A stretch of DNA of 64,000 nt, taken from assembly GCF_012184425.1 (NCBI RefSeq), contig NZ_VTOW01000005.1, positions 1 through 64,000 of the forward strand, in the 5' to 3' direction. The first letter of the stretch is position 1; the number at the start of each line of letters is the position of its first letter. The position numbers and the translations under genes were made by a program. This DNA comes from Candidatus Manganitrophus noduliformans (lineage in GTDB: Bacteria > Nitrospirota > Nitrospiria > SBBL01 > Manganitrophaceae). The notes under the pieces were generated by a model that made no database searches, was not told the origin of the DNA, and worked only from the letters and a program-made list of their open reading frames with translations. This document shows, piece after piece, positions 1 to 64,000 of this stretch.

Positions 1-132
1 CATTCATCGACAGTCTGCCTCTGGCCAAGGAGAAGATGCTCGTCGCATAAGACGATCTGACAATCAGGAGAAACCAAACATCCAGGAACCCCAACATAAA
101 ATGTCAGATCAAATCTTGGTTTTTACAAATTA

Positions 133-468
133 ATGCATGGATTTTCTAATAGGGATAGTACACGTTTATTTCGCAGGCAGATGTTTTTCGCGATGTGCTC
201 TGCACTTCGTATTAAGTCTGCACGTCAGTATGATTCTCTTGCAGAAGCCATTTGGCAGGTGCAAAACCGTACCCGTCATACCGATCGTATAATCGGAAAA
301 CGCAGCATCGGCAGCACCCTTTTGGTGAAGGGCCTTGAGTTTGATCACGTTGTGATTGTGCATTCGAATAATATGAGCCGAAAGGACTGGTATGTTGCTC
401 TCACGCGTGCGACAACTAGTTTGACGATACTTGCCCCGTCCGAAGTATTTTCGCCGGCAGAAAAGTGA
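133..468 (+). pseudogene. UvrD-type DNA helicase C-terminal remnant
   Basis: The 111-residue reading frame carries only the last motifs of a superfamily 1 helicase: a VKGLEFDHVVIV block (motif V region) and YVALTRA (motif VI, the arginine finger region). Family members are usually 500-900 residues, so the ATP-binding half is absent. The frame upstream is closed by stops at 58-60 and 97-99, so the gene is truncated rather than merely cut by the window edge. It probably is a leftover of a mobile or phage-defence locus; it could also be an expressed fragment, but no ribosome site is obvious. Confidence 0.55.
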
Positions 469-495
469 TGGCCATGGTTGGGGCCGCGAATTCGG

Positions 496-760
496 GGGAC
501 ACCATACTTAATTCCATCTGAAGGGGCAGGTCTGCTCCTGGCTCATCTAAAACGGGGCGAATCAAATAGACGATATGAGAAAGAAAACCTTAGGATGTTT
601 GCTAAATCTGGTTAAGCAGTAATCTCGACCTCTGTTCCCACCTGTACTACCTCCAGAGTTCTTCAATCTCCGAATTTGGCACAGCAACACAACCCGCCGC
701 CCAAATTAGTAAGCAGATGGGGTTGCCACAGCCCCAGCGAAACGTCATACACCTTCAGTA
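496..760 (-). repeat. cassette-type repeat copy A with YafK-like tail
   Basis: This stretch has no intact gene. Read on the minus strand, 745-612 encodes a decayed C-terminal tail of a YafK-like L,D-transpeptidase (AAGCVAVPNSEIEELWR, then after a frame break VGTEVEIT and stop). The part from about 496 to 611 matches the part of copy B at 1257-1368 (shared CTGAAG, TCTGCTC, TGGCTCATCTA, ACCATA). Copies A and B bracket the lipoprotein gene at 783-1265. The outer edge contains ACCATACTTAATTCC, a kind of sequence often seen near small Y1 transposase repeats (from memory). Confidence 0.6.
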
Positions 761-782
761 ATCGCCCCTGAAGTAAGTCGCC

Positions 783-1265
783 TTATTGCACAGGACCAAG
801 GCTCACAGTGAGTGTGAGGGTGTTGCTGGTGACATTACCGACCAACGCCGTAATCAGAGCTATTCCAGGTGCAACGCCGGTGACTACGCCATCTGTTACG
901 GTGGCGACGTTGTTATTCGAAGAAGCCCAGGAGAAAGTGACCCCCGTGATCACGTTGCCGTCGATATCTCTTGCCTCGGCAGTAAGGGTTGCGCTTTGGC
1001 CGACGACAATCGTGCCGGCAGCGAGTGGAAAAGTGGCAGAGGAGAAGGTAATCGAAGCAACTTCTGGAGTCGACTCGTCAGAACCGCTGCCCCCACCGCA
1101 TCCAACCATGAATGCCATGAGTAAAATCGGGACGATGAGCTTCGGGAGGGGAGAACGGTGGGGTCTGATCGGGAAAGGAACGTGCTGAAGCGTCGGAGTG
1201 CACGCCAGCATCCATCGCCGGTGGAGGAAAAGAAGAAGCAAACGAAATCTGATTGTATATACCAT
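783..1265 (-). CDS. lipoprotein with bacterial Ig-like (BIG2) domain
   Basis: A C-terminal domain of about 85 residues has the hallmark of bacterial Ig-like group 2 domains (SSNNNVATVTDGVVTGVAPG, a run typical of invasin/intimin-like repeats). In front of it lies PILLMAFMVGC followed by a glycine/serine linker, a plausible lipobox with lipidated Cys. The N-terminal 40 residues before this do not look like a signal peptide, so the true start is unclear; a frameshift or a non-ATG start near 1150 is possible. Such single-domain lipoproteins are surface-exposed or periplasmic with unknown ligands. The gene sits between repeat copies A and B and ends right beside copy A. Confidence 0.6.
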   Translation of the reverse strand: MVYTIRFRLLLLFLHRRWMLACTPTLQHVPFPIRPHRSPLPKLIVPILLMAFMVGCGGGSGSDESTPEVASITFSSATFPLAAGTIVVGQSATLTAEARDIDGNVITGVTFSWASSNNNVATVTDGVVTGVAPGIALITALVGNVTSNTLTLTVSLGPVQ

Positions 1266-1535
1266 ATTTTAAATCCGAGTGTGATGAGAAAAACTCTGAA
1301 GAGGTCAAGTCTGCTCTTGGCTCATCTAGAGTGAGAGAGAAAAACCTTAGAAAGTTTTCTCATTTTGTTTAAGAAGTAATCTCGACCTCCGTCCCCACCG
1401 GCACTACCCTCCAGAGCTCTTCAATCTCCGGATTGGTCACCGCAACACATCCCGCCGTCCAATCAAAAAGCAGATGGAGTCGCCCCAGCCAACCGAAGCC
1501 GTTACGAACGCCATGAATCATAATCACCCCGCCCG
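1257..1535 (-). repeat. cassette-type repeat copy B with YafK-like tail
   Basis: On the minus strand 1533-1369 encodes the best preserved tail of a YafK-like L,D-transpeptidase: IMIHGVRNGFGWLGRLHLLF, DWTAGCVAVTN and a final VGTEVEITS with stop. The catalytic-type Cys of the SHGC-like motif is the C of TAGC. No N-terminal part of the enzyme exists nearby; the same frame runs into the out-of-frame sequence of the next gene. The 1257-1368 half is a non-coding spacer also found in copy A. Copy B directly follows the stop of the membrane protein gene at 1524. Confidence 0.65.
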
Positions 1536-2045
1536 GCAGAAAATTTTCCCAAAGATGTAACCCGAGAGAGCTCCGATTGGCATGCCAATAAATAAACCGG
1601 CTGGGACCGAAGCGAAAGCTACATAGAAGAACAACGTTGCACGCGACGCCGGTGCTCCGTCGGCTTGGGAGAGATAAATACCGAAGAGTAGGGCAGTTAC
1701 CAAAGTATTCAAGCAACCTGCAATTGATCCGTACCAGATTATCGCCCATTTTCGAGCAGAGAGTCCTTTGTAATTGGTGCGACGAAGGTACCAATAAAGC
1801 AACAGACCTGTAATAGATCCTGCTGCTGTAAATATGACGACAAGCATCCAATTTTCGATGATTAATCCAAAAAAGCTCTCCTTTAGATGATTCCCAAAGG
1901 CGGCTCGATGGTCGAAAGATGTAGCCTGATAACCCGCTCGTGATTGCACTCCAAAGTGGAATTGCCCACGACAGAAGCCTTTGCTGAGATTCAGTGATTG
2001 AAACTTTATTCTCCATCCTTCTCCATGAATCATGCAAATGGTCAT
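1524..2045 (-). CDS. small integral membrane protein, unknown family
   Basis: The 173-residue product has three strongly hydrophobic segments (around residues 62-82, 107-127 and 137-167) and no recognisable motif. I do not recognise the family. The first 50 residues are polar, so translation could begin later, for example just before the first membrane segment. It lies between repeat copies B and D, with copy B starting within a few bases of its stop codon, in the same arrangement as the lipoprotein gene next door. This placement rather than homology is the reason to treat it as a cargo gene. Confidence 0.5.
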   Translation of the reverse strand: MTICMIHGEGWRIKFQSLNLSKGFCRGQFHFGVQSRAGYQATSFDHRAAFGNHLKESFFGLIIENWMLVVIFTAAGSITGLLLYWYLRRTNYKGLSARKWAIIWYGSIAGCLNTLVTALLFGIYLSQADGAPASRATLFFYVAFASVPAGLFIGMPIGALSGYIFGKIFCRAG

Positions 2046-2085
2046 AAAGCGGAAAGAATTTTATCATCAGCCGTCACTACATAAA

Positions 2086-2255
2086 TACCATATTTGAAAA
2101 AGAGTGGAGGTTTTCAGTTTTGCACACTAGATCGATTGGATCTCTCGTGGGCATGATACATTCTGATGAAAGATTCCATTTCGAGAATAGATCAAATATC
2201 ACACGATCCAATCAAAAAGTAGGCGTAGTTGGCCTCGCCATCCGAAGTCATCCCA
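2086..2255 (-). repeat. cassette-type repeat copy D, most decayed
   Basis: On the minus strand 2250-2203 reads DDFGWRGQLRLLFDWIV, which lines up with FGWLGRLHLLFDWTAG of copy B. About 115 bases further on is ACCATATTT at 2088, in the same relative place as ACCATATTT at 1260 in copy B. The distal end of the transpeptidase tail (the WRVVP..VEI part) is missing. Between 2046 and 2358 I see no other gene. Confidence 0.45.
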
Positions 2256-2299
2256 CCTCATAAATTATTTCTCCTATTTATCTCTTCCCCTCACTCCGG

Positions 2300-2305
2300 T
2301 ATAAT
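2300..2305 (+). promoter_or_regulatory. possible -10 box TATAAT
   Basis: A perfect TATAAT lies 54 bases before the start at 2359. The -35 region about 17 bases upstream is only TTTATC, so this is a weak call based mainly on the -10 box and position. Confidence 0.35.
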
Positions 2306-2358
2306 CCCGTCCGATCACGTTCGCCGATGTGCAAACGCCTCAAGCGGGAGGAACCCAA

Positions 2359-3096
2359 ATGAACACAGAGTTGATTGTGGCGCTGATCTCCGGCGGAATT
2401 GCGCTGGTGTCGGCCGGATTCGCCATGTGGGGACAGTTCACCTCCGCGCGGCTGGCCGCCGATTTACAGAACCTTCAATTGGCCGAAGCCCGGCGGCTCG
2501 AACGGGAGAAGACCGTCTCCCGCTACCGGGAGCCGCTCGCGCGGGCCGCCCACGATCTGCAAAGCCGCTTGTATAACATCCTGGCCCAGGGCTTCATGCA
2601 TCTTTCCGCCGAGAACAAGACCGAGCGGGAGCGATCGTACGTTCTGAACAACACCGTTTACCTGATCGCCCAGTACTTCGCCTGGACCGAGATCATCCGC
2701 CGCGATATTCAGCACATCGATCTCGGCACGGAGGAGGAGACCACCAAACTGGCGCGATTGCAGGACAACACCTACCGGCTCTGGCAGACCGACCGGTTCG
2801 GTTCCCTCTTTCGCGTGTTCGCCGGAGAGCAGCGGGCCATCGGCGAGCGAATGATCATCGAGACCCCAAGAGGACCCGAATGCATCGGCTACTCCGCCTT
2901 CCTCGATCAGAACCTAAGTGAAAAAGACCCCCTCCTGAATGCCCTGAGAGAAGACGTGCGGGAATGTTCGGCGAGTTTGGAAGAAGCCCGCCCGCGTTTG
3001 ATCGCGATTCAGAACGTCCTCATCGACCTCCTCGATTTTCTCGATCCTAATTACGTCCGGTTTCCGAAAGAGCGCAGACGGAAGGTGGGGCAATAG
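2359..3096 (+). CDS. membrane-anchored coiled-coil protein, unknown function
   Basis: The product is 245 residues when started at the ATG at 2359, which has a good ribosome site (GGGAGGAA) eight bases upstream; a longer frame from 2329 lacks one. Residues 5-25 form one hydrophobic helix; residues 26-60 are highly charged and helical; the rest is helical and soluble. This layout (one N-terminal anchor, long cytoplasmic helical domain with conserved Tyr/Trp positions) is common among uncharacterised bacterial proteins, but I do not know its role. It sits between the cassette-like region and the broken fic gene and is read in the same direction as fic, 45 bases before it. Confidence 0.7.
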   Translation: MNTELIVALISGGIALVSAGFAMWGQFTSARLAADLQNLQLAEARRLEREKTVSRYREPLARAAHDLQSRLYNILAQGFMHLSAENKTERERSYVLNNTVYLIAQYFAWTEIIRRDIQHIDLGTEEETTKLARLQDNTYRLWQTDRFGSLFRVFAGEQRAIGERMIIETPRGPECIGYSAFLDQNLSEKDPLLNALREDVRECSASLEEARPRLIAIQNVLIDLLDFLDPNYVRFPKERRRKVGQ

Positions 3097-3141
3097 GCCG
3101 TTCGTTAACTCTATTCTTGCCATATGGAACGGAGTAGACCT

Positions 3142-3792
3142 ATGAAGAAAGGGGGACGATACGACACTTCCGGTTTGATCGAGGCCCAATTCGAGCCCGG
3201 CTCGCGCGGACGGGTGTTGAGGAATCTTCTTGAAATCAAGAAAAAGCGCGTGATGGACCAAGTGGAGCAGCGTGAGCAGTTTCGAGCGATTGAGGAACTG
3301 ATTCGATTATATGATTAGGAGCACCGCTTCACTGCAGCCGATGTGTGCAAGATTCACAAGACTTGGCTAGGTCCGATTTATGTATGGGCGGGGCAATATC
3401 GTCAGGTGAATATCTCCAAAGGCGATTTCCCGTTTGCCGCCGCCGGGCAAATTTCTCGGCTGATGTCCGATTTTGAAAACGGTCCGCTTCGTGACTTCAC
3501 TCCCTGTCGCTTTCGTCCTACTGAAGAAATCGCAAAAGCGATTGCCGTCGTTCATACGGAATTAATTTTGGTCCATCCCTTTAGAGAAGGAAACGGACGG
3601 GTCGCGCGACTATTGGCGAATCTGATGGCATTGCAAGCCGGTCTGCCGCTTCTGGATTTTACCGGTTTTAAAGGGCGCAAACGACAAATATATTTTACAG
3701 CCGTCCAAGCGGGAATGGACCGCGATTACAGGCCGATGCAAGAAGTTTTCACGGTTATTATTGATAAGTCTCTTCGGATTCTGCGACAGTGA
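3142..3792 (+). pseudogene. Fic family protein interrupted by in-frame TAG
   Basis: Two pieces in one frame, 3142-3315 and 3319-3792, join into a normal ~216-residue Fic protein if the TAG at 3316-3318 is read through. The N-terminal half has RYDTSGLIEAQFEPGSRGRV, the second half has WLGPIYVWAGQYRQVNISKG and the catalytic core HPFREGNGR, matching HxFx(D/E)GNGR of Fic AMP-transferases. Fic proteins transfer AMP (or other nucleotides) from ATP to target hydroxyls, often as toxins. Family members have Glu-Glu-His where this has stop-His context (YD, stop, EHRF), so one G to T change explains it. The start at 3142 has GGAG eight bases upstream; the frame also opens at 3124. Confidence 0.8.
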
Positions 3793-3952
3793 AGATTTTA
3801 TTAGAAACAGAATCTGAAGGGGCTGGTCCGGTCGAGACGATATAGCCGGTTTCAATGGCGGTAGAGGAAGTGACGGCCGTATAGATCAATGCACGGCGTT
3901 GTTCCGGGTCTCTTAGATATGGATTTGTTTCGACAAGCGGTTTGTTCGGCAT
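3758..3952 (-). CDS. small protein convergent with fic
   Basis: The 64-residue frame starts NPYLRDPEQRR and continues with TAVTSSTAIE, a pattern I associate with short proteins coded next to Fic genes and with the N-terminus of Fic-associated factors. After STAIE the sequence becomes low in similarity to anything I know, and it overlaps the fic 3 prime end by 35 bases on the opposite strand, so the tail may be a frameshifted or chance extension. Function unknown; an antitoxin-like role is only a guess from location. Confidence 0.4.
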   Translation of the reverse strand: MPNKPLVETNPYLRDPEQRRALIYTAVTSSTAIETGYIVSTGPAPSDSVSNKIFTVAESEETYQ

Positions 3953-4124
3953 GGAAGAAGTATATCATAATCCCCTTGGAAGATCATTTACTCATTCATG
4001 GTCAGGCCGCCTCAAACCCATGTTTTCCGCAGAGGCCCGCCTTTCAGCGACCCCCTTCTCGGCCCGATCCTCATCGATAAGTGCGATGGAAGAGCGCCCC
4101 TTTATCCGGTGGGTCCGATTTCGC

Positions 4125-4130
4125 TATACT
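4125..4130 (+). promoter_or_regulatory. possible -10 box TATACT
   Basis: TATACT lies 38 bases before the ATG at 4168. A TTTATC about 18 bases upstream could be the -35 element. Weak evidence from sequence alone. The space 3953-4167 holds no gene. Confidence 0.35.
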
Positions 4131-4167
4131 TGACTGACCTGGAGCAGAAGCGGTAAAGGAGGTCGAT

Positions 4168-4509
4168 ATGGCAGGAGATAAGATGTGGTTGTTCCCTTTT
4201 GTATTGGTCCTGGTCTTTTCTGCGGTCTCCGCGGAGACCGCGTATTCGCAGAGAATCGAGAACCGGGAAGCGAACCGGGAGGGATGGATCGATCCTGAGA
4301 CGAAATCAGCCGGATCCACCCTGATAGAGGAGCGGCGGCGGGCGGAGCTGGCGGAGCAGAGGGCGGCGGCGAACATGGAGGGGATGGAGAGGCAAGGGCG
4401 TAGGCAGGCCAATAAAGAGGGGAGCCGGATGGGCGAAAGAACGGAGCGCCGGTCGGCAGACTTTTCCGCTCCCGGCGCGCTCAACAACCGTTCCGAACAA
4501 TCCAAATGA
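4168..4509 (+). CDS. small secreted charged protein
   Basis: The 113-residue product has a classical signal peptide (charged MAGDK, hydrophobic residues 6-21, cleavage likely after VSA or SAETA). The mature part is rich in Arg and Glu and predicted helical, without cysteines or known motifs. A textbook ribosome site AAAGGAGG sits eight bases before the ATG, which argues that it is a real gene. It probably is periplasmic; function unknown. Confidence 0.65.
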   Translation: MAGDKMWLFPFVLVLVFSAVSAETAYSQRIENREANREGWIDPETKSAGSTLIEERRRAELAEQRAAANMEGMERQGRRQANKEGSRMGERTERRSADFSAPGALNNRSEQSK

Positions 4510-4642
4510 AAACAGAGACTGATTTGAACACGCACGCGCGTCGCATGGTTCGCTTTCACTCACGATGTTAGCAGAGGCGCTTCGCGCTTCATTCCTGTGG
4601 GCACATTCCTCGCAGCTTGCTGCGGGGAGCTTCAATCAAAAG

Positions 4643-4676
4643 AGGCGCTTCGCTGTATGAGAGCGAAGCGCCTTTC
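4643..4676. terminator. strong 12-bp stem hairpin
   Basis: AGGCGCTTCGCT at 4643-4654 pairs perfectly with AGCGAAGCGCCT at 4662-4673 over a seven-base loop, followed by TTT. It can end transcription from the secreted-protein gene. Around it, 4510-4902 holds no convincing gene; an additional GAGGCGCTTCGC copy lies at about 4571-4582. Confidence 0.55.
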
Positions 4677-4902
4677 CAAAGAACCACGGAAAGGATCACA
4701 TCCGTGCTGCTTCCGATAATCTGTCTCTTGTAATCCGGCCTAGATATTTCTATACTATTAAGGTCGTGTTGCGCCCATTCCCCTGTTGCGAACATCCCCA
4801 AGACCTGCGTCTCTGACCCTACCATGGGTTCTATAAAGAGGATGAAGCACACGTCCGTATTGTGTAGGATCCTTAAAAAGACCCTGTCTATTCAATTTTT
4901 AA

Positions 4903-5466
4903 ATGAAAGAGGGCATCATGGAGAGAGAAAAAACGGTTTCTAGTTTATCCGCCGACCTCGATATTCCGCTGGAGCGCGACATCTTCTTGCGGACCCTGGT
5001 GAGAGAGTTGTCCGGGAACTTGCAGGAGATCATCGGGATCGATGAGGCCTCCGGTTTCGTCAGTTTGGTGGGACAGAACATGGGAATGGCGATCGACCAG
5101 GACTATAAAAAAGCGCTCGGCGTCTCTCAGCTTACACGGGAGCAGGTGGCCGACGTGCTGGTCGATCTGAAGCGGCGCATCAAAGGGGACTTCTATATCA
5201 TCGAGCAGGACGAGGAGAAAATCGTCTTGGGGAACCGGGCGTGCCCTTTTGGAGACAAAGTCATTGATCGGCCGGCCATGTGCATGATGACTTCGAATGT
5301 CTTCGGGTCGATCGCGGCGGAAAATCTCGGGTATGCCAAGGTCGAGCTTCAGAAGATGATTGCCTTGGGCGATCCCGGCTGCCTGGTGGTCGTTCATCTC
5401 AAACAAACGCCGGCGTCCGATGCATGCAGGGGAAGGGAGTATTTTAAGGGAGACCGTTCCGAGTGA
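4903..5466 (+). CDS. MetOD1-type (methanogen output domain 1) protein
   Basis: The 187-residue product carries the block CPFGDKVIDRPAMCMMTSNV followed by a helix-strand end with GDPGCLVVVHLK, the pattern of the methanogen output domain 1 family, which is found beside or fused to signalling domains. Cysteines at about residues 109, 122 and 166 could bind metal or a thiol-reactive signal. Its TGA overlaps the GTG start of the histidine kinase (GTGA), so the two are translationally coupled and likely form a sensor module in which this protein modulates or senses for the kinase. Start at 4903 or the second ATG at 4918 (GAGGGCATC upstream is weak). Confidence 0.7.
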   Translation: MKEGIMEREKTVSSLSADLDIPLERDIFLRTLVRELSGNLQEIIGIDEASGFVSLVGQNMGMAIDQDYKKALGVSQLTREQVADVLVDLKRRIKGDFYIIEQDEEKIVLGNRACPFGDKVIDRPAMCMMTSNVFGSIAAENLGYAKVELQKMIALGDPGCLVVVHLKQTPASDACRGREYFKGDRSE

Positions 5467-6638
5467 CCCCCAACGAATTCTTGGCCGTCGCCAAGACCCT
5501 TCCAGAGGGAATGCTGCTTGTATCAGGCGCAGGAAAAATCCTTGCCGCCAACCGGGCCCTGGGAGATCTTTTAGGCGCCTCTTCCGAAGGGCTGATCGGG
5601 AAGCGTCTCTTCGACGTTGCAGCCTCTCCTCCGGACAAGATCAAGACCTATCTTCAAGTCTGCTCGCGCAGCGGTCAGATGATGATCGGGACCCTCTCCT
5701 TCCACTTTCCACCGAAGAAGATTGACTGCCGCGCGGAAGGTGCAGCGGTCGAGCCCGGGAGAAAAGGGGAGTCGTCGAAGATCATCCTCCGGCTGCGGCC
5801 GAAGGATTCCGGCTCCAGCCAATTCATCCTGCTGAACCGTCAGATCCAGGCGCTGACAAATGAAATTACGATCCGGCGGCGAACGGAGGAGGAACTCAAG
5901 CGGAAGACGTCGGAAGCGGAGGAAGCGAACCGCATTAAATCCCAATTTCTCTCCAACGTCTCTCACGAGCTCAGAACGCCGCTCAATGCCATTCTCGGCT
6001 ATACCGCGCTTCTATTGGATCAGGTCTACGGCCCTATTGGGGAGAACATCAAAGAGCCGCTGGAGCGGACCAAGCGAAATGCGGACGCGCTTTTAAAGCT
6101 GGTCAATGACGTGCTTGATTTTTCCAGGATCGAATCGGGAAAGATGCCCCTGGATCTGGCCCCGGTCGACATTTCTTCCTTAATACAGGATGTGTATGCT
6201 GAGATGAAATTTTTCCTTGATCAGAAATCGCTCCATGTTCAATGGAACCTGGAAAAAGCGCTTCCACTGGTTGAATGTGATGCCAATAAGGTCCGGCAGG
6301 TTTTCGTGAATCTTTTTTCCAATGCGATCAAATTTACGAATCAGGGGGGGGTGACGATTTCGACAAAGAATCGGCCGGAAAAGGAGGGGATTGAAATTTT
6401 AATCCAGGATACCGGCATCGGCATCCGCTCGGAAGAGCTTCCTAAAATATTCGATTTGTTCCATCAGGTCGATCCGACCTCGACGCGAGAGTTCGGCGGC
6501 GTCGGATTGGGCCTGGCGATCGTCAAAGAGATCGTCCATTTGTTAAAGGGCGAGATCCAAGTCGAAAGCGAATATGGTAAAGGGTCCACCTTTATCGTCT
6601 TTCTTCCTTGCCGAAGCGGTAGACTGACCGCGCCTTAG
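5463..6638 (+). CDS. PAS-domain sensor histidine kinase, cytoplasmic
   Basis: The 391-residue protein has an N-terminal PAS-like domain (residues ~5-115), a helical linker, a HisKA dimerisation domain with phospho-acceptor His168 in SNVSHELRTPLNAILGY, and a C-terminal ATPase with N box NLFSNAIKFT, DTGIGI and GGVGLGLAIV. There is no membrane helix, so it senses a cytoplasmic signal. The GTG start overlaps the stop of the upstream MetOD1 gene. No response regulator gene lies next to it, so its partner is elsewhere. The domain order is the common one for group-1 hybrid-free kinases. Confidence 0.9.
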   Translation: MTPNEFLAVAKTLPEGMLLVSGAGKILAANRALGDLLGASSEGLIGKRLFDVAASPPDKIKTYLQVCSRSGQMMIGTLSFHFPPKKIDCRAEGAAVEPGRKGESSKIILRLRPKDSGSSQFILLNRQIQALTNEITIRRRTEEELKRKTSEAEEANRIKSQFLSNVSHELRTPLNAILGYTALLLDQVYGPIGENIKEPLERTKRNADALLKLVNDVLDFSRIESGKMPLDLAPVDISSLIQDVYAEMKFFLDQKSLHVQWNLEKALPLVECDANKVRQVFVNLFSNAIKFTNQGGVTISTKNRPEKEGIEILIQDTGIGIRSEELPKIFDLFHQVDPTSTREFGGVGLGLAIVKEIVHLLKGEIQVESEYGKGSTFIVFLPCRSGRLTAP

Positions 6639-6840
6639 ATTTTCTTTCCAGCATCAGAAGTCAAGCGAACATACGCCTTACATCTTGATCCGTTGTCCCT
6701 TTCAACTTCGTTTCTCCGCCGGACGGGGATTCTCTTAAGATTTAAAAAGGATTTCAGAGGGAAAAGCAAGATTGAAGTCAGAATAGAATGAAGGGATTCC
6801 CTTCACGCGATACGAACTCCAATCTTGCAGGCGGGCGGAA

Positions 6841-6996
6841 TCAGACCGCTTTGACCGGCGGGTCGGCGATGCTTTTCTTCAGACCCTGGAGCGCTTTCTC
6901 GACGGTTTGCGGGCTTGATTCAAAGGCATGCTCCATCACATAGATGGCTTGGGTGATGGCTTGGGTCATCGTTGCGATTTTCTCTTCCTGTGTCAT
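6841..6996 (-). CDS. small hypothetical protein
   Basis: A 51-residue product results from the ATG at 6996, which has GAAGG nine bases upstream; the longer frame to 7050 lacks a ribosome site. It begins MTQEEKIATMTQAITQAIYV and is predicted to be two helices. I do not recognise it. It stands alone between the kinase (stop at 6638) and the LuxR-region repeat. Confidence 0.45.
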   Translation of the reverse strand: MTQEEKIATMTQAITQAIYVMEHAFESSPQTVEKALQGLKKSIADPPVKAV

Positions 6997-7100
6997 CGGA
7001 TGCCTTCGGTTAAAATGTGGCCCGCTGCAAGTATCCCGTTCTGCTTGCAATAGGGTGAGGCCATTGTATCACGAACGGCGGGATAAAAGGTTTAAAGCTG

Positions 7101-7206
7101 TTAAGAAGTGATTTCCACCTCAGTTCCCACCCACACCGCCCTCCAAAGCGCTTCGATCCTGGGATGACCTCACCCATCCCGCCGTCCAATCAAAAATCAG
7201 ATGCAA
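7101..7206 (-). repeat. YafK-like tail copy C, next to luxR-type gene
   Basis: Minus-strand reading gives GLHLIFDWTAG, then after a small deletion and frame break RIEALWRAVWVGTEVEITS and stop, matching copy B at 1369-1470. The repeat ends within about five bases of the stop codon of the LuxR gene at 7211, the same gene-then-tail order as copies A and B. The non-coding spacer half is not recognisable here. Confidence 0.6.
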
Positions 7207-7210
7207 ACCC

Positions 7211-7861
7211 TCAGACGGCCCTCGCCGACGCCGCCTCGTTTTCCAATTCCAGATAACGCCGATGCGAAAAACTCTTCGCCACAATGGCGGCCCGGGTGGT
7301 GACCTGAAACTTCCTCATGATCTGCTTGACATGGTGCTTCACCGTATACTCCCCGATGTGCATACAGTTCGCCACCTCTTTATTCGTCATCCCATGCGAT
7401 AAAAGCTGAACCACCCTCTTTTCACGCGGGGTGAGTTTGATCGGCGCCTCGGACGGCGCCGACGCAGGGTCTTGGAAGACGCGCTCGATGAGAATCAGCA
7501 GCTGCGTAAAATCGGACTCATCCCGCCGCGGCTGCAGAAGAACGGGGCGGAAAAGATAAACGGCGCCGTCATGATGCCGGCAGACCCGCTCCCGGAGGGG
7601 TTCCGATTGTTTGAACGTGAGATAAAGCTCAAAAACGATTCCCCGGTTTTTTCCGGCGAGCCGATCCGTAATCTCTCGGGCCGCTCGGTTTTGATGGAGA
7701 ATCTCTCCTTCCCGATTCAAAAGGATAATCCCGGGCTCGATCCAGGGTGTCATGAGGGATTGCATCTCCCTCGCATCTTTCTCATTGAAGGGATTCGATC
7801 CGACTTGGGCTGGTTCCCGATCTCGATGGGCACGGACGGCAATCGGTAAGGAATGCATCAT
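7211..7861 (-). CDS. LuxR-family transcriptional regulator with PAS-like N-terminus
   Basis: Residues ~140-200 form a LuxR/GerE helix-turn-helix (LTPREKRVVQLLSHGMTNKE, then IGEYTVKHHVKQIMRKF). The first ~130 residues contain an EPGIILLNREGEILHQN segment typical of a PAS fold, so it may bind a small molecule or respond to redox. No receiver Asp is visible. It is a lone gene transcribed away from the tyrosinase, with 361 bases between them, and could act on that divergent region. Its 3 prime end abuts repeat copy C. Confidence 0.85.
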   Translation of the reverse strand: MMHSLPIAVRAHRDREPAQVGSNPFNEKDAREMQSLMTPWIEPGIILLNREGEILHQNRAAREITDRLAGKNRGIVFELYLTFKQSEPLRERVCRHHDGAVYLFRPVLLQPRRDESDFTQLLILIERVFQDPASAPSEAPIKLTPREKRVVQLLSHGMTNKEVANCMHIGEYTVKHHVKQIMRKFQVTTRAAIVAKSFSHRRYLELENEAASARAV

Positions 7862-8149
7862 GAACCTCTCGGCAAGACGTTTTCTATTGAAGTTCTTTCT
7901 GTCTCTTTTTCGCTAAGAGCAAAAAGAAGACCATCTTCAATTTCGGGTCATTGGAAGTTCTCCTGCTCGGAAGGGCGCAAAAGAAAGCGAAACCCCACCC
8001 GACCCGCGATCCAACCAGCGCCTCTTGACGGAGCCGATTGAATCGGCGAGGATACACTCTGTATCCTTTCAAGATCCTTCCACAGCGCTTTCCATCTTTC
8101 GTCTCACGGGATCGGTCGGTTCTCGCCCGTTCCACGTCGATCGCGTCCC

Positions 8150-8165
8150 CGGCACCGTCATTGCT
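8150..8165 (+). promoter_or_regulatory. sigma-54 type promoter before tyrosinase
   Basis: CGGCACCGTCATTGCT matches the -24/-12 consensus (GG, ten bases, GC; TTGCT at -12). Start of the coding region lies 58 bases downstream. No sigma-54 activator gene is adjacent. Apart from this site the stretch 7862-8222 holds no gene. Confidence 0.55.
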
Positions 8166-8222
8166 TTAGGAAAGATCCGCTGAGCAAAGGAATGCCAACC
8201 TCAAACCGACAAGGAGAAAGCG

Positions 8223-9488
8223 ATGCGTTACCGAAAAAATATCACCTGCCTGAGCGCCGACGAACTACACGACCTTCGGGAGGCCCTCGCCGGGATGTAT
8301 GCGCTGCCGGCGTCCAATCCGAACAGCTTCGCCAAACTGGCCGGCTTTCACGGCGGCCCGCCGACCGCTTATTGCCGCCACGGCGCGCCGGGCTTCTTCA
8401 CCTGGCATCGGGCTTATCTGATGGCGTTCGAGAACGCCCTCCGGTCGATCCGCTGTGATGTCACCCTCCCGTTCTGGGATTGGTCCTCGGGCCCGACGAC
8501 CGGGGTGCCGGAGCCGTGCCGCCATCCGACGTATGTGAACCGCTCGGGCGCCACGGTGGCGAACCCGCTCTACAGCGGAACGCGCTCGGGCGGGGGCAAG
8601 ACGGCGCGCCGGGCCGATATCGATACCACCGCCTATGATGATCTGGCGGCCACGGCCCAGACGGCGCTGACGGCGGCGACCTTTACCTCCTTCCAGAACC
8701 AGATCAACGGCGTCCACGGCTCGGTGCATGTTCGCACCGGCGGCGACATGGGCTCGGTGCCGACGGCGTCGTACGACCCGATCTTCTATCTGCATCATGC
8801 AAATGTCGATCGGCTCTGGGCGCAGTGGCAGGCGAGCCATCCGGGGGCGCTGCCGGCCTCCGAAGCGACGTTCGCCCTCGAACCGTTCAACCGCCCCTTC
8901 ACCCTTCAGTGGCAGACCGGCACCGACGTCGAATCGACGGCGGCGCTCGGCTATCAGTATCGCCGCTTCTGTCTGATCTTCCCGCCGATCCGGATTTGGG
9001 AGCTGGTCGCGATCGAATGGCCCTGGACGATCCGGGAGCAGATGACGTCGGCCCGCCTGTTGATCAAGAGCACACAGATGCAGAAGAGGCCGATGGAGAT
9101 CCGAGCGTTTCTCAACCAGCCGGAGGCGAATGCCGGGACGAAAACCGCCGGTAATCCGGCCTTCGCCGGCGCGGTCGGATTCCTCGGCCATGGCGAGGGG
9201 ACGCGGCACGATCATTCGACGGAAGCATGCCGGGAGTGCGCCCAGCTTGGGCACACGCACAAACATGCCGATCATGCCCACGATCATTCGGACCATCCTC
9301 ATTCCGAGCAAGCGGGGAGAGGGGGGGAAGAACGGATGGATGTGGAGATCGATTTGACCCGTGCGCTTCGAGGGGGGGACCGCAAGAACGAGAAGGTGTC
9401 GCTGAAGCTGGTGGCCGTCGACATCCACGGCAATGAGGCGGCCGCGGGAGAGGTCGCTGTCGAGGAGATGGAACTCGTCGTGGAATAG
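8223..9488 (+). CDS. tyrosinase/polyphenol oxidase, type-3 copper enzyme
   Basis: The 421-residue protein has both copper sites: CuA with His43, His53 and His62 (GFHGG, CRHGAPGFFTWHRAYL) and CuB with His165, His169 and His191/192 (NGVHGSVHV, DPIFYLHHANVDRLWAQW). Cys51 is two residues before His53, the spacing that forms a Cys-His thioether in some family members. It oxidises phenols or catechols to quinones with O2. There is no signal peptide. Residues 323-360 contain eleven His plus Cys336 and Cys339, an unusual insert before the C-terminal beta domain. AAGGAGAAAGCG precedes the ATG. Confidence 0.93.
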   Translation: MRYRKNITCLSADELHDLREALAGMYALPASNPNSFAKLAGFHGGPPTAYCRHGAPGFFTWHRAYLMAFENALRSIRCDVTLPFWDWSSGPTTGVPEPCRHPTYVNRSGATVANPLYSGTRSGGGKTARRADIDTTAYDDLAATAQTALTAATFTSFQNQINGVHGSVHVRTGGDMGSVPTASYDPIFYLHHANVDRLWAQWQASHPGALPASEATFALEPFNRPFTLQWQTGTDVESTAALGYQYRRFCLIFPPIRIWELVAIEWPWTIREQMTSARLLIKSTQMQKRPMEIRAFLNQPEANAGTKTAGNPAFAGAVGFLGHGEGTRHDHSTEACRECAQLGHTHKHADHAHDHSDHPHSEQAGRGGEERMDVEIDLTRALRGGDRKNEKVSLKLVAVDIHGNEAAAGEVAVEEMELVVE

Positions 9489-9504
9489 GGGCGGGTTGGT
9501 CGAT

Positions 9505-9533
9505 GTAGGGGCAGGTTTGAACCCTGCCCCTAC
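9505..9533. repeat. GTAGGGGC palindrome, copy 1
   Basis: A 29-base palindrome bounded by GTAGGGGCAGG and CCTGCCCCTAC around TTTGAAC lies just after the tyrosinase. It is a variant of the repeats at 15186, 17176, 18286 and 19629. It may act as a transcription-end hairpin and is REP-like. Confidence 0.7.
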
Positions 9534-9658
9534 ACCACCCGCCGATCCGGCATCATCCTCTTCAAAAGAAACTTGACTTCTTTTCCGCTTCGCTTTAACC
9601 TGCCGTCTTATCCACTCATGATGAACATACCACAGCGGCCGGGGAGGCGCGGCATCCG

Positions 9659-9871
9659 ATGGAATTCCTCATTGTGAAATTCGATGAAGAGCGGGACGTG
9701 TTGATCGATGAAGTCAATCAAGGGAAGACCGGCGAGCTGATCGAGCTGTCGGCGGGGACCTACACCGTTTCGTTGGACGGGGAGGAAGATTTCACGCCGA
9801 AGACGAAGAAGATCAAGCTGAAGAAAACCTCGCCGATCAAACCGATGGAGGTTACCTTTGAGAGAGCATAA
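9659..9871 (+). CDS. small beta-rich protein coupled to patatin gene
   Basis: The 70-residue product has no signal peptide and reads like a single beta domain (AGTYTVSLDGEEDFTPKTK resembles PEGA-type strands). I have seen such short proteins in front of patatin-like genes but cannot name a function. Its last 14 bases overlap the TTG start of the downstream gene, and the ribosome site for that gene (GGAGG at 9847-9851) lies inside it, so translation of the two is coupled. Confidence 0.6.
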   Translation: MEFLIVKFDEERDVLIDEVNQGKTGELIELSAGTYTVSLDGEEDFTPKTKKIKLKKTSPIKPMEVTFERA

Positions 9872-11264
9872 AGAGATCGTCCGGATCGTTGCCTTCATCG
9901 CTTTGTTTCTCTTTTCCCAAACCGGCTGCGCCCACCACCTGGTGAACGACCGGCTTGCCGAGTATCAGCCCGACGCGGGCTACCGCTTCAAGAACCTGAC
10001 CGACGACGGCAACAGCGACGCCCTCTTCGTCGCGGTCGCCTTTTCCGGGGGAGGGACCCGGGCGGCGGCGCTCTCTTACGGCGTGATGAAAGCGTTGTCG
10101 GAAACCGAGATCGCCTGGCAGGGAAAGACGAAGCGGCTGGTCGAGGAGATCGATCTGATCTCGACCATCTCGGGCGGCTCTTTCACCGGAGGGTATTACG
10201 CCCTCTTCGGAGACCGGATCTTCACCGATTTCGAGCGGAAGTTCCTGAAGCGGGACATCGAAGGGGAGTTGACAGGCCTGCTGCGGCGGCCGACCAATTG
10301 GTTCCGCCTCGCCTCTTTCCATTTCGACCGGATCGACCTCGCCGCCGAACACTACCACCGGACCGTCTTCGAAGAGAAAACCTTCGGCGATCTGCTCGCC
10401 CGCAACCGCCGTCCCTTCGTCGTGATCAACGCCACCAACATGTCTCTGGGGGACCGGTTCGAGTTCACACAGGACCAGTTCGACTTTTTAGGCTCGGATC
10501 TCTCCTCCTACCCCGTGGCGCGGGCGGTGGCCGCCTCCTCCGCCTTTCCGTTTCTCCTCAGCCCGATCACCCTGAACAACCACCCGGCGCCGTCCAACTA
10601 TCGGACCCCTCCCTGGGTGGAAAACGCCATGGAGGATTATGAGCTCAATCGCCGCCGGTTCATGCGGGCCAAGATGTTGAAGACATATGAAGACAAAGAC
10701 GGGCATCCCTACACCCATCTGCTCGACGGGGGGTTGGCCGACAACATCGGGCTGCGGCATGTGATCGATTCGGTCCGGGACGGAGGAATCCGTCAGATGA
10801 TGAATCAAGAGAAGATCGAGAAATTCGTCGCCGTCATCGTCAACGCGAAAACGAGTCCGCCCCAGGAGATCGATCAAAAAGAAGACGCCCCCCATCTACT
10901 GGACGTGGCGGTGAAGACGGCGACGATTTCGATGGACAACTACTCGTTTGAAACGATCGAGCTGATGAAAGATGTGAAAGAAGCGCGGGAGCAGGCGCAG
11001 CGAGCGATTGAAGATTGCCAGGGGCTTCTCGCGGAGAGCTGTCCCCTGGCGCCCCGCCTTCCCGCGTTGAAGCAGATGGATTTTTACATTATCGAGGTCA
11101 GCTTTGAGAGCATCGACGATCCGAAAGAGCGCGAATGGTTCTTAAGCCTTCCGACCAATTTTTCCCTGAAGCCGGCCGTTGTCGACAGGTTGATTGAAAA
11201 GGGGGGCGCGTTGCTTAAAAATTCGGAAGAGTTCCAACGCCTGATTGAAGAGCTTCCCCAATAG
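9858..11264 (+). CDS. patatin-like phospholipase lipoprotein
   Basis: The 468-residue product begins with a lipoprotein signal (hydrophobic 9-20, SQTGC with Cys24). The patatin fold shows oxyanion loop SGGGTR (63-68), nucleophile Ser108 in ISGGSFTGG, and the Asp290-Gly-Gly dyad partner in LLDGGLADN. Such enzymes cleave acyl esters of phospholipids; here it would act on the periplasmic side, anchored to a membrane. The TTG start is supported by GGAGG six bases upstream and by the position of the signal peptide. Length is larger than minimal patatins, with an insert near residues 230-285 and a helical C-terminal part. Confidence 0.9.
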   Translation: MREHKEIVRIVAFIALFLFSQTGCAHHLVNDRLAEYQPDAGYRFKNLTDDGNSDALFVAVAFSGGGTRAAALSYGVMKALSETEIAWQGKTKRLVEEIDLISTISGGSFTGGYYALFGDRIFTDFERKFLKRDIEGELTGLLRRPTNWFRLASFHFDRIDLAAEHYHRTVFEEKTFGDLLARNRRPFVVINATNMSLGDRFEFTQDQFDFLGSDLSSYPVARAVAASSAFPFLLSPITLNNHPAPSNYRTPPWVENAMEDYELNRRRFMRAKMLKTYEDKDGHPYTHLLDGGLADNIGLRHVIDSVRDGGIRQMMNQEKIEKFVAVIVNAKTSPPQEIDQKEDAPHLLDVAVKTATISMDNYSFETIELMKDVKEAREQAQRAIEDCQGLLAESCPLAPRLPALKQMDFYIIEVSFESIDDPKEREWFLSLPTNFSLKPAVVDRLIEKGGALLKNSEEFQRLIEELPQ

Positions 11265-11287
11265 ATCAGTCAGGAAAAGGAGGAAAT

Positions 11288-11743
11288 ATGCGTTCGAGAT
11301 TTTTTCCCGGAGTATGGATCGTCTTCGCCGTTCTCGCCCCGACCGGGGCATGGGCCGAGAACACGGCGCAGGAGGCGGCCAACAAGAAAATGGTGCTCGA
11401 ATTCTACGACCGTGTGCTGAACCAAAAAGACGCCGACGCCGCTGCCGAATACATCGGTCAGAAATACATCCAGCATAATCCGATGGTTCCAGACGGGATC
11501 GAAGCGCTGCAGGCGTTCGTCCGGAAGAACAAAGCGGAGTTCCCGAACGCCCGCTATGAGGTCAAACGCGCCTTCGCGGATGGCGATTACGTCATCCTCC
11601 ATGTCCATGCCAAACGATCGCCGGAAGAGCGGGGGGCCGCCATCGTCGATATCTTCCGTCTCGAAAAGGGGAAGATCGTGGAGCATTGGGACGTCATTCA
11701 GCCGATTCCGGAAAAGACGGCGAACCCGAACGGAATGTTCTGA
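11288..11743 (+). CDS. secreted SnoaL-like (NTF2-fold) protein
   Basis: A signal peptide (residues 1-23, cleavage after AWA) precedes a ~125-residue NTF2-like domain with the SnoaL signs NKKMVLEFYDRVLNQKDADA, YIQHNPMVPDG and IVDIFRLEKGKIVEHWDVIQ. Enzymes of this fold include polyketide cyclases and many of unknown substrate; secreted single-domain versions are common and uncharacterised. AAAAGGAGG is seven bases before the ATG. It follows the patatin gene by 23 bases and may share its transcript. Confidence 0.85.
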   Translation: MRSRFFPGVWIVFAVLAPTGAWAENTAQEAANKKMVLEFYDRVLNQKDADAAAEYIGQKYIQHNPMVPDGIEALQAFVRKNKAEFPNARYEVKRAFADGDYVILHVHAKRSPEERGAAIVDIFRLEKGKIVEHWDVIQPIPEKTANPNGMF

Positions 11744-11775
11744 CGAAACACCCGATCAAAGGAAAGCGCTTCTGA

Positions 11776-12360
11776 TTAAGGCCGAATGATCGTTACCTTG
11801 GTCATGACCACCGGGGTGGCCGGCCTGTCACTGGAATCCCGGGGGACATTTGCAATCGCGTTCACGACCGATTGTCCCGAGGTCACCTGGCCGAAAATCG
11901 TATGCTTGTCATTAAGATGGGACTGGGGCGCGCCGTCTAAAATAAAAAACTGACTTCCGTTGGTGTCCGGACCCGAATTGGCCATGCCGACCCGCCCGAC
12001 CCGGTCGAATTTCAAACCGGAAGAAAACTCGTCTTCAAACGTGTAGCCGGGGCCGCCGCTGCCGGTCCCGGTCGGATCACCCCCCTGAATCATAAAACCG
12101 GGAATCACCCGGTGGAAAATAACCCCGTCGTAAAACGGCTCCGTCGCCGGGGGTTTGGTCCCCTCGGCGAGGCCGATAAAATTGGCGACTGCGATCGGCG
12201 CTTCGTCCTCGAAGAGCTCGATCACGATCTCTCCCAGGGTCGTTTCGATTTTCGCCGAAGGGTTCGAATTTCCGCCGCTCGATGAACCGCCGCCCCCGCC
12301 GCCGCATCCGATGATCAAGCCAAGAGAGATGAAAAAGAAAGCCAAAAAAATACGCCGCAT
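11776..12360 (-). CDS. cyclophilin-type peptidyl-prolyl isomerase lipoprotein
   Basis: The signal peptide ends in LGLIIGC, a lipobox with Cys19, followed by a Gly/Ser linker (about residues 20-35). The catalytic domain shows FHRVIPGFMIQGGDPTG, a conserved ...GPDTNGSQFFI block and LNDKHTIFGQV, where His replaces the Trp that confers cyclosporin binding in eukaryotic forms, as usual in bacteria. It catalyses proline isomerisation of periplasmic or outer-membrane proteins. It converges with the SnoaL-like gene and is monocistronic. Confidence 0.93.
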   Translation of the reverse strand: MRRIFLAFFFISLGLIIGCGGGGGGSSSGGNSNPSAKIETTLGEIVIELFEDEAPIAVANFIGLAEGTKPPATEPFYDGVIFHRVIPGFMIQGGDPTGTGSGGPGYTFEDEFSSGLKFDRVGRVGMANSGPDTNGSQFFILDGAPQSHLNDKHTIFGQVTSGQSVVNAIANVPRDSSDRPATPVVMTKVTIIRP

Positions 12361-12477
12361 AAATTCCTCCAGGGTAAAAATGATTTATCTTCTATGGAGG
12401 TGAGTATATCATTGAAAATCGGTTTTTAAAGGGGGCGATGCTCTGAATGGATTGTGGAAGCAGGGGGGAGAGAAGGG

Positions 12478-14019
12478 TCAGGCGCGGGGGGCGGCCGCGG
12501 CGCGTTCGGCTTCTTGCTGTATCCGGAGGCGCTCGGCCTTCGATTCCTCAATCACCCGCTCCAGGACATCGTCGTCGACCATCGTGAGCTGCGCCGCCGC
12601 GTCTTTCAGCGCGCCATGTTCCACCGCGCGCGACATCACTTCGGCCTTGGTCTGTCCTTTCTTTTTCCCGAGGAACGGCTTGACGATCAGATAGAGGACA
12701 TCACGCAGCGGCATAAAGCGCAAGAAGCGGCGGAGCAGGGTGAGGATCTGGATCGGGTAATGGGTCAGCTTGTAAACAAAGAGCCGACGCAGGCCGGCGG
12801 TCCGCTCGTCGTTGATCACCGGGCCGGGCAGACAGGTCGGATCGATCTCGGAGCATTTGAAGTACTTATACCAATCGGCGGCGTCGTTGACCAGCCCGCG
12901 CTCGACATATTCCTTCCACAACGGTGTCCCGCGGTAGACGCAGAGGCGGTTGAAGCCGAAGGTGTCCAACCGAAGCCGCGACGCAAAATCAAACGTCGCC
13001 CGCATATCCTCCACCGTCTCGCCCGGGCTGCCGACGACGAAGAAGCCGTGGACGATCTCGATCCCGGCCTTCTTGGCGGTCGTCACCGCCGACTCGACCT
13101 CTTCGAGCGTTTGTTCCTTCTTTAGTCGGTCGAGGATCTTCTGGCTGCCGCTCTCGATCCCGAACATGATCGTCCGGCAATGCGCCTTGGCCATGATGGG
13201 GAAGAGGTGCTGGCAGACCGAATCGACCCGCCCCTCCACCCCCCACTCGATGGTGATTTTCTCGTCGATGAGGCCCTGGCAGATCGCCTCGATCCGCTTC
13301 GCCTTCAGCAGAAAATGATCGTCGACGAAGTAGACCGCCCCGTAGCCGAGCTCCTGAAGGTACTTGAACTCCTTCACCACATGCTCCGCGCTGCGGAAGC
13401 GCCACTTGCCGTCGTTGAAGATCGGAATGTCGCAAAAGACGCACGGCCAGGGACAGCCGCGCGAGGTCTGCATCGTCGTGAAGCGTTCCATCGAGAGGAC
13501 CGCCGGCACGTCGAGCGGCATCGACTCGATAAAGTCGAGCGGCAGGCTCTCGCGGTCGGGGAACGGCCATTGATCGAGATGGCGCTCCGTCTCCCGGTTC
13601 GGATTGTTGATCACCCGTCCCTCTTTCGCCCAGGTCAACCCCAACACCCCCTCGGGATTGTCCAGGTTTGACACCAGATCAAGAATCAGCTGCTCGCCGT
13701 CGCCCCGGCAGACGAAGTCGACCTCGGGACATTGCATCTTCACCAGTCCCGCGTTGAGGGAGGCGAAGACGCCGCCGAAGGCGAGGCGGACGGTCGAATC
13801 GACGGCGCGGATCTGGCGCGCCATGATCTTTGCGTAGGGATAGCTGGTGGTGCTGAGAAAGCTCATCCCGACAAGGTGAGGTCTCTGCCGGCGGATTTCC
13901 TCAATGATGACTTCGTTGGGGGTTTCCGGATTGGCCTGATCGAACATGACGCACTCGTGGCCGGCTTCCTTGAGCACGGCGGAGAGCGACATAATCCCGA
14001 TGGGGGGAAATCCCATCAC
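12478..14019 (-). CDS. B12-binding radical SAM protein
   Basis: The 513-residue product has an N-terminal cobalamin-binding-like domain (VGMSFLSTTSYPYAKIMARQ; GGVFASLN; ending near residue 140) and a radical SAM domain with the cluster motif SRGCPWPCVFC (CxxxCxxC). A helical C-terminal part includes a hydrophobic stretch. Such enzymes often methylate or rearrange unactivated carbons, for example in lipid or hopanoid modification; the substrate cannot be told. The usual N-terminal strand (RVFLIHIRD) lies just upstream in frame, without a normal start codon; see the findings for a likely frameshift at 14114-14127. Confidence 0.88.
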   Translation of the reverse strand: MMGFPPIGIMSLSAVLKEAGHECVMFDQANPETPNEVIIEEIRRQRPHLVGMSFLSTTSYPYAKIMARQIRAVDSTVRLAFGGVFASLNAGLVKMQCPEVDFVCRGDGEQLILDLVSNLDNPEGVLGLTWAKEGRVINNPNRETERHLDQWPFPDRESLPLDFIESMPLDVPAVLSMERFTTMQTSRGCPWPCVFCDIPIFNDGKWRFRSAEHVVKEFKYLQELGYGAVYFVDDHFLLKAKRIEAICQGLIDEKITIEWGVEGRVDSVCQHLFPIMAKAHCRTIMFGIESGSQKILDRLKKEQTLEEVESAVTTAKKAGIEIVHGFFVVGSPGETVEDMRATFDFASRLRLDTFGFNRLCVYRGTPLWKEYVERGLVNDAADWYKYFKCSEIDPTCLPGPVINDERTAGLRRLFVYKLTHYPIQILTLLRRFLRFMPLRDVLYLIVKPFLGKKKGQTKAEVMSRAVEHGALKDAAAQLTMVDDDVLERVIEESKAERLRIQQEAERAAAAPRA

Positions 14020-14409
14020 GCGGATATTGCCGTTCTTGGCGCGGGTGGCGGCCGGGAGGGCGTAAAACTGCGGATCGCGGATATGGATTAGGAAGACGCG
14101 GATAGGGGACTCGCTTCTTTTAAGAGGGTGCGTTGCGGGAGGCCGCTCACGAGTCGGTATGGGGTTGCGTTTAAATTATCCATCGTGCGGCCAGGATACC
14201 AGGGAGGTTTCTATCTGTCAACGTGAATCTGTGGTGTCGAGTTTCCTAGCCGATAACCCGTAACATTCTTTCTCCTGATTAAAATACGAGGGAAAGAGAG
14301 AATCGGTTCATTCGGAATCCGGCCTCGAGTTAGAAAACGATTTTTTATCCCGATGTGTTTGACAGCAGACTTCTAATCTCTTATTCTCACGAAAAAGGAG
14401 CGACACGCT

Positions 14410-15189
14410 TTGAACATCATCGAAATCGAAAACGCCGATATTTACCAAGGCGCAAACCAGGTCTTCTCCGATCTTTCGCTTCAGATCGCCGCCGGCTGTC
14501 AAACGGCCATCCTCGGCCCGAACGGGGCGGGAAAGTCGACCCTCCTTAAACTCCTCTCCGGCGAGATCCGGGCCGCTTCTCACAAGGGGAGCGTCCGGCT
14601 CTTCGGACGGGAGCAGTGGAATCTCTGGGAAGTCCGCGGACAGCTCGGCATCGTCTCCCACGACTTGCAGCGCGATTATATGCGTTCCGTCCGGGGCGGG
14701 GAGGTGATCCTTTCCGGATTTTATTCGAGCATCGGCCTCTACGGCCATCAGGCGTTCAACGACGCGCAGCGGAAGCGGGCGGAAGAGGTGATGGACCGGC
14801 TTGGGATTGCGGCGTTGCAGGAGCGGCGGTTCGCCGAGATATCGGCCGGCGAGCAGCGGCGCTTTCTGCTCGGCCGCGCGCTTGTGCACGATCCGGGGGC
14901 GCTGGTCCTCGACGAGCCGACGAGCGGCCTCGACCTGCGCGCCTGCTTTCAATATCTCGACCTGGTCCGGGATCTGATCCGGCGGGGAAAAACGATGCTC
15001 CTCGTGACCCATCACCTCCACGAGATCCCCCCCGAGGTGGAGCGGGTCATTCTCCTCAAAACGGGGAAGGTGATCGCCGATGGAAAGAAAGCGGATCTGC
15101 TCACCGGCGAGCGGCTGACCGCGCTGTTCGACACACCGGTCAGACTCGCGCAGGCGAATGGCTGGTATCAGGCCCTTCCGGCATGGTAG
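14410..15189 (+). CDS. ABC transporter ATP-binding protein, ModF/PhrA-like
   Basis: The 259-residue protein has Walker A GPNGAGKST, signature EISAGEQRRFLLGRAL and Walker B ALVLDEPTSGLD. The H-loop is VTHHLHEIPPE. The TTG start has AAGGAG about ten bases upstream and is the first methionine-type codon in front of IIEIENADIYQGANQVF. No permease gene lies nearby, which fits the ModF/PhrA type of soluble ABC protein, but it could also serve an unlinked permease. It ends three bases into a GTAGGGGC palindrome. Confidence 0.88.
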   Translation: MNIIEIENADIYQGANQVFSDLSLQIAAGCQTAILGPNGAGKSTLLKLLSGEIRAASHKGSVRLFGREQWNLWEVRGQLGIVSHDLQRDYMRSVRGGEVILSGFYSSIGLYGHQAFNDAQRKRAEEVMDRLGIAALQERRFAEISAGEQRRFLLGRALVHDPGALVLDEPTSGLDLRACFQYLDLVRDLIRRGKTMLLVTHHLHEIPPEVERVILLKTGKVIADGKKADLLTGERLTALFDTPVRLAQANGWYQALPAW

Positions 15190-15214
15190 GGGCGGGTTTG
15201 AAACCCGCCCCTAC
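15186..15214. repeat. GTAGGGGC palindrome, copy 2
   Basis: A perfect 29-base palindrome: GTAGGGGCGGGTTT then AAACCCGCCCCTAC around a central G/A pair. It overlaps the stop codon of the ABC gene and lies between two convergent genes, so a transcription-end role is plausible. Confidence 0.75.
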
Positions 15215-15221
15215 ATCTTTA

Positions 15222-16547
15222 TTATCTCTTCTTTCTCTTTCCGCCGATCGCACGCTTTTTGTCCCCAAACCGGGAGGAGCGTTCCCAGAAGGGACGTTTG
15301 CCCTGCGGTTTCCACTTTTTTTCTTCGCGGCCCTTTTCTTCGGGCCGTTTGGCGCGGTCCGGCCGTTTTGTGTGGTCGACCCCCGCAGGGGCGTGGCTTC
15401 TCGCCCCGGGAAGGGCGCGGTAGTTAAAGTCGGGAAGCTTAACCCTGGGAAGGGCCGGTCCCAGGGTCTTTTCAATCGCGCGGAGCGCTCTTTCTTCCTC
15501 TTGAGACACAAGGGTGAAGGCGTCTCCGACCGCTTCGGCCCGGGCCGTTCGGCCGACCCGATGGATGTAGGCTTCTGACGTACTGGGAAGATCGAAGTTG
15601 ATCACATGCGAGATTTTCTCGACATCGATCCCTCTGGCGGCGATGTCGGTCGCCACCAAAACCTGCAACTGTCCCGATCGAAAAGCATTGAGGGAAGCGA
15701 GCCGCTGAGACTGCGTCCGGTTGGCGTGGAGCCGGCCGGTTTTAAATCCCTCCCGTTCGAGCACCTGCGCCAGGCGGTCTGCGCCATGTTTCGTCCGGGT
15801 GAAGACGAGAACCGACGACATCGCCGCATCGCGGAGAAGGGTCAGGAGGAGCTGGGTTTTCAGATGCTGCGGAACCGGATAGGCGGCGTGGCGGATGCCG
15901 ACCGGCGTTTTTTCATCCCCGCCCAATTTGATCCTGACCGGATCGCGCATCATTTCTTGCGACAGCTTCACGATCTCATGCGGCAGCGTGGCCGAGAAGA
16001 GCATCGTCTGCCTTTGTTTGGGGATCGACTTGACGATCGTCCGGATATCGGGCAAAAACCCCATATCGAGCATCCGGTCGGCCTCGTCCAGGATCAGTAC
16101 TTCCAGCTGATCGAGCTTGGCGCTGCCGCGGCGAAGATGATCGAGCAGACGCCCGGGGGTGGCGATCACCACGTCGACCCCGGAGCGAAGCGCTTTGGTC
16201 TGGGGCCCCATCGGGACGCCGCCGTAAATGGCGATCGATCGAATCGGGGTCTGTTTCGCCAATTCGGAAAGATGATCGGCAACCTGCACGGCCAGCTCCC
16301 GGGTCGGGGTGAGCGCCAGAGCCCGCGTCCTCCCTTTTGAAGGGGAGAGGATCATTCGTTGCAAGACCGGCAGGAGAAAGGCGGCGGTTTTCCCGGTGCC
16401 TGTCTGCGCCCCGCCGATGAGATCTTTCCCGCTCAACGCGGCCGGGATCGCTTCGGCCTGAATCGGCGTCGGGCGGGTGTATCCCAGATCCCGAATCGCT
16501 TTGACTAAATAGGGGTGTAATCCCAATCCTTCAAACGGCATATCCAT
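15222..16547 (-). CDS. rhlE: DEAD-box ATP-dependent RNA helicase
   Basis: The 441-residue product has Q motif FEGLGLHPYLVKAIRDLGY plus TPIQ, motif I AQTGTGKT, DEAD in VLILDEADRMLDMGF, SATLP, and HRVGRTARA. The C-terminal ~80 residues are a basic, Pro/Arg/Lys tail as in the RhlE group of helicases used in ribosome assembly and RNA decay. A start at 16547 (or ATG at 16541) has AAAAGGA in front; the frame runs to 16592 but has no ribosome site there. It is monocistronic and divergent from the cold-shock gene. Confidence 0.92.
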   Translation of the reverse strand: MDMPFEGLGLHPYLVKAIRDLGYTRPTPIQAEAIPAALSGKDLIGGAQTGTGKTAAFLLPVLQRMILSPSKGRTRALALTPTRELAVQVADHLSELAKQTPIRSIAIYGGVPMGPQTKALRSGVDVVIATPGRLLDHLRRGSAKLDQLEVLILDEADRMLDMGFLPDIRTIVKSIPKQRQTMLFSATLPHEIVKLSQEMMRDPVRIKLGGDEKTPVGIRHAAYPVPQHLKTQLLLTLLRDAAMSSVLVFTRTKHGADRLAQVLEREGFKTGRLHANRTQSQRLASLNAFRSGQLQVLVATDIAARGIDVEKISHVINFDLPSTSEAYIHRVGRTARAEAVGDAFTLVSQEEERALRAIEKTLGPALPRVKLPDFNYRALPGARSHAPAGVDHTKRPDRAKRPEEKGREEKKWKPQGKRPFWERSSRFGDKKRAIGGKRKKR

Positions 16548-16735
16548 CCTTTTGTAATCGGTTGTTTTAGCGTTGCATATGGACCTCTTCATTTAGAATA
16601 ATCGTTGGAGAGATCGTTTTCTACTGTCCTAAAGGATTAACTCGGATCGGTAAGGAAGGGGTCCGGTTCCAGACCGTTGCCTTCTGCGATATCCCGCCCG
16701 AGGTAGAGCGAACGGCGGGCCTCCAAAAACTTTAT

Positions 16736-16764
16736 TTGACTTTGTCTGTGGATCGGTGTATAGT
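16736..16764 (+). promoter_or_regulatory. sigma-70 promoter of cold-shock leader
   Basis: TTGACT at 16736-16741 and TATAGT at 16759-16764 are separated by exactly 17 bases. The predicted transcript start is near 16771, giving a leader of about 130 bases before the ATG at 16903. Confidence 0.75.
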
Positions 16765-16802
16765 TCAGACAACTCATTGTGGATGGTGCAGTAAAGTAAT
16801 CG

Positions 16803-16845
16803 AAAGCCGCAGCCCTCTCAAGGGATCGCGGCTTTTTTATTTTTC
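16803..16845 (+). terminator. terminator inside the cold-shock leader
   Basis: AAAGCCGC at 16803-16810 pairs with GCGGCTTT at 16828-16835; an inner CCCT/AGGG stem (16813-16816 with 16821-16824) adds stability, and a run of T follows. The stretch 16593-16902 holds no other gene. RNA from the promoter at 16736 would end here after about 70 bases unless read through. Confidence 0.65.
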
Positions 16846-16902
16846 GGACACGTTGATGGCAGTGGGTTGGTAAGACAAAATATAACAAGGAGAAGCACAA
16901 AC

Positions 16903-17109
16903 ATGGTTAATGGCAAAGTGAAGTGGTTTAATGGCAGCAAGGGTTACGGATTTATCACGCGTAATGATGGAGAAGCGGATGTGTTCGTCCATTTTTCCGC
17001 CATCGCCGGAGACGGCTACAAATCCCTCGAAGAGGGAAATGAAGTCGAATTCGAAGTGACCCAAGGCCAGAAAGGCCCACAAGCCACCAACGTGAGACTC
17101 GTTTCCTAA
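16903..17109 (+). CDS. cspA: cold-shock protein, CspA family
   Basis: The 68-residue protein has the RNA-binding motifs [12 protein letters not shown] (RNP1) and VFVHFSAI (RNP2) and normal family length. It melts RNA secondary structure in cold or in growth transitions. The start is the ATG with AAGGAG ten bases upstream; the frame to 16867 is not a plausible start. Expression is likely controlled by the structured leader. Confidence 0.95.
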
Positions 17110-17127
17110 CGGAAATTTCTTCGCACG

Positions 17128-17164
17128 AAAATGCCCCGATCGGATCGCTCCGGTCGGGGCATTT
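17128..17164 (+). terminator. rho-independent terminator of cspA
   Basis: AAAATGCCCCGA at 17128-17139 pairs with TCGGGGCATTTT at 17153-17164, over a short loop, followed by ATTTTA. The run of A on the 5 prime side allows it to work in both directions. Confidence 0.85.
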
Positions 17165-17175
17165 TATTTTACAAT

Positions 17176-17203
17176 GTAGGGCGGGTTTCAAACCCGCCCC
17201 TAC
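17176..17203. repeat. GTAGGGGC palindrome, copy 3
   Basis: Palindrome between the cspA terminator and the TPR gene, a one-base variant of copy 2 (GTAGGGCGGGTTTC arm). Confidence 0.7.
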
Positions 17204-17215
17204 ATAATTGATGGA

Positions 17216-17608
17216 TTAATGCTTTTTCATCCCTTTCAGGTGGCCTTTGAGGATCGGGGATTCGGCGATGGCCGGATCCTTCGGGGCGAGATGCGCCGCA
17301 TGATCGAATTGCTCCGTGGCCTCTTTGTGCTTTCCCATCTGGTCGAGCGCTAAGGCCAAGTTGTAACGGGCCTGGGCGAGCTTGTCGTCGGCCTTTGCCG
17401 CCGCCTGGAAATGTTTCGCCGCCACATCCCAATGTCCCTGATTGTAATGTTCAATCCCTTCCGCGTTGTGTCCGGCGCCCGGCGAGCCTGCCGGGGCTTC
17501 CAGAGCAGGGAAGACCTTCTTTTCATCGGCCCAGGCCCCGGGGACCAGAAGTGCGACGATGAAGAGCATGAAAACCGCCGCCAAACCGCTTCGCTTGATC
17601 AATACCAT
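17216..17608 (-). CDS. small secreted TPR protein
   Basis: A signal peptide (residues 1-27, cleavage after AWA) precedes two to three tetratricopeptide repeats (AEGIEHYNQGHWDVAAKHFQ; LAQARYNLALALDQMGKHKE). The last residues are Lys/His-rich. TPRs bind partner proteins in the periplasm. I do not recognise a more specific family. Monocistronic by position. Confidence 0.85.
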   Translation of the reverse strand: MVLIKRSGLAAVFMLFIVALLVPGAWADEKKVFPALEAPAGSPGAGHNAEGIEHYNQGHWDVAAKHFQAAAKADDKLAQARYNLALALDQMGKHKEATEQFDHAAHLAPKDPAIAESPILKGHLKGMKKH

Positions 17609-17849
17609 TCAAGTCTCCTTTCGTTGTCCAAGATGGAGTTCACGCGCCCGGTTCAACGACCAACCCGAGCGGGGCGGTCCCTCTTCCCGCGGCCTCTCGC
17701 GCAGCACGGGGAGGTTCTACACGCCCTGATGATTGTCCATCGAAAGGAGACGACTGTCAAGTGGCAAGCGGACAGCTTAATTAGCCGCTTTTACTTAGGC
17801 CGGATCTTGTTCAACCTCGTGGCCGCGCCGGAGGTCGACCCTCCGCTTT

Positions 17850-18044
17850 TTACCGGGTTCTTCCTTCCCAAATGGCGTCGAAATAGTTGGACGCGCGGCG
17901 GGAGGGGCGGTCGTCATCCTCCTCCCGTTCGATCCGCTCTACATATCCTTCCGATTCGCTGCTTTGATTTTTTGCCAGACGGTGGTAGCGGCTGAACCGG
18001 CGGTTTTCGTCGATGTCTTCGCAATAAAGATCTTCTTCTCTCAT
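17850..18044 (-). CDS. small charged protein, unknown
   Basis: The 64-residue frame has a good ribosome site (AGGAG, seven bases before ATG). The product is rich in Arg, Glu and Asp, with no hydrophobic core; it could be a small regulatory or DNA-associated protein. I do not recognise it. Upstream of the start, 18045-18401 holds no gene, only the palindrome at 18286. Confidence 0.45.
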   Translation of the reverse strand: MREEDLYCEDIDENRRFSRYHRLAKNQSSESEGYVERIEREEDDDRPSRRASNYFDAIWEGRTR

Positions 18045-18285
18045 TTCGGTCTCCTTCGTATGGGATGATGAGCAAACCTAAATTTCCGGATTGAATCGAA
18101 TGTCGGATTGTAAGGTTAGCAAGAACAATGCCGGTAGGAGTCGCTGCCGGAAAGGGGACGGCGGGAGCTCCCACGACCTTAAAGTGGAAAGTTTTTGCAC
18201 TGCTCCCGAGAAATGTTTTGCAGGCTTTACTGATTCTCTGCATTCCGGATGGGGCTATCCCAACCGTTTTGCCGCCGATTGCCTC

Positions 18286-18314
18286 TAAGGGGCGGGTTTG
18301 AAACCCGCCCCTAC
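18286..18314. repeat. GTAGGGGC palindrome, copy 4
   Basis: Palindrome AAGGGGCGGGTTT with AAACCCGCCCCTA arms, in the space before the HAD hydrolase gene. Confidence 0.7.
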
Positions 18315-18401
18315 ACCGATATTTCTATTTATTTCCTTCTGCCCGATTCGATATAATCCAGCCTGAACGAGAGATCTTCATCGAAGGAGGGTGCCCATCG
18401 C

Positions 18402-19181
18402 ATGAATCCGCCGGCGCATAAGTTATTGAAAAGTTTTCTGATCGACATGGACGGGGTGCTCGTTCGGGGGCCGAACCTGATTCCCGGCGCCGATGTCTTC
18501 ATCGAGCGGCTGAAATCGGAAGGGCGGAAATTCTTGGTCTTCACCAACAACTCGCTTCGCACGCCGAAGGACCTGTCGCACCGGCTGAAGAAAATCGGCC
18601 TTCAGGTCGGGGCCGATCATATCTACACCTCCGCGTTGGCGACGGCCCGTTTTCTCAACAGCCAGCGGCCGAAGGGGACGGCCTTCGTCATCGGCGAATC
18701 GGGGTTGATGGAGGCGCTCCACGATGTGGGGTATGTGGTGACCGATTTACAGCCCGACTATGTCGTGGTGGGAGACACCGACTTTTACGACCACCCGCGG
18801 ATTACGCAGGCGGTCCGGCTGGTTCATAACGGGGCGCGATTGATCGCAACGAACCCCGATGTGACCGGACCGGCCGAGGCCGGGATCGTCCCCGCCACCG
18901 GGGCGCTGGTCGCGCTGATCGAGAAGGCGACCGGACATCAAGCCTACTTCGTCGGAAAGCCGAATCCGCTGATGATGCGGACCGCGCTTCACCAGATCGG
19001 GGAACATTCGGAGAACGCCGTGATGGTGGGAGACCGGATGGACACCGACGTGGTCGCCGGAATCGAGAGCGGGCTGGAGACGATACTCGTCTTAACGGGG
19101 GTCACGCGGCGCGAAGATGTCGACCGGTATCCCTACCGTCCGACCCGAATCGTCGAATCGATCAGCGCGATCGAATTGTGA
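18402..19181 (+). CDS. HAD-superfamily hydrolase, NagD/HAD-IIA type
   Basis: The 259-residue protein has motif [13 protein letters not shown] (nucleophile Asp and acid Asp), motif II FTNNS, and motif III/IV GKPNP...GDRMDTDV. Size and cap insertion match the IIA group of sugar phosphate or nucleotide phosphatases; the exact substrate is unknown. The ATG lies 45 bases after a TATAAT, a plausible -10 box. It is followed after 83 bases by the VOC protein gene, in the same direction. Confidence 0.88.
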
Positions 19182-19264
19182 CCCTCGGCGTCGTCGACCA
19201 ACGGAGTAACGCCCAGACGAATACCATCACGTTCCTGAAAAACAAAAAAGGAGGAAAACCGAAC

Positions 19265-19621
19265 ATGATCCAATCGATCGCATTCACCATGTACCCCGTC
19301 GCCGATATGGCGCGTTCCAGAAAATTTTATGAAGAGGTGCTCGGCCTGAAAGTCAGTTCCACCTTCGGGGAGCAGTGGATCGAGTACGACCTGGGAGGGA
19401 ACACCTTTGCGATCACCAGCATGAACATCGGCCGCACCCCGGGCGCCAAGGGGGCGAGCGTCGGATTCGAGGTGAGCGATTTCGAGGCATTTACGAAAGG
19501 TCTCAAAGAAAAATCGGTGAAGTTTATTCTGGATAATTACGAAACGCCGGTCTGCCGGATGTCGGTGATCGAAGACCCCGACCAGAACCATATCACGATC
19601 CACAAACTGCACAAGGGATAA
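19265..19621 (+). CDS. VOC-fold (glyoxalase/bleomycin resistance) protein
   Basis: The 118-residue protein has two beta-alpha-beta-beta-beta halves: MYPVADMARSRKFYEEVLGL and FEVSDFEAFTKGLKE, ending in IEDPDQNHITIHKL. Such proteins bind a metal ion and act as lyases, dioxygenases or drug-binding proteins; the class cannot be told here. The ATG at 19265 has AAAAAAGGAGG nine bases upstream, which settles the start over the longer frame from 19178. Confidence 0.88.
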   Translation: MIQSIAFTMYPVADMARSRKFYEEVLGLKVSSTFGEQWIEYDLGGNTFAITSMNIGRTPGAKGASVGFEVSDFEAFTKGLKEKSVKFILDNYETPVCRMSVIEDPDQNHITIHKLHKG

Positions 19622-19628
19622 GGATGGA

Positions 19629-19657
19629 TATGGGGCCGGTTTGAAACCCGCCCCTAC
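19629..19657. repeat. GTAGGGGC palindrome, copy 5
   Basis: Imperfect copy (ATGGGGCCGGTTT arm with an intact partner) between convergent genes. Confidence 0.65.
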
Positions 19658-21567
19658 AACCGACCGCCGGCGCTGATGCCTTGGGCGTAGATGTCCCACT
19701 GGCCGCTCCGGTGATCCTGCCAGGCCATGATCGCGCCGCCGAACCCGTCCGGGAGGATCTGGGGAGGGGAGGTGGCCGTGCCGGAAGATTGATCGCCGGC
19801 GGCGGTGGAAACGGCGACGCCGTTGGCGGTCCACTGAACGGTCCCGCCGCTGTTGACCCGCTGAGCATAAAGATCGTTCGTTCCGCTACGGCGATCGGTC
19901 CAGGTGACGATGGCGCCGCCGGCTCCGTCCGGGACGATCCGGGGAAAAGATTGGGTATTCGCCGCGGTGGAAATCGCGGTTCCCTCGGCCGCCCACTGCA
20001 GCGCGCCGGCGCCGTTGACCCGCTGGGCGAAAATATCGGTTCCATCCTGCCAGGTGATCAGCGACCCGCCCGAGCCGTCCGAAATCATTTGGGGGGCAGA
20101 TTGGGCGTTGGCGGTTGCGGCGATCGGCGCGCCGTTGGCGGTCCAGAGCGCCGCGCCGCCGCCATCGACCCGTTGGGCGAAGATTTTATCCGTTCCGCTG
20201 CGCCCGTCCTGCCAAACGATCGTTGCTCCGCCGGAATTGTCTGAAATGAGTTGAGGAAATTGCTGATTATTGGCGGCGGTGGAGATCGCGGTTCCGTCGG
20301 CGGTCCAGAGCGCCTCTCCCTCGCCGCTGATCCGTTGCGCGTAGATGTCGGAGTGCGTGACGTTCCGGTGGTCCTGCCAGACAATGATCGCGCCGCCGGC
20401 GCCGTCCGAAATCAAATGCGGAGATTGTTGGGCGTCGGCCGCGAGAGAGACGGGAACCCCGTTGGCCCCCCATTGTGCCGCCCCTTCCCCGTTGATCCGC
20501 TGAACGAAGAGGTCGGGTGTTCCCCCATTGCGGAAATCGAGCCAAACGAGGATCGCGCCGCCTGATCCGTCGGGAATGACCTGGGGGGAGAGTTGGGCAT
20601 TCGCCGCGGCAGTCACAGGAACACCGTTCTCCGCCCACTGAGCGATCCCGTCGCGGTTCACCCGCTGCGCGTAAATGTCAGACGTCCCGGACCGGTTGTC
20701 TTCCCAGGCGATGATCGCGCCGCCCGCGCCGTCGGAAACCAGTTGGGGAGCCGATTGGTTGTTGGCCGCGGCGGCGATCGGCACGCCGTCGGCGGCCCAG
20801 AGCGCCGCTCCGCTGCCGTTCACCCGTTGCGCGTAGATATCGGTATTCAGCCCGTTGCGAAGATCGGCCCAGACGACGATCGCCCCGGCCGAGTCGTCCG
20901 AAACCAGTTGCGGGAAAAGCTGCTCGTTCGCCGCGGTCGAAAGGGGAACGTTCTCCGGATTCTCCTTCTCCCACAGAACGACCAACGTGCCGGGGCTGCT
21001 CTCCACCCCGCCGATCATCACCTTGACCGATCCGGTCGATGCCCCCTCCGGGATCAGCGCCCGAATCTCCGTTTCATTCCAGCTGAGAATGCCGTTTGCC
21101 GTCACGCCGCCGACGATCAGGCTTCCCCCCTCGCCTGTCCCGAACCCCGCGCCGGTGATCCGGATTTCGTTTCCGGCCTTCGCTTCCGAGGGGTTGACGC
21201 TGGTGATGATCGGTCCGGTCGGGCTGACCGAAACCAGCATCGTCGCGAAACCGGTCGCCTTCATCCCCTCTTCGCTCGACACCTCCACCTGAATCGGCAC
21301 GCTTCCGACGGTGGACGGCGCGGTCCAGGTGACCGGATTGGTGTCCCTTGCGCTCAACGTCCCCGCCGCCGCCCGCCACCGGTAGGTCAAGCCGCCTCCC
21401 TCGCCGTCGACCGAGACGGTCAAGACAGCGCTCTCCCCCGGCCGGACCACCGAAGGCTCCGCCGCGAGGGTGTCGATCTCCAATCCGTTGTTGTTTCCTC
21501 TCCCGTCGCACCCGGCGAGAAAAAAGATTCCGAAAAAGAGCGCTGTCCAATGAACGATTCTTTTCAT
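19654..21567 (-). CDS. lipoprotein with IPT/TIG domain and eight-repeat propeller
   Basis: Signal peptide ends in FFLAGC (lipidated Cys19). Residues ~30-110 form a PKD/Ig-like domain, ~115-200 an IPT/TIG domain (ITSVNPSEAKAGNEIRITGA). The remaining ~430 residues consist of eight repeats of about 50-55 residues, each with a DGAGGAIIAW-like strand, a D-R turn and a DIYAQRV strand, ending in LW..DG. This is a beta-propeller arrangement. It is likely a cell-surface or periplasmic adhesion or ligand-binding protein. Nearly identical repeat codons suggest recent expansion by duplication. Confidence 0.85.
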   Translation of the reverse strand: MKRIVHWTALFFGIFFLAGCDGRGNNNGLEIDTLAAEPSVVRPGESAVLTVSVDGEGGGLTYRWRAAAGTLSARDTNPVTWTAPSTVGSVPIQVEVSSEEGMKATGFATMLVSVSPTGPIITSVNPSEAKAGNEIRITGAGFGTGEGGSLIVGGVTANGILSWNETEIRALIPEGASTGSVKVMIGGVESSPGTLVVLWEKENPENVPLSTAANEQLFPQLVSDDSAGAIVVWADLRNGLNTDIYAQRVNGSGAALWAADGVPIAAAANNQSAPQLVSDGAGGAIIAWEDNRSGTSDIYAQRVNRDGIAQWAENGVPVTAAANAQLSPQVIPDGSGGAILVWLDFRNGGTPDLFVQRINGEGAAQWGANGVPVSLAADAQQSPHLISDGAGGAIIVWQDHRNVTHSDIYAQRISGEGEALWTADGTAISTAANNQQFPQLISDNSGGATIVWQDGRSGTDKIFAQRVDGGGAALWTANGAPIAATANAQSAPQMISDGSGGSLITWQDGTDIFAQRVNGAGALQWAAEGTAISTAANTQSFPRIVPDGAGGAIVTWTDRRSGTNDLYAQRVNSGGTVQWTANGVAVSTAAGDQSSGTATSPPQILPDGFGGAIMAWQDHRSGQWDIYAQGISAGGRL

Positions 21568-21886
21568 CCGTCTCTCCGCATCTCAACGAATATACAGATC
21601 TTGAGAGAGAGCTGTCAATGAAATGAGATCGGGATCACGATTAAACCGATCCAGACAAACTTTTTTGCAGGAGTGGACCCCCGACCCCGCCGGTTGACGG
21701 GGCATGGGGTTTTAGGCGGTATTCCTCTTGGAGGGCGTACCAGATTCCGGTTTCTTCCCCATTCTTCCCGCGCGCCACAACGTTGATGCTGGGGTAGGAG
21801 GGGTCGATTTCAAAGAGCCACACATCGGTTCTTCTCGTTCGGGAGACCTTACGATCAAATGAGCTGATATGGCGGAGGCGAGAGTA
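21568..21886 (-). other. intergenic stretch without a convincing gene
   Basis: No gene is recognised between the propeller lipoprotein and gltD. A 60-residue minus-strand frame at 21641-21823 (MWLFEIDPSYPSINVVARGK) has protein-like composition, but its ribosome site is poor, so it could be a remnant. Confidence 0.4.
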
Positions 21887-23320
21887 TCACGGAGATTTTC
21901 GCAGATACCGATCAATCCCCTTCGCCGCATCCCGGCCTTCCCGGATCGCCCAGACGATCAGCGACGCCCCGCGCTTCATGTCGCCGGCGGCGAAGATCCC
22001 TTCCACGCTGGTGCGGTGGTGGGTGTCGACCGCCACGTTGCCCCGTGGATCGAGCGTCACGCCGAGATCGGCCAGCAAGCCTTTCTTCACCGGACCGGTA
22101 AAGCCCATCGCCAGTAAAACCAGATCGACCTGCAGATCGAACCCGCTTCCGGGGACCTCGACAAACTGGGTCCGCCCTTCAGTATCGGTTTTCAACTCGA
22201 CGCGAACCGCCTGAAGCTTCTCGACCCTCCCGTCCTTTCCAACGAAGGCTTTGGTGGAAACACTCCACTCCCGCTTGCATCCTTCTTCGTGGGCATGTGA
22301 AGAGCGGAGCTGCATCGGCCAAAGGGGCCAGGGGGTTGATTCGGCCCGTTTGGGCGGAGGCTCGGGGAGAAGCTCGAACTGGTAGATCTCGCTTGCCCCC
22401 TGACGGTGGGCGGTGCCGAGACAGTCGGAGCCGGTGTCGCCGCCGCCGATGATGACGACCCGCTTTCCCTTGGCGTCGATCCGTTGGGCCGGATCGATCG
22501 CGTCGCCGGCGTTGATTTTGTTCTGTTGGGTGAGATATTCCATCGCGAGGTGGATTCCGGCCAGCTCGCGTCCCGGGACGGGAAGTTCCCTCGCCTGCAT
22601 CGCCCCGCCGGTGAGAAGGACGGCGTCGAATTCCCGCCGGAGCTGGTCCACCGGGAGATCTTTTCCGACCTCGACATTCGTTTTAAAGATCACCCCCTCC
22701 GCCGTCATCTGTTCCAGTCGCCGATCGAGAACCGACTTTTCCATCTTGAAGTCGGGGATGCCGTAGCGGAGCAATCCGCCGATTCGATCGTCTCTCTCGA
22801 AAACCGCGACGGAATGTCCTAAACGGCGCAGCTGCTGCGCCGCGGCCAGGCCGGCCGGCCCGGAGCCGACGACGGCGACCTTCTTCCCGGTCTCCTGCTC
22901 CGGGGAGAGCGGGGAGATCCACCCCTCGTTAAATCCTTTATCGATGATGTTCCACTCGATCACCCGGATCGAAACCGGGTCGTCGATGATTCCCAAGACG
23001 CAGGCCGATTCGCAGGGGGCGGGGCAGAGCCGCCCGGTGAACTCCGGGAAGTTGTTGGTCGAGTGGAGCATCTTGAGGGCGTCCCCCCAGCGCCCCCGGT
23101 GGACGAGGTCATTCCAGTCGGGAATCATGTTCTGGACCGGGCAGCCGGTGTTTCCCTGGCAAAAAGGGGTCCCGCAATCCATGCAGCGGGCCCCTTGGGC
23201 TTGGAGCGCGTCCTCGGAGATCGGCTCGTAAAACTCTTTCCAGTCCTTGATCCGTTCCGGAACAGGACGCCGCTTCGGCCCCTCGCGCTTGAATTTTAAG
23301 AACCCTTTGATGTCAGACAT
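21887..23320 (-). CDS. gltD: glutamate synthase small (beta) subunit
   Basis: The 477-residue product has the N-terminal Cys-rich block RCMDCGTPFCQGNTGCPVQN that binds the two [4Fe-4S] clusters, FAD site VVGSGPAGLAAAQQL and NADPH site GGGDTGSDCLGTAHRQGA. It passes electrons from NADPH to the large subunit for making glutamate from glutamine and 2-oxoglutarate. The start at 23320 fits family length; the upstream extension to 23437 lies inside gltB. It follows gltB by 20 bases. Confidence 0.96.
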   Translation of the reverse strand: MSDIKGFLKFKREGPKRRPVPERIKDWKEFYEPISEDALQAQGARCMDCGTPFCQGNTGCPVQNMIPDWNDLVHRGRWGDALKMLHSTNNFPEFTGRLCPAPCESACVLGIIDDPVSIRVIEWNIIDKGFNEGWISPLSPEQETGKKVAVVGSGPAGLAAAQQLRRLGHSVAVFERDDRIGGLLRYGIPDFKMEKSVLDRRLEQMTAEGVIFKTNVEVGKDLPVDQLRREFDAVLLTGGAMQARELPVPGRELAGIHLAMEYLTQQNKINAGDAIDPAQRIDAKGKRVVIIGGGDTGSDCLGTAHRQGASEIYQFELLPEPPPKRAESTPWPLWPMQLRSSHAHEEGCKREWSVSTKAFVGKDGRVEKLQAVRVELKTDTEGRTQFVEVPGSGFDLQVDLVLLAMGFTGPVKKGLLADLGVTLDPRGNVAVDTHHRTSVEGIFAAGDMKRGASLIVWAIREGRDAAKGIDRYLRKSP

Positions 23321-23340
23321 GTAAGACTCCAACCGTCCTT

Positions 23341-27879
<4,539 letters not shown>

Positions 27880-27892
27880 GGGGATCGGACTC

Positions 27893-28747
27893 CTAAGAAA
27901 GGACTTCATCCTCGAAAACATTGCGAAGCGTGACGTATTTTTCACCGAACTTTTGGATCAACTCTTTTTCGAACCGGCTGATGATCTTGGCGATATAAAT
28001 ATCGTGCTTCACGTAATCTTCCGCGATCATCGTGAATCCTCTGTTCCGGCTCCAGGCTCCTTCGGTTTTTCCTTCTCGGCTGATGTTCCCCATCAACACT
28101 TCCTGTGAATCGACCACGATCACCAGCGCGCGTCCTTGTTTCTCGGCATAGAGGGTGTCTTCGATCGGGTGGTAATAGACCCGCCCCACGCGGAGCTTGG
28201 GGGGACCGAAATGAACCAGGGCGATCCGGACGCCGCGCTGCTCGGCGGCGCGGAGGGGACCTTCGAGGGCGGCGAGCTCTTCGTTCCAGAGGGAGAGGAG
28301 AATCACCTTTTTCGCCGATTCGATCATCTGGAAGGCTTTCTCGACCAGCCGGTCATGGTCCACGATGTTCCAGACGTAGCTCGCCTCTTTGTTCCCGTTC
28401 AATCCGCTGAAGACGTCGCGCAGCGATTGGAGGGTCTTCTGAACGCCGTGTTGGTATTGAGAGAGGAATTCATCCGGGTGCTGGGGGATATAGCGCTTGG
28501 CCCTCCCGTCTTCCTCGTCGACGGTGACGATCATCCCTTTCTCTTTCAGCTTATTGAGGACCTCATAGATTTTGGAGGAAGGAACCCCCGATTCCTTGCC
28601 GATCTCATAGGCGGTCGACGGGTTTTTTTGAACCAGGGCGAGATAAGATTTCGCCTCATATTCCGAGAAACCGATCTCGGAGAATTGGCTGATGATTTCT
28701 CTTATCTTTAACGTTTTCAAGAAGGGTTCGACCTCTGTGAAGGCCAT
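27893..28747 (-). CDS. TrmB-family regulator with PLD-like effector domain
   Basis: The 284-residue protein has an N-terminal winged helix ([39 protein letters not shown]) followed by a TrmB-type C-terminal domain with the phospholipase D-like fold ([31 protein letters not shown]). TrmB proteins are best known as sugar-sensing repressors in Archaea. Here it heads the glutamate synthase operon. A start at 28747 is favoured because the predicted transcript start lies between it and the alternative start at 28795. Ligand unknown. Confidence 0.85.
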
Positions 28748-28749
28748 CC

Positions 28750-28767
28750 TCACTACTGGGGTAGTGA
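28750..28767. promoter_or_regulatory. palindromic operator candidate for TrmB-type regulator
   Basis: TCACTAC and GTAGTGA are perfect inverted arms around TGGG, two bases upstream of the trmB-like start codon and downstream of its promoter. The position fits autorepression by roadblock. Confidence 0.55.
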
Positions 28768-28785
28768 CTAGGCTGATAATTCCTC

Positions 28786-28815
28786 TAACTAACACGCGGT
28801 TGATCTTGTTGTCAA
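28786..28815 (-). promoter_or_regulatory. sigma-70 promoter of trmB-gltBD
   Basis: On the minus strand TTGACA (28815-28810) and TAGTTA (28791-28786) are separated by 18 bases. The -35 is perfect; the -10 is weak. Confidence 0.45.
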
Positions 28816-29032
28816 GAAGAAAAAGGGAATGGAGCGTGTGTAAAAGGGAAGCGGATCAGAGGCGCGGGGGGATGCTCGTCTCACGCCGTTTACGGGTTGC
28901 GCGGTTTCTTGAGGTATTCAGGATCTTTATACCTATTCACCATTAGTATTGAATTGGATTAAGCGCATTCGTTAAGATCTAAAATCCGAAACGGTATTTA
29001 CCCATTTAACCAGAGGATGATAAAAGTCACCA

Positions 29033-29269
29033 ATGCAGAAGGACAAGAAGAACGAACGCAGACCGTTGACTCCTAGGGAAATAGAAGTCATTCGTTACGT
29101 GGCAGAAGGTTATAAGAATAAAGATATTGCCGAGAAGCTTGGGATCCAAATCAAAACCGTAGAAACCCATCGTACAAATATCAACAACAAACTCGGTTTT
29201 AACCACGTTTCTCAGTTGATTATCTATGCCATCCAAAAAAAATTGATTAAGATAGAGATAGAAGAGTAG
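29033..29269 (+). CDS. stand-alone LuxR/GerE helix-turn-helix protein
   Basis: The 78-residue product is one LuxR/GerE domain (LTPREIEVIRYVAEGYKNKD; then KTVETHRTNINNKLGF) with short charged ends. There is no receiver or sensor domain, so it binds DNA constitutively or works with a partner, as GerE does. It is richer in A and T than its neighbours. Weak ribosome site (AGAGGATG about 15 bases upstream). The stretch 28816-29032 before it holds no gene. Confidence 0.82.
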   Translation: MQKDKKNERRPLTPREIEVIRYVAEGYKNKDIAEKLGIQIKTVETHRTNINNKLGFNHVSQLIIYAIQKKLIKIEIEE

Positions 29270-29460
29270 TTCGAAGTCATCGCTTTATCCCCCGATACCG
29301 AACAGTTCCTTCCTCCGTTTAATCTTAGGTCATTACCGGTTTCAATTCTGTAGAAATTTCTATAGTCTCATTCCGTTTAAAACAGAGACAACTTTAAAAT
29401 TTGCCTTTCTGCGCCGGTTGAGGTATATCCAGACGATTTGACGCTCAGAAGGAGAACCCT

Positions 29461-30141
29461 CTGGATCGGATTTTCACGACGGATCGGATCATTCGGCTTG
29501 TGTCGATCTTTTTTCTATTCTTGTTCGCAGAGGAAAAAGCGGCGGCTGCGGAGGAATGGAACCCTTCCGAATATGGATGGTTCCTTGCGGGAGGGGCGGC
29601 CGGGTTCATCTTACACGAAGGGGCGCACGCCCTGGCGGCCGAGTCGCTCGGTTTTGATGCGCGGCTCGAATCGCGCGGGAAACCGATTCCGTTTGTCGTC
29701 GTCCGATATGACCTCGTCTCGACCAGGGATGAGAACGGAAATATCCGGTATACCGATGAGGCGGGAAGGCCGGTCTCCGACGGAGCGCAGAAGCAGTATG
29801 CGATCGCCTCGGCCGGAATCAACAGCCAGAATATCACCTCCGAACTCATCCTGACGCTGCATCCGAATCTCCGTGGGGAGCGCAGGCCGTTTTTGAAGGG
29901 GGTTCTCGCCTTCGATATTATTGTATCGGCCGGATATGCCCTAATCGGTCGGAAAGACCCCGACGGCGATCTTCGCGGGATGTCGGAGGCGCTTGACGTG
30001 AGCGACAAATGGATGGCGACCCTCATTTTTTTGCCGGCGGCGTTCGATACATACCGATACTTTTATCCGGAGTCCCGGTGGGCCCCCTGGGTGAGTCGGG
30101 GATCGAAAGCCTACCTTTTGGGGCTGGCAATTCGGTGGTAG
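29461..30141 (+). CDS. HExxH-motif membrane protein, possible metalloprotease
   Basis: Started at the CTG at 29461, the product is 226 residues and gains a proper N-terminus: basic RIFTTDRIIR then a hydrophobic signal helix (VSIFFLFLF). GGAG six bases before that CTG is a good ribosome site, whereas the GTG at 29500 has none. After it, residues 48-57 read GFILHEGAHA: a His52-Glu53-x-x-His56 zinc motif inside a hydrophobic helix, as in M50-type proteases. A third metal ligand is not obvious. Several hydrophobic helices follow. Protease function is an inference from the motif only. Confidence 0.6.
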   Translation: MDRIFTTDRIIRLVSIFFLFLFAEEKAAAAEEWNPSEYGWFLAGGAAGFILHEGAHALAAESLGFDARLESRGKPIPFVVVRYDLVSTRDENGNIRYTDEAGRPVSDGAQKQYAIASAGINSQNITSELILTLHPNLRGERRPFLKGVLAFDIIVSAGYALIGRKDPDGDLRGMSEALDVSDKWMATLIFLPAAFDTYRYFYPESRWAPWVSRGSKAYLLGLAIRW

Positions 30142-30207
30142 CGGCCCCGTCCTCGATCCCGCCGGGCCCCTACACACGTCCTTTGAAATGTGTTAAGATC
30201 TCACCCC

Positions 30208-31188
30208 ATGAAACGGAAGTGGCTGAGTTTTCTTTTCTTTCTGATTTCCGGAGCGGGTCTTCTTTTCTTCGGATCGACATCGGGCCAGACGATCGAACCG
30301 AATTTGGCCGACCCCGCCGCGCGTAAGGAGTGCCGCCTCTGCCACAAGGGGCCGGCCCGGCATCAGATCGACGATTCCCGAGACCCCTGGTGCGTGAACT
30401 GCCACCGGCTTCACAACCTGGGCGATATCTTGGGACTGGAGGCCTACTTCCGGCGGGCGGTCCGGGCGATTGAGCCGAAAAAAGGGGAGGAGATCATCGA
30501 ACAGAAGATGGTCTTAATCCCGGCCGGAGAGTTTATCATGGGAGAGGACTTCTTTAAAAAGAATGCAAGCCCCCGGCACAAGGTGCACCTGGACGACTAC
30601 TCTATCGATCTGTACGATGTGACGAACGCGCATTACAAGCGATTTGTCGATGCGACGGGACGATTCCCCCCTTCTCATTGGAATCGCGATCAGTATCCGG
30701 CGGGCAAGGCGAATCATCCGGTGACCTTCGTCAGCTGGTTCGATGCCGACGCCTATTGCAGATGGGTAGGGAAGCGTCTTCCGACGGAGGCCGAATGGGA
30801 GAAGGCGGCGCGGGGCACCGATGGAAGAATGTTTCCGTGGGGAGCGCGGTTCGAGGCCAAGCGGGCGAATGTTCCTCCGGAGGGGATTAAGGATACGACG
30901 CCGGTGAATGCCTTTCCGGAGGGGAGGAGTCCTTATGGACTTTACGACATGTCCGGAAACGTCTTTCAGTGGACCGCCGACTGGTTCCTTCCTTACCCGG
31001 GAAACAAGGTGCCGCATCCGAACTACGGTGAGAAGTTGAGGGTTCTCCGGGGAGGCTCCTTCTTCGACTGCAGCTATTATAACTGCGGCCTCTCCTTCCA
31101 AACTTTCAACCGAATTTCCCTGTCGCCGGCGACCAAGGCGATCTCCGCCGGATTCCGCTGCGCCAAGTCGGAGGCAAAAAATCCGTGA
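30208..31188 (+). CDS. diheme cytochrome fused to formylglycine-generating enzyme domain
   Basis: The 326-residue protein has a signal peptide (residues 1-27), two CxxCH heme c sites (Cys42-Cys45-His46; Cys62-Cys65-His66), and from residue ~100 a full SUMF1/FGE-sulfatase domain (VLIPAGEFIMG, SWFDADAYCRWVGKRLPTEA, GNVFQWTADW). The two active-site cysteines of true FGE are present with the normal spacing (Cys288, Cys293 in GGSFFDCSYYNC). The product would be periplasmic. FGE uses copper and O2 to oxidise a substrate Cys to formylglycine; a heme electron link is not normal for it. Confidence 0.85.
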   Translation: MKRKWLSFLFFLISGAGLLFFGSTSGQTIEPNLADPAARKECRLCHKGPARHQIDDSRDPWCVNCHRLHNLGDILGLEAYFRRAVRAIEPKKGEEIIEQKMVLIPAGEFIMGEDFFKKNASPRHKVHLDDYSIDLYDVTNAHYKRFVDATGRFPPSHWNRDQYPAGKANHPVTFVSWFDADAYCRWVGKRLPTEAEWEKAARGTDGRMFPWGARFEAKRANVPPEGIKDTTPVNAFPEGRSPYGLYDMSGNVFQWTADWFLPYPGNKVPHPNYGEKLRVLRGGSFFDCSYYNCGLSFQTFNRISLSPATKAISAGFRCAKSEAKNP

Positions 31189-31254
31189 GGCATGAAAGGC
31201 GAGGCGTAAGGGGTAAACTAATGCTACCCGCCTCCCGTCATTTCAGGTTTTAGA

Positions 31255-31731
31255 ATGGTCCGGAGGGGAATCGGTCTTGTTGCGCTTTTCTATCTCGCCA
31301 CGGCGCTGATCTGTTTTGTCCCGTATTTTCAATTCGACCATCCGCTCTTGATTGCAACCGGTCTCATCTATGCCGTTCCTTCATTCGTTATCGCGGGAGG
31401 GGTGGCGTTGAGACGGGCGTGGGGCCGGAAGCTGGCGATGATCCTCTCGCCGCTGCTCATCTTGGTTGTTCTTCCCTTGATGTTTAAAAAGCAGCCGACC
31501 TTTGTTTTTTCGTTTCCCTTCCGGATCGCAGTCACCTATCCCCCCTCTTCGGCCGTTTCTTTCAAATGGTTTTTCGGCCTTCTGCTGATGGGGCATCTTG
31601 TCTCGATGTTTTATCTTTTGGGGGGAAGGGTGAAGGAAGAATTTCAACAGAAAAGTGCCGGGGAAGAAGATCCAAAAGAGAGGGATCAAACGCTCGATCC
31701 GAATGCAGGGGAAGAGGGGAACGGCGACTAG
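31255..31731 (+). CDS. four-helix membrane protein, unknown
   Basis: The 158-residue protein has hydrophobic segments at about residues 7-27, 32-52, 62-78 and 104-124 and a polar acidic tail. I do not recognise a family. The ribosome site before the ATG at 31255 is weak (AGGTTTTAGA). Its stop overlaps the end of the convergent DsrE gene by four bases, so the two genes are packed tightly tail to tail. Confidence 0.6.
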   Translation: MVRRGIGLVALFYLATALICFVPYFQFDHPLLIATGLIYAVPSFVIAGGVALRRAWGRKLAMILSPLLILVVLPLMFKKQPTFVFSFPFRIAVTYPPSSAVSFKWFFGLLLMGHLVSMFYLLGGRVKEEFQQKSAGEEDPKERDQTLDPNAGEEGNGD

Positions 31732-32141
31732 AAGCTAAGGATCATGTCGGCATCGTCCATCTCTTCCAAGAGGAAGGAGGTTAGGCCGCGCGGCTCGTCG
31801 ATTTCCGGAATCAGCGCTTCTTGCGTCAGACCGGCGAGCGCCATGGAGGAGGTGCAGGTATAGAGCTTCACATCGCCCTGTGATTTGACATCCTGAATCA
31901 CTTTCTGAAGGTCGACCATTCCGGTCGCTTCATAGTTTTTCTTTAACTCATTTTCGACCCCGCGGTAGACCTCCGAAAGGTTCAGCTCGGAGATTTTTTT
32001 CCGGGAGAGTTTATAGACCGCCTCGTCCCGGAAGAAGATACGAACAGACATCTCGCAGACGGCGGCGGCCATCACCATTGTAAAAACGGTCACAAAGTTA
32101 TTGTGCGTCCCCCGGGTGACGATGATCGCCATCTTCTTCAC
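31728..32141 (-). CDS. DsrE2-type protein (sulfur-relay family), fifth gene
   Basis: The 137-residue protein reads like DsrE2 (PF13686-type): MKKMAIIVTRGTHNNF start, Cys29 in the AAAVCE helix, and Cys96 in VKLYTCTSSMALAGL, the site where family members carry a sulfur-binding Cys. A GTG at 32141 is the likely start; the ATG at 32132 is also possible. The gene ends the minus-strand DsrE/TusA cluster and follows the TusA-like gene by about 15 bases. Membrane-associated members of this group shuttle sulfane sulfur. Confidence 0.78.
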   Translation of the reverse strand: MKKMAIIVTRGTHNNFVTVFTMVMAAAVCEMSVRIFFRDEAVYKLSRKKISELNLSEVYRGVENELKKNYEATGMVDLQKVIQDVKSQGDVKLYTCTSSMALAGLTQEALIPEIDEPRGLTSFLLEEMDDADMILSF

Positions 32142-32155
32142 TTGTTCACTCGCTC

Positions 32156-32428
32156 TTAAACATTTTTAGGAGGCTGAACACTGGTTAGCCCGCCCTTCTC
32201 GATGAATATCTTCACAAGCCCGTCGACATCTTCGATCTTCACGATCGGATGTTTGAACTTATTCGTCCAGGCGGTGATTTCCCGCTGTTGGAACCGGTTT
32301 CCGTGGACTTCCAGGATCTCTCCTTTTTCCATCGGTGCCAGGGTCGTCCGGATGACGCCGAGGCTGCGGCAGTCGATCGGGTTGAAGTACTCCGTGACGT
32401 TTAAAACTTTTGTGACGTTCAGACTCAG
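32156..32428 (-). CDS. TusA-like sulfur carrier protein, CTG start
   Basis: The 90-residue product folds like TusA/SirA: VTEYFNPIDCRSLGVIRT, then PMEKGEILEVHGNRFQQREI and a final VKIEDVDGLVKIFIEKGG. The sulfur-binding CPxP motif of TusA (LxCPxP) reads LGVIR here, so the catalytic Cys and Pro are missing, although Cys20 lies in the normal DCR position nearby. Start is a CTG at 32428 with GGAG seven bases upstream; there is no ATG, GTG or TTG before residue 33, which hides the gene. It sits 27 bases after the DsrE-type gene at 32456 and belongs to the cluster. Confidence 0.65.
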   Translation of the reverse strand: MSLNVTKVLNVTEYFNPIDCRSLGVIRTTLAPMEKGEILEVHGNRFQQREITAWTNKFKHPIVKIEDVDGLVKIFIEKGGLTSVQPPKNV

Positions 32429-32455
32429 AAAATTGCTCCGTGAAGTCCGGTCGGT

Positions 32456-32842
32456 TTACCAGACCATGACACTGTCGTGCTCTTCCAATAAACGGATCGA
32501 ATCATCCTCGCTGATGATTTCGACCCCCTGAACCATATCCTCTTTATTGATTCCGCGTATTTTCATGTCTTCCGCCACCGCGCGGACCTTGGCGCCGTGC
32601 TCGATCATGAAGGTCATCACCTTTTCAGGAGAGGTTTCATGGAGCATGATGTCCTGGCCGGCGATCTTGGCGTTGACCTGCTGATTTTTGATGCCGTAGG
32701 TCACGGCCGAATCGCGCAGGAGGACGTTGACCTCCACCGGGGTGTCGGAAACGCCGAGGGCGGTGGCGAAGACATGCGGATCGACCGGCTCAAAACTAAG
32801 ATAGATCGGTTTTTCGAAAATAACCAGCACCTTGTTTGCCAT
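32456..32842 (-). CDS. DsrF/TusC-like protein, third gene of sulfur cluster
   Basis: The 128-residue protein starts MANKVLVIFEKPIYLSFEPV and has the DsrE-superfamily fold (HVFATALGVSDTPVEVNVLL; VRAVAEDMKIRGIN), but no cysteine at all. Cys-free DsrF/TusC-like subunits occur as structural partners in TusBCD or DsrEFH complexes. It follows the 148-residue DsrE-type gene by 13 bases. Confidence 0.75.
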   Translation of the reverse strand: MANKVLVIFEKPIYLSFEPVDPHVFATALGVSDTPVEVNVLLRDSAVTYGIKNQQVNAKIAGQDIMLHETSPEKVMTFMIEHGAKVRAVAEDMKIRGINKEDMVQGVEIISEDDSIRLLEEHDSVMVW

Positions 32843-32855
32843 CTTTTTATCTCCG

Positions 32856-33302
32856 TTATCGGTAGGTGGGAATGCAGATCACCCGGTCGGCCGCCTTGAT
32901 GAATTTCCAGAGATCACCGAGGGTCCCGACGATCGATCCCCCCATCTGGTGTTTCTCGACCCCCCGCTCTTGCACGCAGAGAATGCAGGAAACCCAGTCT
33001 AGCTTGGCGCCGTGAAGGCCGGCGCGGATCAACTGATCGATGAATCGGCCGACGTTCGGGTGTTTCTCGCCCAAGACTTTCTGCAGCGAACCAGGCTCGT
33101 TGTGATCGATTTGATCTTTGTTGGTCAGGGTGACCGCTTCCTCGAAGGCCCAGACGTTCACATCAACCCCCCTCTGGAGCAGTTTCTCGACCAGCCGGAG
33201 AACGGTGGTCGGCGCCTCGCGTTGGTAGGAGCCGGTCGCCAGGACGATCGCAACCCTTTTTACTTTTGCCGGTGCCGCAGTCGGTGCGGTTGCAGTAGCC
33301 AT
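32856..33302 (-). CDS. DsrE/TusD-like protein, second gene of sulfur cluster
   Basis: The 148-residue protein has the DsrE fold with Cys106 and Cys109 (LDWVSCILCVQERGV); the Cys before the VQERG helix corresponds to the sulfur-carrying Cys78 position of TusD. A Pro/Ala-rich N-terminal tail precedes the strand. GGAGG lies eight bases before the start. It is 31 bases after the first gene of the cluster. Such proteins accept persulfide sulfur and pass it to TusE or to a sulfite-reductase partner. Confidence 0.78.
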   Translation of the reverse strand: MATATAPTAAPAKVKRVAIVLATGSYQREAPTTVLRLVEKLLQRGVDVNVWAFEEAVTLTNKDQIDHNEPGSLQKVLGEKHPNVGRFIDQLIRAGLHGAKLDWVSCILCVQERGVEKHQMGGSIVGTLGDLWKFIKAADRVICIPTYR

Positions 33303-33333
33303 TGTTTCCTCCTAAAGTTTTGAAGAATTCGTT

Positions 33334-33660
33334 TTAATACCAAATGACCTTATCCGATCCCTCCGTGATCAGGTCCGCCAACTGATCAACGTTCGACTGT
33401 GTCACTCCATCGGCAAGCTGTGCGACGCCGCGGGCCTTGCACGAGATATCGTCGACCATGACTTTGGCGCCTCGCTTCGAGAGGTCGGTCAGATTCTTTC
33501 CGATATCCCCCCCCTTTCGGGCGGCGATGACGCCGTTTTCGATCAGAAAAAGGGTCACCTCATTTCCATCCTCTTTTAATTTGGAGGCCACCTTCTGGAT
33601 ATAGCGGCCGTTCGTATATTCCGTCAAATCGCGGCTATCGACGATGAGATAACGAGCCAT
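33334..33660 (-). CDS. small DsrE-family protein, first gene of sulfur cluster
   Basis: The 108-residue protein has the DsrE-like fold and Cys74 in MVDDISCKARGV, where family members carry the sulfur Cys. It starts at the ATG at 33660, supported by GGAGGAG eight bases upstream; the frame extends to 33879 without a ribosome site. It is the first gene of the five-gene DsrE-DsrE-DsrF-TusA-DsrE2 set, transcribed away from the HDOD gene. Confidence 0.78.
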   Translation of the reverse strand: MARYLIVDSRDLTEYTNGRYIQKVASKLKEDGNEVTLFLIENGVIAARKGGDIGKNLTDLSKRGAKVMVDDISCKARGVAQLADGVTQSNVDQLADLITEGSDKVIWY

Positions 33661-34024
33661 GTTCTCTCCTCCTAACTCTGTATGAACGACACTTTTCCGA
33701 TTTGAGCTTGCGAACTTCCGGACGTGATAAAAAACGCGAATGCATCCATTCAATAAAATGTAAGGACGCTGGAAGAATATTCCGATAGGCTTTTGACTAT
33801 AACGAAGGGTTTCCGGGCTTGTCAAGGCCTTTATCGGGTTGATCCTCAGGCGATTGGAACCTTTGTCCGTAAGTTTCAAAGATGACGGGAAAGTTCACGG
33901 CAATTCGGTATGCTATACTTTTACTCGGAAGTTGTCCTCTGCAGTTTATTTCGTAAGTCAAAAGGAGCGGTGAGCGGCTGAAATGGATCAAAGTGACCGG
34001 CCCCCTCTCGAATCAGGAGAGTCG

Positions 34025-35119
34025 ATGAATACGGAGCAGCCCCCACAGGCAATCATTGTCTGTCCCCACTGCCAAAAAGAGATCGAACTCCGGGTCGATA
34101 AAAAACCGGATGCTCCTTCCGCCGTAGGAAACCGTTCGGACGACCAGCGAGACGAAGAGACGGCCCCCGGAAAATCGGGGCTCACCGTGAAGCAGGCGAT
34201 CGAGGAGCTGATCGAGAAGCGCCCGATCGGGGGTGAAGGCAAACCGCCTGCGGCCGCCCAAGACGCAAAGCGGGGAGAGGAGATTCTCAGGGCCCTCGTT
34301 GCTAAAAAAATGAGCGACAGCAATTTTCAGGTTCCGCCGATGCCCCATGTGGCCGAGCGCATCCTGATGATGGGACATAATGCCGGCTCGATGGATCTTG
34401 CCAAGATCATCGCCAATGATCAAGCCATTACATCGAATATTATGCGGATTGCCAATTCGACTTTTTACGGAGGGGTCTACAAGTTTGAAACCCTGCCCAA
34501 CGCGATCACGCGGATCGGGCTCGATCAGGTCCGAATTTTGGTGCTCGGATTTTCGATGCTCTCAAAGGAGTTCGCCGGCGGGATTTATCGCGAAGAGTGC
34601 CGCCGGCTCAATCAACATGCGGTCGCCTGCGCCTACCTTGCGGCGCTTCTCGCGGAGATCACCGGAGTGAAAGAGAAGGAGGATGCCTTCTTGGGGGGGT
34701 TGTTGCACGATATCGGACGACTGGTGATCTACACGGCGCTGGAAGGGGAGGCCCAAATTCAGAAAAAACGGTCGTGGGTGGACCGTGATTGGAGCGAGGA
34801 CGACCTGAAGGTTGTTCTCGCCGAATATCATGGGAACGCGGGCGGTTTCGTTGCAACTGCATGGAAGCTTCAATCTTGGCTGAAGGAAATAATTCGCCAT
34901 CATCACACCTTCAGACAGGCCGCCGAGCGGCCGCGGCTGGTCGCTTTGGTCGCGCTCGCCGACCGGTACTGTCATCGGTTCGGTTTGGGCTGTCCCGAAG
35001 AAGAAATCGATGTTTTTGCGGACGGTCTGGGAGAGGCGGCGCGCTTCTCCAGAGAACGCGAGACGCTTCTCCTGGAACGTCTCGATAAGATCAAAGATCT
35101 CTTAAAGCAACTCTCTTGA
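34025..35119 (+). CDS. HDOD-domain protein with N-terminal CxxC
   Basis: Residues ~100-330 form an HDOD domain (VPPMPHVAERILMMGHNAGS, TFYGGVYKFETLPNAITRIG, GGLLHDIGRLVIYTAL), a non-enzymatic relative of HD phosphohydrolases that acts in signalling, often with flagellar or c-di-GMP genes. The N-terminal part has IIVCPHCQKE, half of a zinc ribbon. The start at 34025 has CAGGAG seven bases before it; the earlier ATG at 33983 has only a distant GGAG. Placed beside the flagellar genes, it is likely linked to motility control. Confidence 0.88.
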   Translation: MNTEQPPQAIIVCPHCQKEIELRVDKKPDAPSAVGNRSDDQRDEETAPGKSGLTVKQAIEELIEKRPIGGEGKPPAAAQDAKRGEEILRALVAKKMSDSNFQVPPMPHVAERILMMGHNAGSMDLAKIIANDQAITSNIMRIANSTFYGGVYKFETLPNAITRIGLDQVRILVLGFSMLSKEFAGGIYREECRRLNQHAVACAYLAALLAEITGVKEKEDAFLGGLLHDIGRLVIYTALEGEAQIQKKRSWVDRDWSEDDLKVVLAEYHGNAGGFVATAWKLQSWLKEIIRHHHTFRQAAERPRLVALVALADRYCHRFGLGCPEEEIDVFADGLGEAARFSRERETLLLERLDKIKDLLKQLS

Positions 35120-35139
35120 TCGTTTCGGTGTTAAAGAGG

Positions 35140-35673
35140 TTATCGGCGGGGCCTTGCCAGTTTTTCCGTCAGCTTGGCCGCCTTGACCGGGCTTAAGTTG
35201 GTCAAGATTTGAGCGGCGCTCTTTTCCTTAATCTTTCCCAAAAGGGTCAGCGCAAGCGATTCATCCATTTTTTCGATCCGCGCGGCCGCCTCTTCCGGCG
35301 GCATCACCGCATACATCTTTGCGAGCCGTCCGAGCTGTTCATCTTCGGTCAGTTTCCGTTTCTTCTCTTTTTCTTCCAATGCCTCTCGGATTTCGGAGTA
35401 TTTTTTAAGCATCTGACCGACCTCTTGCTCCATCAGCCGAAGCCGTTCTTCTTTTTGATCGAGCGCTCGAGATCTTTTTTCGAGCTCGTTCTTTCTTTGC
35501 TCGATCGCCTCGATCATCGCGGCCGGGGCGGACAAATCGGGGAGAGGGGAGGGAGGAGGGGTGTCGGTGATCATTTCCCCCGCCTTCACCGGCTCTGTTT
35601 GGGCAGAGAGGGGAGAGATCGCTGGAAAAAAGAAGAAGAGAGCGAGCAGGAGGGCCTTTTGCGGAGAGATCAT
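35140..35673 (-). CDS. MotE-like flagellar chaperone
   Basis: The 177-residue protein has a signal/anchor (residues 5-24), a coiled coil (about 55-115) and a C-terminal MgtE-N-like part (YAVMPPEEAAARIEKM, KEKSAAQILTNLSP). This is the layout of MotE, which stabilises the flagellar motor protein MotC or similar periplasmic factors. It overlaps fliJ by four bases, so it is the last gene of the fliF-fliJ operon. Confidence 0.82.
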   Translation of the reverse strand: MISPQKALLLALFFFFPAISPLSAQTEPVKAGEMITDTPPPSPLPDLSAPAAMIEAIEQRKNELEKRSRALDQKEERLRLMEQEVGQMLKKYSEIREALEEKEKKRKLTEDEQLGRLAKMYAVMPPEEAAARIEKMDESLALTLLGKIKEKSAAQILTNLSPVKAAKLTEKLARPRR

Positions 35674-36113
35674 GGCGACTCCCGCTTCGGACGTCCGGCC
35701 AATTCATCGAGAAGATTCCGTTCTTTTTTCTCGAGCTCTTTTAAATAGAGACCTTTTCTTTTTTCCTCTATTTTTTCCACCACTTTTTTCTCGCGGGTTG
35801 CTTCAAGCAGGTCCTCCCGTTTTTTCTCGCATCGATCGGCGAGATGCCGGAGGGCTTTCCGCCGCTCCTCCAGCCGATCGTACTGATGCTTGATGAGGCG
35901 ATAATAAAGATCGAGCTCGCCGGGAGCGATCCCCTTTACCTGCTGCTCTGCCAGATCTTTCAGAGCCGATTCCAATTCACTGTGAAGGCGATGGAGCTGA
36001 TCTTGCGCCGTGTCGAGGTCGTGTTTCATTTCAATGAACTCTTCTTGAACCTCTCCCTCGCGACGCTTCCGTTGTCGAAGCACGGCGTCTAATTTTGATT
36101 GGTATCGGGGCAT
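35670..36113 (-). CDS. fliJ: flagellar export chaperone FliJ
   Basis: The 147-residue all-helical coiled-coil protein starts MPRYQSKLDAVLRQRKRREG and has the FliJ pattern of polar heptads, Lys/Glu/Arg-rich to the end. It fits inside the FliI ATPase ring. It follows fliI by 49 bases and overlaps the motE-like gene. Confidence 0.88.
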   Translation of the reverse strand: MPRYQSKLDAVLRQRKRREGEVQEEFIEMKHDLDTAQDQLHRLHSELESALKDLAEQQVKGIAPGELDLYYRLIKHQYDRLEERRKALRHLADRCEKKREDLLEATREKKVVEKIEEKRKGLYLKELEKKERNLLDELAGRPKRESP

Positions 36114-36162
36114 GGCTCCTCTTTAAGTAACATGACGGGGGCGACCCTTCTCACTTCTTCCT

Positions 36163-37479
36163 TCACTCTCTGACGACTTTCCGCAGCGCCTGAAGGCTTT
36201 CCTGGAAATCGACCTTTTCATTGATTCGTTGACGAAGATACGCTTGGATCCGATCCCATCGGGCCAGCGCCTGATCGACTTTCGGATTGCTTCCCGGTTT
36301 ATAGGCGCCGATGTTGATGAGATCTTCTACCTTTTTGTAATTCGCCATCAGATCGGAGAAACTCCGCGCCAGCTCCAGATGATCCGGATTGATCAAATCG
36401 ATCATCACGCGGCTGGTGCTGTTGAGAAGATCGATCGCCGGGTATTGGTTCTGCGCCGCCAGTTCGCGCGAGAGAACGATGTGCCCGTCCAGAATCGAGC
36501 GGACGGCGTCGGGGATCGGATCGTTCAGGTCGTCTCCTTCGACCAGGACGGTGAAGAGACCGGTGATCGTTCCGGCGCCGGAACCGGTGCCGGCCCGTTC
36601 AAGAAATTTCGGGAGGAGGGCGAAAACGGAGGGGGTATACCCCTTTGTCGTCGGCGGCTCCCCGATGGCGAGACCGATTTCCCGCTGCGCGTGGGCGAGG
36701 CGGGTGAGCGAATCCATCATCAAGAGGACCTGACCCCCCCGGTTTCGAAAATATTCGGCGATTGTCATTGAAAGGAACGCCCCCCGGCGGCGGACGAGCG
36801 GGGGTTGGTCGGAGGTGGCGACCACGACGACCGAGCGGCGAAGCCCCTCTTCTCCAAGGTCTTTCTCGATGAACTCTTTGACCTCCCGGCTGCGCTCGCC
36901 GATCAATGCAATGACGTTCACGTCGGCGGCGGTGAATCGGGCGATCATTCCCATCAGGACACTCTTTCCGACGCCGCTGCCGGCGAAGATCCCCATCCGC
37001 TGCCCGCTCCCGCAGGTAAGCAGTCCGTTGATGGCTCGGATTCCGAGATCCAGCGGACGGGTAATCCGTCGCCGTTCGAGGGGGTTGGGCGGGGAGAGGT
37101 AAAGCGGGTGCGTTTCGCTCTCTTTCAGGGGGCCTTTCCCATCGATGGGGTTCCCAAGGCCGTCGATGACCCTTCCCAACAGACTTTCCCCGACCGCCGC
37201 GGTCGCTTGATGCCCGCGGCTGACGATGGAGCTTCCCGGACCGATCCCGGCGAGCTCTCCGAGGGGCATCAGTAAAACCTTGTTCTCGCGAAAGCCGACC
37301 ACCTCCGCCAGGAGCCGCGTTCCGATCCCGAGGGAGGAGATCTCGCACACTTCGCCGATGGCGGAGATCGAGGCATGCCCTTCGAGAACCAGACCGATCG
37401 CCTGAGAAACCCGTCCATAGGGAGGGGCCGGATCGATTCCTTCGAGTTGGTCGAGGTATTTTGCCGTCGTCGGTTTCAT
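36163..37479 (-). CDS. fliI: flagellum-specific ATPase FliI
   Basis: The 438-residue F1-beta-like ATPase has Walker A GSGVGKS (167-173), ALIGERSREV, Walker B LLMMDSLTRLAHAQ and the family tail PGSNPKVDQALARWD. It powers export with FliH and FliJ. Its start overlaps the stop of fliH by four bases. Confidence 0.97.
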   Translation of the reverse strand: MKPTTAKYLDQLEGIDPAPPYGRVSQAIGLVLEGHASISAIGEVCEISSLGIGTRLLAEVVGFRENKVLLMPLGELAGIGPGSSIVSRGHQATAAVGESLLGRVIDGLGNPIDGKGPLKESETHPLYLSPPNPLERRRITRPLDLGIRAINGLLTCGSGQRMGIFAGSGVGKSVLMGMIARFTAADVNVIALIGERSREVKEFIEKDLGEEGLRRSVVVVATSDQPPLVRRRGAFLSMTIAEYFRNRGGQVLLMMDSLTRLAHAQREIGLAIGEPPTTKGYTPSVFALLPKFLERAGTGSGAGTITGLFTVLVEGDDLNDPIPDAVRSILDGHIVLSRELAAQNQYPAIDLLNSTSRVMIDLINPDHLELARSFSDLMANYKKVEDLINIGAYKPGSNPKVDQALARWDRIQAYLRQRINEKVDFQESLQALRKVVRE

Positions 37480-38123
37480 TTCGAGTCGTCTGTTTTTAGG
37501 AGTTCTTCTTCAATCACCGAGAGTTGGCTGTCGATCCTCAGATCGACGATCTGATCGTTGCTCTCCACGAGGCACTCTCCCTGGAGAAGGGTTGCATCGG
37601 GCTCCAGCCGGAACCACTGCACGTTTCCGACCAATTCTACCACTTTATTCCGCTCCTTCCGGAGGCGTTCCAGATCGTGCGGATGGAGACGGATCACCAA
37701 TGATTCGATCTGGCCCATCTTTTGGAGAACGGCGCGAATCGCCCCGAGAAGATGCTCCGGATTGTGGCTGAATTCCTGCCGGAGGATGCGCCGGGCGACG
37801 GCGACGGCGATCTGGAGGATCTCCTTTTCGGCATTCTCCAAAAGCGCCGGCTTGACCTTCTGGAGCGCTTCGATCAATCGTGCGACGAGTTGATGCGAGG
37901 CCTCGACCTGTTTGAGACCCAACTCCCTTCCGGCCCGCTCCCCCGATGCGAATCCACGCTCGTAAGCGTCCCGTTCGATCACTGAGAGTCTTCCCCCGAT
38001 TTGGTCGGGGAGAGACGACGAAGGGTGCGACAGCGCAGGGGAGACCTCCCGCAACGTATAAGCCGACACTCCCTTTTCATTCGTCTCTCCGGAACGGACC
38101 ACTTTAGACAAGTGCGTCTCCAT
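37476..38123 (-). CDS. fliH: flagellar assembly protein FliH
   Basis: The 215-residue protein has a polar N-terminus, a Gly/Glu-rich helix (ERDAYERGFASGERAGRELG) and a C-terminal part like the ATP synthase delta/E subunit (AVARRILRQEF, ending in EEELLKTD). It anchors FliI to the export gate. It overlaps fliG by 20 bases and fliI by four. Confidence 0.92.
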   Translation of the reverse strand: METHLSKVVRSGETNEKGVSAYTLREVSPALSHPSSSLPDQIGGRLSVIERDAYERGFASGERAGRELGLKQVEASHQLVARLIEALQKVKPALLENAEKEILQIAVAVARRILRQEFSHNPEHLLGAIRAVLQKMGQIESLVIRLHPHDLERLRKERNKVVELVGNVQWFRLEPDATLLQGECLVESNDQIVDLRIDSQLSVIEEELLKTDDSK

Positions 38124-39105
38124 CTCCCTTTCCTCCGAGTGCGATTTTCCCTTCGTCGATCAACCGCCGGACAATCTTGAGGATCGCCTGCTGCGTCTTT
38201 TCCACTTCGCTGACCTTGACCGGTCCGCGCACTTCCATATCTTCGGTGAGGAGCGACACCGCCCGCTCGGACATGTTCCGGAAGATCTTCTGTTTGACCT
38301 CTTCTTTGACCGCCTTCAATGCAACGGCGAGAGAATCCTTGTTGACCTCTTTGAGCATCTCTTGGATGCCCCGGTCGTCGAGCTGAATCAGGTCGTCGAA
38401 AGTAAACATCAATTGGTTGATTTTTTCGGCCAGCTCCGGGTTGTTTTGGGAGATCGAGGCCAAAATCGCTTGCTCGGTGGCTTGATCGACCTGATTCAAG
38501 AGATCGGCGACCAGCTTCACCCCCGAGATCTTCTTTCCGGGCGGGGCGCTGACCAGTTTCAATTCCCCCTGAAGGGCTTCCGTAATTTCCCTCATGATTC
38601 CCTGCGGGATCTCTTCCAGCGTCGCCATCCGGAGGACGATGTCGGCGCGAAGCGCTTCCGGGAATTGGCTGAGGATTTGGCTTCCTTGGGTGGAATCGAG
38701 GTGGGTGAGGATAAGGGCGACCGTCTGCGGGTGCTCGGCGAGAAGGAGGTCGGCCAATGCCTTCGGCTCGGTCCACTTCAATTCCTCCAGCCCGGCCTCT
38801 TCGGCGGCGGGGAAGCCTTCCATCACCTTGGCCGCCTTTTCTTGGCCCAGCGCCCGCGTCAAGACCCGTTGCAGATAATCTCTTCCCCCCAGCTTCGGGC
38901 CGCCCCCCGTGCCCGCCTGTTCTGCAAATTCGCCCAAGACCGAATCGACCTCCTCCTGGGAGATGTCGGAGAGTTTCGCAATGGTCCCGCTGATCTTCCG
39001 GATCTCTTTCGGATCGAGATGCTTCAAGACCTCCGAGGCAAGGTCCTCCCCCAGGGTCATCAGGAGAATCGCGGTTTTATCGGCGCCGGTCAATTTCCGC
39101 ATCAT
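38104..39105 (-). CDS. fliG: flagellar motor switch protein FliG
   Basis: The 333-residue protein shows the FliG middle domain (LLAEHPQTVALILTHLDSTQ), the MFTFDDLIQLDDRGIQEMLK hinge and the C-terminal torque helix (EVEKTQQAILKIVRRLIDEG). It couples to FliF below, FliM beside and MotA at the membrane. Length is normal. Confidence 0.96.
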   Translation of the reverse strand: MMRKLTGADKTAILLMTLGEDLASEVLKHLDPKEIRKISGTIAKLSDISQEEVDSVLGEFAEQAGTGGGPKLGGRDYLQRVLTRALGQEKAAKVMEGFPAAEEAGLEELKWTEPKALADLLLAEHPQTVALILTHLDSTQGSQILSQFPEALRADIVLRMATLEEIPQGIMREITEALQGELKLVSAPPGKKISGVKLVADLLNQVDQATEQAILASISQNNPELAEKINQLMFTFDDLIQLDDRGIQEMLKEVNKDSLAVALKAVKEEVKQKIFRNMSERAVSLLTEDMEVRGPVKVSEVEKTQQAILKIVRRLIDEGKIALGGKGDGDALV

Positions 39106-39147
39106 TCCCTCATCCGACGCTGTTCAAAGAAGAGGCCGACCATCGCA

Positions 39148-40722
39148 TTATTTCTCTTTGAGCCATTGCTTGACCACCTTCGTAGCAGCCTGAGGATTTT
39201 GTCTCGCCATCTGAACCATCTGCTCCGCCCCGGGCGCGCCTGGCAGTTCTCCGAAGGGAGCCGACATCTGTCCCCGGACGGGAGGGTAAGCGACCGGCGT
39301 CGGCGACGGTGCGAGGAGAGCCTTGAGGACGGGACGAACCACAAAAATAAAGCCGATCAACCCGACGACCACGCCGATCCCATAGCGGACGAAGGGAAGC
39401 CACTGGGCGAACGCGTTTCCGGCTGGCTCCTCGGCGGCGGTTTCTTCATCCAGGAGGGCGTTGGATTCAAAAGGAACATTGACCACCTCGACCTGATCCT
39501 GCCGCTCCGCGGAGAATCCCATCGCTTTTTTGACCAGCTCCTCCAGCTTGGCCATCTCCTCCGCGTTCCGGGGGAGATACTTCCGGGGGGTGTCTCCGTC
39601 GGCGGCTTCATAGGTGCCGTCGACCAATGCCGCGACCGAGAGCTTTTGGATCGTTCCGAACGGCTCGATGATCCGGCTGACCGTTTTGCTGATTTCGTAG
39701 TTGATCACTTCATTCTTCTTTTGCGAGTTATTGGTGCTGGTGGCCCCGGCCGGGGACCCCGCCTGCGTCCCGGGAGGAACGTTGGACAAAACACCGGGGA
39801 CGCCGGACGAACCGGCGGAGGCGGAGCTCCCGCTCAACTCTTCCTGCGCGCGCTGTTCGCTTCGCACCACCTGTGTATCGGGGTCGAATTTTTCTTCAGT
39901 GTGTTCGACCTGGCGAAGGTCCAGAAGACTGGTCACCCGCACCACCGCCTTCCCGGTCCCGACGACCGTCTCCAGCATGCTCTGAATTTTCCCTTCGATT
40001 TCTTTTTCCAGATGTTTCTGGTAATCGAGCTGAGCGGAGGTCATCTGGACGGGGGACGATCCGTCGCCCGGTCTCGAGAGGATCTGGCCGTGACTGTCGA
40101 CCACCGTGACGGTCTGAGGGCTCAATCCCTCCACACTGCTCGAAACGAGGTGGATGATCCCCTGAACCTGTCCTTCGGAAAGCCGTTTTCCGGCGCGAAG
40201 GGTGACGACGACCGAGGCGCGCGACGGCTCTTTCCGTTCGGAGAAGAGGGTTCGCTCCGGAACGACGAGATGAACCCGCGCTTTGCTCACCTCGGCGAGC
40301 TGGCCGATGGTTCGGCTCAGCTCTCCCTGAAGCGCCCTGCGATAGTTCAGCTTTTGAACGAATTCGGTCGTCCCGAAGCTGTTCCGGTCGAAGATCTCAA
40401 ACCCGACCCCTCCTCCCTGCGGAAGCCCCTGGCCCGCCATTTGAAGACGAAGCTCATGGACCCGCTCCGCCGGAACCGACACGGCGGTGCTGTCGGCCGA
40501 AAGCTCATAGGGGATGCGCCCTTCCTTCAGCTTGGCCACCACGGAAGCGGCGTCCTCCGAAGAGAGGTTGGTATAGAGGATTTGAAGCTCCGGTTTTTGC
40601 ACCCAAAGCCAGAGGACGACCCCCCCTGCAACCGTCGCCGCCAGAACCAGCAAGAGGGCGATCTTTCTGGCCAGCGGGGTGGTGGTCATCTGTTCGTTGA
40701 ACTGCTGAAACATATCCGCCAT
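39148..40722 (-). CDS. fliF: flagellar MS-ring protein FliF
   Basis: The 524-residue protein has an N-terminal helix (residues ~20-40), ring-building YscJ-like domains (LQILYTNLSSEDAASVVAKL; ARVHLVVPERTLF), a low-complexity Gly/Ser/Pro linker (about 280-340), a second membrane helix near residues 445-465 and the FliG-binding tail ATKVVKQWLKEK. Slightly shorter than the E. coli protein (552). Confidence 0.96.
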   Translation of the reverse strand: MADMFQQFNEQMTTTPLARKIALLLVLAATVAGGVVLWLWVQKPELQILYTNLSSEDAASVVAKLKEGRIPYELSADSTAVSVPAERVHELRLQMAGQGLPQGGGVGFEIFDRNSFGTTEFVQKLNYRRALQGELSRTIGQLAEVSKARVHLVVPERTLFSERKEPSRASVVVTLRAGKRLSEGQVQGIIHLVSSSVEGLSPQTVTVVDSHGQILSRPGDGSSPVQMTSAQLDYQKHLEKEIEGKIQSMLETVVGTGKAVVRVTSLLDLRQVEHTEEKFDPDTQVVRSEQRAQEELSGSSASAGSSGVPGVLSNVPPGTQAGSPAGATSTNNSQKKNEVINYEISKTVSRIIEPFGTIQKLSVAALVDGTYEAADGDTPRKYLPRNAEEMAKLEELVKKAMGFSAERQDQVEVVNVPFESNALLDEETAAEEPAGNAFAQWLPFVRYGIGVVVGLIGFIFVVRPVLKALLAPSPTPVAYPPVRGQMSAPFGELPGAPGAEQMVQMARQNPQAATKVVKQWLKEK

Positions 40723-40732
40723 GGTTTACCTC

Positions 40733-41023
40733 TTAGATTTGCATTCGGGAGATTTCTTCATAGGCCGAGACGATCTTGTTCCGGACCTGCATCATCAATT
40801 CAAATGAGAGGCTTGCCTTTTCGATGGCGATCATCGTCTGATGAAGGTCTTGCTGTTTGCCGGTCGTCAGATCGGTGATCGCCTGATCGGCTTGCAGCTG
40901 GGCATCATTCACCTGGCGAATCGACTCCTTCAGCGTGTCTACGAATGAAGCGTCGGTTGTTTCAGAACCCCCCGCTGCAGGCGTCGGATGAATTTGATTG
41001 GGTCCGATCGGTTGTATCGCCAT
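40733..41023 (-). CDS. fliE: flagellar hook-basal body protein FliE
   Basis: The 96-residue protein has the FliE helix pair (SFVDTLKESIRQVNDAQLQADQ and the MQVRNKIVSAYEEISRMQI end, both shortened here in description). It joins the MS ring to the proximal rod. It lies 13 bases downstream of flgC and 10 upstream of fliF. Confidence 0.93.
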   Translation of the reverse strand: MAIQPIGPNQIHPTPAAGGSETTDASFVDTLKESIRQVNDAQLQADQAITDLTTGKQQDLHQTMIAIEKASLSFELMMQVRNKIVSAYEEISRMQI

Positions 41024-41036
41024 TGTTTTCTCCTCG

Positions 41037-41474
41037 CTATCTTCCGATTTCCAATGCCTTCATCGCCATGCTTTTTGTCGCGTTCAGCGCGGTGACGTTT
41101 GCCTCGTAAGAGCGGAGGGCCGAGATCATGTTGACCATTTCCTCCATCGCATTGATATTCGGATAGAGGACGTAGCCGTCCGGGTCGGCGTCGGGATGTT
41201 GCGGTTCGTAGAGCCGTCTAAAAGGACGGTCGTCCTGGATCACCTGCGTGACCGACACCCCCGGTTGGCTTCCTTCCAGATTCGATCGAAGGGCCGCTTC
41301 AAAAGAGCCTCCGGCCGGCGCGGCGGAGAAGACGACATCTTTTCTCCGATAGGGACCCCCTTCCGCCGTCTTTGTCGATTCCACATTCGCAAGATTGCTC
41401 GAAATGACGTTCAACCTCGCCCGTTGGGCGTCGAGGGCGGAAGCCGAAATGGCGAATGCCTGTTCAATGTCCAT
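41037..41474 (-). CDS. flgC: flagellar basal-body rod protein FlgC
   Basis: The 145-residue protein has the N-terminal rod motif LNVISSNLANVESTKT and the C-terminal helix MINMISALRSYEANV-like (EEMVNMISALRSYEANVTAL). It forms the proximal rod with FlgB and FlgF. Confidence 0.95.
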   Translation of the reverse strand: MDIEQAFAISASALDAQRARLNVISSNLANVESTKTAEGGPYRRKDVVFSAAPAGGSFEAALRSNLEGSQPGVSVTQVIQDDRPFRRLYEPQHPDADPDGYVLYPNINAMEEMVNMISALRSYEANVTALNATKSMAMKALEIGR

Positions 41475-41477
41475 CGA

Positions 41478-41882
41478 TTATCTCCCTTCTCTGATTGCGT
41501 TTCGAATGCCTCTGAATTTTCCGCTTAATATCTGCGTCGTCGCCGTATAGAAGAGGGTATTTTCGGCGAGTTTGGCCATCTCTTGCTCCCCGTTGACAGT
41601 GTTCCCGTCGAGCCGCTGAGAAGCACCGGGGGAGACGGCCGCATGAGAAGAAGCCAACACGCTTCCGCCCGAAGAAAGATGCGCCGCGTCGGTCCGATCG
41701 AGCGAGAGCGGAAGCGATCCCGAGGCGGAACCGAGCGCCTCCTTGAAATTCACCTCCATCGCTTTGTAGCCGGGGGTGTCCTGATTGGCGATATTGGCCG
41801 TGATCACCCGATGCCGTTCACTCCGCAGATCGAGGGCCTGCCCCAGCAGGCCGATGGTTTTGCTAAACAAGCTCGAGATCAT
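41478..41882 (-). CDS. flgB: flagellar basal-body rod protein FlgB
   Basis: The 134-residue protein has the N-terminal motif VITANIANQDTPGYKAMEVN and the C-terminal AENTLFYTATTQIL end. It overlaps the response regulator stop by four bases, which ties the basal-body genes to the regulatory pair. Confidence 0.93.
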   Translation of the reverse strand: MISSLFSKTIGLLGQALDLRSERHRVITANIANQDTPGYKAMEVNFKEALGSASGSLPLSLDRTDAAHLSSGGSVLASSHAAVSPGASQRLDGNTVNGEQEMAKLAENTLFYTATTQILSGKFRGIRNAIREGR

Positions 41883-43288
41883 AAGGTGCCTCCTTCATCC
41901 GCGCGCCCAGGGGCGGCGGTCTGTTGCGGGTCTGTTGATCCGGCGGTCCGGTACTCTCTTAGTTTGTTTCGAAGGGTTCGAATGCTGATTCCCAGGAGCC
42001 GGGCGGCATGGGTTCGGTTTCCCCCGACCCGTTCGAGCGTTTCCAAAATCAGCTCCCGCTCGGCTTCCCAAACGGTGGTCGATCGCGGGGGCGGGGGGGC
42101 TGCCTTCGCCTCAGAAGAGGCTTCGAAGAGGAGATGATCGGGGGTGATGACCCCCCGGTCGCAGAGGAGGACCGCCCGCTCGATGACATTCGCGAATTCA
42201 CGGATATTTCCACGCCATTCCCGGCCCATTAAGTGAGAGAGCGCCTCCGGCGAGACAGAGAGGACCGACTTTTGATTTTTGGCCGATCCCTTTTTGATGA
42301 AGTGATCGGCGAGCAGGGGGATATCAACCACGCGATGGCGGAGGGGGGGGAGGCGCAACGGAAAGACATTGAGGCGATAGTAAAGGTCTTCGCGGAAACG
42401 TCCGGCGTTGACCTCTTCCCACAACGGACGATTGGTCGTGGCGATGACCCGGATGTCGAGCGAGATCGGCCCCTTCCCCCCGAGAAGATCGACTTCGCGT
42501 TCTTGCAGAACACGGAGCAGCTTGGCCTGGAGCGACAGGTGCATTTCGCTCACTTCATCGAGAAGGAGGGTCCCGGTGTGAGCGAGCTCGAACCGGCCCG
42601 GCTTTCTTGCGGCGGCCCCGGTGAAAGCCCCCTTTTCGTAGCCGAAGAGCTCGCTTTCCAGCAACGCTTCCGGCACCGCGGCGCAGTTGATCGCGATAAA
42701 GGGGCGATGGGCGCGCGGGCTCTGCTCGTGAATAAAGCGGGCCAGGAGCTCTTTCCCCGTTCCGCTTTCCCCTTCGATGAGGATCGAGGTTTGGCCTGCG
42801 GCGACGACTTCGGCCGTTTTGAGCAGCCGCAACATCCCCGGGTCCTGAGTCAGTAAAGCCCGTCCGGCGGGAGCCGTCGGGTGTGGGGGCGGTTTGGCGG
42901 CGGGGATCTCCTGCGAGCAGAGCGCCCTCTGAATCACCGTCTCCAGCGCTTCTTGGGAAAAGGGCTTCACAAGATAGTCGAACGCCCCCGACTTCATCGC
43001 CTCGACGGCGGCCTGAATCGTTCCAAATGCCGACATGATGATGATGGGGAGGGAAGGCATCAGCTTCTTCGCTTCCTGAAAAAGGTCCATTCCGCTCATC
43101 CCGGGCATCCGGATATCGGTCATCATCAAACCGATCGCCTGCTCCCGGCAGTGACCCAACGCTTCTTCTCCGTTCGAAGCGATGACCACCGGATGCCCCG
43201 ATTGACGAAGGCTCTCCGAAAGGGCCAATCGCATGGCGGGGTCGTCATCGACAACCAGGATCGGTTTGGCAGGGGAGGGGTGCATCAT
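41879..43288 (-). CDS. NtrC-type sigma-54 response regulator, FleR/FlrC-like
   Basis: The 469-residue protein has a receiver domain (phospho-acceptor Asp58 in MMTDIRMPGMSGMD), a AAA+ domain with GESGTGKE and the sigma-54 contact loop GAFTGA, and a Fis-like HTH end (RTHAARLLGISIRTLRNKLR). It is likely the second-tier regulator FleR/FlrC that turns on basal-body and hook genes with sigma-54. Its start overlaps the kinase stop by four bases. Confidence 0.92.
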   Translation of the reverse strand: MMHPSPAKPILVVDDDPAMRLALSESLRQSGHPVVIASNGEEALGHCREQAIGLMMTDIRMPGMSGMDLFQEAKKLMPSLPIIIMSAFGTIQAAVEAMKSGAFDYLVKPFSQEALETVIQRALCSQEIPAAKPPPHPTAPAGRALLTQDPGMLRLLKTAEVVAAGQTSILIEGESGTGKELLARFIHEQSPRAHRPFIAINCAAVPEALLESELFGYEKGAFTGAAARKPGRFELAHTGTLLLDEVSEMHLSLQAKLLRVLQEREVDLLGGKGPISLDIRVIATTNRPLWEEVNAGRFREDLYYRLNVFPLRLPPLRHRVVDIPLLADHFIKKGSAKNQKSVLSVSPEALSHLMGREWRGNIREFANVIERAVLLCDRGVITPDHLLFEASSEAKAAPPPPRSTTVWEAERELILETLERVGGNRTHAARLLGISIRTLRNKLREYRTAGSTDPQQTAAPGRADEGGTL

Positions 43289-44196
43289 TCAATCGGCTCC
43301 GTCAGATCGGGTCGGGGCGGGAGGGTCAACGTAAAGGTCGATCCCCGGTGGATCTCGCTTTGCACCTGAACCGATCCCCCCAAGGCGGTCACGGCATGAT
43401 GAACGATCGCCAAGCCGAGACCGGTTCCTTTCGACTTGGTGGTAAAAAAGGGATCGAAGATCTTGGGGAGAATTTCCGGCGGAATCCCGTCTCCGGTATC
43501 GCTGATCGTGATCTTCACCCCACCGACGGCGGCTCGATCGGAGCAGGTTTCATTCGTCTCCTGAAGAGCGACCGCGACGCGGAGTTCGCCTCCCTGCGGC
43601 ATCGCTTCGACCGCGTTCAAGATCAGGTTCAGGAGGATCTGCCGCAGAAGATCTTCATCGCACCGGACCGGATCGGAAAGGGTCTCGATCGATTCGATCC
43701 AGCCGATCCGATTTTGCCGGATCAGCGGAAGGGCAAAGAGGCGCGCCTCTTCGATCATTCTCCCCAGGTCGGTCTTCCGAAAAGAAGGGGCCGGTGTTCG
43801 GGTGAAGAGAAGAAGATTTGAGAGGGCATAATCCATCGCGCCGACGGCGGCGGAGATGTGGTCGGCATACTGCCTCAAAGAGGGTTCGGCCACCCCTTTC
43901 TTCAGAAGAGAGGAGAAGAGCTCGATGCTGCCGAGGGGGTTTCTCAACTCATGCGCCATCCGGGCGGACATTTCACCGACGGCGGCCAGGCGATGATTTC
44001 GCTCCGCCTGCTCCCGAAGCGCCTCCCTCTGCCGGAGACTTTCCTCCAGCGCGCGATTCTTCGCCTCCAGCTCGGATTTGAGTTGCGCGACCTGCTCTTG
44101 AAGGAGACGGTAGTATTTCTCCAGGTCGAGGGAGGTTTCATTAAAACGGCTGAACGCTTCCCGAAGAAGCTCAGCCTTCTTTTCTTCGATTGCCAT
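43285..44196 (-). CDS. cytoplasmic histidine kinase, FleS/FlrB-like
   Basis: The 303-residue protein has no membrane segment. A long coiled coil (to residue ~70) precedes His82 in [15 protein letters not shown], and the ATPase part has [19 protein letters not shown] and [14 protein letters not shown]. This is the FleS/FlrB type that drives the adjacent regulator. The 5 prime end overlaps the TPR gene by 26 bases. Confidence 0.92.
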
Positions 44197-46240
44197 CGAT
44201 GAAGGACCTCAAGTTCAGGGTAGCCATCGCCTCCGCGGCCATCTGGCGGACCAACGGATCTTTCGCGTTCCGAGCAAGCTGATCGAAAAGGGAGCGTCCG
44301 CGGGTTTTTTGGCCGAGAGCGGCGTAACTCTTCGCGATTTGGAGTTGAATCCAATCCCCCTCCGGTGTTTCCGATTTTTCTTTCAGCGCCGTCCGATACG
44401 CTTGAATCGCCTTTTGATATTCCCGCAGCCGGTAGTAGGCGTCCCCCAACGGGAATGAGAGCTCGGCCGCGTTCTCCGGGCGGTGATCGATCCACTTTAG
44501 GTAAATCGCGGCCTCTTTCCGATAATCACCCTTCTTCCGGAAGGCTTTGGCGAGAAGGAGGGAAACCTTCTCTTGGTCTGCATGTTTGGGATTTTTGAGA
44601 AGCCATTCGGCATAGATCTTAATCGCGCGAGGATGTTTTCCTTGATGGTCGAGGGCCGCTCCAAGATCGATGAGAAGAGCGGAAAGATGTCGGCTCTTCG
44701 GATAACGTTTGAGAAAAGTATTCATTTTATGCTCCGCTTGGGCGTAATCTCCCTTTTCCAGCAAGCTTTTTCCGAGAAGGAAAAGGGCCTCCTCCGCGAG
44801 TCGGCTCGATAGGCTTGCCGCAATCGGCGCATAGAGATCGATCGCTTGTGTATGAAGACCGAGGCGGGCATGGCTTTTCCCGACCTGAAGACCGGTCGGA
44901 CCGGTCAGCATCGGCGGGGTGAAATTCGAGGAGAGGGCGTGAAAGAGAGATACGATCTTCAGATGATCTTCTTCCTTTGCAAGCCGGCCGACCTCCTCGC
45001 CGATCGTTTTGCGATGGAGGGCGGCCAGACGGAGCCGGAACAAGGAGGAGGGGAGAAGGGTGAGAAAACGGCTTTGCAGTTCCAGCGCGACGGCGTGCGA
45101 GCCGTAAATTCGAAATTGCTCGATCCCCTCCAGGAGTATTTCTTGAGCGAAACCATCACGCGGCGCGGCCTGCAACACGGTTTTCACTTGGTTTTCCAGC
45201 AACTCCAACGCCCGGCGAATTTCTTCACGATTCTCCCCCTGACAATGGGAAGGGCGTTTTTGTTCGGCAGCGGAGGCGCACTCCCGCATCGCGAGCTGAC
45301 CGATCGATGCCATTAATTTGTCGAGGCCGGCGTTTAGGTCGGCGGCCGGCGCGGATTGTATTTGCGCGTAGATGAAGCCTGCTTCGTCAAACCGTCCTTC
45401 CCGCCGCCAGGTGTCTCCCGTCCTCGCCAAGGCAATCGAAGCGAGCGGATGGGTCGGAAAAATGTTAAAGAGATTGGAGAAGAGATTTCGTGCTTGACCC
45501 GCGCGGCCGGTACGGTAAGCCGATTCGGCATGTTGAAATAAAACGATCGGTGAGACCGGTTTTCTCGAATCGCCCGCAAGGGCCTCTCCTCGTTCATATT
45601 TCCGGTGGGCCGTTTTGAAGTCGCCTTGTTGATAAAGACTGTCGGCATGACCGAGCAGGACCGAACGCTGATCTTCTTGTGAGAGCGCGCGGAGGTCGAT
45701 CTGTTCGTATGCGTCCGCCGCCTCCTTCCATTTTTCCCACCCTCGGTAAGTTTCGGCGATTCCGATCCGGGCCAGCAGGGCGAAGCGGCTGTTCGGGTGC
45801 CGAAGGAGGATCCTTTTGAAATTCCCGATCGATTCATAATAGAACCCCAGTTTTTCATAGACCTGGCCCATTCTCCAGAGGCTGCGAACGGCATTTTCCG
45901 TGTCGGGATGCATCAGCTGCGCCTCTTTAAAGGCGGCCAGCGCATCATGGAGATGGTCCGACCCCCCCGTCTCCGCCCATTTCAAATGGAGATCTCCACG
46001 GAGAAAGGAAGCCGTTTCAGCGAGAGGTCCTTTGGGGAACTGCTGTAAGAGGCGATCTGTTTCCGAAACGGCGAGGGCAAATTGACCTTCTTGATATGCT
46101 TGTAAAATCGTTTTAAAGGGATCGGCTCCTTCGGCCGAATGGTTTTCCGGGAAGAGGGGAAGGTCCCGGTCCTCCGCCCGGATGTCCGGCGCTAAAACGA
46201 TCAAGTTCAATAGGAGTATGGTGAAAACCACGCGTTTCAT
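44171..46240 (-). CDS. secreted TPR protein heading basal-body operon
   Basis: The 689-residue protein has a signal peptide (residues 1-22 from the ATG at 46240, end near IRA) and many tetratricopeptide-like repeats to its end (RLWRMGQVYEKLGFYYESIG, AYYRLREYQKAIQAYRTAL-like). TPR proteins of this kind act in outer-membrane or cell-pole assembly. It comes first in the operon of the kinase, regulator and basal-body genes, behind a sigma-54 promoter; its link to the flagellum is from context only. The frame extends to 46288 without a ribosome site. Confidence 0.78.
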   Translation of the reverse strand: MKRVVFTILLLNLIVLAPDIRAEDRDLPLFPENHSAEGADPFKTILQAYQEGQFALAVSETDRLLQQFPKGPLAETASFLRGDLHLKWAETGGSDHLHDALAAFKEAQLMHPDTENAVRSLWRMGQVYEKLGFYYESIGNFKRILLRHPNSRFALLARIGIAETYRGWEKWKEAADAYEQIDLRALSQEDQRSVLLGHADSLYQQGDFKTAHRKYERGEALAGDSRKPVSPIVLFQHAESAYRTGRAGQARNLFSNLFNIFPTHPLASIALARTGDTWRREGRFDEAGFIYAQIQSAPAADLNAGLDKLMASIGQLAMRECASAAEQKRPSHCQGENREEIRRALELLENQVKTVLQAAPRDGFAQEILLEGIEQFRIYGSHAVALELQSRFLTLLPSSLFRLRLAALHRKTIGEEVGRLAKEEDHLKIVSLFHALSSNFTPPMLTGPTGLQVGKSHARLGLHTQAIDLYAPIAASLSSRLAEEALFLLGKSLLEKGDYAQAEHKMNTFLKRYPKSRHLSALLIDLGAALDHQGKHPRAIKIYAEWLLKNPKHADQEKVSLLLAKAFRKKGDYRKEAAIYLKWIDHRPENAAELSFPLGDAYYRLREYQKAIQAYRTALKEKSETPEGDWIQLQIAKSYAALGQKTRGRSLFDQLARNAKDPLVRQMAAEAMATLNLRSFIDGNRRKEG

Positions 46241-46283
46241 TGCAATCCATTGGTAATGAATGGTTTGACCCCAATCCGGTATA

Positions 46284-46299
46284 AGCAAGAAGGGTGCCG
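46284..46299 (-). promoter_or_regulatory. sigma-54 promoter of TPR-kinase-flgB operon
   Basis: Minus-strand CGGCACCCTTCTTGCT has GG and GC ten bases apart and the TTGCT at -12. The predicted transcript start near 46272 is about 30 bases before the ATG at 46240. Confidence 0.7.
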
Positions 46300-46477
46300 A
46301 TTGGCGTGCCGATCCGCCGGAGAATCTTGGGTCCGATCAAGCGATGGGTGAAGGGATGAAATGGTTTTAAAGGGGATGGAGAAAGGTGAATGAAAGAGAG
46401 GGAGGGGAAAGGGCGTCAACGGGTTGACAGGAAGAGTCAAGAATATCGTCGAGAAAAAACGATTCGGCCCCCGCCGG

Positions 46478-47914
46478 TCAGTCCGTATTCGCAGCGGGAA
46501 GCGGTTCCAGGTTTTCTCCGGTATCGGCGGGAGAGGGAGTGGGATGTGCCCAGCGCCGCTTGAGTTTCTCGACGAGGGTGGTCCGGTTCATCTTCAAAAG
46601 CTGAGCGGCGCGGTTCTTGACGCCGTTGGCCTTCGACAGCGCTTGTTGCAGGATCTGGTTTTCAAATTCGGAGACCAGTTCGGAGAAATTGGCCCCTTCT
46701 TCGGGGAGCTCGAATTGAAAGAGGAGCCGGCGCTCGTGAGATTTGGTGAGCTTGTCGGGCAGGTCCGACGGCTGGATGAGCCCCTCCTGTTTGAGGGTCA
46801 CCAGCCGCTCGATGAGATTCTCAAGTTCCCGGATGTTTCCCGGCCAGGGATATTCCAACAGGAGCTTCTCCGCATCGGGGACGACGCCCTGGATCTTACG
46901 CTGCTTTTTCTCGTTAAAGCGCCGGATGAAGTGGTCGATGAGAAGGGGAACATCCTCTTTCCTCTCGCGAAGCGGAGGGATCATCATCGGAATGACGTTC
47001 AGCCGGTAGAAAAGATCTTTCCGGAAACGCTTTTCATCGACGGCCTGTTCGAGGTCTTGATTGGTGGCGGCGATGATGCGGACGTCGACGTGGATCGTTT
47101 TGTTTCCGCCGACCCGCTCGAAGGAGCGTTCCTGCAACACGCGGAGCAGTTTTACCTGCAAGGGGAGCGGGAGCTCGCTGATCTCGTCCAGAAAAAGGGT
47201 TCCCCCGTGGGCCAGCTCGAATCGGCCGATCCGGGAGGTGACGGCGCCGGTGAAAGCCCCCTTTTCATGACCGAAGAGCTCGCTTTCCAGAAGCGCTTCC
47301 GGAATGGCGCCGCAGTTCACCGGAATCAACGGCTTGTCTCGCCGCGGGCTGTTAAAGTGAATCGTTTTTGCGACGACCTCTTTCCCCGTTCCGCTTTCAC
47401 CTTGGATGAGGATGGTGCTGTCGCTGTCGGCCACCCGTTCGATCAATTCGTAAACCCCCTGCATGAGGGGGCTTTGCCCGACCATATTTTCAAATTGATA
47501 TTTTTCGCGAACCATTTTTTGCAAGAGGAGGTTTTCATGTTTGAGGCGGTGATATTCCAATGCGTTTTTCAACAGACCCAGGACGACGTCGACCTGAAAC
47601 GGTTTTGAAACAAAATCGAACGCGCCCGACTTCATCGCCTTCACCGAAAGCTCAATCGTCCCAAAGCCGGTGAGAAGGATGCACACCGCGTGCGAGTGGA
47701 CCCGTTTGATCTCCCTCATGAGGTCGATCCCGTTCATGCCCGGAAGCTCGTAGTCGATCAGGTGGAGTTGGAAAGGGATATTTTTTGCCAAGGCGAGCGC
47801 TTCGGCGCCGTCCGCGGCGGTTTCAACCCGATATCCCGTTCGCTCCAGAAGTTCTGACAAAACCGTCCGGACGGAAGGATCGTCTTCGACAACAAGAATC
47901 CGGTCACCGCTCAT
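46478..47914 (-). CDS. NtrC-type sigma-54 regulator, flagellar master regulator candidate
   Basis: The 478-residue protein has a receiver domain (Asp54 in [10 protein letters not shown]), a AAA+ domain ([14 protein letters not shown]) and a Fis-type HTH ([20 protein letters not shown]). It lies between the sigma-54 promoters at 46284 and 48121 and is itself transcribed from a sigma-70 promoter. It probably plays the part of FleQ/FlrA, though those lack a typical receiver. No kinase gene is adjacent. Confidence 0.9.
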
Positions 47915-47971
47915 AGCGTTCTCCGATCACGTTATTTCTAAAATGGAATATTCCGAAAAGGGGATAGTCAG

Positions 47972-47999
47972 AGCATAACAGACTTTTTCCATCTGTCAA
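47972..47999 (-). promoter_or_regulatory. sigma-70 promoter of NtrC-type regulator
   Basis: Minus-strand TTGACA (47999-47994) and TATGCT (47977-47972) are separated by 16 bases, 58 bases before the start codon. Confidence 0.65.
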
Positions 48000-48120
48000 C
48001 GATTTGACCGATGATTTCTCGCCGACCCTTCTCGGCAGAAAATTCCCACCGGTAGGTAAAGAGGTCCGGAAAAAGAGGCGGCGTTTCGGTGAAACCGGTA
48101 CAAAATTTCGGAAATCATGC

Positions 48121-48136
48121 TGGTACGCATCTTGCT
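48121..48136 (+). promoter_or_regulatory. sigma-54 promoter of fliK-flgD-flgE
   Basis: TGGTACGCATCTTGCT matches the TGGCAC-N5-TTGCW consensus at all key bases but one. It lies 55 bases before the ATG at 48191. Confidence 0.75.
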
Positions 48137-48190
48137 CTATCCGAACCCGATGTACAAACGGCAGCCCCAACGTTCAACCGGAAACAAGCG

Positions 48191-49681
48191 ATGAGTGATC
48201 TACTCGATCTGCAATCGATCAACGGCCTCGCACCCGCCGCGGGATCTCAGGGCGAAAAGCGCTCTTCGAAACAAGGAGAGAGCCCGGAAGGATTCCTGAA
48301 GGTCCTGAATGGGGTTGCGGCCGAAACGAGGGCCGTCGGGACTCTCAATGAGGAAGGTCCTCTCGGCGCGACGGAGGAGGGCCATCCCTTATTGGCATTC
48401 CTCGGACGCTCCTTGCCGGACGGGAATCAGATTGTCCGTATCGGCGTTCTCGATGAGGGAGAGGAAGGAACCGAAGGGGGCGCCTCTCCGATCGATTCGA
48501 CGCTCAACCCTCCTGCCGGGCCGACTCCGTTACAAGTTGGACTTGTACAGGGTCCTCCGCAGGAAGGATCTTCATCCCTTCCGCTCGCTTCTCCGGGGGG
48601 AGAGGCACAACCGGATGGACCGGAACAGACACGGGGAAACGGGGCACAGGTCAGTTTGTTTTCGAAACCAGATCTGCCGATTGCAGAAGCGGCTACACCC
48701 GGTCCGATCGATATAATGGCTTCCACAGATCTGGAAACGGAGGTCGGAATATTTCCCGAACAGGGAGGTTTGACAGGGGAGCCAGCTCTGCAAGGAGAGA
48801 AAGAACTTCAGGGGACAGGACCTTTTAAAGGAACGGAGCCGATCGCTTCCCATGATCCGCTCCGTCCGATGACCTTGCCGGAAAGGGGGCTTCATCAAAA
48901 AGCGGGAGAGAATCCAGATGGAATCGCTTCTTACAACGTGCGACCCAAGGAGAATGAATCCAGTGAGACAAGCTTTTTCGAGACCGAAGCAATCGGTGGG
49001 ATCGAAAAAGAGAAATCCGTTCTTTCTGCCCTCGCCGGTGGCAATCAAAAAAATTCTGAAGAAGCCGGGGCGAGAACTGGATCGGAACGGCCCGACCCGA
49101 TGGGGATGGTTTCCAATGAAACGGCTGGAATGAGCGCATCCGATATCGGTCCCTCCAGCCTAAAAGATGACTTCATGAAGAGGGGGACAGGATCGTCCGA
49201 TCCGATTCAGTCAAATAAAACGGGCGACACCTCGTCCGGAATCCCTGAGGAGAGACACCTTCTTCATCAAATATCGGAAAAGTGGACCTTATCCCAGTTT
49301 AAGAACGAACATTCCTTCCGCCTTCAATTGGAACCGGAGATGCTCGGTGAGCTTCAAATCGATATCTCAATGCATCAAGAGGGAATCGTCGCCGAGATCG
49401 TGACCAAACATCCTTTCGTGAAGGAACTCCTGGAAGGGAATCAAGAATTGCTGAGGGGAGCGCTGGCCGAACAGGGGATGAAGATCGATCGGTTCTCGGT
49501 CAGCATCGGCGATCCCAGCCAGGCCGCGCTCGGCTGGGAAGATCACCTGCGAAAACAGGGAACGGACTCTCCCTATGACGCTTCGCAATCCTCTCCGCCG
49601 CCGGCTGAAGAGGGGGAGATTTCTCCCGAGCAGCGGCGGATGAAAGAGGGGGCTTGGAGCGCGATTAGTATTTACGTATAA
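48191..49681 (+). CDS. fliK: flagellar hook-length control protein, FliK-like
   Basis: The 496-residue protein is low in complexity and Gly/Glu/Pro/Ser-rich over the first ~370 residues, then has a folded hook-length domain (HSFRLQLEPEMLGELQIDIS, LRGALAEQGMKIDRFSVSIG). That is the FliK shape: a flexible molecular ruler and a C-terminal switch domain that acts on FlhB. The start is the ATG at 48191; the frame upstream to 48089 has no ribosome site and overlaps the sigma-54 promoter. flgD follows 57 bases later. Confidence 0.85.
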   Translation: MSDLLDLQSINGLAPAAGSQGEKRSSKQGESPEGFLKVLNGVAAETRAVGTLNEEGPLGATEEGHPLLAFLGRSLPDGNQIVRIGVLDEGEEGTEGGASPIDSTLNPPAGPTPLQVGLVQGPPQEGSSSLPLASPGGEAQPDGPEQTRGNGAQVSLFSKPDLPIAEAATPGPIDIMASTDLETEVGIFPEQGGLTGEPALQGEKELQGTGPFKGTEPIASHDPLRPMTLPERGLHQKAGENPDGIASYNVRPKENESSETSFFETEAIGGIEKEKSVLSALAGGNQKNSEEAGARTGSERPDPMGMVSNETAGMSASDIGPSSLKDDFMKRGTGSSDPIQSNKTGDTSSGIPEERHLLHQISEKWTLSQFKNEHSFRLQLEPEMLGELQIDISMHQEGIVAEIVTKHPFVKELLEGNQELLRGALAEQGMKIDRFSVSIGDPSQAALGWEDHLRKQGTDSPYDASQSSPPPAEEGEISPEQRRMKEGAWSAISIYV

Positions 49682-49738
49682 GGCGGGCACCGATCTTCTC
49701 GCCGGAGTCAAGTCGCATTTTTGTGGAGGAGACGATAG

Positions 49739-50347
49739 ATGGATGCAATCGGTCAATTAGGCGCAGATACTTTTTTGAATTTACTATCGGTCCAATTACA
49801 ATACCAGGACCCGCTCCAACCGATGGACAGCATGCAGTTCGTCACGCAGCTGGCTCAATTCACTCAGGTGGAAAAGTCGGTGAATATGGACAAAACCTTG
49901 GGAACGCTCACGCAATACATGGCCTCCATGAACAATTACAACGCGGCCGGTTTGATCGGAAAAGACGTTCAGGTAGAGGGGAGGAGCTTTCCTCTGCGGG
50001 AGGATGCCCCCGCGACATTGAACTATCAATTGGAAGGGGATGCCAGGGAGGTGATGATTCAGATATCGGATGAGACGGGGAATGTCGTTCGGAACATTCG
50101 CGCAGGAGTCCAGCCCGCGGGAATGCAGAATGTGACCTGGAACGGCTTGGATGAACATGGAAACAACTTGCCGGAGGGGACGTACACCTATGACGTTTCC
50201 GCGGTGGATGTCACCGGGGCGCCTGTTCGGTTGCAAACCTACACGCAGGGACGGGTGACCGGCGTGACCTTCGAGGGGAGCATCGCTTATCTCATGGTCA
50301 ACGGCGCGCGCGTTCCGGCATCGGGCGTATTGCGCATCAATCAATAA
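49739..50347 (+). CDS. flgD: flagellar hook capping protein FlgD
   Basis: The 202-residue protein has the N-terminal FlgD motif FLNLLSVQLQYQDPLQPMDS and the C-terminal Ig-like/FlgD_ig part (NVTWNGLDEHGNNLPEGTYT). It caps the growing hook. GGAGGAG lies about seven bases before the ATG. Confidence 0.95.
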   Translation: MDAIGQLGADTFLNLLSVQLQYQDPLQPMDSMQFVTQLAQFTQVEKSVNMDKTLGTLTQYMASMNNYNAAGLIGKDVQVEGRSFPLREDAPATLNYQLEGDAREVMIQISDETGNVVRNIRAGVQPAGMQNVTWNGLDEHGNNLPEGTYTYDVSAVDVTGAPVRLQTYTQGRVTGVTFEGSIAYLMVNGARVPASGVLRINQ

Positions 50348-50370
50348 GATAAACAGGGAGGGGAGATCAG

Positions 50371-51660
50371 ATGGCGATTTTAACTTCGCTTTTTTCAAGT
50401 GTCAGCGGGATCAACGCATTCGGAAACGGGCTTTCCGTCATCAGCAACAACATCGCGAACATGGCGACCATCGGCTTTAAGGACAGCAGCGTGGCGTTTG
50501 CCGATATTATCGGGGAGGGATCGAGTTCGAACCAGATCGGGCACGGGGTCTTTGTCAGCGGCATCCGGACGCAGTTCATCCAAGGATCGTTCGAGACGAC
50601 CGGGAACGGACTCGACATGGCGCTGGAGGGAGACGGGTTTTTTCTTTTGAGAACACCGGAAGGAACGGAATCGTATACCCGCGCCGGTCTCTTTAGCGTG
50701 GACCAGAACGGACTCATCGCCAATCCGGAAGGTCTGTTGCTTCAAGGTTATCAAGCCGACCCGACCGGCGAACTCACCGGACAGATCGGCAATCTCAATG
50801 TGGCGTCGACCTCCTTTCCCCCGCAGTCGACCGCCGAAATGAGCATCGTGGCCAATATCGATTCCAGGGCGACCATTCCCCCCGCTTTTGACGTGACCGA
50901 TCCGACGGCCACCTCGAACTTCTCGACCAGTCTGTCGATGTTCGACTCCCTCGGAAACAGCCATCTCGTCTCGATATTTTTTAGAAAGAGCGCGACGGGA
51001 GCGGGCGGAAATACCTGGGAATGGTTTGCCCTTGTCGAGGGAGCCGACTCCGCCAGCGGCGTGACGGAAATTCAGGCGCAGGGAACGCTGACCTTCACCA
51101 CGGCCGGAGAGCTCGATACGGTCAGCGCCATTACTTATCCGACCGGCGGCTTCGACTTCTCCGGAGGGGCGACGCAGAATCAGATCATCGACTTTAATTT
51201 TGGGGAGAGCATTACCACGGACGGGGGAACCGGTTTGAACGGGCTCACCCAATTCGGATCGAACTCGGGGGTCCTCAACCAGCTTCAAGACGGCTATGCT
51301 TCCGGATCGCTTCAGCGGGTCTCCGTCAACAAGGAGGGGCTCATCACCGGTCTTTTCACCAACGGAAAGAGCCGGACCCTCGGCGGGGTTACGCTGGGGC
51401 GGTTTAACAACCCCCAGGGGCTGGTCAAGCTCGGGAATAATCTTTATGCCGTCTCTTCCGACTCGGGACAACCGATTTTCGGCTCGCCTGATTCGGCCGG
51501 AATGGGGAGGATTCTGGCGAGCTCGCTGGAATTGTCGAGCGTCGATCTGGCGGGGCAGTTCGTGAAGATGATCGAGTATCAGCGCGGATTCCAAGCCAAT
51601 TCCCGCGTGATCTCCATTACGGACGAGATCCTCCAGGAACTGGTGAACCTGACGCGATAA
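50371..51660 (+). CDS. flgE: flagellar hook protein FlgE
   Basis: The 429-residue protein has the N-terminal rod/hook motif ISNNIANMATIGFKDSSVAF, an internal hook domain and the C-terminal MIEYQRGFQANSRVISITDE helix that packs in the hook core. Starting 23 bases after flgD. Confidence 0.97.
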   Translation: MAILTSLFSSVSGINAFGNGLSVISNNIANMATIGFKDSSVAFADIIGEGSSSNQIGHGVFVSGIRTQFIQGSFETTGNGLDMALEGDGFFLLRTPEGTESYTRAGLFSVDQNGLIANPEGLLLQGYQADPTGELTGQIGNLNVASTSFPPQSTAEMSIVANIDSRATIPPAFDVTDPTATSNFSTSLSMFDSLGNSHLVSIFFRKSATGAGGNTWEWFALVEGADSASGVTEIQAQGTLTFTTAGELDTVSAITYPTGGFDFSGGATQNQIIDFNFGESITTDGGTGLNGLTQFGSNSGVLNQLQDGYASGSLQRVSVNKEGLITGLFTNGKSRTLGGVTLGRFNNPQGLVKLGNNLYAVSSDSGQPIFGSPDSAGMGRILASSLELSSVDLAGQFVKMIEYQRGFQANSRVISITDEILQELVNLTR

Positions 51661-51667
51661 GTCCTGA

Positions 51668-51696
51668 GCGCCGGGGCGGTCCTCCCGCCCCGGCGC
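51668..51696. terminator. 12-bp GC hairpin after flgE
   Basis: GCGCCGGGGCGG pairs with CCGCCCCGGCGC over TCCTC. No T-run follows, so it may serve to protect or lower mRNA rather than to end it. The flgE-fliL space 51661-51895 holds no gene. Confidence 0.5.
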
Positions 51697-51838
51697 ATCC
51701 GTCAAAGCAATGACGGTCCTCCCCCCTTTGTTGACACTTCTTTTTATTTTCATCGCATCTTCTCTTCGCTAAATCAATTTTAATCATCAAAAGGCGGCGA
51801 TTCCGGCCTCCGGATCGCGCCTCCCGGCATTTTATCGC

Positions 51839-51854
51839 TGGCATGGACATTGCT
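51839..51854 (+). promoter_or_regulatory. sigma-54 promoter of fliL operon
   Basis: TGGCATGGACATTGCT fits the consensus at every key base (GG, ten bases, GC). It is 42 bases before the GTG start of fliL, so it likely drives fliL through fliR and beyond. Confidence 0.8.
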
Positions 51855-51895
51855 ATGCATACCGAATGAACTTAATCCCATGAGGGAGTGGATCC

Positions 51896-52459
51896 GTGGC
51901 GGAGGAAGAAAAAAAAGGAGAGGCCGACAAAGCCGATAAGAAGGAAACGAAGTCTTCGGCAAAATCGAAAAAAATGTTGTTCGTCATCGGCGGCGCGGTA
52001 ATCCTTCTTGCGGCGGGAGGAGGCGTTTTTTTCATGATGAAGAAACCCTCCGAGGAGACGGTTGCGGCTGTCGCCGCCGAAGAAGCGGCCCCTCCTAAAA
52101 CGGAGAAGAGCGGCGGGAAGGCGGAGGCGGCCGGCGGCGAGAAGACGGAGGAGAAGGGAGGGGTCATTTTCGATTTGGATCCCTTCGTCGTCAATCTGGC
52201 CGATACCCCGGAGATCCGGTACCTTAAGCTGACGATCAAGTTGGAGCTGACGAAGGAGGAATATACCGAAGAGGTGACAAATCGGATGCCTCAGATTCGC
52301 GATTCGCTCCTCATTCTTTTCAGCAGCAAAGAGTATGCGAGCATCCGAACCGTTGAGGGAAAAATGGAACTCCGCGATGAGATTCTCCAAAGGTTAAATA
52401 CGATCTTAAAAAAGGGAGCGGTGAAGGCGGCGTATTTTACCGATTTTGTGGCGCAATAG
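51896..52459 (+). CDS. fliL: flagellar basal body-associated protein FliL
   Basis: The 187-residue protein has a Lys/Glu-rich N-terminus, one membrane helix (27-48), a charged Ala/Glu linker and the FliL domain (FVVNLADTPEIRYLKLTIKL, LRDEILQRLNTIL). It stabilises the stator. GTG start with GGGAG ten bases upstream. Confidence 0.93.
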   Translation: MAEEEKKGEADKADKKETKSSAKSKKMLFVIGGAVILLAAGGGVFFMMKKPSEETVAAVAAEEAAPPKTEKSGGKAEAAGGEKTEEKGGVIFDLDPFVVNLADTPEIRYLKLTIKLELTKEEYTEEVTNRMPQIRDSLLILFSSKEYASIRTVEGKMELRDEILQRLNTILKKGAVKAAYFTDFVAQ

Positions 52460-52504
52460 GAGTTGCAATGAACCGGTCGATTGCAGGGCCGACATCGTGA
52501 ATCG

Positions 52505-53506
52505 ATGATGGCGGAGAAAATATTATCTCAAGAGGAGGTGGATGCCCTTCTCAAAGGCGTTTCCGACGGAAAGGTCAGCACGCAATCCGCACCGGCGCCG
52601 TCCCGAGGCGTCCGGCCGTATGATTTCACCAGCCGCGATCCGATTCCTCACGGAGGAATCTCGGGTTTCGAGTTTGCTCATGAGCGGTTCGCGCGATTTT
52701 TCAAGGCCACCCTCTCCTCGGTTGTTCGTAAAGAGATCAAGATTCAGCCGATGCCGATCCAGGTCCTTCCTTTCAAAGATCTCATGAAAGACGCTCCCGC
52801 GCCGATCAGCTTGAACCTGATTAAAATAGATCCGCTGAAAGGACAGGCCTTGATCGTGGTGAAGCCGGAGCTTCTCTATACGCTTCTTGAGCTCCTCTTC
52901 GGCGGAAACGGCCAAGGCCCGGGCAAAATCGCCGTCACGGAGTTTACGCCGATCGAGCAACGGGTGATCCGCCGGTTCGTTGTGATGGTTCTTGAAGAAT
53001 TTCAAAAAGCATGGACGCCGCTTTATCCTTTCAAACCTTCTTTGGTCCGGTCCGAGACCAATCCGCAGTTCGCCAACGTCATGAGCCCCGGCGAGCAGAT
53101 CGTCAAGATTTCATTCAAACTTGAGATTGAGGATCAAAAGCGGGAGATCATCCTGGCGATTCCATTTACCTCTCTCGAACCGGTCTTCGAAAAATTGGTC
53201 GGCGGTTCCACCGGAACCGCCCGAGAAGTTGATCCCGAATGGGCCGCGCGTTTAAGAGCCGAGATGGCCGACTGCAGGGTTTCGGTCACAGCCGAGCTGG
53301 GAGGGGCGGTTCTGACCGTAGAGGAGATCACCCGGCTGGCGGTGGGGGATATTATTATTCTCGAAAAGGGGGTGGATGAAGATCTGGAGATGAAGGTGGA
53401 GGGAAGACCGAAATTTCGAGGCCATCCCGGTCTCCACCGGGGGAAGCCCGCGTTTCAGATCACCTCGCTGATTTACGATCGGAGGGAAGCGCAACATGGC
53501 AGATGA
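52505..53506 (+). CDS. fliM: flagellar motor switch protein FliM
   Basis: The 333-residue protein has the N-terminal CheY-binding motif ILSQEEVDALLKGV, the middle domain (FARFFKATLSSVVRKEIKIQ) and a C-terminal SPOA domain shared with FliN. The ATG at 52505 or 52508 is best; an overlapping small frame (52469 to about 52501) with its own AGGAG may couple its translation to fliL. Stop overlaps the fliN start. Confidence 0.95.
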   Translation: MMAEKILSQEEVDALLKGVSDGKVSTQSAPAPSRGVRPYDFTSRDPIPHGGISGFEFAHERFARFFKATLSSVVRKEIKIQPMPIQVLPFKDLMKDAPAPISLNLIKIDPLKGQALIVVKPELLYTLLELLFGGNGQGPGKIAVTEFTPIEQRVIRRFVVMVLEEFQKAWTPLYPFKPSLVRSETNPQFANVMSPGEQIVKISFKLEIEDQKREIILAIPFTSLEPVFEKLVGGSTGTAREVDPEWAARLRAEMADCRVSVTAELGGAVLTVEEITRLAVGDIIILEKGVDEDLEMKVEGRPKFRGHPGLHRGKPAFQITSLIYDRREAQHGR

Positions 53507-53912
53507 GGATCCCAAGGCCGGACCGGGGGGCGGGGCGCAGAAGCCGGCCGCCGCCCCGGCGTCGGGGGCGGCCAAGAAGCCCGCGGGCGCGGAAGCAAAA
53601 CCCCCTTCGTTCGCGCCGCTGGAGCAGAAAAAAACCGGCGCGCCGGTGGGCAATCTCGATTTTATCCTCGATATTCCCCTGGAAATTCGCGTCGAGCTGG
53701 GGAACGCAAAAATTCTCATCCGGGATCTTCTGCAACTCGGCCAAGGATCGGTGGTCGAACTGGAAAAGCTGTCGGGCGAGCCGCTGGAGGTGTTTATCGG
53801 CGATAAGTTGGTGGCCCGAGGCGAGGTGGTCGTCGTGAACGAAAAATTCGGAATTCGCCTCACCGATATCGTCAGCGCGGCGGAACGGATCAAACAACTC
53901 AGCAAAGGATGA
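53496..53912 (+). CDS. fliN: flagellar motor switch protein FliN
   Basis: The 138-residue protein has an Ala/Pro-rich N-terminal tail (residues 1-50) and the SPOA domain (LDIPLEIRVELGNAKILIRD, ending in RLTDIVSAAERIKQLSKG). The start overlaps fliM by 11 bases. Confidence 0.94.
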   Translation: MADEDPKAGPGGGAQKPAAAPASGAAKKPAGAEAKPPSFAPLEQKKTGAPVGNLDFILDIPLEIRVELGNAKILIRDLLQLGQGSVVELEKLSGEPLEVFIGDKLVARGEVVVVNEKFGIRLTDIVSAAERIKQLSKG

Positions 53913-53916
53913 CCCC

Positions 53917-54225
53917 GTGGATTCCTTCTGGAACTTGATCAAGGTCGGCGGATCGCTCCTCTTCGTTCTCGGGATCATGGCCCTGACGGCTTATGCCGCC
54001 CAGCGGTTCCTCGGCTCGAAATTGGGACGCTGGCGGTCCCAGCCTCTCATCCAGGTCTTGGCGACGACCTATCTCGGCCCGAAGAAAGAGATCGCGGTGA
54101 TCGAGGTCGGAAAAGAATATCTGGTCGTCGGCATCACGCCGACACAGATCTCCCTTCTCGCCCGGCTGGAGGAGCCGCCCCTTCCGTCGGCGCCGATCGA
54201 AACAAACGCGGGGCCGCGAACATGA
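53917..54225 (+). CDS. fliO: flagellar export protein FliO
   Basis: The 102-residue protein has one membrane helix (residues ~8-27) followed by a beta-rich cytoplasmic part (WRSQPLIQVLATTYLGPKKE, EVGKEYLVVGITPTQISLL). FliO helps assemble the FliP ring. Its stop overlaps fliP by four bases. Confidence 0.88.
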   Translation: MDSFWNLIKVGGSLLFVLGIMALTAYAAQRFLGSKLGRWRSQPLIQVLATTYLGPKKEIAVIEVGKEYLVVGITPTQISLLARLEEPPLPSAPIETNAGPRT

Positions 54226-54986
54226 CGCATCGGCTTCTCCTACGCGCCGGGATTGTATGCGCCCTCTTTGTGATCTGTGTCGTGGCGCCGGTTTCAGCGG
54301 CGGAGACCCCCAACGGGGCTCCCTCCTTGACGATCAACCTGGGAGACGGCACACCCCAGCAGATGTCGGTGGTCGTTCAGATTCTCCTCCTCCTGACGGT
54401 CCTCTCTCTGGCCCCGGCCCTGATCATGATGGTCACCTCGTTTACGCGGATCGTGGTCGTCCTCTCCTTTTTGCGGCATGCACTGGGAACGCAGCAAAGC
54501 CCTCCCAACCAGGTCCTCATCAGCTTGGCCCTTTTTTTAACGCTCTTTGTGATGTCGCCGGTCTGGCAAAAAGTCAATGCGGAGGCGCTTCAACCCTACC
54601 TGGAGCAGAAGGCGTCGCAATCGGAGGCGCTCGAGCGGGCGGCCGACTCGGCGAGGGGTTTTATGCTCAAGCAGGTTCGCGAGAAAGACCTCGCCCTTTT
54701 CGTCGATATCGCGAAGCTGCCGGCGCCGAATACCCCCTCCGAGCTCCCGATTCACGTGGTGATTCCGGCCTTCATGATCAGCGAGCTCCGGACCGCTTTT
54801 CAGATCGGTTTCCTGATCTTCTTGCCCTTTCTCATCATCGATATCGTCGTGGCGAGCATTTTGATGTCGATGGGGATGATGATGCTTCCCCCCGTCATGG
54901 TCTCCCTTCCGTTCAAGCTGATTCTTTTTGTTTTGGCCGACGGGTGGTTTCTCGTCGTGGGGTCTCTGGTCAAGAGCTTTGCGTAA
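54222..54986 (+). CDS. fliP: flagellar export gate protein FliP
   Basis: The 254-residue protein has a cleaved signal peptide (residues 1-22) and the FliP core (TSFTRIVVVLSFLRHALGTQ, PFLIIDIVVASILMSMGMMM). Five FliP make the gate with FliQ and FliR. Confidence 0.96.
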   Translation: MTHRLLLRAGIVCALFVICVVAPVSAAETPNGAPSLTINLGDGTPQQMSVVVQILLLLTVLSLAPALIMMVTSFTRIVVVLSFLRHALGTQQSPPNQVLISLALFLTLFVMSPVWQKVNAEALQPYLEQKASQSEALERAADSARGFMLKQVREKDLALFVDIAKLPAPNTPSELPIHVVIPAFMISELRTAFQIGFLIFLPFLIIDIVVASILMSMGMMMLPPVMVSLPFKLILFVLADGWFLVVGSLVKSFA

Positions 54987-55008
54987 CAGTCTAAAAAGGG
55001 ATTTAAAA

Positions 55009-55278
55009 ATGACGATGGAATTTGTGGTTGAGATGGGTCAGCGGACCATCGAAACGGCGCTCCTTCTGGCCGCCCCGGCGCTTCTTTTCAGCTTGGCGGC
55101 GGGATTGCTCGTGAGCCTCTTTCAGGCGGTCACCCAAATCAACGAAGCGACCTTGACGTTTCTGCCGAAGATTCTGGCGGTGGCGCTCGCTCTGTTGATC
55201 TTCTTTCCCTGGATGCTCTCGCTCCTTATCGAGTTTACGAGCCGTCTGCTGATCAATCTTCCGAATTACGTCCATTAG
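55009..55278 (+). CDS. fliQ: flagellar export gate protein FliQ
   Basis: The 89-residue protein has two membrane helices and the family signature LLVSLFQAVTQINEATLTFL. Start at the second ATG region of the frame (55009), since the part before overlaps fliP. Confidence 0.95.
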   Translation: MTMEFVVEMGQRTIETALLLAAPALLFSLAAGLLVSLFQAVTQINEATLTFLPKILAVALALLIFFPWMLSLLIEFTSRLLINLPNYVH

Positions 55279-55287
55279 GAGAGCGTA

Positions 55288-56067
55288 ATGGAGTGGGTGC
55301 AGCCTCTTTTCCGGTATGAGACCGCTTTTGTGCTGATTCTCTTTCGGGTGGCGAGCTTTCTCGCCGTGCTCCCGATCATGAGCGGGCGCAGTATTCCCGG
55401 ATTGGTCAAGGTGTCGTTGGCGCTGGCGGTCTCGCTCATCCTCGTGCCGATCATCCCGATTCAGCCGGCCCCGCCGACGGTCTCCGCCTGGGTGGTCGGT
55501 CTGGCGGGAGAGATGATGATCGGGTGGGTCATCGGGCTCGGGTCCCGTCTCATTTTTGCCGCGGTGGAACTCGGCGGAGAACTCGCGGGCCTTCAGATGG
55601 GGTTCGGCATTGCCAATGTCATTGATCCGAGCTCCAATCAACCGGTTCCATTGATCGAACAGTTTTATACCCTTTTGGCGGTCCTCGTTTTCTTCGGGAT
55701 CCATGCAGACCATCTGGTCCTTCGGGCGCTGGTTCAAAGCTTCACCATTCTTCCTCCGATGACCTTCAATCCCGGGGGAGCGCCGATCGGGCAACTCGTT
55801 CAAGCGGCCGGCCAGCTTTTTGTCATGGGAATGCGGATCGCGATTCCGGTCACCATCGCCCTTTTGCTGGCGAACGTCGCCCTGGGGATCATCTCGCGCG
55901 TCGTTCCACAGATGAATGTGTGGCTGATGAGTTACCCGATCACGATCAGCCTCGGTCTTCTGATCATGGGAGCGACCCTCTCTCTCTACGTCGCGTTGCT
56001 GCAGAACCAGATGGCCGGCCTGGAAGGAACGATCGGGGGGCTTTTGTTGGAGATGAAAAATCCGTAA
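55288..56067 (+). CDS. fliR: flagellar export gate protein FliR
   Basis: The 259-residue protein has six membrane segments and the FliR landmarks (RVASFLAVLPIMSGRSIPGL, GFGIANVIDPSSNQPVPLIE). It is separate from FlhB here; in some bacteria the two are fused. Confidence 0.95.
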   Translation: MEWVQPLFRYETAFVLILFRVASFLAVLPIMSGRSIPGLVKVSLALAVSLILVPIIPIQPAPPTVSAWVVGLAGEMMIGWVIGLGSRLIFAAVELGGELAGLQMGFGIANVIDPSSNQPVPLIEQFYTLLAVLVFFGIHADHLVLRALVQSFTILPPMTFNPGGAPIGQLVQAAGQLFVMGMRIAIPVTIALLLANVALGIISRVVPQMNVWLMSYPITISLGLLIMGATLSLYVALLQNQMAGLEGTIGGLLLEMKNP

Positions 56068-56114
56068 AGAGTGAAGACATCTACTCCTCACGTCTCACGC
56101 ATTTGAGTTGATAA

Positions 56115-57173
56115 ATGGCATCGGACGATCAGGAAAAAAGCGAAAAAGCGAGTCCAAAACGGCGGGAGGAGGCCCGGAAGAAAGGGCAGGTCCCCAAAAG
56201 CCGGGAGATCCATTCCGCCGCGTTGATTCTCGGCGGCGTCCTCGGTTTTTCGATCACCGCTCCGATAGTGATGTCGCAGATGCGGAAAGTGATGGTTCAG
56301 ACCTGGAGCGGCTTTTCCTCCACGCCGATGACGGAGACCTCTTTTTATCATTTGGCGATGACGCAACTTTCAGGGACGTTGTCGGTTCTTATTCCGGTCA
56401 TGGGAATGCTCGGCGCGATCGTGGTCGCCGCCTCCTTCGGGCAGCATGGATGGGTTTGGTCGACGGAAGCGTTGGCCCCCGATTGGTCTCGGCTCAATCC
56501 GATGAAGGGGGCGAAGAAGTTCTTTTCGCTCCAGGCGGCCGCGGAGTTGATCAAGACGCTGATCAAATTTATCGCCGTCGGCGGACTTTCATACGTTGTC
56601 ATTCGCCAAGCGATTCCGGCGATCTCCACGGCGATGCAGGCGGAGCCTTCTCAAATGCTGGCGATTGCAGGGGAGAAGATCTCCAAGTTGGCCCTGACGA
56701 CCGGTCTCCTGATCGCCTTTCTCGGAGCGGCTGATTATCTCTTTCAGTGGTGGAACCTGGAGCGGAGCCTCCGGATGACGAAACAGGAGATGAAGGAGGA
56801 GATGCGGCAGAGCGAAGGGGATCCGATGATCCGGGCGCGTGTGCGGAGCGCTCAGAAGGAGATGGCCCGCAAGCGGATGATGGCCGACGTGCCGAAGGCC
56901 GACGTGGTCCTGACCAACCCGACGACCCTGGCGGTGGCCCTCCTGTATCAACACGGGAAAATGAAGGCGCCGAAAGTGGTGGCGAAAGGGGCCGGCTTTA
57001 TCGCGGAGCGGATACGGGAGATCGCCCGTCAACACGGGGTTCCGGTGATCGAGAACAAACCGCTCGCCCGCGCCCTCTTCAAGGGGGTCAAAATCGGCGA
57101 TCCGATCCCGTCAAAGCTCTACCGCGCCGTCGCGGAAATTTTGGCGTATGTGTATCGGTTGCGCCGAACGTAG
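56115..57173 (+). CDS. flhB: flagellar export switch protein FlhB
   Basis: The 352-residue protein has four membrane helices and a cytoplasmic tail. The self-cleavage site, normally NPTH, reads Asn268-Pro-Thr-Thr271 (VVLTNPTTLAVALL). The rest of the tail (PLARALFKGVKIGDPIPSKL) is normal. A changed His would slow cleavage of FlhB and the change from hook to filament export. Confidence 0.94.
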   Translation: MASDDQEKSEKASPKRREEARKKGQVPKSREIHSAALILGGVLGFSITAPIVMSQMRKVMVQTWSGFSSTPMTETSFYHLAMTQLSGTLSVLIPVMGMLGAIVVAASFGQHGWVWSTEALAPDWSRLNPMKGAKKFFSLQAAAELIKTLIKFIAVGGLSYVVIRQAIPAISTAMQAEPSQMLAIAGEKISKLALTTGLLIAFLGAADYLFQWWNLERSLRMTKQEMKEEMRQSEGDPMIRARVRSAQKEMARKRMMADVPKADVVLTNPTTLAVALLYQHGKMKAPKVVAKGAGFIAERIREIARQHGVPVIENKPLARALFKGVKIGDPIPSKLYRAVAEILAYVYRLRRT

Positions 57174-57222
57174 GGGCGGTCCGATGTGACCGCCTTGGGC
57201 AGACACACCGGTCTGCCCCTAC
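57170..57222. repeat. GTAGGGGC composite element, first orientation
   Basis: A 53-base element bounded by GTAGGGGC and its complement, with a CGGTCC..GGACCG-like stem and a TCTGCCC stem; it is an inverted counterpart of the element at 60602-60656. It lies between flhB and flhA. Confidence 0.7.
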
Positions 57223-57256
57223 AAAGAAAATGTGATGCATCGAGTTTAGGGAGAGA

Positions 57257-59356
57257 ATGGCGGAAGCCGTCACACAAGAAGCGCCGACCGGATCGTGGCT
57301 GAAGAACGGGGACATCGTTCTGAGCCTCGGGGTGGTGGGGATTTTAATGCTGATGATCCTCCCCTTGCCGAGGGTGCTCGTCGATCTTCTCCTCGCCTTT
57401 AATCTGAGTCTGGCGCTGATCGTTCTCTTTGTTTCGATGTATACCCTTCGGCCGATGGAGTTTTCCGCTTTCCCCTCGGTCCTCCTTCTCGTGACCCTCT
57501 TCCGCCTTGCGCTCAACATCGCCACGACGCGGCTGATCCTCCTGCACGGAAGCGAAGGGATCGACGCGGCGGGGCAGGTGATCAAGACCTTCGGAAACTT
57601 CGTCGTCGGCGGCAACTATACCGTCGGGCTCGTCGTCTTCGCCATCCTCGTCGTCATCAACTTTGTCGTCATCACGAAAGGCGCCGGACGGATCGCCGAG
57701 GTCGCCGCGCGTTTCATGTTGGATGCGATGCCGGGGAAGCAGATGAGCATCGACGCCGATCTGAACGCCGGATTGATCGATGAAAAAGAGGCGCGCCGGC
57801 GGCGGAAAGCGGTCTCACAGGAGGCCGACTTTTACGGCGCCATGGACGGGGCGAGCAAATTCGTCCGCGGCGACGCGATCGCCGCCATCTTGATCATTTT
57901 CGTCAACATCATCGGCGGATTGATCATCGGGGTTCTGCAACAGGGGATGAGCTTCATGGCGGCGGCGCAAAATTACACCTTGCTGACGATCGGCGAGGGA
58001 TTGATCACGCAGATTCCGGCGCTGATCATCTCGACCTCGGCCGGTATCGTGGTCAGCCGCGCCGCGGCGGAATCGAATCTGGGAGCGGAGGTGACGCGGC
58101 AGATCTTGGTCCATCCCCGGGCGATCATGGGGGCGGCGTCGATCATCTTCCTCTTCGGTTTGATGCCGGGGCTGCCGCACCTCGCTTTTCTGACGCTTGC
58201 GGCGGGGATCGGTTATTTGGGCTATACCGCGCAAAAAGTGAAGGATGAAGCGGCCGCGGCCGAGGCCAAGCCGGCGGCGAAGGAGACCGCCGCCCCGATG
58301 ATTCCTGAAAAACAGGAGTGGATCGTTCCGCTCGATTTGATGGAGTTGAACGTCGGCTACGGGCTGATCTCGTTTGTCGACGAGGCGCAGGGGGGGGAAC
58401 TGCTGAAGCGGATCACGGCGATTCGAAAACAGCTTGCCTTGGAGCTCGGCTTTGTCGTTCCGCCGATTCATATCCGGGATAATCTTCAGATCAAACCGAA
58501 TGAATATCTGATTTTGATCAAAGGGGTGGAGGTCGCCCGCGGCGATCTGCTGCCGGGCCATTATCTGGCGATGAACCCGAGCGGGGTCGATCGCGGAATC
58601 GGCGGGATCGAAACCAAAGAGCCTTGCTTCGGCCTGCCGGCGCTCTGGATCACGGAAAAGGAGAAGGAGCGCGCGCAGACCGCCGGTTATACCGTGGTCG
58701 ATGCGCCGTCGATCGTCGCGACCCATCTGACCGAGATCCTCCGGGGCCATGCGCATGAACTCCTCGGACGCCAAGAGGTCCAGCAGCTGATCGAGCGCTT
58801 CGGGAAAGAAGCGCCGAAGGTGGTCGAGGAGTTGATCCCGACGCTCCTTCCCCTCGGCGGGGTCGTCAAAGTCCTCAGCAACCTCCTCCGGGAGCGGGTG
58901 CCGATCCGGGATCTGCGGACCATCTTGGAGACGCTGGCCGATACGGCCCCCACGACCAAAGACCCCGACCTGTTGACCGAATCGGTCCGTCAGGCGCTGG
59001 GCCGGACGATCACCCGGCAGCACCAGACCTCCGACCGGACGCTGCCGGTCATCGGGATCGATCCGCTTCTCGACCAGCGGATTGCGTCGAGCATACAGCA
59101 GACCGCTCAGGGATCGGTCCTGACGCTTGATCCTCTCTTGGCGCAGAAGATCCTCCTCCGGATCCGGCAGGCGGTCGAGCAGGTCTCGATGAAGGGAACC
59201 CCCCCCGTTGTCCTCTGCTCCCCGATGATCCGGCCGCACCTGCGCAAGCTGGTCGAGCGGTTTATTCCCAATTTGGTGATCCTTTCCTCCAGTGAAGTGG
59301 TCTCTCCGATCCGAATTCAATCGATCGAAACCGTAAAGGTGACCGATGCAGATTAA
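57257..59356 (+). CDS. flhA: flagellar export platform protein FlhA
   Basis: The 699-residue protein has eight membrane helices (to residue ~310) with the FHIPEP signature (MLDAMPGKQMSIDADLNAGL) and the large cytoplasmic domain (QEWIVPLDLMELNVGYGLIS, VEELIPTLLPLGGVVKVLSN). It overlaps flhF by 11 bases. Confidence 0.97.
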   Translation: MAEAVTQEAPTGSWLKNGDIVLSLGVVGILMLMILPLPRVLVDLLLAFNLSLALIVLFVSMYTLRPMEFSAFPSVLLLVTLFRLALNIATTRLILLHGSEGIDAAGQVIKTFGNFVVGGNYTVGLVVFAILVVINFVVITKGAGRIAEVAARFMLDAMPGKQMSIDADLNAGLIDEKEARRRRKAVSQEADFYGAMDGASKFVRGDAIAAILIIFVNIIGGLIIGVLQQGMSFMAAAQNYTLLTIGEGLITQIPALIISTSAGIVVSRAAAESNLGAEVTRQILVHPRAIMGAASIIFLFGLMPGLPHLAFLTLAAGIGYLGYTAQKVKDEAAAAEAKPAAKETAAPMIPEKQEWIVPLDLMELNVGYGLISFVDEAQGGELLKRITAIRKQLALELGFVVPPIHIRDNLQIKPNEYLILIKGVEVARGDLLPGHYLAMNPSGVDRGIGGIETKEPCFGLPALWITEKEKERAQTAGYTVVDAPSIVATHLTEILRGHAHELLGRQEVQQLIERFGKEAPKVVEELIPTLLPLGGVVKVLSNLLRERVPIRDLRTILETLADTAPTTKDPDLLTESVRQALGRTITRQHQTSDRTLPVIGIDPLLDQRIASSIQQTAQGSVLTLDPLLAQKILLRIRQAVEQVSMKGTPPVVLCSPMIRPHLRKLVERFIPNLVILSSSEVVSPIRIQSIETVKVTDAD

Positions 59357-60599
59357 AAAGTACGAGGTGTTTGAGATCGCGGAAGCGCTCCAGGCGATCA
59401 AGAAGGAGATGGGGCCGGACGCCGTTATTTTGTCGACGCGCGAGATCCGGAAGGGGGACTTCGGCCTCCTCGGCCGTCCGGTGATCGAGGTGACCGCCGC
59501 CGTCGATCCGCCGAGCCCGATGCAGCAACAGCGGGACCGGAGGCAGACGGAAGAGCGGTCCGATCCGGTCAGGGGAGAGACGTCCCGCAGGGACGTTTCC
59601 ACGGGCGAATCGAAGGCATTCGGTGATCTCTTGGAAGAAGCCGGCCGGACAGGGGGCGCCGATCCGGCCATCGGATCGCTCTTGGAAGAGCTTCGCGCGG
59701 TCAAGGAGTCGATGGAGGCTCTTCGGAAATCGAACCTGGGGATAAGAGAGGAATTATCGGCGATGAAAAGCCGATCCCGTTTTCCCATTCCGCAATCCGC
59801 GATCCGCGATCCGCAATTGAATGATCTTCATCCGACGCTGGCGTCCATTTACCGGCGGTTGGTCTTAAACGGGGTCGATCAAACGATCGCGTCCGACCTG
59901 CTCCAGATCATGAAGCGGAAACTCGGGCCGGAGGATCTCTGGAAAGAAGATTTTGTCGAGAACTATCTCAAGGAGATGATCAAGGGGATGGCTCAGGCGG
60001 CGGTGGCGATGGAGCGGCCGAAGCAAGGAGGGAAGGTCGTCGCATTGATCGGCCCGACCGGCGTCGGAAAAACCACCACCGTCGCAAAGCTGGCGGCGCA
60101 TCATTTTCGAAAGAAAGGGAAGGTGACTTTGGCGACGCTCGATACCTATCGCATCGGCGCGGTGGAGCAGCTGAAGATCTACGCAAAAATCATCGGGGCG
60201 CCGGTCGTGGTTTCGGAGGACCGGCTCAAAGAGGCGGTGGCCCGCCGTCAGGAGGGAGAACTGATCCTCATCGACACCGCCGGGCGAAGCCATCTGAACG
60301 CTTCGCAGTTGGAATCGCTGGGGGTCCTCTCCCGGATCGAGGCGCCGGTCGAGACCCATCTGGTCCTCTCCTCCAACACCCGGGAGCGCGATCTGGAAGA
60401 GATCATCGATCGTTTCTCCGCCGTTCCGATCAACTATTTTCTCTTTACCAAAACGGATGAAACCCGAAACTACGGATCCCTTTTAACCGCGATGCGAAGA
60501 AAAGGAAAGCCGCTTTCGTATTTGACCATGGGACAGCGGGTTCCGGAAGATATCGAGGTCGCAACCCCCAAACGGATCGCCGATTTAGTATTGAATTGA
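59346..60599 (+). CDS. flhF: flagellar SRP-like GTPase FlhF
   Basis: The 417-residue protein has a basic N-terminal domain, a flexible linker and the SRP GTPase domain with GPTGVGKT (236-243), DTYRIGAVEQLKIYA, DTAGRS and TKTDE. FlhF sets the place and number of flagella at a pole. Overlaps flhA. Confidence 0.95.
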   Translation: MQIKKYEVFEIAEALQAIKKEMGPDAVILSTREIRKGDFGLLGRPVIEVTAAVDPPSPMQQQRDRRQTEERSDPVRGETSRRDVSTGESKAFGDLLEEAGRTGGADPAIGSLLEELRAVKESMEALRKSNLGIREELSAMKSRSRFPIPQSAIRDPQLNDLHPTLASIYRRLVLNGVDQTIASDLLQIMKRKLGPEDLWKEDFVENYLKEMIKGMAQAAVAMERPKQGGKVVALIGPTGVGKTTTVAKLAAHHFRKKGKVTLATLDTYRIGAVEQLKIYAKIIGAPVVVSEDRLKEAVARRQEGELILIDTAGRSHLNASQLESLGVLSRIEAPVETHLVLSSNTRERDLEEIIDRFSAVPINYFLFTKTDETRNYGSLLTAMRRKGKPLSYLTMGQRVPEDIEVATPKRIADLVLN

Positions 60600-60601
60600 T
60601 T

Positions 60602-60656
60602 GTAGGGGCGGACCTGCGTGTCTGCCCCAAGGCGGTCACATCGGACCGCCCCCTAC
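60602..60656. repeat. GTAGGGGC composite element, opposite orientation
   Basis: A 55-base element whose reverse complement matches the element at 57170-57222 over most of its length (shared stems TCTGCCCC and GGCGGTCACATCGGACCGCC). It occupies the flhF-flhG gap. Confidence 0.7.
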
Positions 60657-60671
60657 GGAAAAGGACAACAA

Positions 60672-61571
60672 ATGGATCAAGCAAGGACGTTAAGAAAATG
60701 GGCGGAGGGTCCTTCCGGAGCGCCCCGGCAGCCGAGGGTCATCGCCGTCACGAGCGGAAAGGGAGGGGTCGGCAAGACGAACGTCGTCGCGAACCTCGCC
60801 GTGGCCTTTTCCCAACTGGGGCAACGGGTTCTGATCTTGGATGCCGATCTGGCCCTGGGAAATGTCGATGTCCTGTTCGGCATTGTGCCGCCCTACACGT
60901 TGGAGCATGTTCTTCTGGGGGAGAAGTCGATCTCGGAGATCATGGTCCAGGGGCCGGCGGGGATTCGGATCCTTCCGACCAGCTCGGGAACGGAGGAAAT
61001 GACCCAATTGACCGCGGAGCAGAAGCTGATTCTCCTCTCCGCGCTCGAACGGCTCGAAGAGGAGGTCGATATCTTTTTGATCGATACCGCGGCGGGCATC
61101 TCGTCCAACGTCATTTACTTCAACACCGTCGCGCAGGAGATTGTGGTGGTGGCGACCCCCGAGCCGACGTCGATCACCGACGCCTACGCAGTGATGAAGG
61201 TATTGTCCCGGCAGCATGATGAAAAACGATTCAATCTCCTGGTCAACATGGTTCGGGGAGCGCAGGAGGGAAAAGAGATCTTCAAAAAACTCAGCAGAGT
61301 CGCCGATCAGTTCCTGGGGGTCGCCGTCGACTATGTCGGCGCCATTCCTTACGATGATTATCTCCGGATGGCGGTCTGCGAGCAGAAGACGGTCATGGAG
61401 CGATATCCGAGCGCCCGGTCGAGTCTTCGATTTTCCGAATTGGCCCGGGAGATCCTCCAGCGTCCGGTCAGCCCGATTCCGAAGGGAAACGTTCAATTTC
61501 TCTGGAAGGCATTTTTATTCCAGAACGCGGAGCGTCCGCGGGCCCCGTCCGGCGGCGGGATGAAGGAGTAG
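60672..61571 (+). CDS. flhG: flagellar number regulator FlhG (FleN)
   Basis: The 299-residue MinD-like ATPase has the deviant Walker A SGKGGVGKTNVVANL, DADLALGNVDVLFG and LIDTAAGISSN. With FlhF and the master regulator it limits flagellar number. The start at 60672 is chosen because 60618 lies inside the repeat element; AAAGGA is about nine bases upstream. Confidence 0.95.
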   Translation: MDQARTLRKWAEGPSGAPRQPRVIAVTSGKGGVGKTNVVANLAVAFSQLGQRVLILDADLALGNVDVLFGIVPPYTLEHVLLGEKSISEIMVQGPAGIRILPTSSGTEEMTQLTAEQKLILLSALERLEEEVDIFLIDTAAGISSNVIYFNTVAQEIVVVATPEPTSITDAYAVMKVLSRQHDEKRFNLLVNMVRGAQEGKEIFKKLSRVADQFLGVAVDYVGAIPYDDYLRMAVCEQKTVMERYPSARSSLRFSELAREILQRPVSPIPKGNVQFLWKAFLFQNAERPRAPSGGGMKE

Positions 61572-61587
61572 GGGAGAGGGATGCCAA

Positions 61588-62355
61588 ATGGGCCCGGATA
61601 AAGAGGCGGCCACCCGACGCAGCCCACCCCCCTCCATCGACGCGGCGGCCGCCGAAAAGCTGATTTCGGAATTTGCGCCGATCATTCGATACCTGGCGCA
61701 ACGGCTGGCGTTTCGCCTCCCTCCTTCGTTGGATGTGGAGGATTTGATTCACGCGGGAGTGATCGGGCTGATGGACGCCATCGGCAAGTATGATCCGTCG
61801 CGAGAGGCGCGCTTTCGAACCTACGCGGAGTTTCGGATCCGCGGCGCCATGCTGGATGAAATTCGATCGCTCGACTGGATGCCGCGGTCGGTCCGCGAGA
61901 AGATCGCGTTGTTTCAAAGAACCACCGAGCAGCTGTCGAAAGACCTGGGGCGCGCCCCCTCCGAGGAAGAGCTGGCCGCGGCCCTCAAGATGGATGCCGA
62001 CCAGTATGAGGCGTTTCTTTTTCAGGCGAAGGGAATCAGCCTGCTTCATCTTGAAGATTTCGGGCTGGAAGCGGGAGATGAGCGGCGTTTCATCGAGTCG
62101 CTGGCCGATCTCAACGCGGAAAATCCGCTCCTCTCTCTTCTCTCGCAAGGGCTTCGAAGAAGATTGATTGAAGCGATCGATCGGCTTTCAGAGAAAGAGC
62201 GGCAGATGATTTCGCTCTATTACTTCGAGGAGCTGACGATGAAAGAGATCGGACAGATCATGAAAGTGACCGAGTCACGCATCTGTCAGCTCCACGCTCA
62301 GGCGATCGCCAAATTAAAAGGTCTGATGAAGGACCGTGAAAAAGAGTCGTTTTAA
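61588..62355 (+). CDS. fliA: flagellar sigma-28 factor FliA
   Basis: The 255-residue sigma factor has region 2 (DVEDLIHAGVIGLMDAIGKY, FRTYAEFRIRGAMLDEIRSL) and region 4 (YYFEELTMKEIGQIMKVTES). It directs late flagellar and chemotaxis genes. I did not find a convincing sigma-28 promoter in the window. Confidence 0.95.
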   Translation: MGPDKEAATRRSPPPSIDAAAAEKLISEFAPIIRYLAQRLAFRLPPSLDVEDLIHAGVIGLMDAIGKYDPSREARFRTYAEFRIRGAMLDEIRSLDWMPRSVREKIALFQRTTEQLSKDLGRAPSEEELAAALKMDADQYEAFLFQAKGISLLHLEDFGLEAGDERRFIESLADLNAENPLLSLLSQGLRRRLIEAIDRLSEKERQMISLYYFEELTMKEIGQIMKVTESRICQLHAQAIAKLKGLMKDREKESF

Positions 62356-62450
62356 ACGATAAAGAGATCAGAATTCAGGAGAGAGGAAGGGGCCGGTTTT
62401 CTTTTTGATTTTCGGATTCTGTCCTGTCGCTGTCGGTCGGGGAAGGCTGC

Positions 62451-63218
62451 ATGGATATCGCAACCATTATCGGATTGATTTCCGCGTTTTCGCTTGTTCT
62501 TCTCGGTATTTTTTCGGGAGGGTCCCTTCTCATTTTTTGGGACGCCGCATCGATGATGATTGTCGTCGGGGGAACCATCGGAACGACCTTGATCAATTAC
62601 CCGCTCCGGGACGTCTTCGGCGTGGTGATGGTGGTCAAGAATGTTTTTTTATACAAGCTGGAACCGCCGAGAGAGCTGATCACCCAGATGATCGAATTGT
62701 CGGGAAAAATGAGAAAAAACGGTGTCCTCTCGATTGAGCCGATGATTAAACAGGTTCGTAGCGCTTTCTTCGCCAAGGGATTGCAGATGCTGGTCGACGG
62801 CACCGAGGCCAAAGACATCCGAAGCGTTTTGGAGAAGGAGATGGAATATCTCGCGGAGCGGCACCGACTCGGTTCCGAAATCTTCACGACCCTCGCCACC
62901 TTCGCCCCCGCGCTCGGAATGATCGGCACCCTCATCGGACTGGTTCAAATGCTGCAGCGACTCGACGATCCGAGCAAGATCGGCCCGGCCATGGCCGTCG
63001 CCCTGATCACCACCTTTTACGGCGCATGCATCGCGAACCTCCTCTGTTTGCCGATTGCGGGGAAGCTCAAGACGAGGAGTAAACAGGAGATGCTGGTCAA
63101 GGAGATGATTTTGGAAGCGGTCCTCTCGATGTCGGCGGGCGAAAATCCGAGAACGCTGGAGCAAAAGCTGCAGGCGTTTTTATCCCCAAAAGAGCAGAAA
63201 GCAAGCCAAAAGAAATAG
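62451..63218 (+). CDS. motA: flagellar motor stator protein MotA
   Basis: The 255-residue protein has four membrane helices, the cytoplasmic charged loop and PALGMIGTLIGLVQML, the proton-path helix pair. A 96-base gap from fliA holds no other gene. A GC hairpin follows the stop. Confidence 0.94.
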   Translation: MDIATIIGLISAFSLVLLGIFSGGSLLIFWDAASMMIVVGGTIGTTLINYPLRDVFGVVMVVKNVFLYKLEPPRELITQMIELSGKMRKNGVLSIEPMIKQVRSAFFAKGLQMLVDGTEAKDIRSVLEKEMEYLAERHRLGSEIFTTLATFAPALGMIGTLIGLVQMLQRLDDPSKIGPAMAVALITTFYGACIANLLCLPIAGKLKTRSKQEMLVKEMILEAVLSMSAGENPRTLEQKLQAFLSPKEQKASQKK

Positions 63219-63219
63219 C

Positions 63220-63245
63220 CCCGCGGCGGATCGCTCCGCCGCGGG
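63220..63245. terminator. 11-bp GC hairpin between motA and motB
   Basis: CCCGCGGCGGA at 63220-63230 pairs with TCCGCCGCGGG at 63235-63245 over TCGC. No T-run follows. It may lower motB relative to motA. Confidence 0.55.
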
Positions 63246-63270
63246 CCAGATGCGAGGTGCAGGAAGGGAG

Positions 63271-63984
63271 ATGGCCAGAAAGACAGCGACCGAAGGGGGC
63301 TCCGCAAGCGGCGCATCCCTGGTGATGAGCGTTTCGTTAAACCTGATCCTGCTGGTCTTTTTCGTTTATATCAACACGATCGGGGTCAACGATGAGGAAA
63401 AGATCAAGAAAGCGCTCGGCTCTCTCGTCGGCAGATTCGGGATCCTCCCCGGGGGCGCTCATTTGTCGGAGGGGGACGAAACCCTTCCTCCGGGCCCACC
63501 GATCGTCTCCATTGATGAAGCCCCGGTGAACATGATGGAGCATTTCAGAAACCTGATGAAACAAGAACAACTCAGCGATACCGTTATCATCTCGGCGAAG
63601 GGCGCCGACGTGATCCTCAATCTTCCCGAGGAGCTCTTATTCCCGCCCGGGAGCGCGGATCTGCGCCCGGGCGTGACGCCGGTTCTGGTCGGTATTGCGG
63701 AGATCCTTCAAAGATCAAGCCTTCCGGTGCGGGTCGAAGGTCATACCGACGATGTCCCAATACGAACGGCCCGGTTTCCCTCCAACTGGGAGTTGTCGGC
63801 GACGCGCGCGGTCTCGGTGCTGAAAGTCCTTGAGGGACCGGGAGGAATTCCGAAGGAGCGGCTGAGCGCGATGGGTTTCGCGGAACATCGCCCGTTGGTG
63901 GAGAACGACTCGCCGGAGAAGAGGGCAAGAAACCGCCGCGTCCATCTTGTCCTGGTGGGGGAGAAGGATGGGCAAAAGAAATAA
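63271..63984 (+). CDS. MotB-like stator protein with OmpA domain, no helix Asp
   Basis: The 237-residue protein has one membrane helix (about residues 18-38), a plug region and a peptidoglycan-binding OmpA domain (VRVEGHTDDVPIRTARFPSN, FPSNWELSATRAVSVLKVL). In MotB the helix starts with a Tyr-(Ala/Gly)-Asp whose Asp carries protons; here SLVMSVSLNLILLVFFVY has no acidic residue, with Ser at the Asp position. GGAAGGGAG precedes the ATG at 63271. A second, partial gene seems to begin within its end at 63968. Confidence 0.88.
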   Translation: MARKTATEGGSASGASLVMSVSLNLILLVFFVYINTIGVNDEEKIKKALGSLVGRFGILPGGAHLSEGDETLPPGPPIVSIDEAPVNMMEHFRNLMKQEQLSDTVIISAKGADVILNLPEELLFPPGSADLRPGVTPVLVGIAEILQRSSLPVRVEGHTDDVPIRTARFPSNWELSATRAVSVLKVLEGPGGIPKERLSAMGFAEHRPLVENDSPEKRARNRRVHLVLVGEKDGQKK

Positions 63985-64000
63985 AGAGGAAGCATCCGGC
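63968..64000 (+). CDS. start of possible second MotB-type gene, cut by window end
   Basis: ATG at 63968, with GGGGGAGAAGG just ahead, opens a frame MGKRNKEEASG that runs off the edge. It overlaps the end of the MotB-like gene. Too short to identify; the location suggests a second stator protein. Confidence 0.35.
   Translation, partial: MGKRNKEEASG

Follow-up and report, generated by a model that had tools for sequence, protein, structure and literature searches.

A divergent DsrEFH-TusA-DsrE2B-type gene set of Candidatus Manganitrophus whose TusA-like protein carries an apparently relocated cysteine

Sulfur exchange between DsrEFH and TusA by way of cysteines such as those described here has been demonstrated in other systems (PMC13293266, PMC3397948). 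In the Nitrospirota, a second arrangement is known, the DsrEFH type II or YTD cluster, in which a small divergent DsrEFH triad stands beside tusA (PMC13293266). The DsrE2B protein of S. solfataricus has been solved as structure 2qs7 (PMC4175335). The window analyzed here, 64,000 nucleotides of Candidatus Manganitrophus noduliformans, carries on its minus strand a run of five short genes, ordered P5-P4-P3-TusA-like-P1. The features of this cassette are as follows.

33334..33660, minus strand: P5, a DsrE/DsrH-like subunit of 108 aa (Pfam DsrE 2.8e-9, DsrH 6.9e-6)
32856..33302, minus strand: P4, a DsrE-like subunit of 148 aa (Pfam DsrE 7.6e-9)
32456..32842, minus strand: P3, a DsrH/TusB-like subunit of 128 aa without cysteine (NCBIfam TusB/DsrH 5.1e-7, below cut-off)
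32436..32439, minus strand: GGAG, a putative Shine-Dalgarno sequence (sequence comparison)
32156..32428, minus strand: the TusA-like protein, 90 aa from CTG (Pfam TusA 2e-5)
31728..32141, minus strand: P1, DsrE2B-like, 137 aa with a GTG start (Pfam DsrE 5.1e-11, DrsE_2 5.2e-10)

A sequence-only reading had recognized four DsrE-superfamily genes and a TusA-like gene here, and this was borne out: P1, P4 and P5 exceed the Pfam DsrE cut-off, and P3, just under the DsrH and DsrE cut-offs, has a predicted DsrH-like fold. Three DsrE-superfamily genes are adjacent and one of them is DsrH/TusB-like, as in DsrEFH/TusBCD sets; P5-P4-P3 is a DsrEFH-like triad and P1 is DsrE2B-like. Adjoining the cassette on the opposite strand (30190-31188) is a gene for a SUMF1-like protein with an FGE-sulfatase domain, ahead of which lie CxxCH haem-type motifs (CRLCH, CVNCH).

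Searches with tblastn recovered the whole cassette, with gene order and orientation unchanged, in a genome of the same genus (G183), in one of the same class and another family (G157), in four of family f20 (G010, G028, G044 and G071) and on contigs of Manganitrophus type (L016-L019); L026 (G106), a short contig, carries the last three genes. The gene order is shared by three Nitrospirota families. Among the 296 Nitrospirota genomes sampled, the cassette was present in 9-11, and the TusA-like gene in 8 of about 396, a count that leaves out two weak matches, G228 and G042, the latter being a canonical TusA with CPxP. A single scan of the whole collection with the TusA-like protein as query gave Nitrospirota-type matches only, and its closest named relative is that of a Candidatus Manganitrophus (L016, 95% identity). 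Genome G139, which belongs to the same order as the window's genome, retains a triad of the P5-P4-P3 type but lacks the TusA-like gene and P1, and the same holds for G159 and G175 of that order within the DNA stretch examined. In G071, a bin that is 86% complete, at least P4 and the TusA-like gene are present twice in closely similar form, on contigs C146 and C63, possibly reflecting a strain mixture.

The cassette genes are under purifying selection. By Nei-Gojobori counts, dN/dS within Manganitrophus is 0.02-0.13 for P4, P3, the TusA-like gene and P1; for P5 compared with G183, synonymous sites are saturated and dN is 0.035. When the TusA-like gene (32186-32428) was compared with that of Manganitrophus GAC4 (L016), dS was 0.90, far above the 0.10-0.23 of its neighbours P3, P4 and P1, which suggests local recombination.

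The cysteines that had been pointed out in the DsrE-type proteins, Cys74 of P5, Cys106 and Cys109 of P4 and Cys96 of P1, all exist and do not vary among intact homologues from complete five-gene cassettes, and P3 has none, as stated. In P4, Cys106-x2-Cys109 is invariant in an alignment of 11 homologues that includes the distant G139 and G159 copies. Cys106 occupies the active-site position of DsrE/TusD (DsrE Cys78), seven residues before the Arg of an RG pair, as in TusD, and YchN (1jx7) has the Cys-x-x-Cys...RG stretch in common with P4. Matches of P4 to DARPin and PPR models were set aside as repeat artefacts. Cys74 of P5 lies four residues past the active-site position that is canonical for DsrE and is gone in the three-gene version of G139; P5 also matches NCBIfam TusB/DsrH (6.3e-7, below cut-off). 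The profile of P3 matches DsrH (2hy5_C, E 9.8e-5), and its AlphaFold model (pLDDT 84.8) superposes on 2hy5_C with Z 15.0 at 1.8 A and on YchN with Z 15.6. In P1, Cys96 is the sole invariant cysteine and stands at the canonical position, in C[TS]SS[MFL]; the best solved relative is 2qs7 (SSO1126; profile E 1.9e-12), and this homology together with the single conserved cysteine places P1 with DsrE2B.

The TusA-like protein had been described as lacking its catalytic cysteine, with LGVIR in place of LxCPxP. CPxP is indeed absent, the loop reading NPIDCRS, but that loop contains a cysteine that had been missed, Cys20, which is invariant in 12 of 12 homologues, down to 46% identity. The consensus of these 12 is L[ND]V[TR]xx[FY]NP[IV]DC[RQ]SLGV[IL]RTTL, with N16, P17, D19 and C20 invariant. 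LGVIR replaces nothing; it sits three residues further on, in helix 1, where its R27 falls on R27 of E. coli TusA. Residues T29, M33, G36 and E37 likewise bear the same numbers in both proteins, and in the register that they set with R27, D19-C20-R21-S22 matches C19-P20-E21-P22 of E. coli TusA, placing Cys20 one residue past the CPxP cysteine. In the register of strand 1 (L9-N10 on LD), as in the profile-profile alignment, N16-P17 falls on CP with an insertion after it, and Cys20 is four residues past. Judged from these alignments, CPxP is gone under either register and an invariant cysteine is left in the same loop.

The score against Pfam TusA (PF01206), 24.8 bits, is below the cut-off of 28.6, and profile-profile comparison with canonical TusAs gave 96.7% and E 4.4e-10. 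Defence (PADLOC) and phage (PHROGs) models yielded nothing useful for this protein. Its AlphaFold model (mean pLDDT 78.9) has a strand at 5-10, helices at 21-30 and 45-57, and strands at 38-43, 62-68 and 71-77. Cys20 immediately precedes helix 1; the loop ahead of Cys20 is modelled with moderate confidence only (pLDDT block 64). The top structural match is E. coli TusA (3lvj_C; Z 12.4, 1.8 A over 76 residues, VIA-align). The protein thus lacks the CPxP motif that PF01206 calls for, but has a predicted TusA fold with a cysteine at the start of helix 1. Sequence and model together indicate that the TusA cysteine is relocated rather than lost. It has to be weighed whether the protein could be catalytically dead, a scaffold or docking subunit beside which only the DsrE-type cysteines would hand sulfur to one another. 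The missing CPxP and the alignment from the N-terminal side, which puts Asn16 at the canonical cysteine, would fit such a role, but the invariance of Cys20 in homologues as distant as 46% identity and its modelled place at the head of helix 1 make it improbable. Because that cysteine is kept, the earlier suggestions that sulfur skips TusA, or that TusA acts as a scaffold, are unsupported.

The TusA-like ORF has no in-frame ATG, GTG or TTG before residue 33, and its CTG at 32428 had been proposed as the start. A GGAG lies 7 nt ahead of this CTG, and both are kept in L016, L017 and L018; in the congener G183 an ATG occupies the exact codon of the CTG, and in L024 and L019 in-frame ATGs are found in the same region. 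Compared with L016, codons 9-32 carry 10 synonymous changes and no non-synonymous ones; compared with G183, the counts are 11 and 1. A start at the ATG of residue 33 was rejected, since strand 1 and helix 1 would be lost and the codons before it are under strong purifying selection. Because of the orthologous ATG, the kept GGAG and this selection, translation from CTG 32428 is likely, in agreement with the first proposal.

When the surroundings of the cassette were examined, no reductase or rhodanese gene was identified beside it within the window, and in most cassette genomes no sulfur-metabolism gene was identified beside it. The earlier statement to this effect holds for the present genome, but not for G157, where a sulfite reductase with two TusA domains lies directly upstream; all on one strand, the order there is rrf2-tauE-aprA-aprB-sir(TusA)2-P5-P4-P3-TusAL-P1-sat, the first gene being rrf2-like. 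The G157 fusion (L024:3553-6240) also has a HEPN domain. Adjacency of sulfite reductase to the five-gene cassette is seen in this one genome; in Manganitrophus and family f20 the neighbours are others. Directly 3' of the cassette, two f20 genomes have a Memo-AMMECR1 fusion gene (L023:6738-8120, L025:2524-3906), followed in L023 by a gene resembling the matching radical SAM partner. The window's genome itself encodes a sulfite/nitrite reductase with a C-terminally fused TusA domain (G000:C2:573788-576199; L029:7785-10199), a fusion for which no description was found in the literature searched, and it has rrf2-tauE-aprA-aprB away from the cassette. Relatives of the fusion, full-length or partial, are present in 142 of the 296 sampled Nitrospirota genomes, also without the cassette. 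Co-occurrence of the cassette with sir-TusA or AprA was rejected as functional evidence, since across the genomes compared each is either common or nearly universal; the specific evidence is the adjacency in G157, a single case.

Sulfur oxidation is the role of canonical dsrEFH-tusA-dsrE2 sets (PMC3397948, PMC13293266), and the cassette might similarly be an oxidative relay that feeds sulfane sulfur into a sulfite-forming step, a sulfite-reductase-like enzyme run in reverse and then AprAB/Sat, giving auxiliary sulfur oxidation. The aprAB and sat genes that flank the G157 cassette, and the TauE sulfite exporter with them, point the same way. However, DsrC had no match in the window's genome, and DsrA was not found above cut-off in any of ten genomes, eight of which carry the cassette, so the Dsr pathway is disfavoured, as is membership of the DsrEFH type I pathway, which is marked by a DsrC acceptor and dsrAB. 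Moreover, the sulfite reductase resembles NirA/assimilatory enzymes, and the sat, aprAB and aSir genes shared by the Manganitrophaceae have been read as assimilatory (PMC9040806). We therefore consider an oxidative relay somewhat unlikely. As regards the sHdr pathway, PF02754 had 7 matches in the window's genome; separate HdrB-type genes did not occur there as a neighbouring pair, and the one short HdrB-like protein is encoded behind a gene resembling that of an iron-sulfur subunit.

A housekeeping role in supplying sulfur for thiolation or for Fe-S cofactors, independent of sulfite reductase, would accord with the general lack of identified sulfur-metabolism neighbours and with E. coli, where TusBCD and TusA serve tRNA 2-thiolation (cited in PMC3397948). 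We find it quite doubtful, given that the window's genome has no TusE/DsrC, that a separate TusA already adjoins a cysteine-desulfurase-like gene there, and that the patchy spread of the TusA-like gene is at odds with a core function. A canonical TusA of this genome adjoins DsrE2; the DsrE2 at L028 and the other DsrE loci lie outside the cassette. The sequence-only reading would have been refuted by a different nearby TusA doing the work, but none of the genome's other canonical TusAs is near the cassette.

The cassette is best described as an altered but apparently functional DsrEFH-TusA-DsrE2B-type relay, to judge from its sequences and models. The suggestion of a complete but altered DsrE/TusA relay is thus supported by the five-gene order, the conserved cysteines and the canonical dsrEFH-tusA-dsrE2 layout. 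The explanation that we favour overall, and hold to be moderately probable, is a cytoplasmic persulfide relay tentatively tied to a sat/AprAB/sulfite-reductase route. Its parts would be a DsrEFH/TusBCD-like heteromer (P5-P4-P3), with P3 as a presumed structural subunit, a TusA-type carrier and the DsrE2B-like protein. Persulfide would be carried on Cys20, which at the head of helix 1 putatively succeeded the CPxP cysteine; sulfur may pass to or from Cys106 of P4, backed by Cys109, and Cys96 of P1. More tentatively, the relay may serve the sat/AprAB/sulfite-reductase route by trading sulfur with the TusA domain of the sulfite-reductase fusion, our best guess being a flow from the reductase towards biosynthesis; this link is a hypothesis.

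We regard as unlikely, if attractive, the stronger reading of a third DsrEFH-TusA type in Dsr-less Nitrospirota, whose TusA, its cysteine relocated, swaps protein-bound sulfur directly with a TusA-bearing sulfite reductase; if that were true, no sulfide would have to be set free. The putative link to sulfite reductases with built-in TusA domains suggests a channelled-sulfur route in autotrophic Nitrospirota without Dsr. The CPxP cysteine is taken as a defining feature of TusA, yet a conserved lineage appears to have given up CPxP while retaining a cysteine at that end of the helix. A moved cysteine would show that the TusA active site can shift, and that calls of an inactive TusA based on the motif can mislead.

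In comparison with known systems, the cassette resembles the YTD/DsrEFH type II cluster in its small divergent DsrEFH triad beside a tusA-type gene, but differs in its altered tusA and its extra DsrE2B-like gene. Membership of that type was rejected, as none of the same ten genomes had YeeE/YedE (PF04143) or, as noted, DsrA above cut-off. With TusA (PF01206; E. coli 3lvj, 1dcj) the TusA-like protein shares the predicted beta-alpha-beta-alpha-beta-beta fold and the cysteine at the start of helix 1, but it has NPxDC[RQ]S for CPxP and scores under the Pfam cut-off. P1 is like DsrE2B (SSO1126, and that of M. cuprina, PMC4175335) over the whole domain; the DsrE2B of that description lies beside dsrE3A and Hdr genes, whereas P1 lies beside a DsrEFH-like triad. 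The closest layout is the canonical DsrE-DsrF-DsrH-TusA-DsrE2 cluster of G042, which is located near rrf2-aprA-aprB-sir-TusA-sat. In both, TusA follows three DsrE-superfamily genes and precedes a gene of DsrE2 type; the cassette differs in that its TusA lacks CPxP, its fifth protein is short and DsrE2B-like, and its P5 cysteine is shifted by four residues. Given this common layout, the cassette can be read as a diverged version of the canonical cluster.
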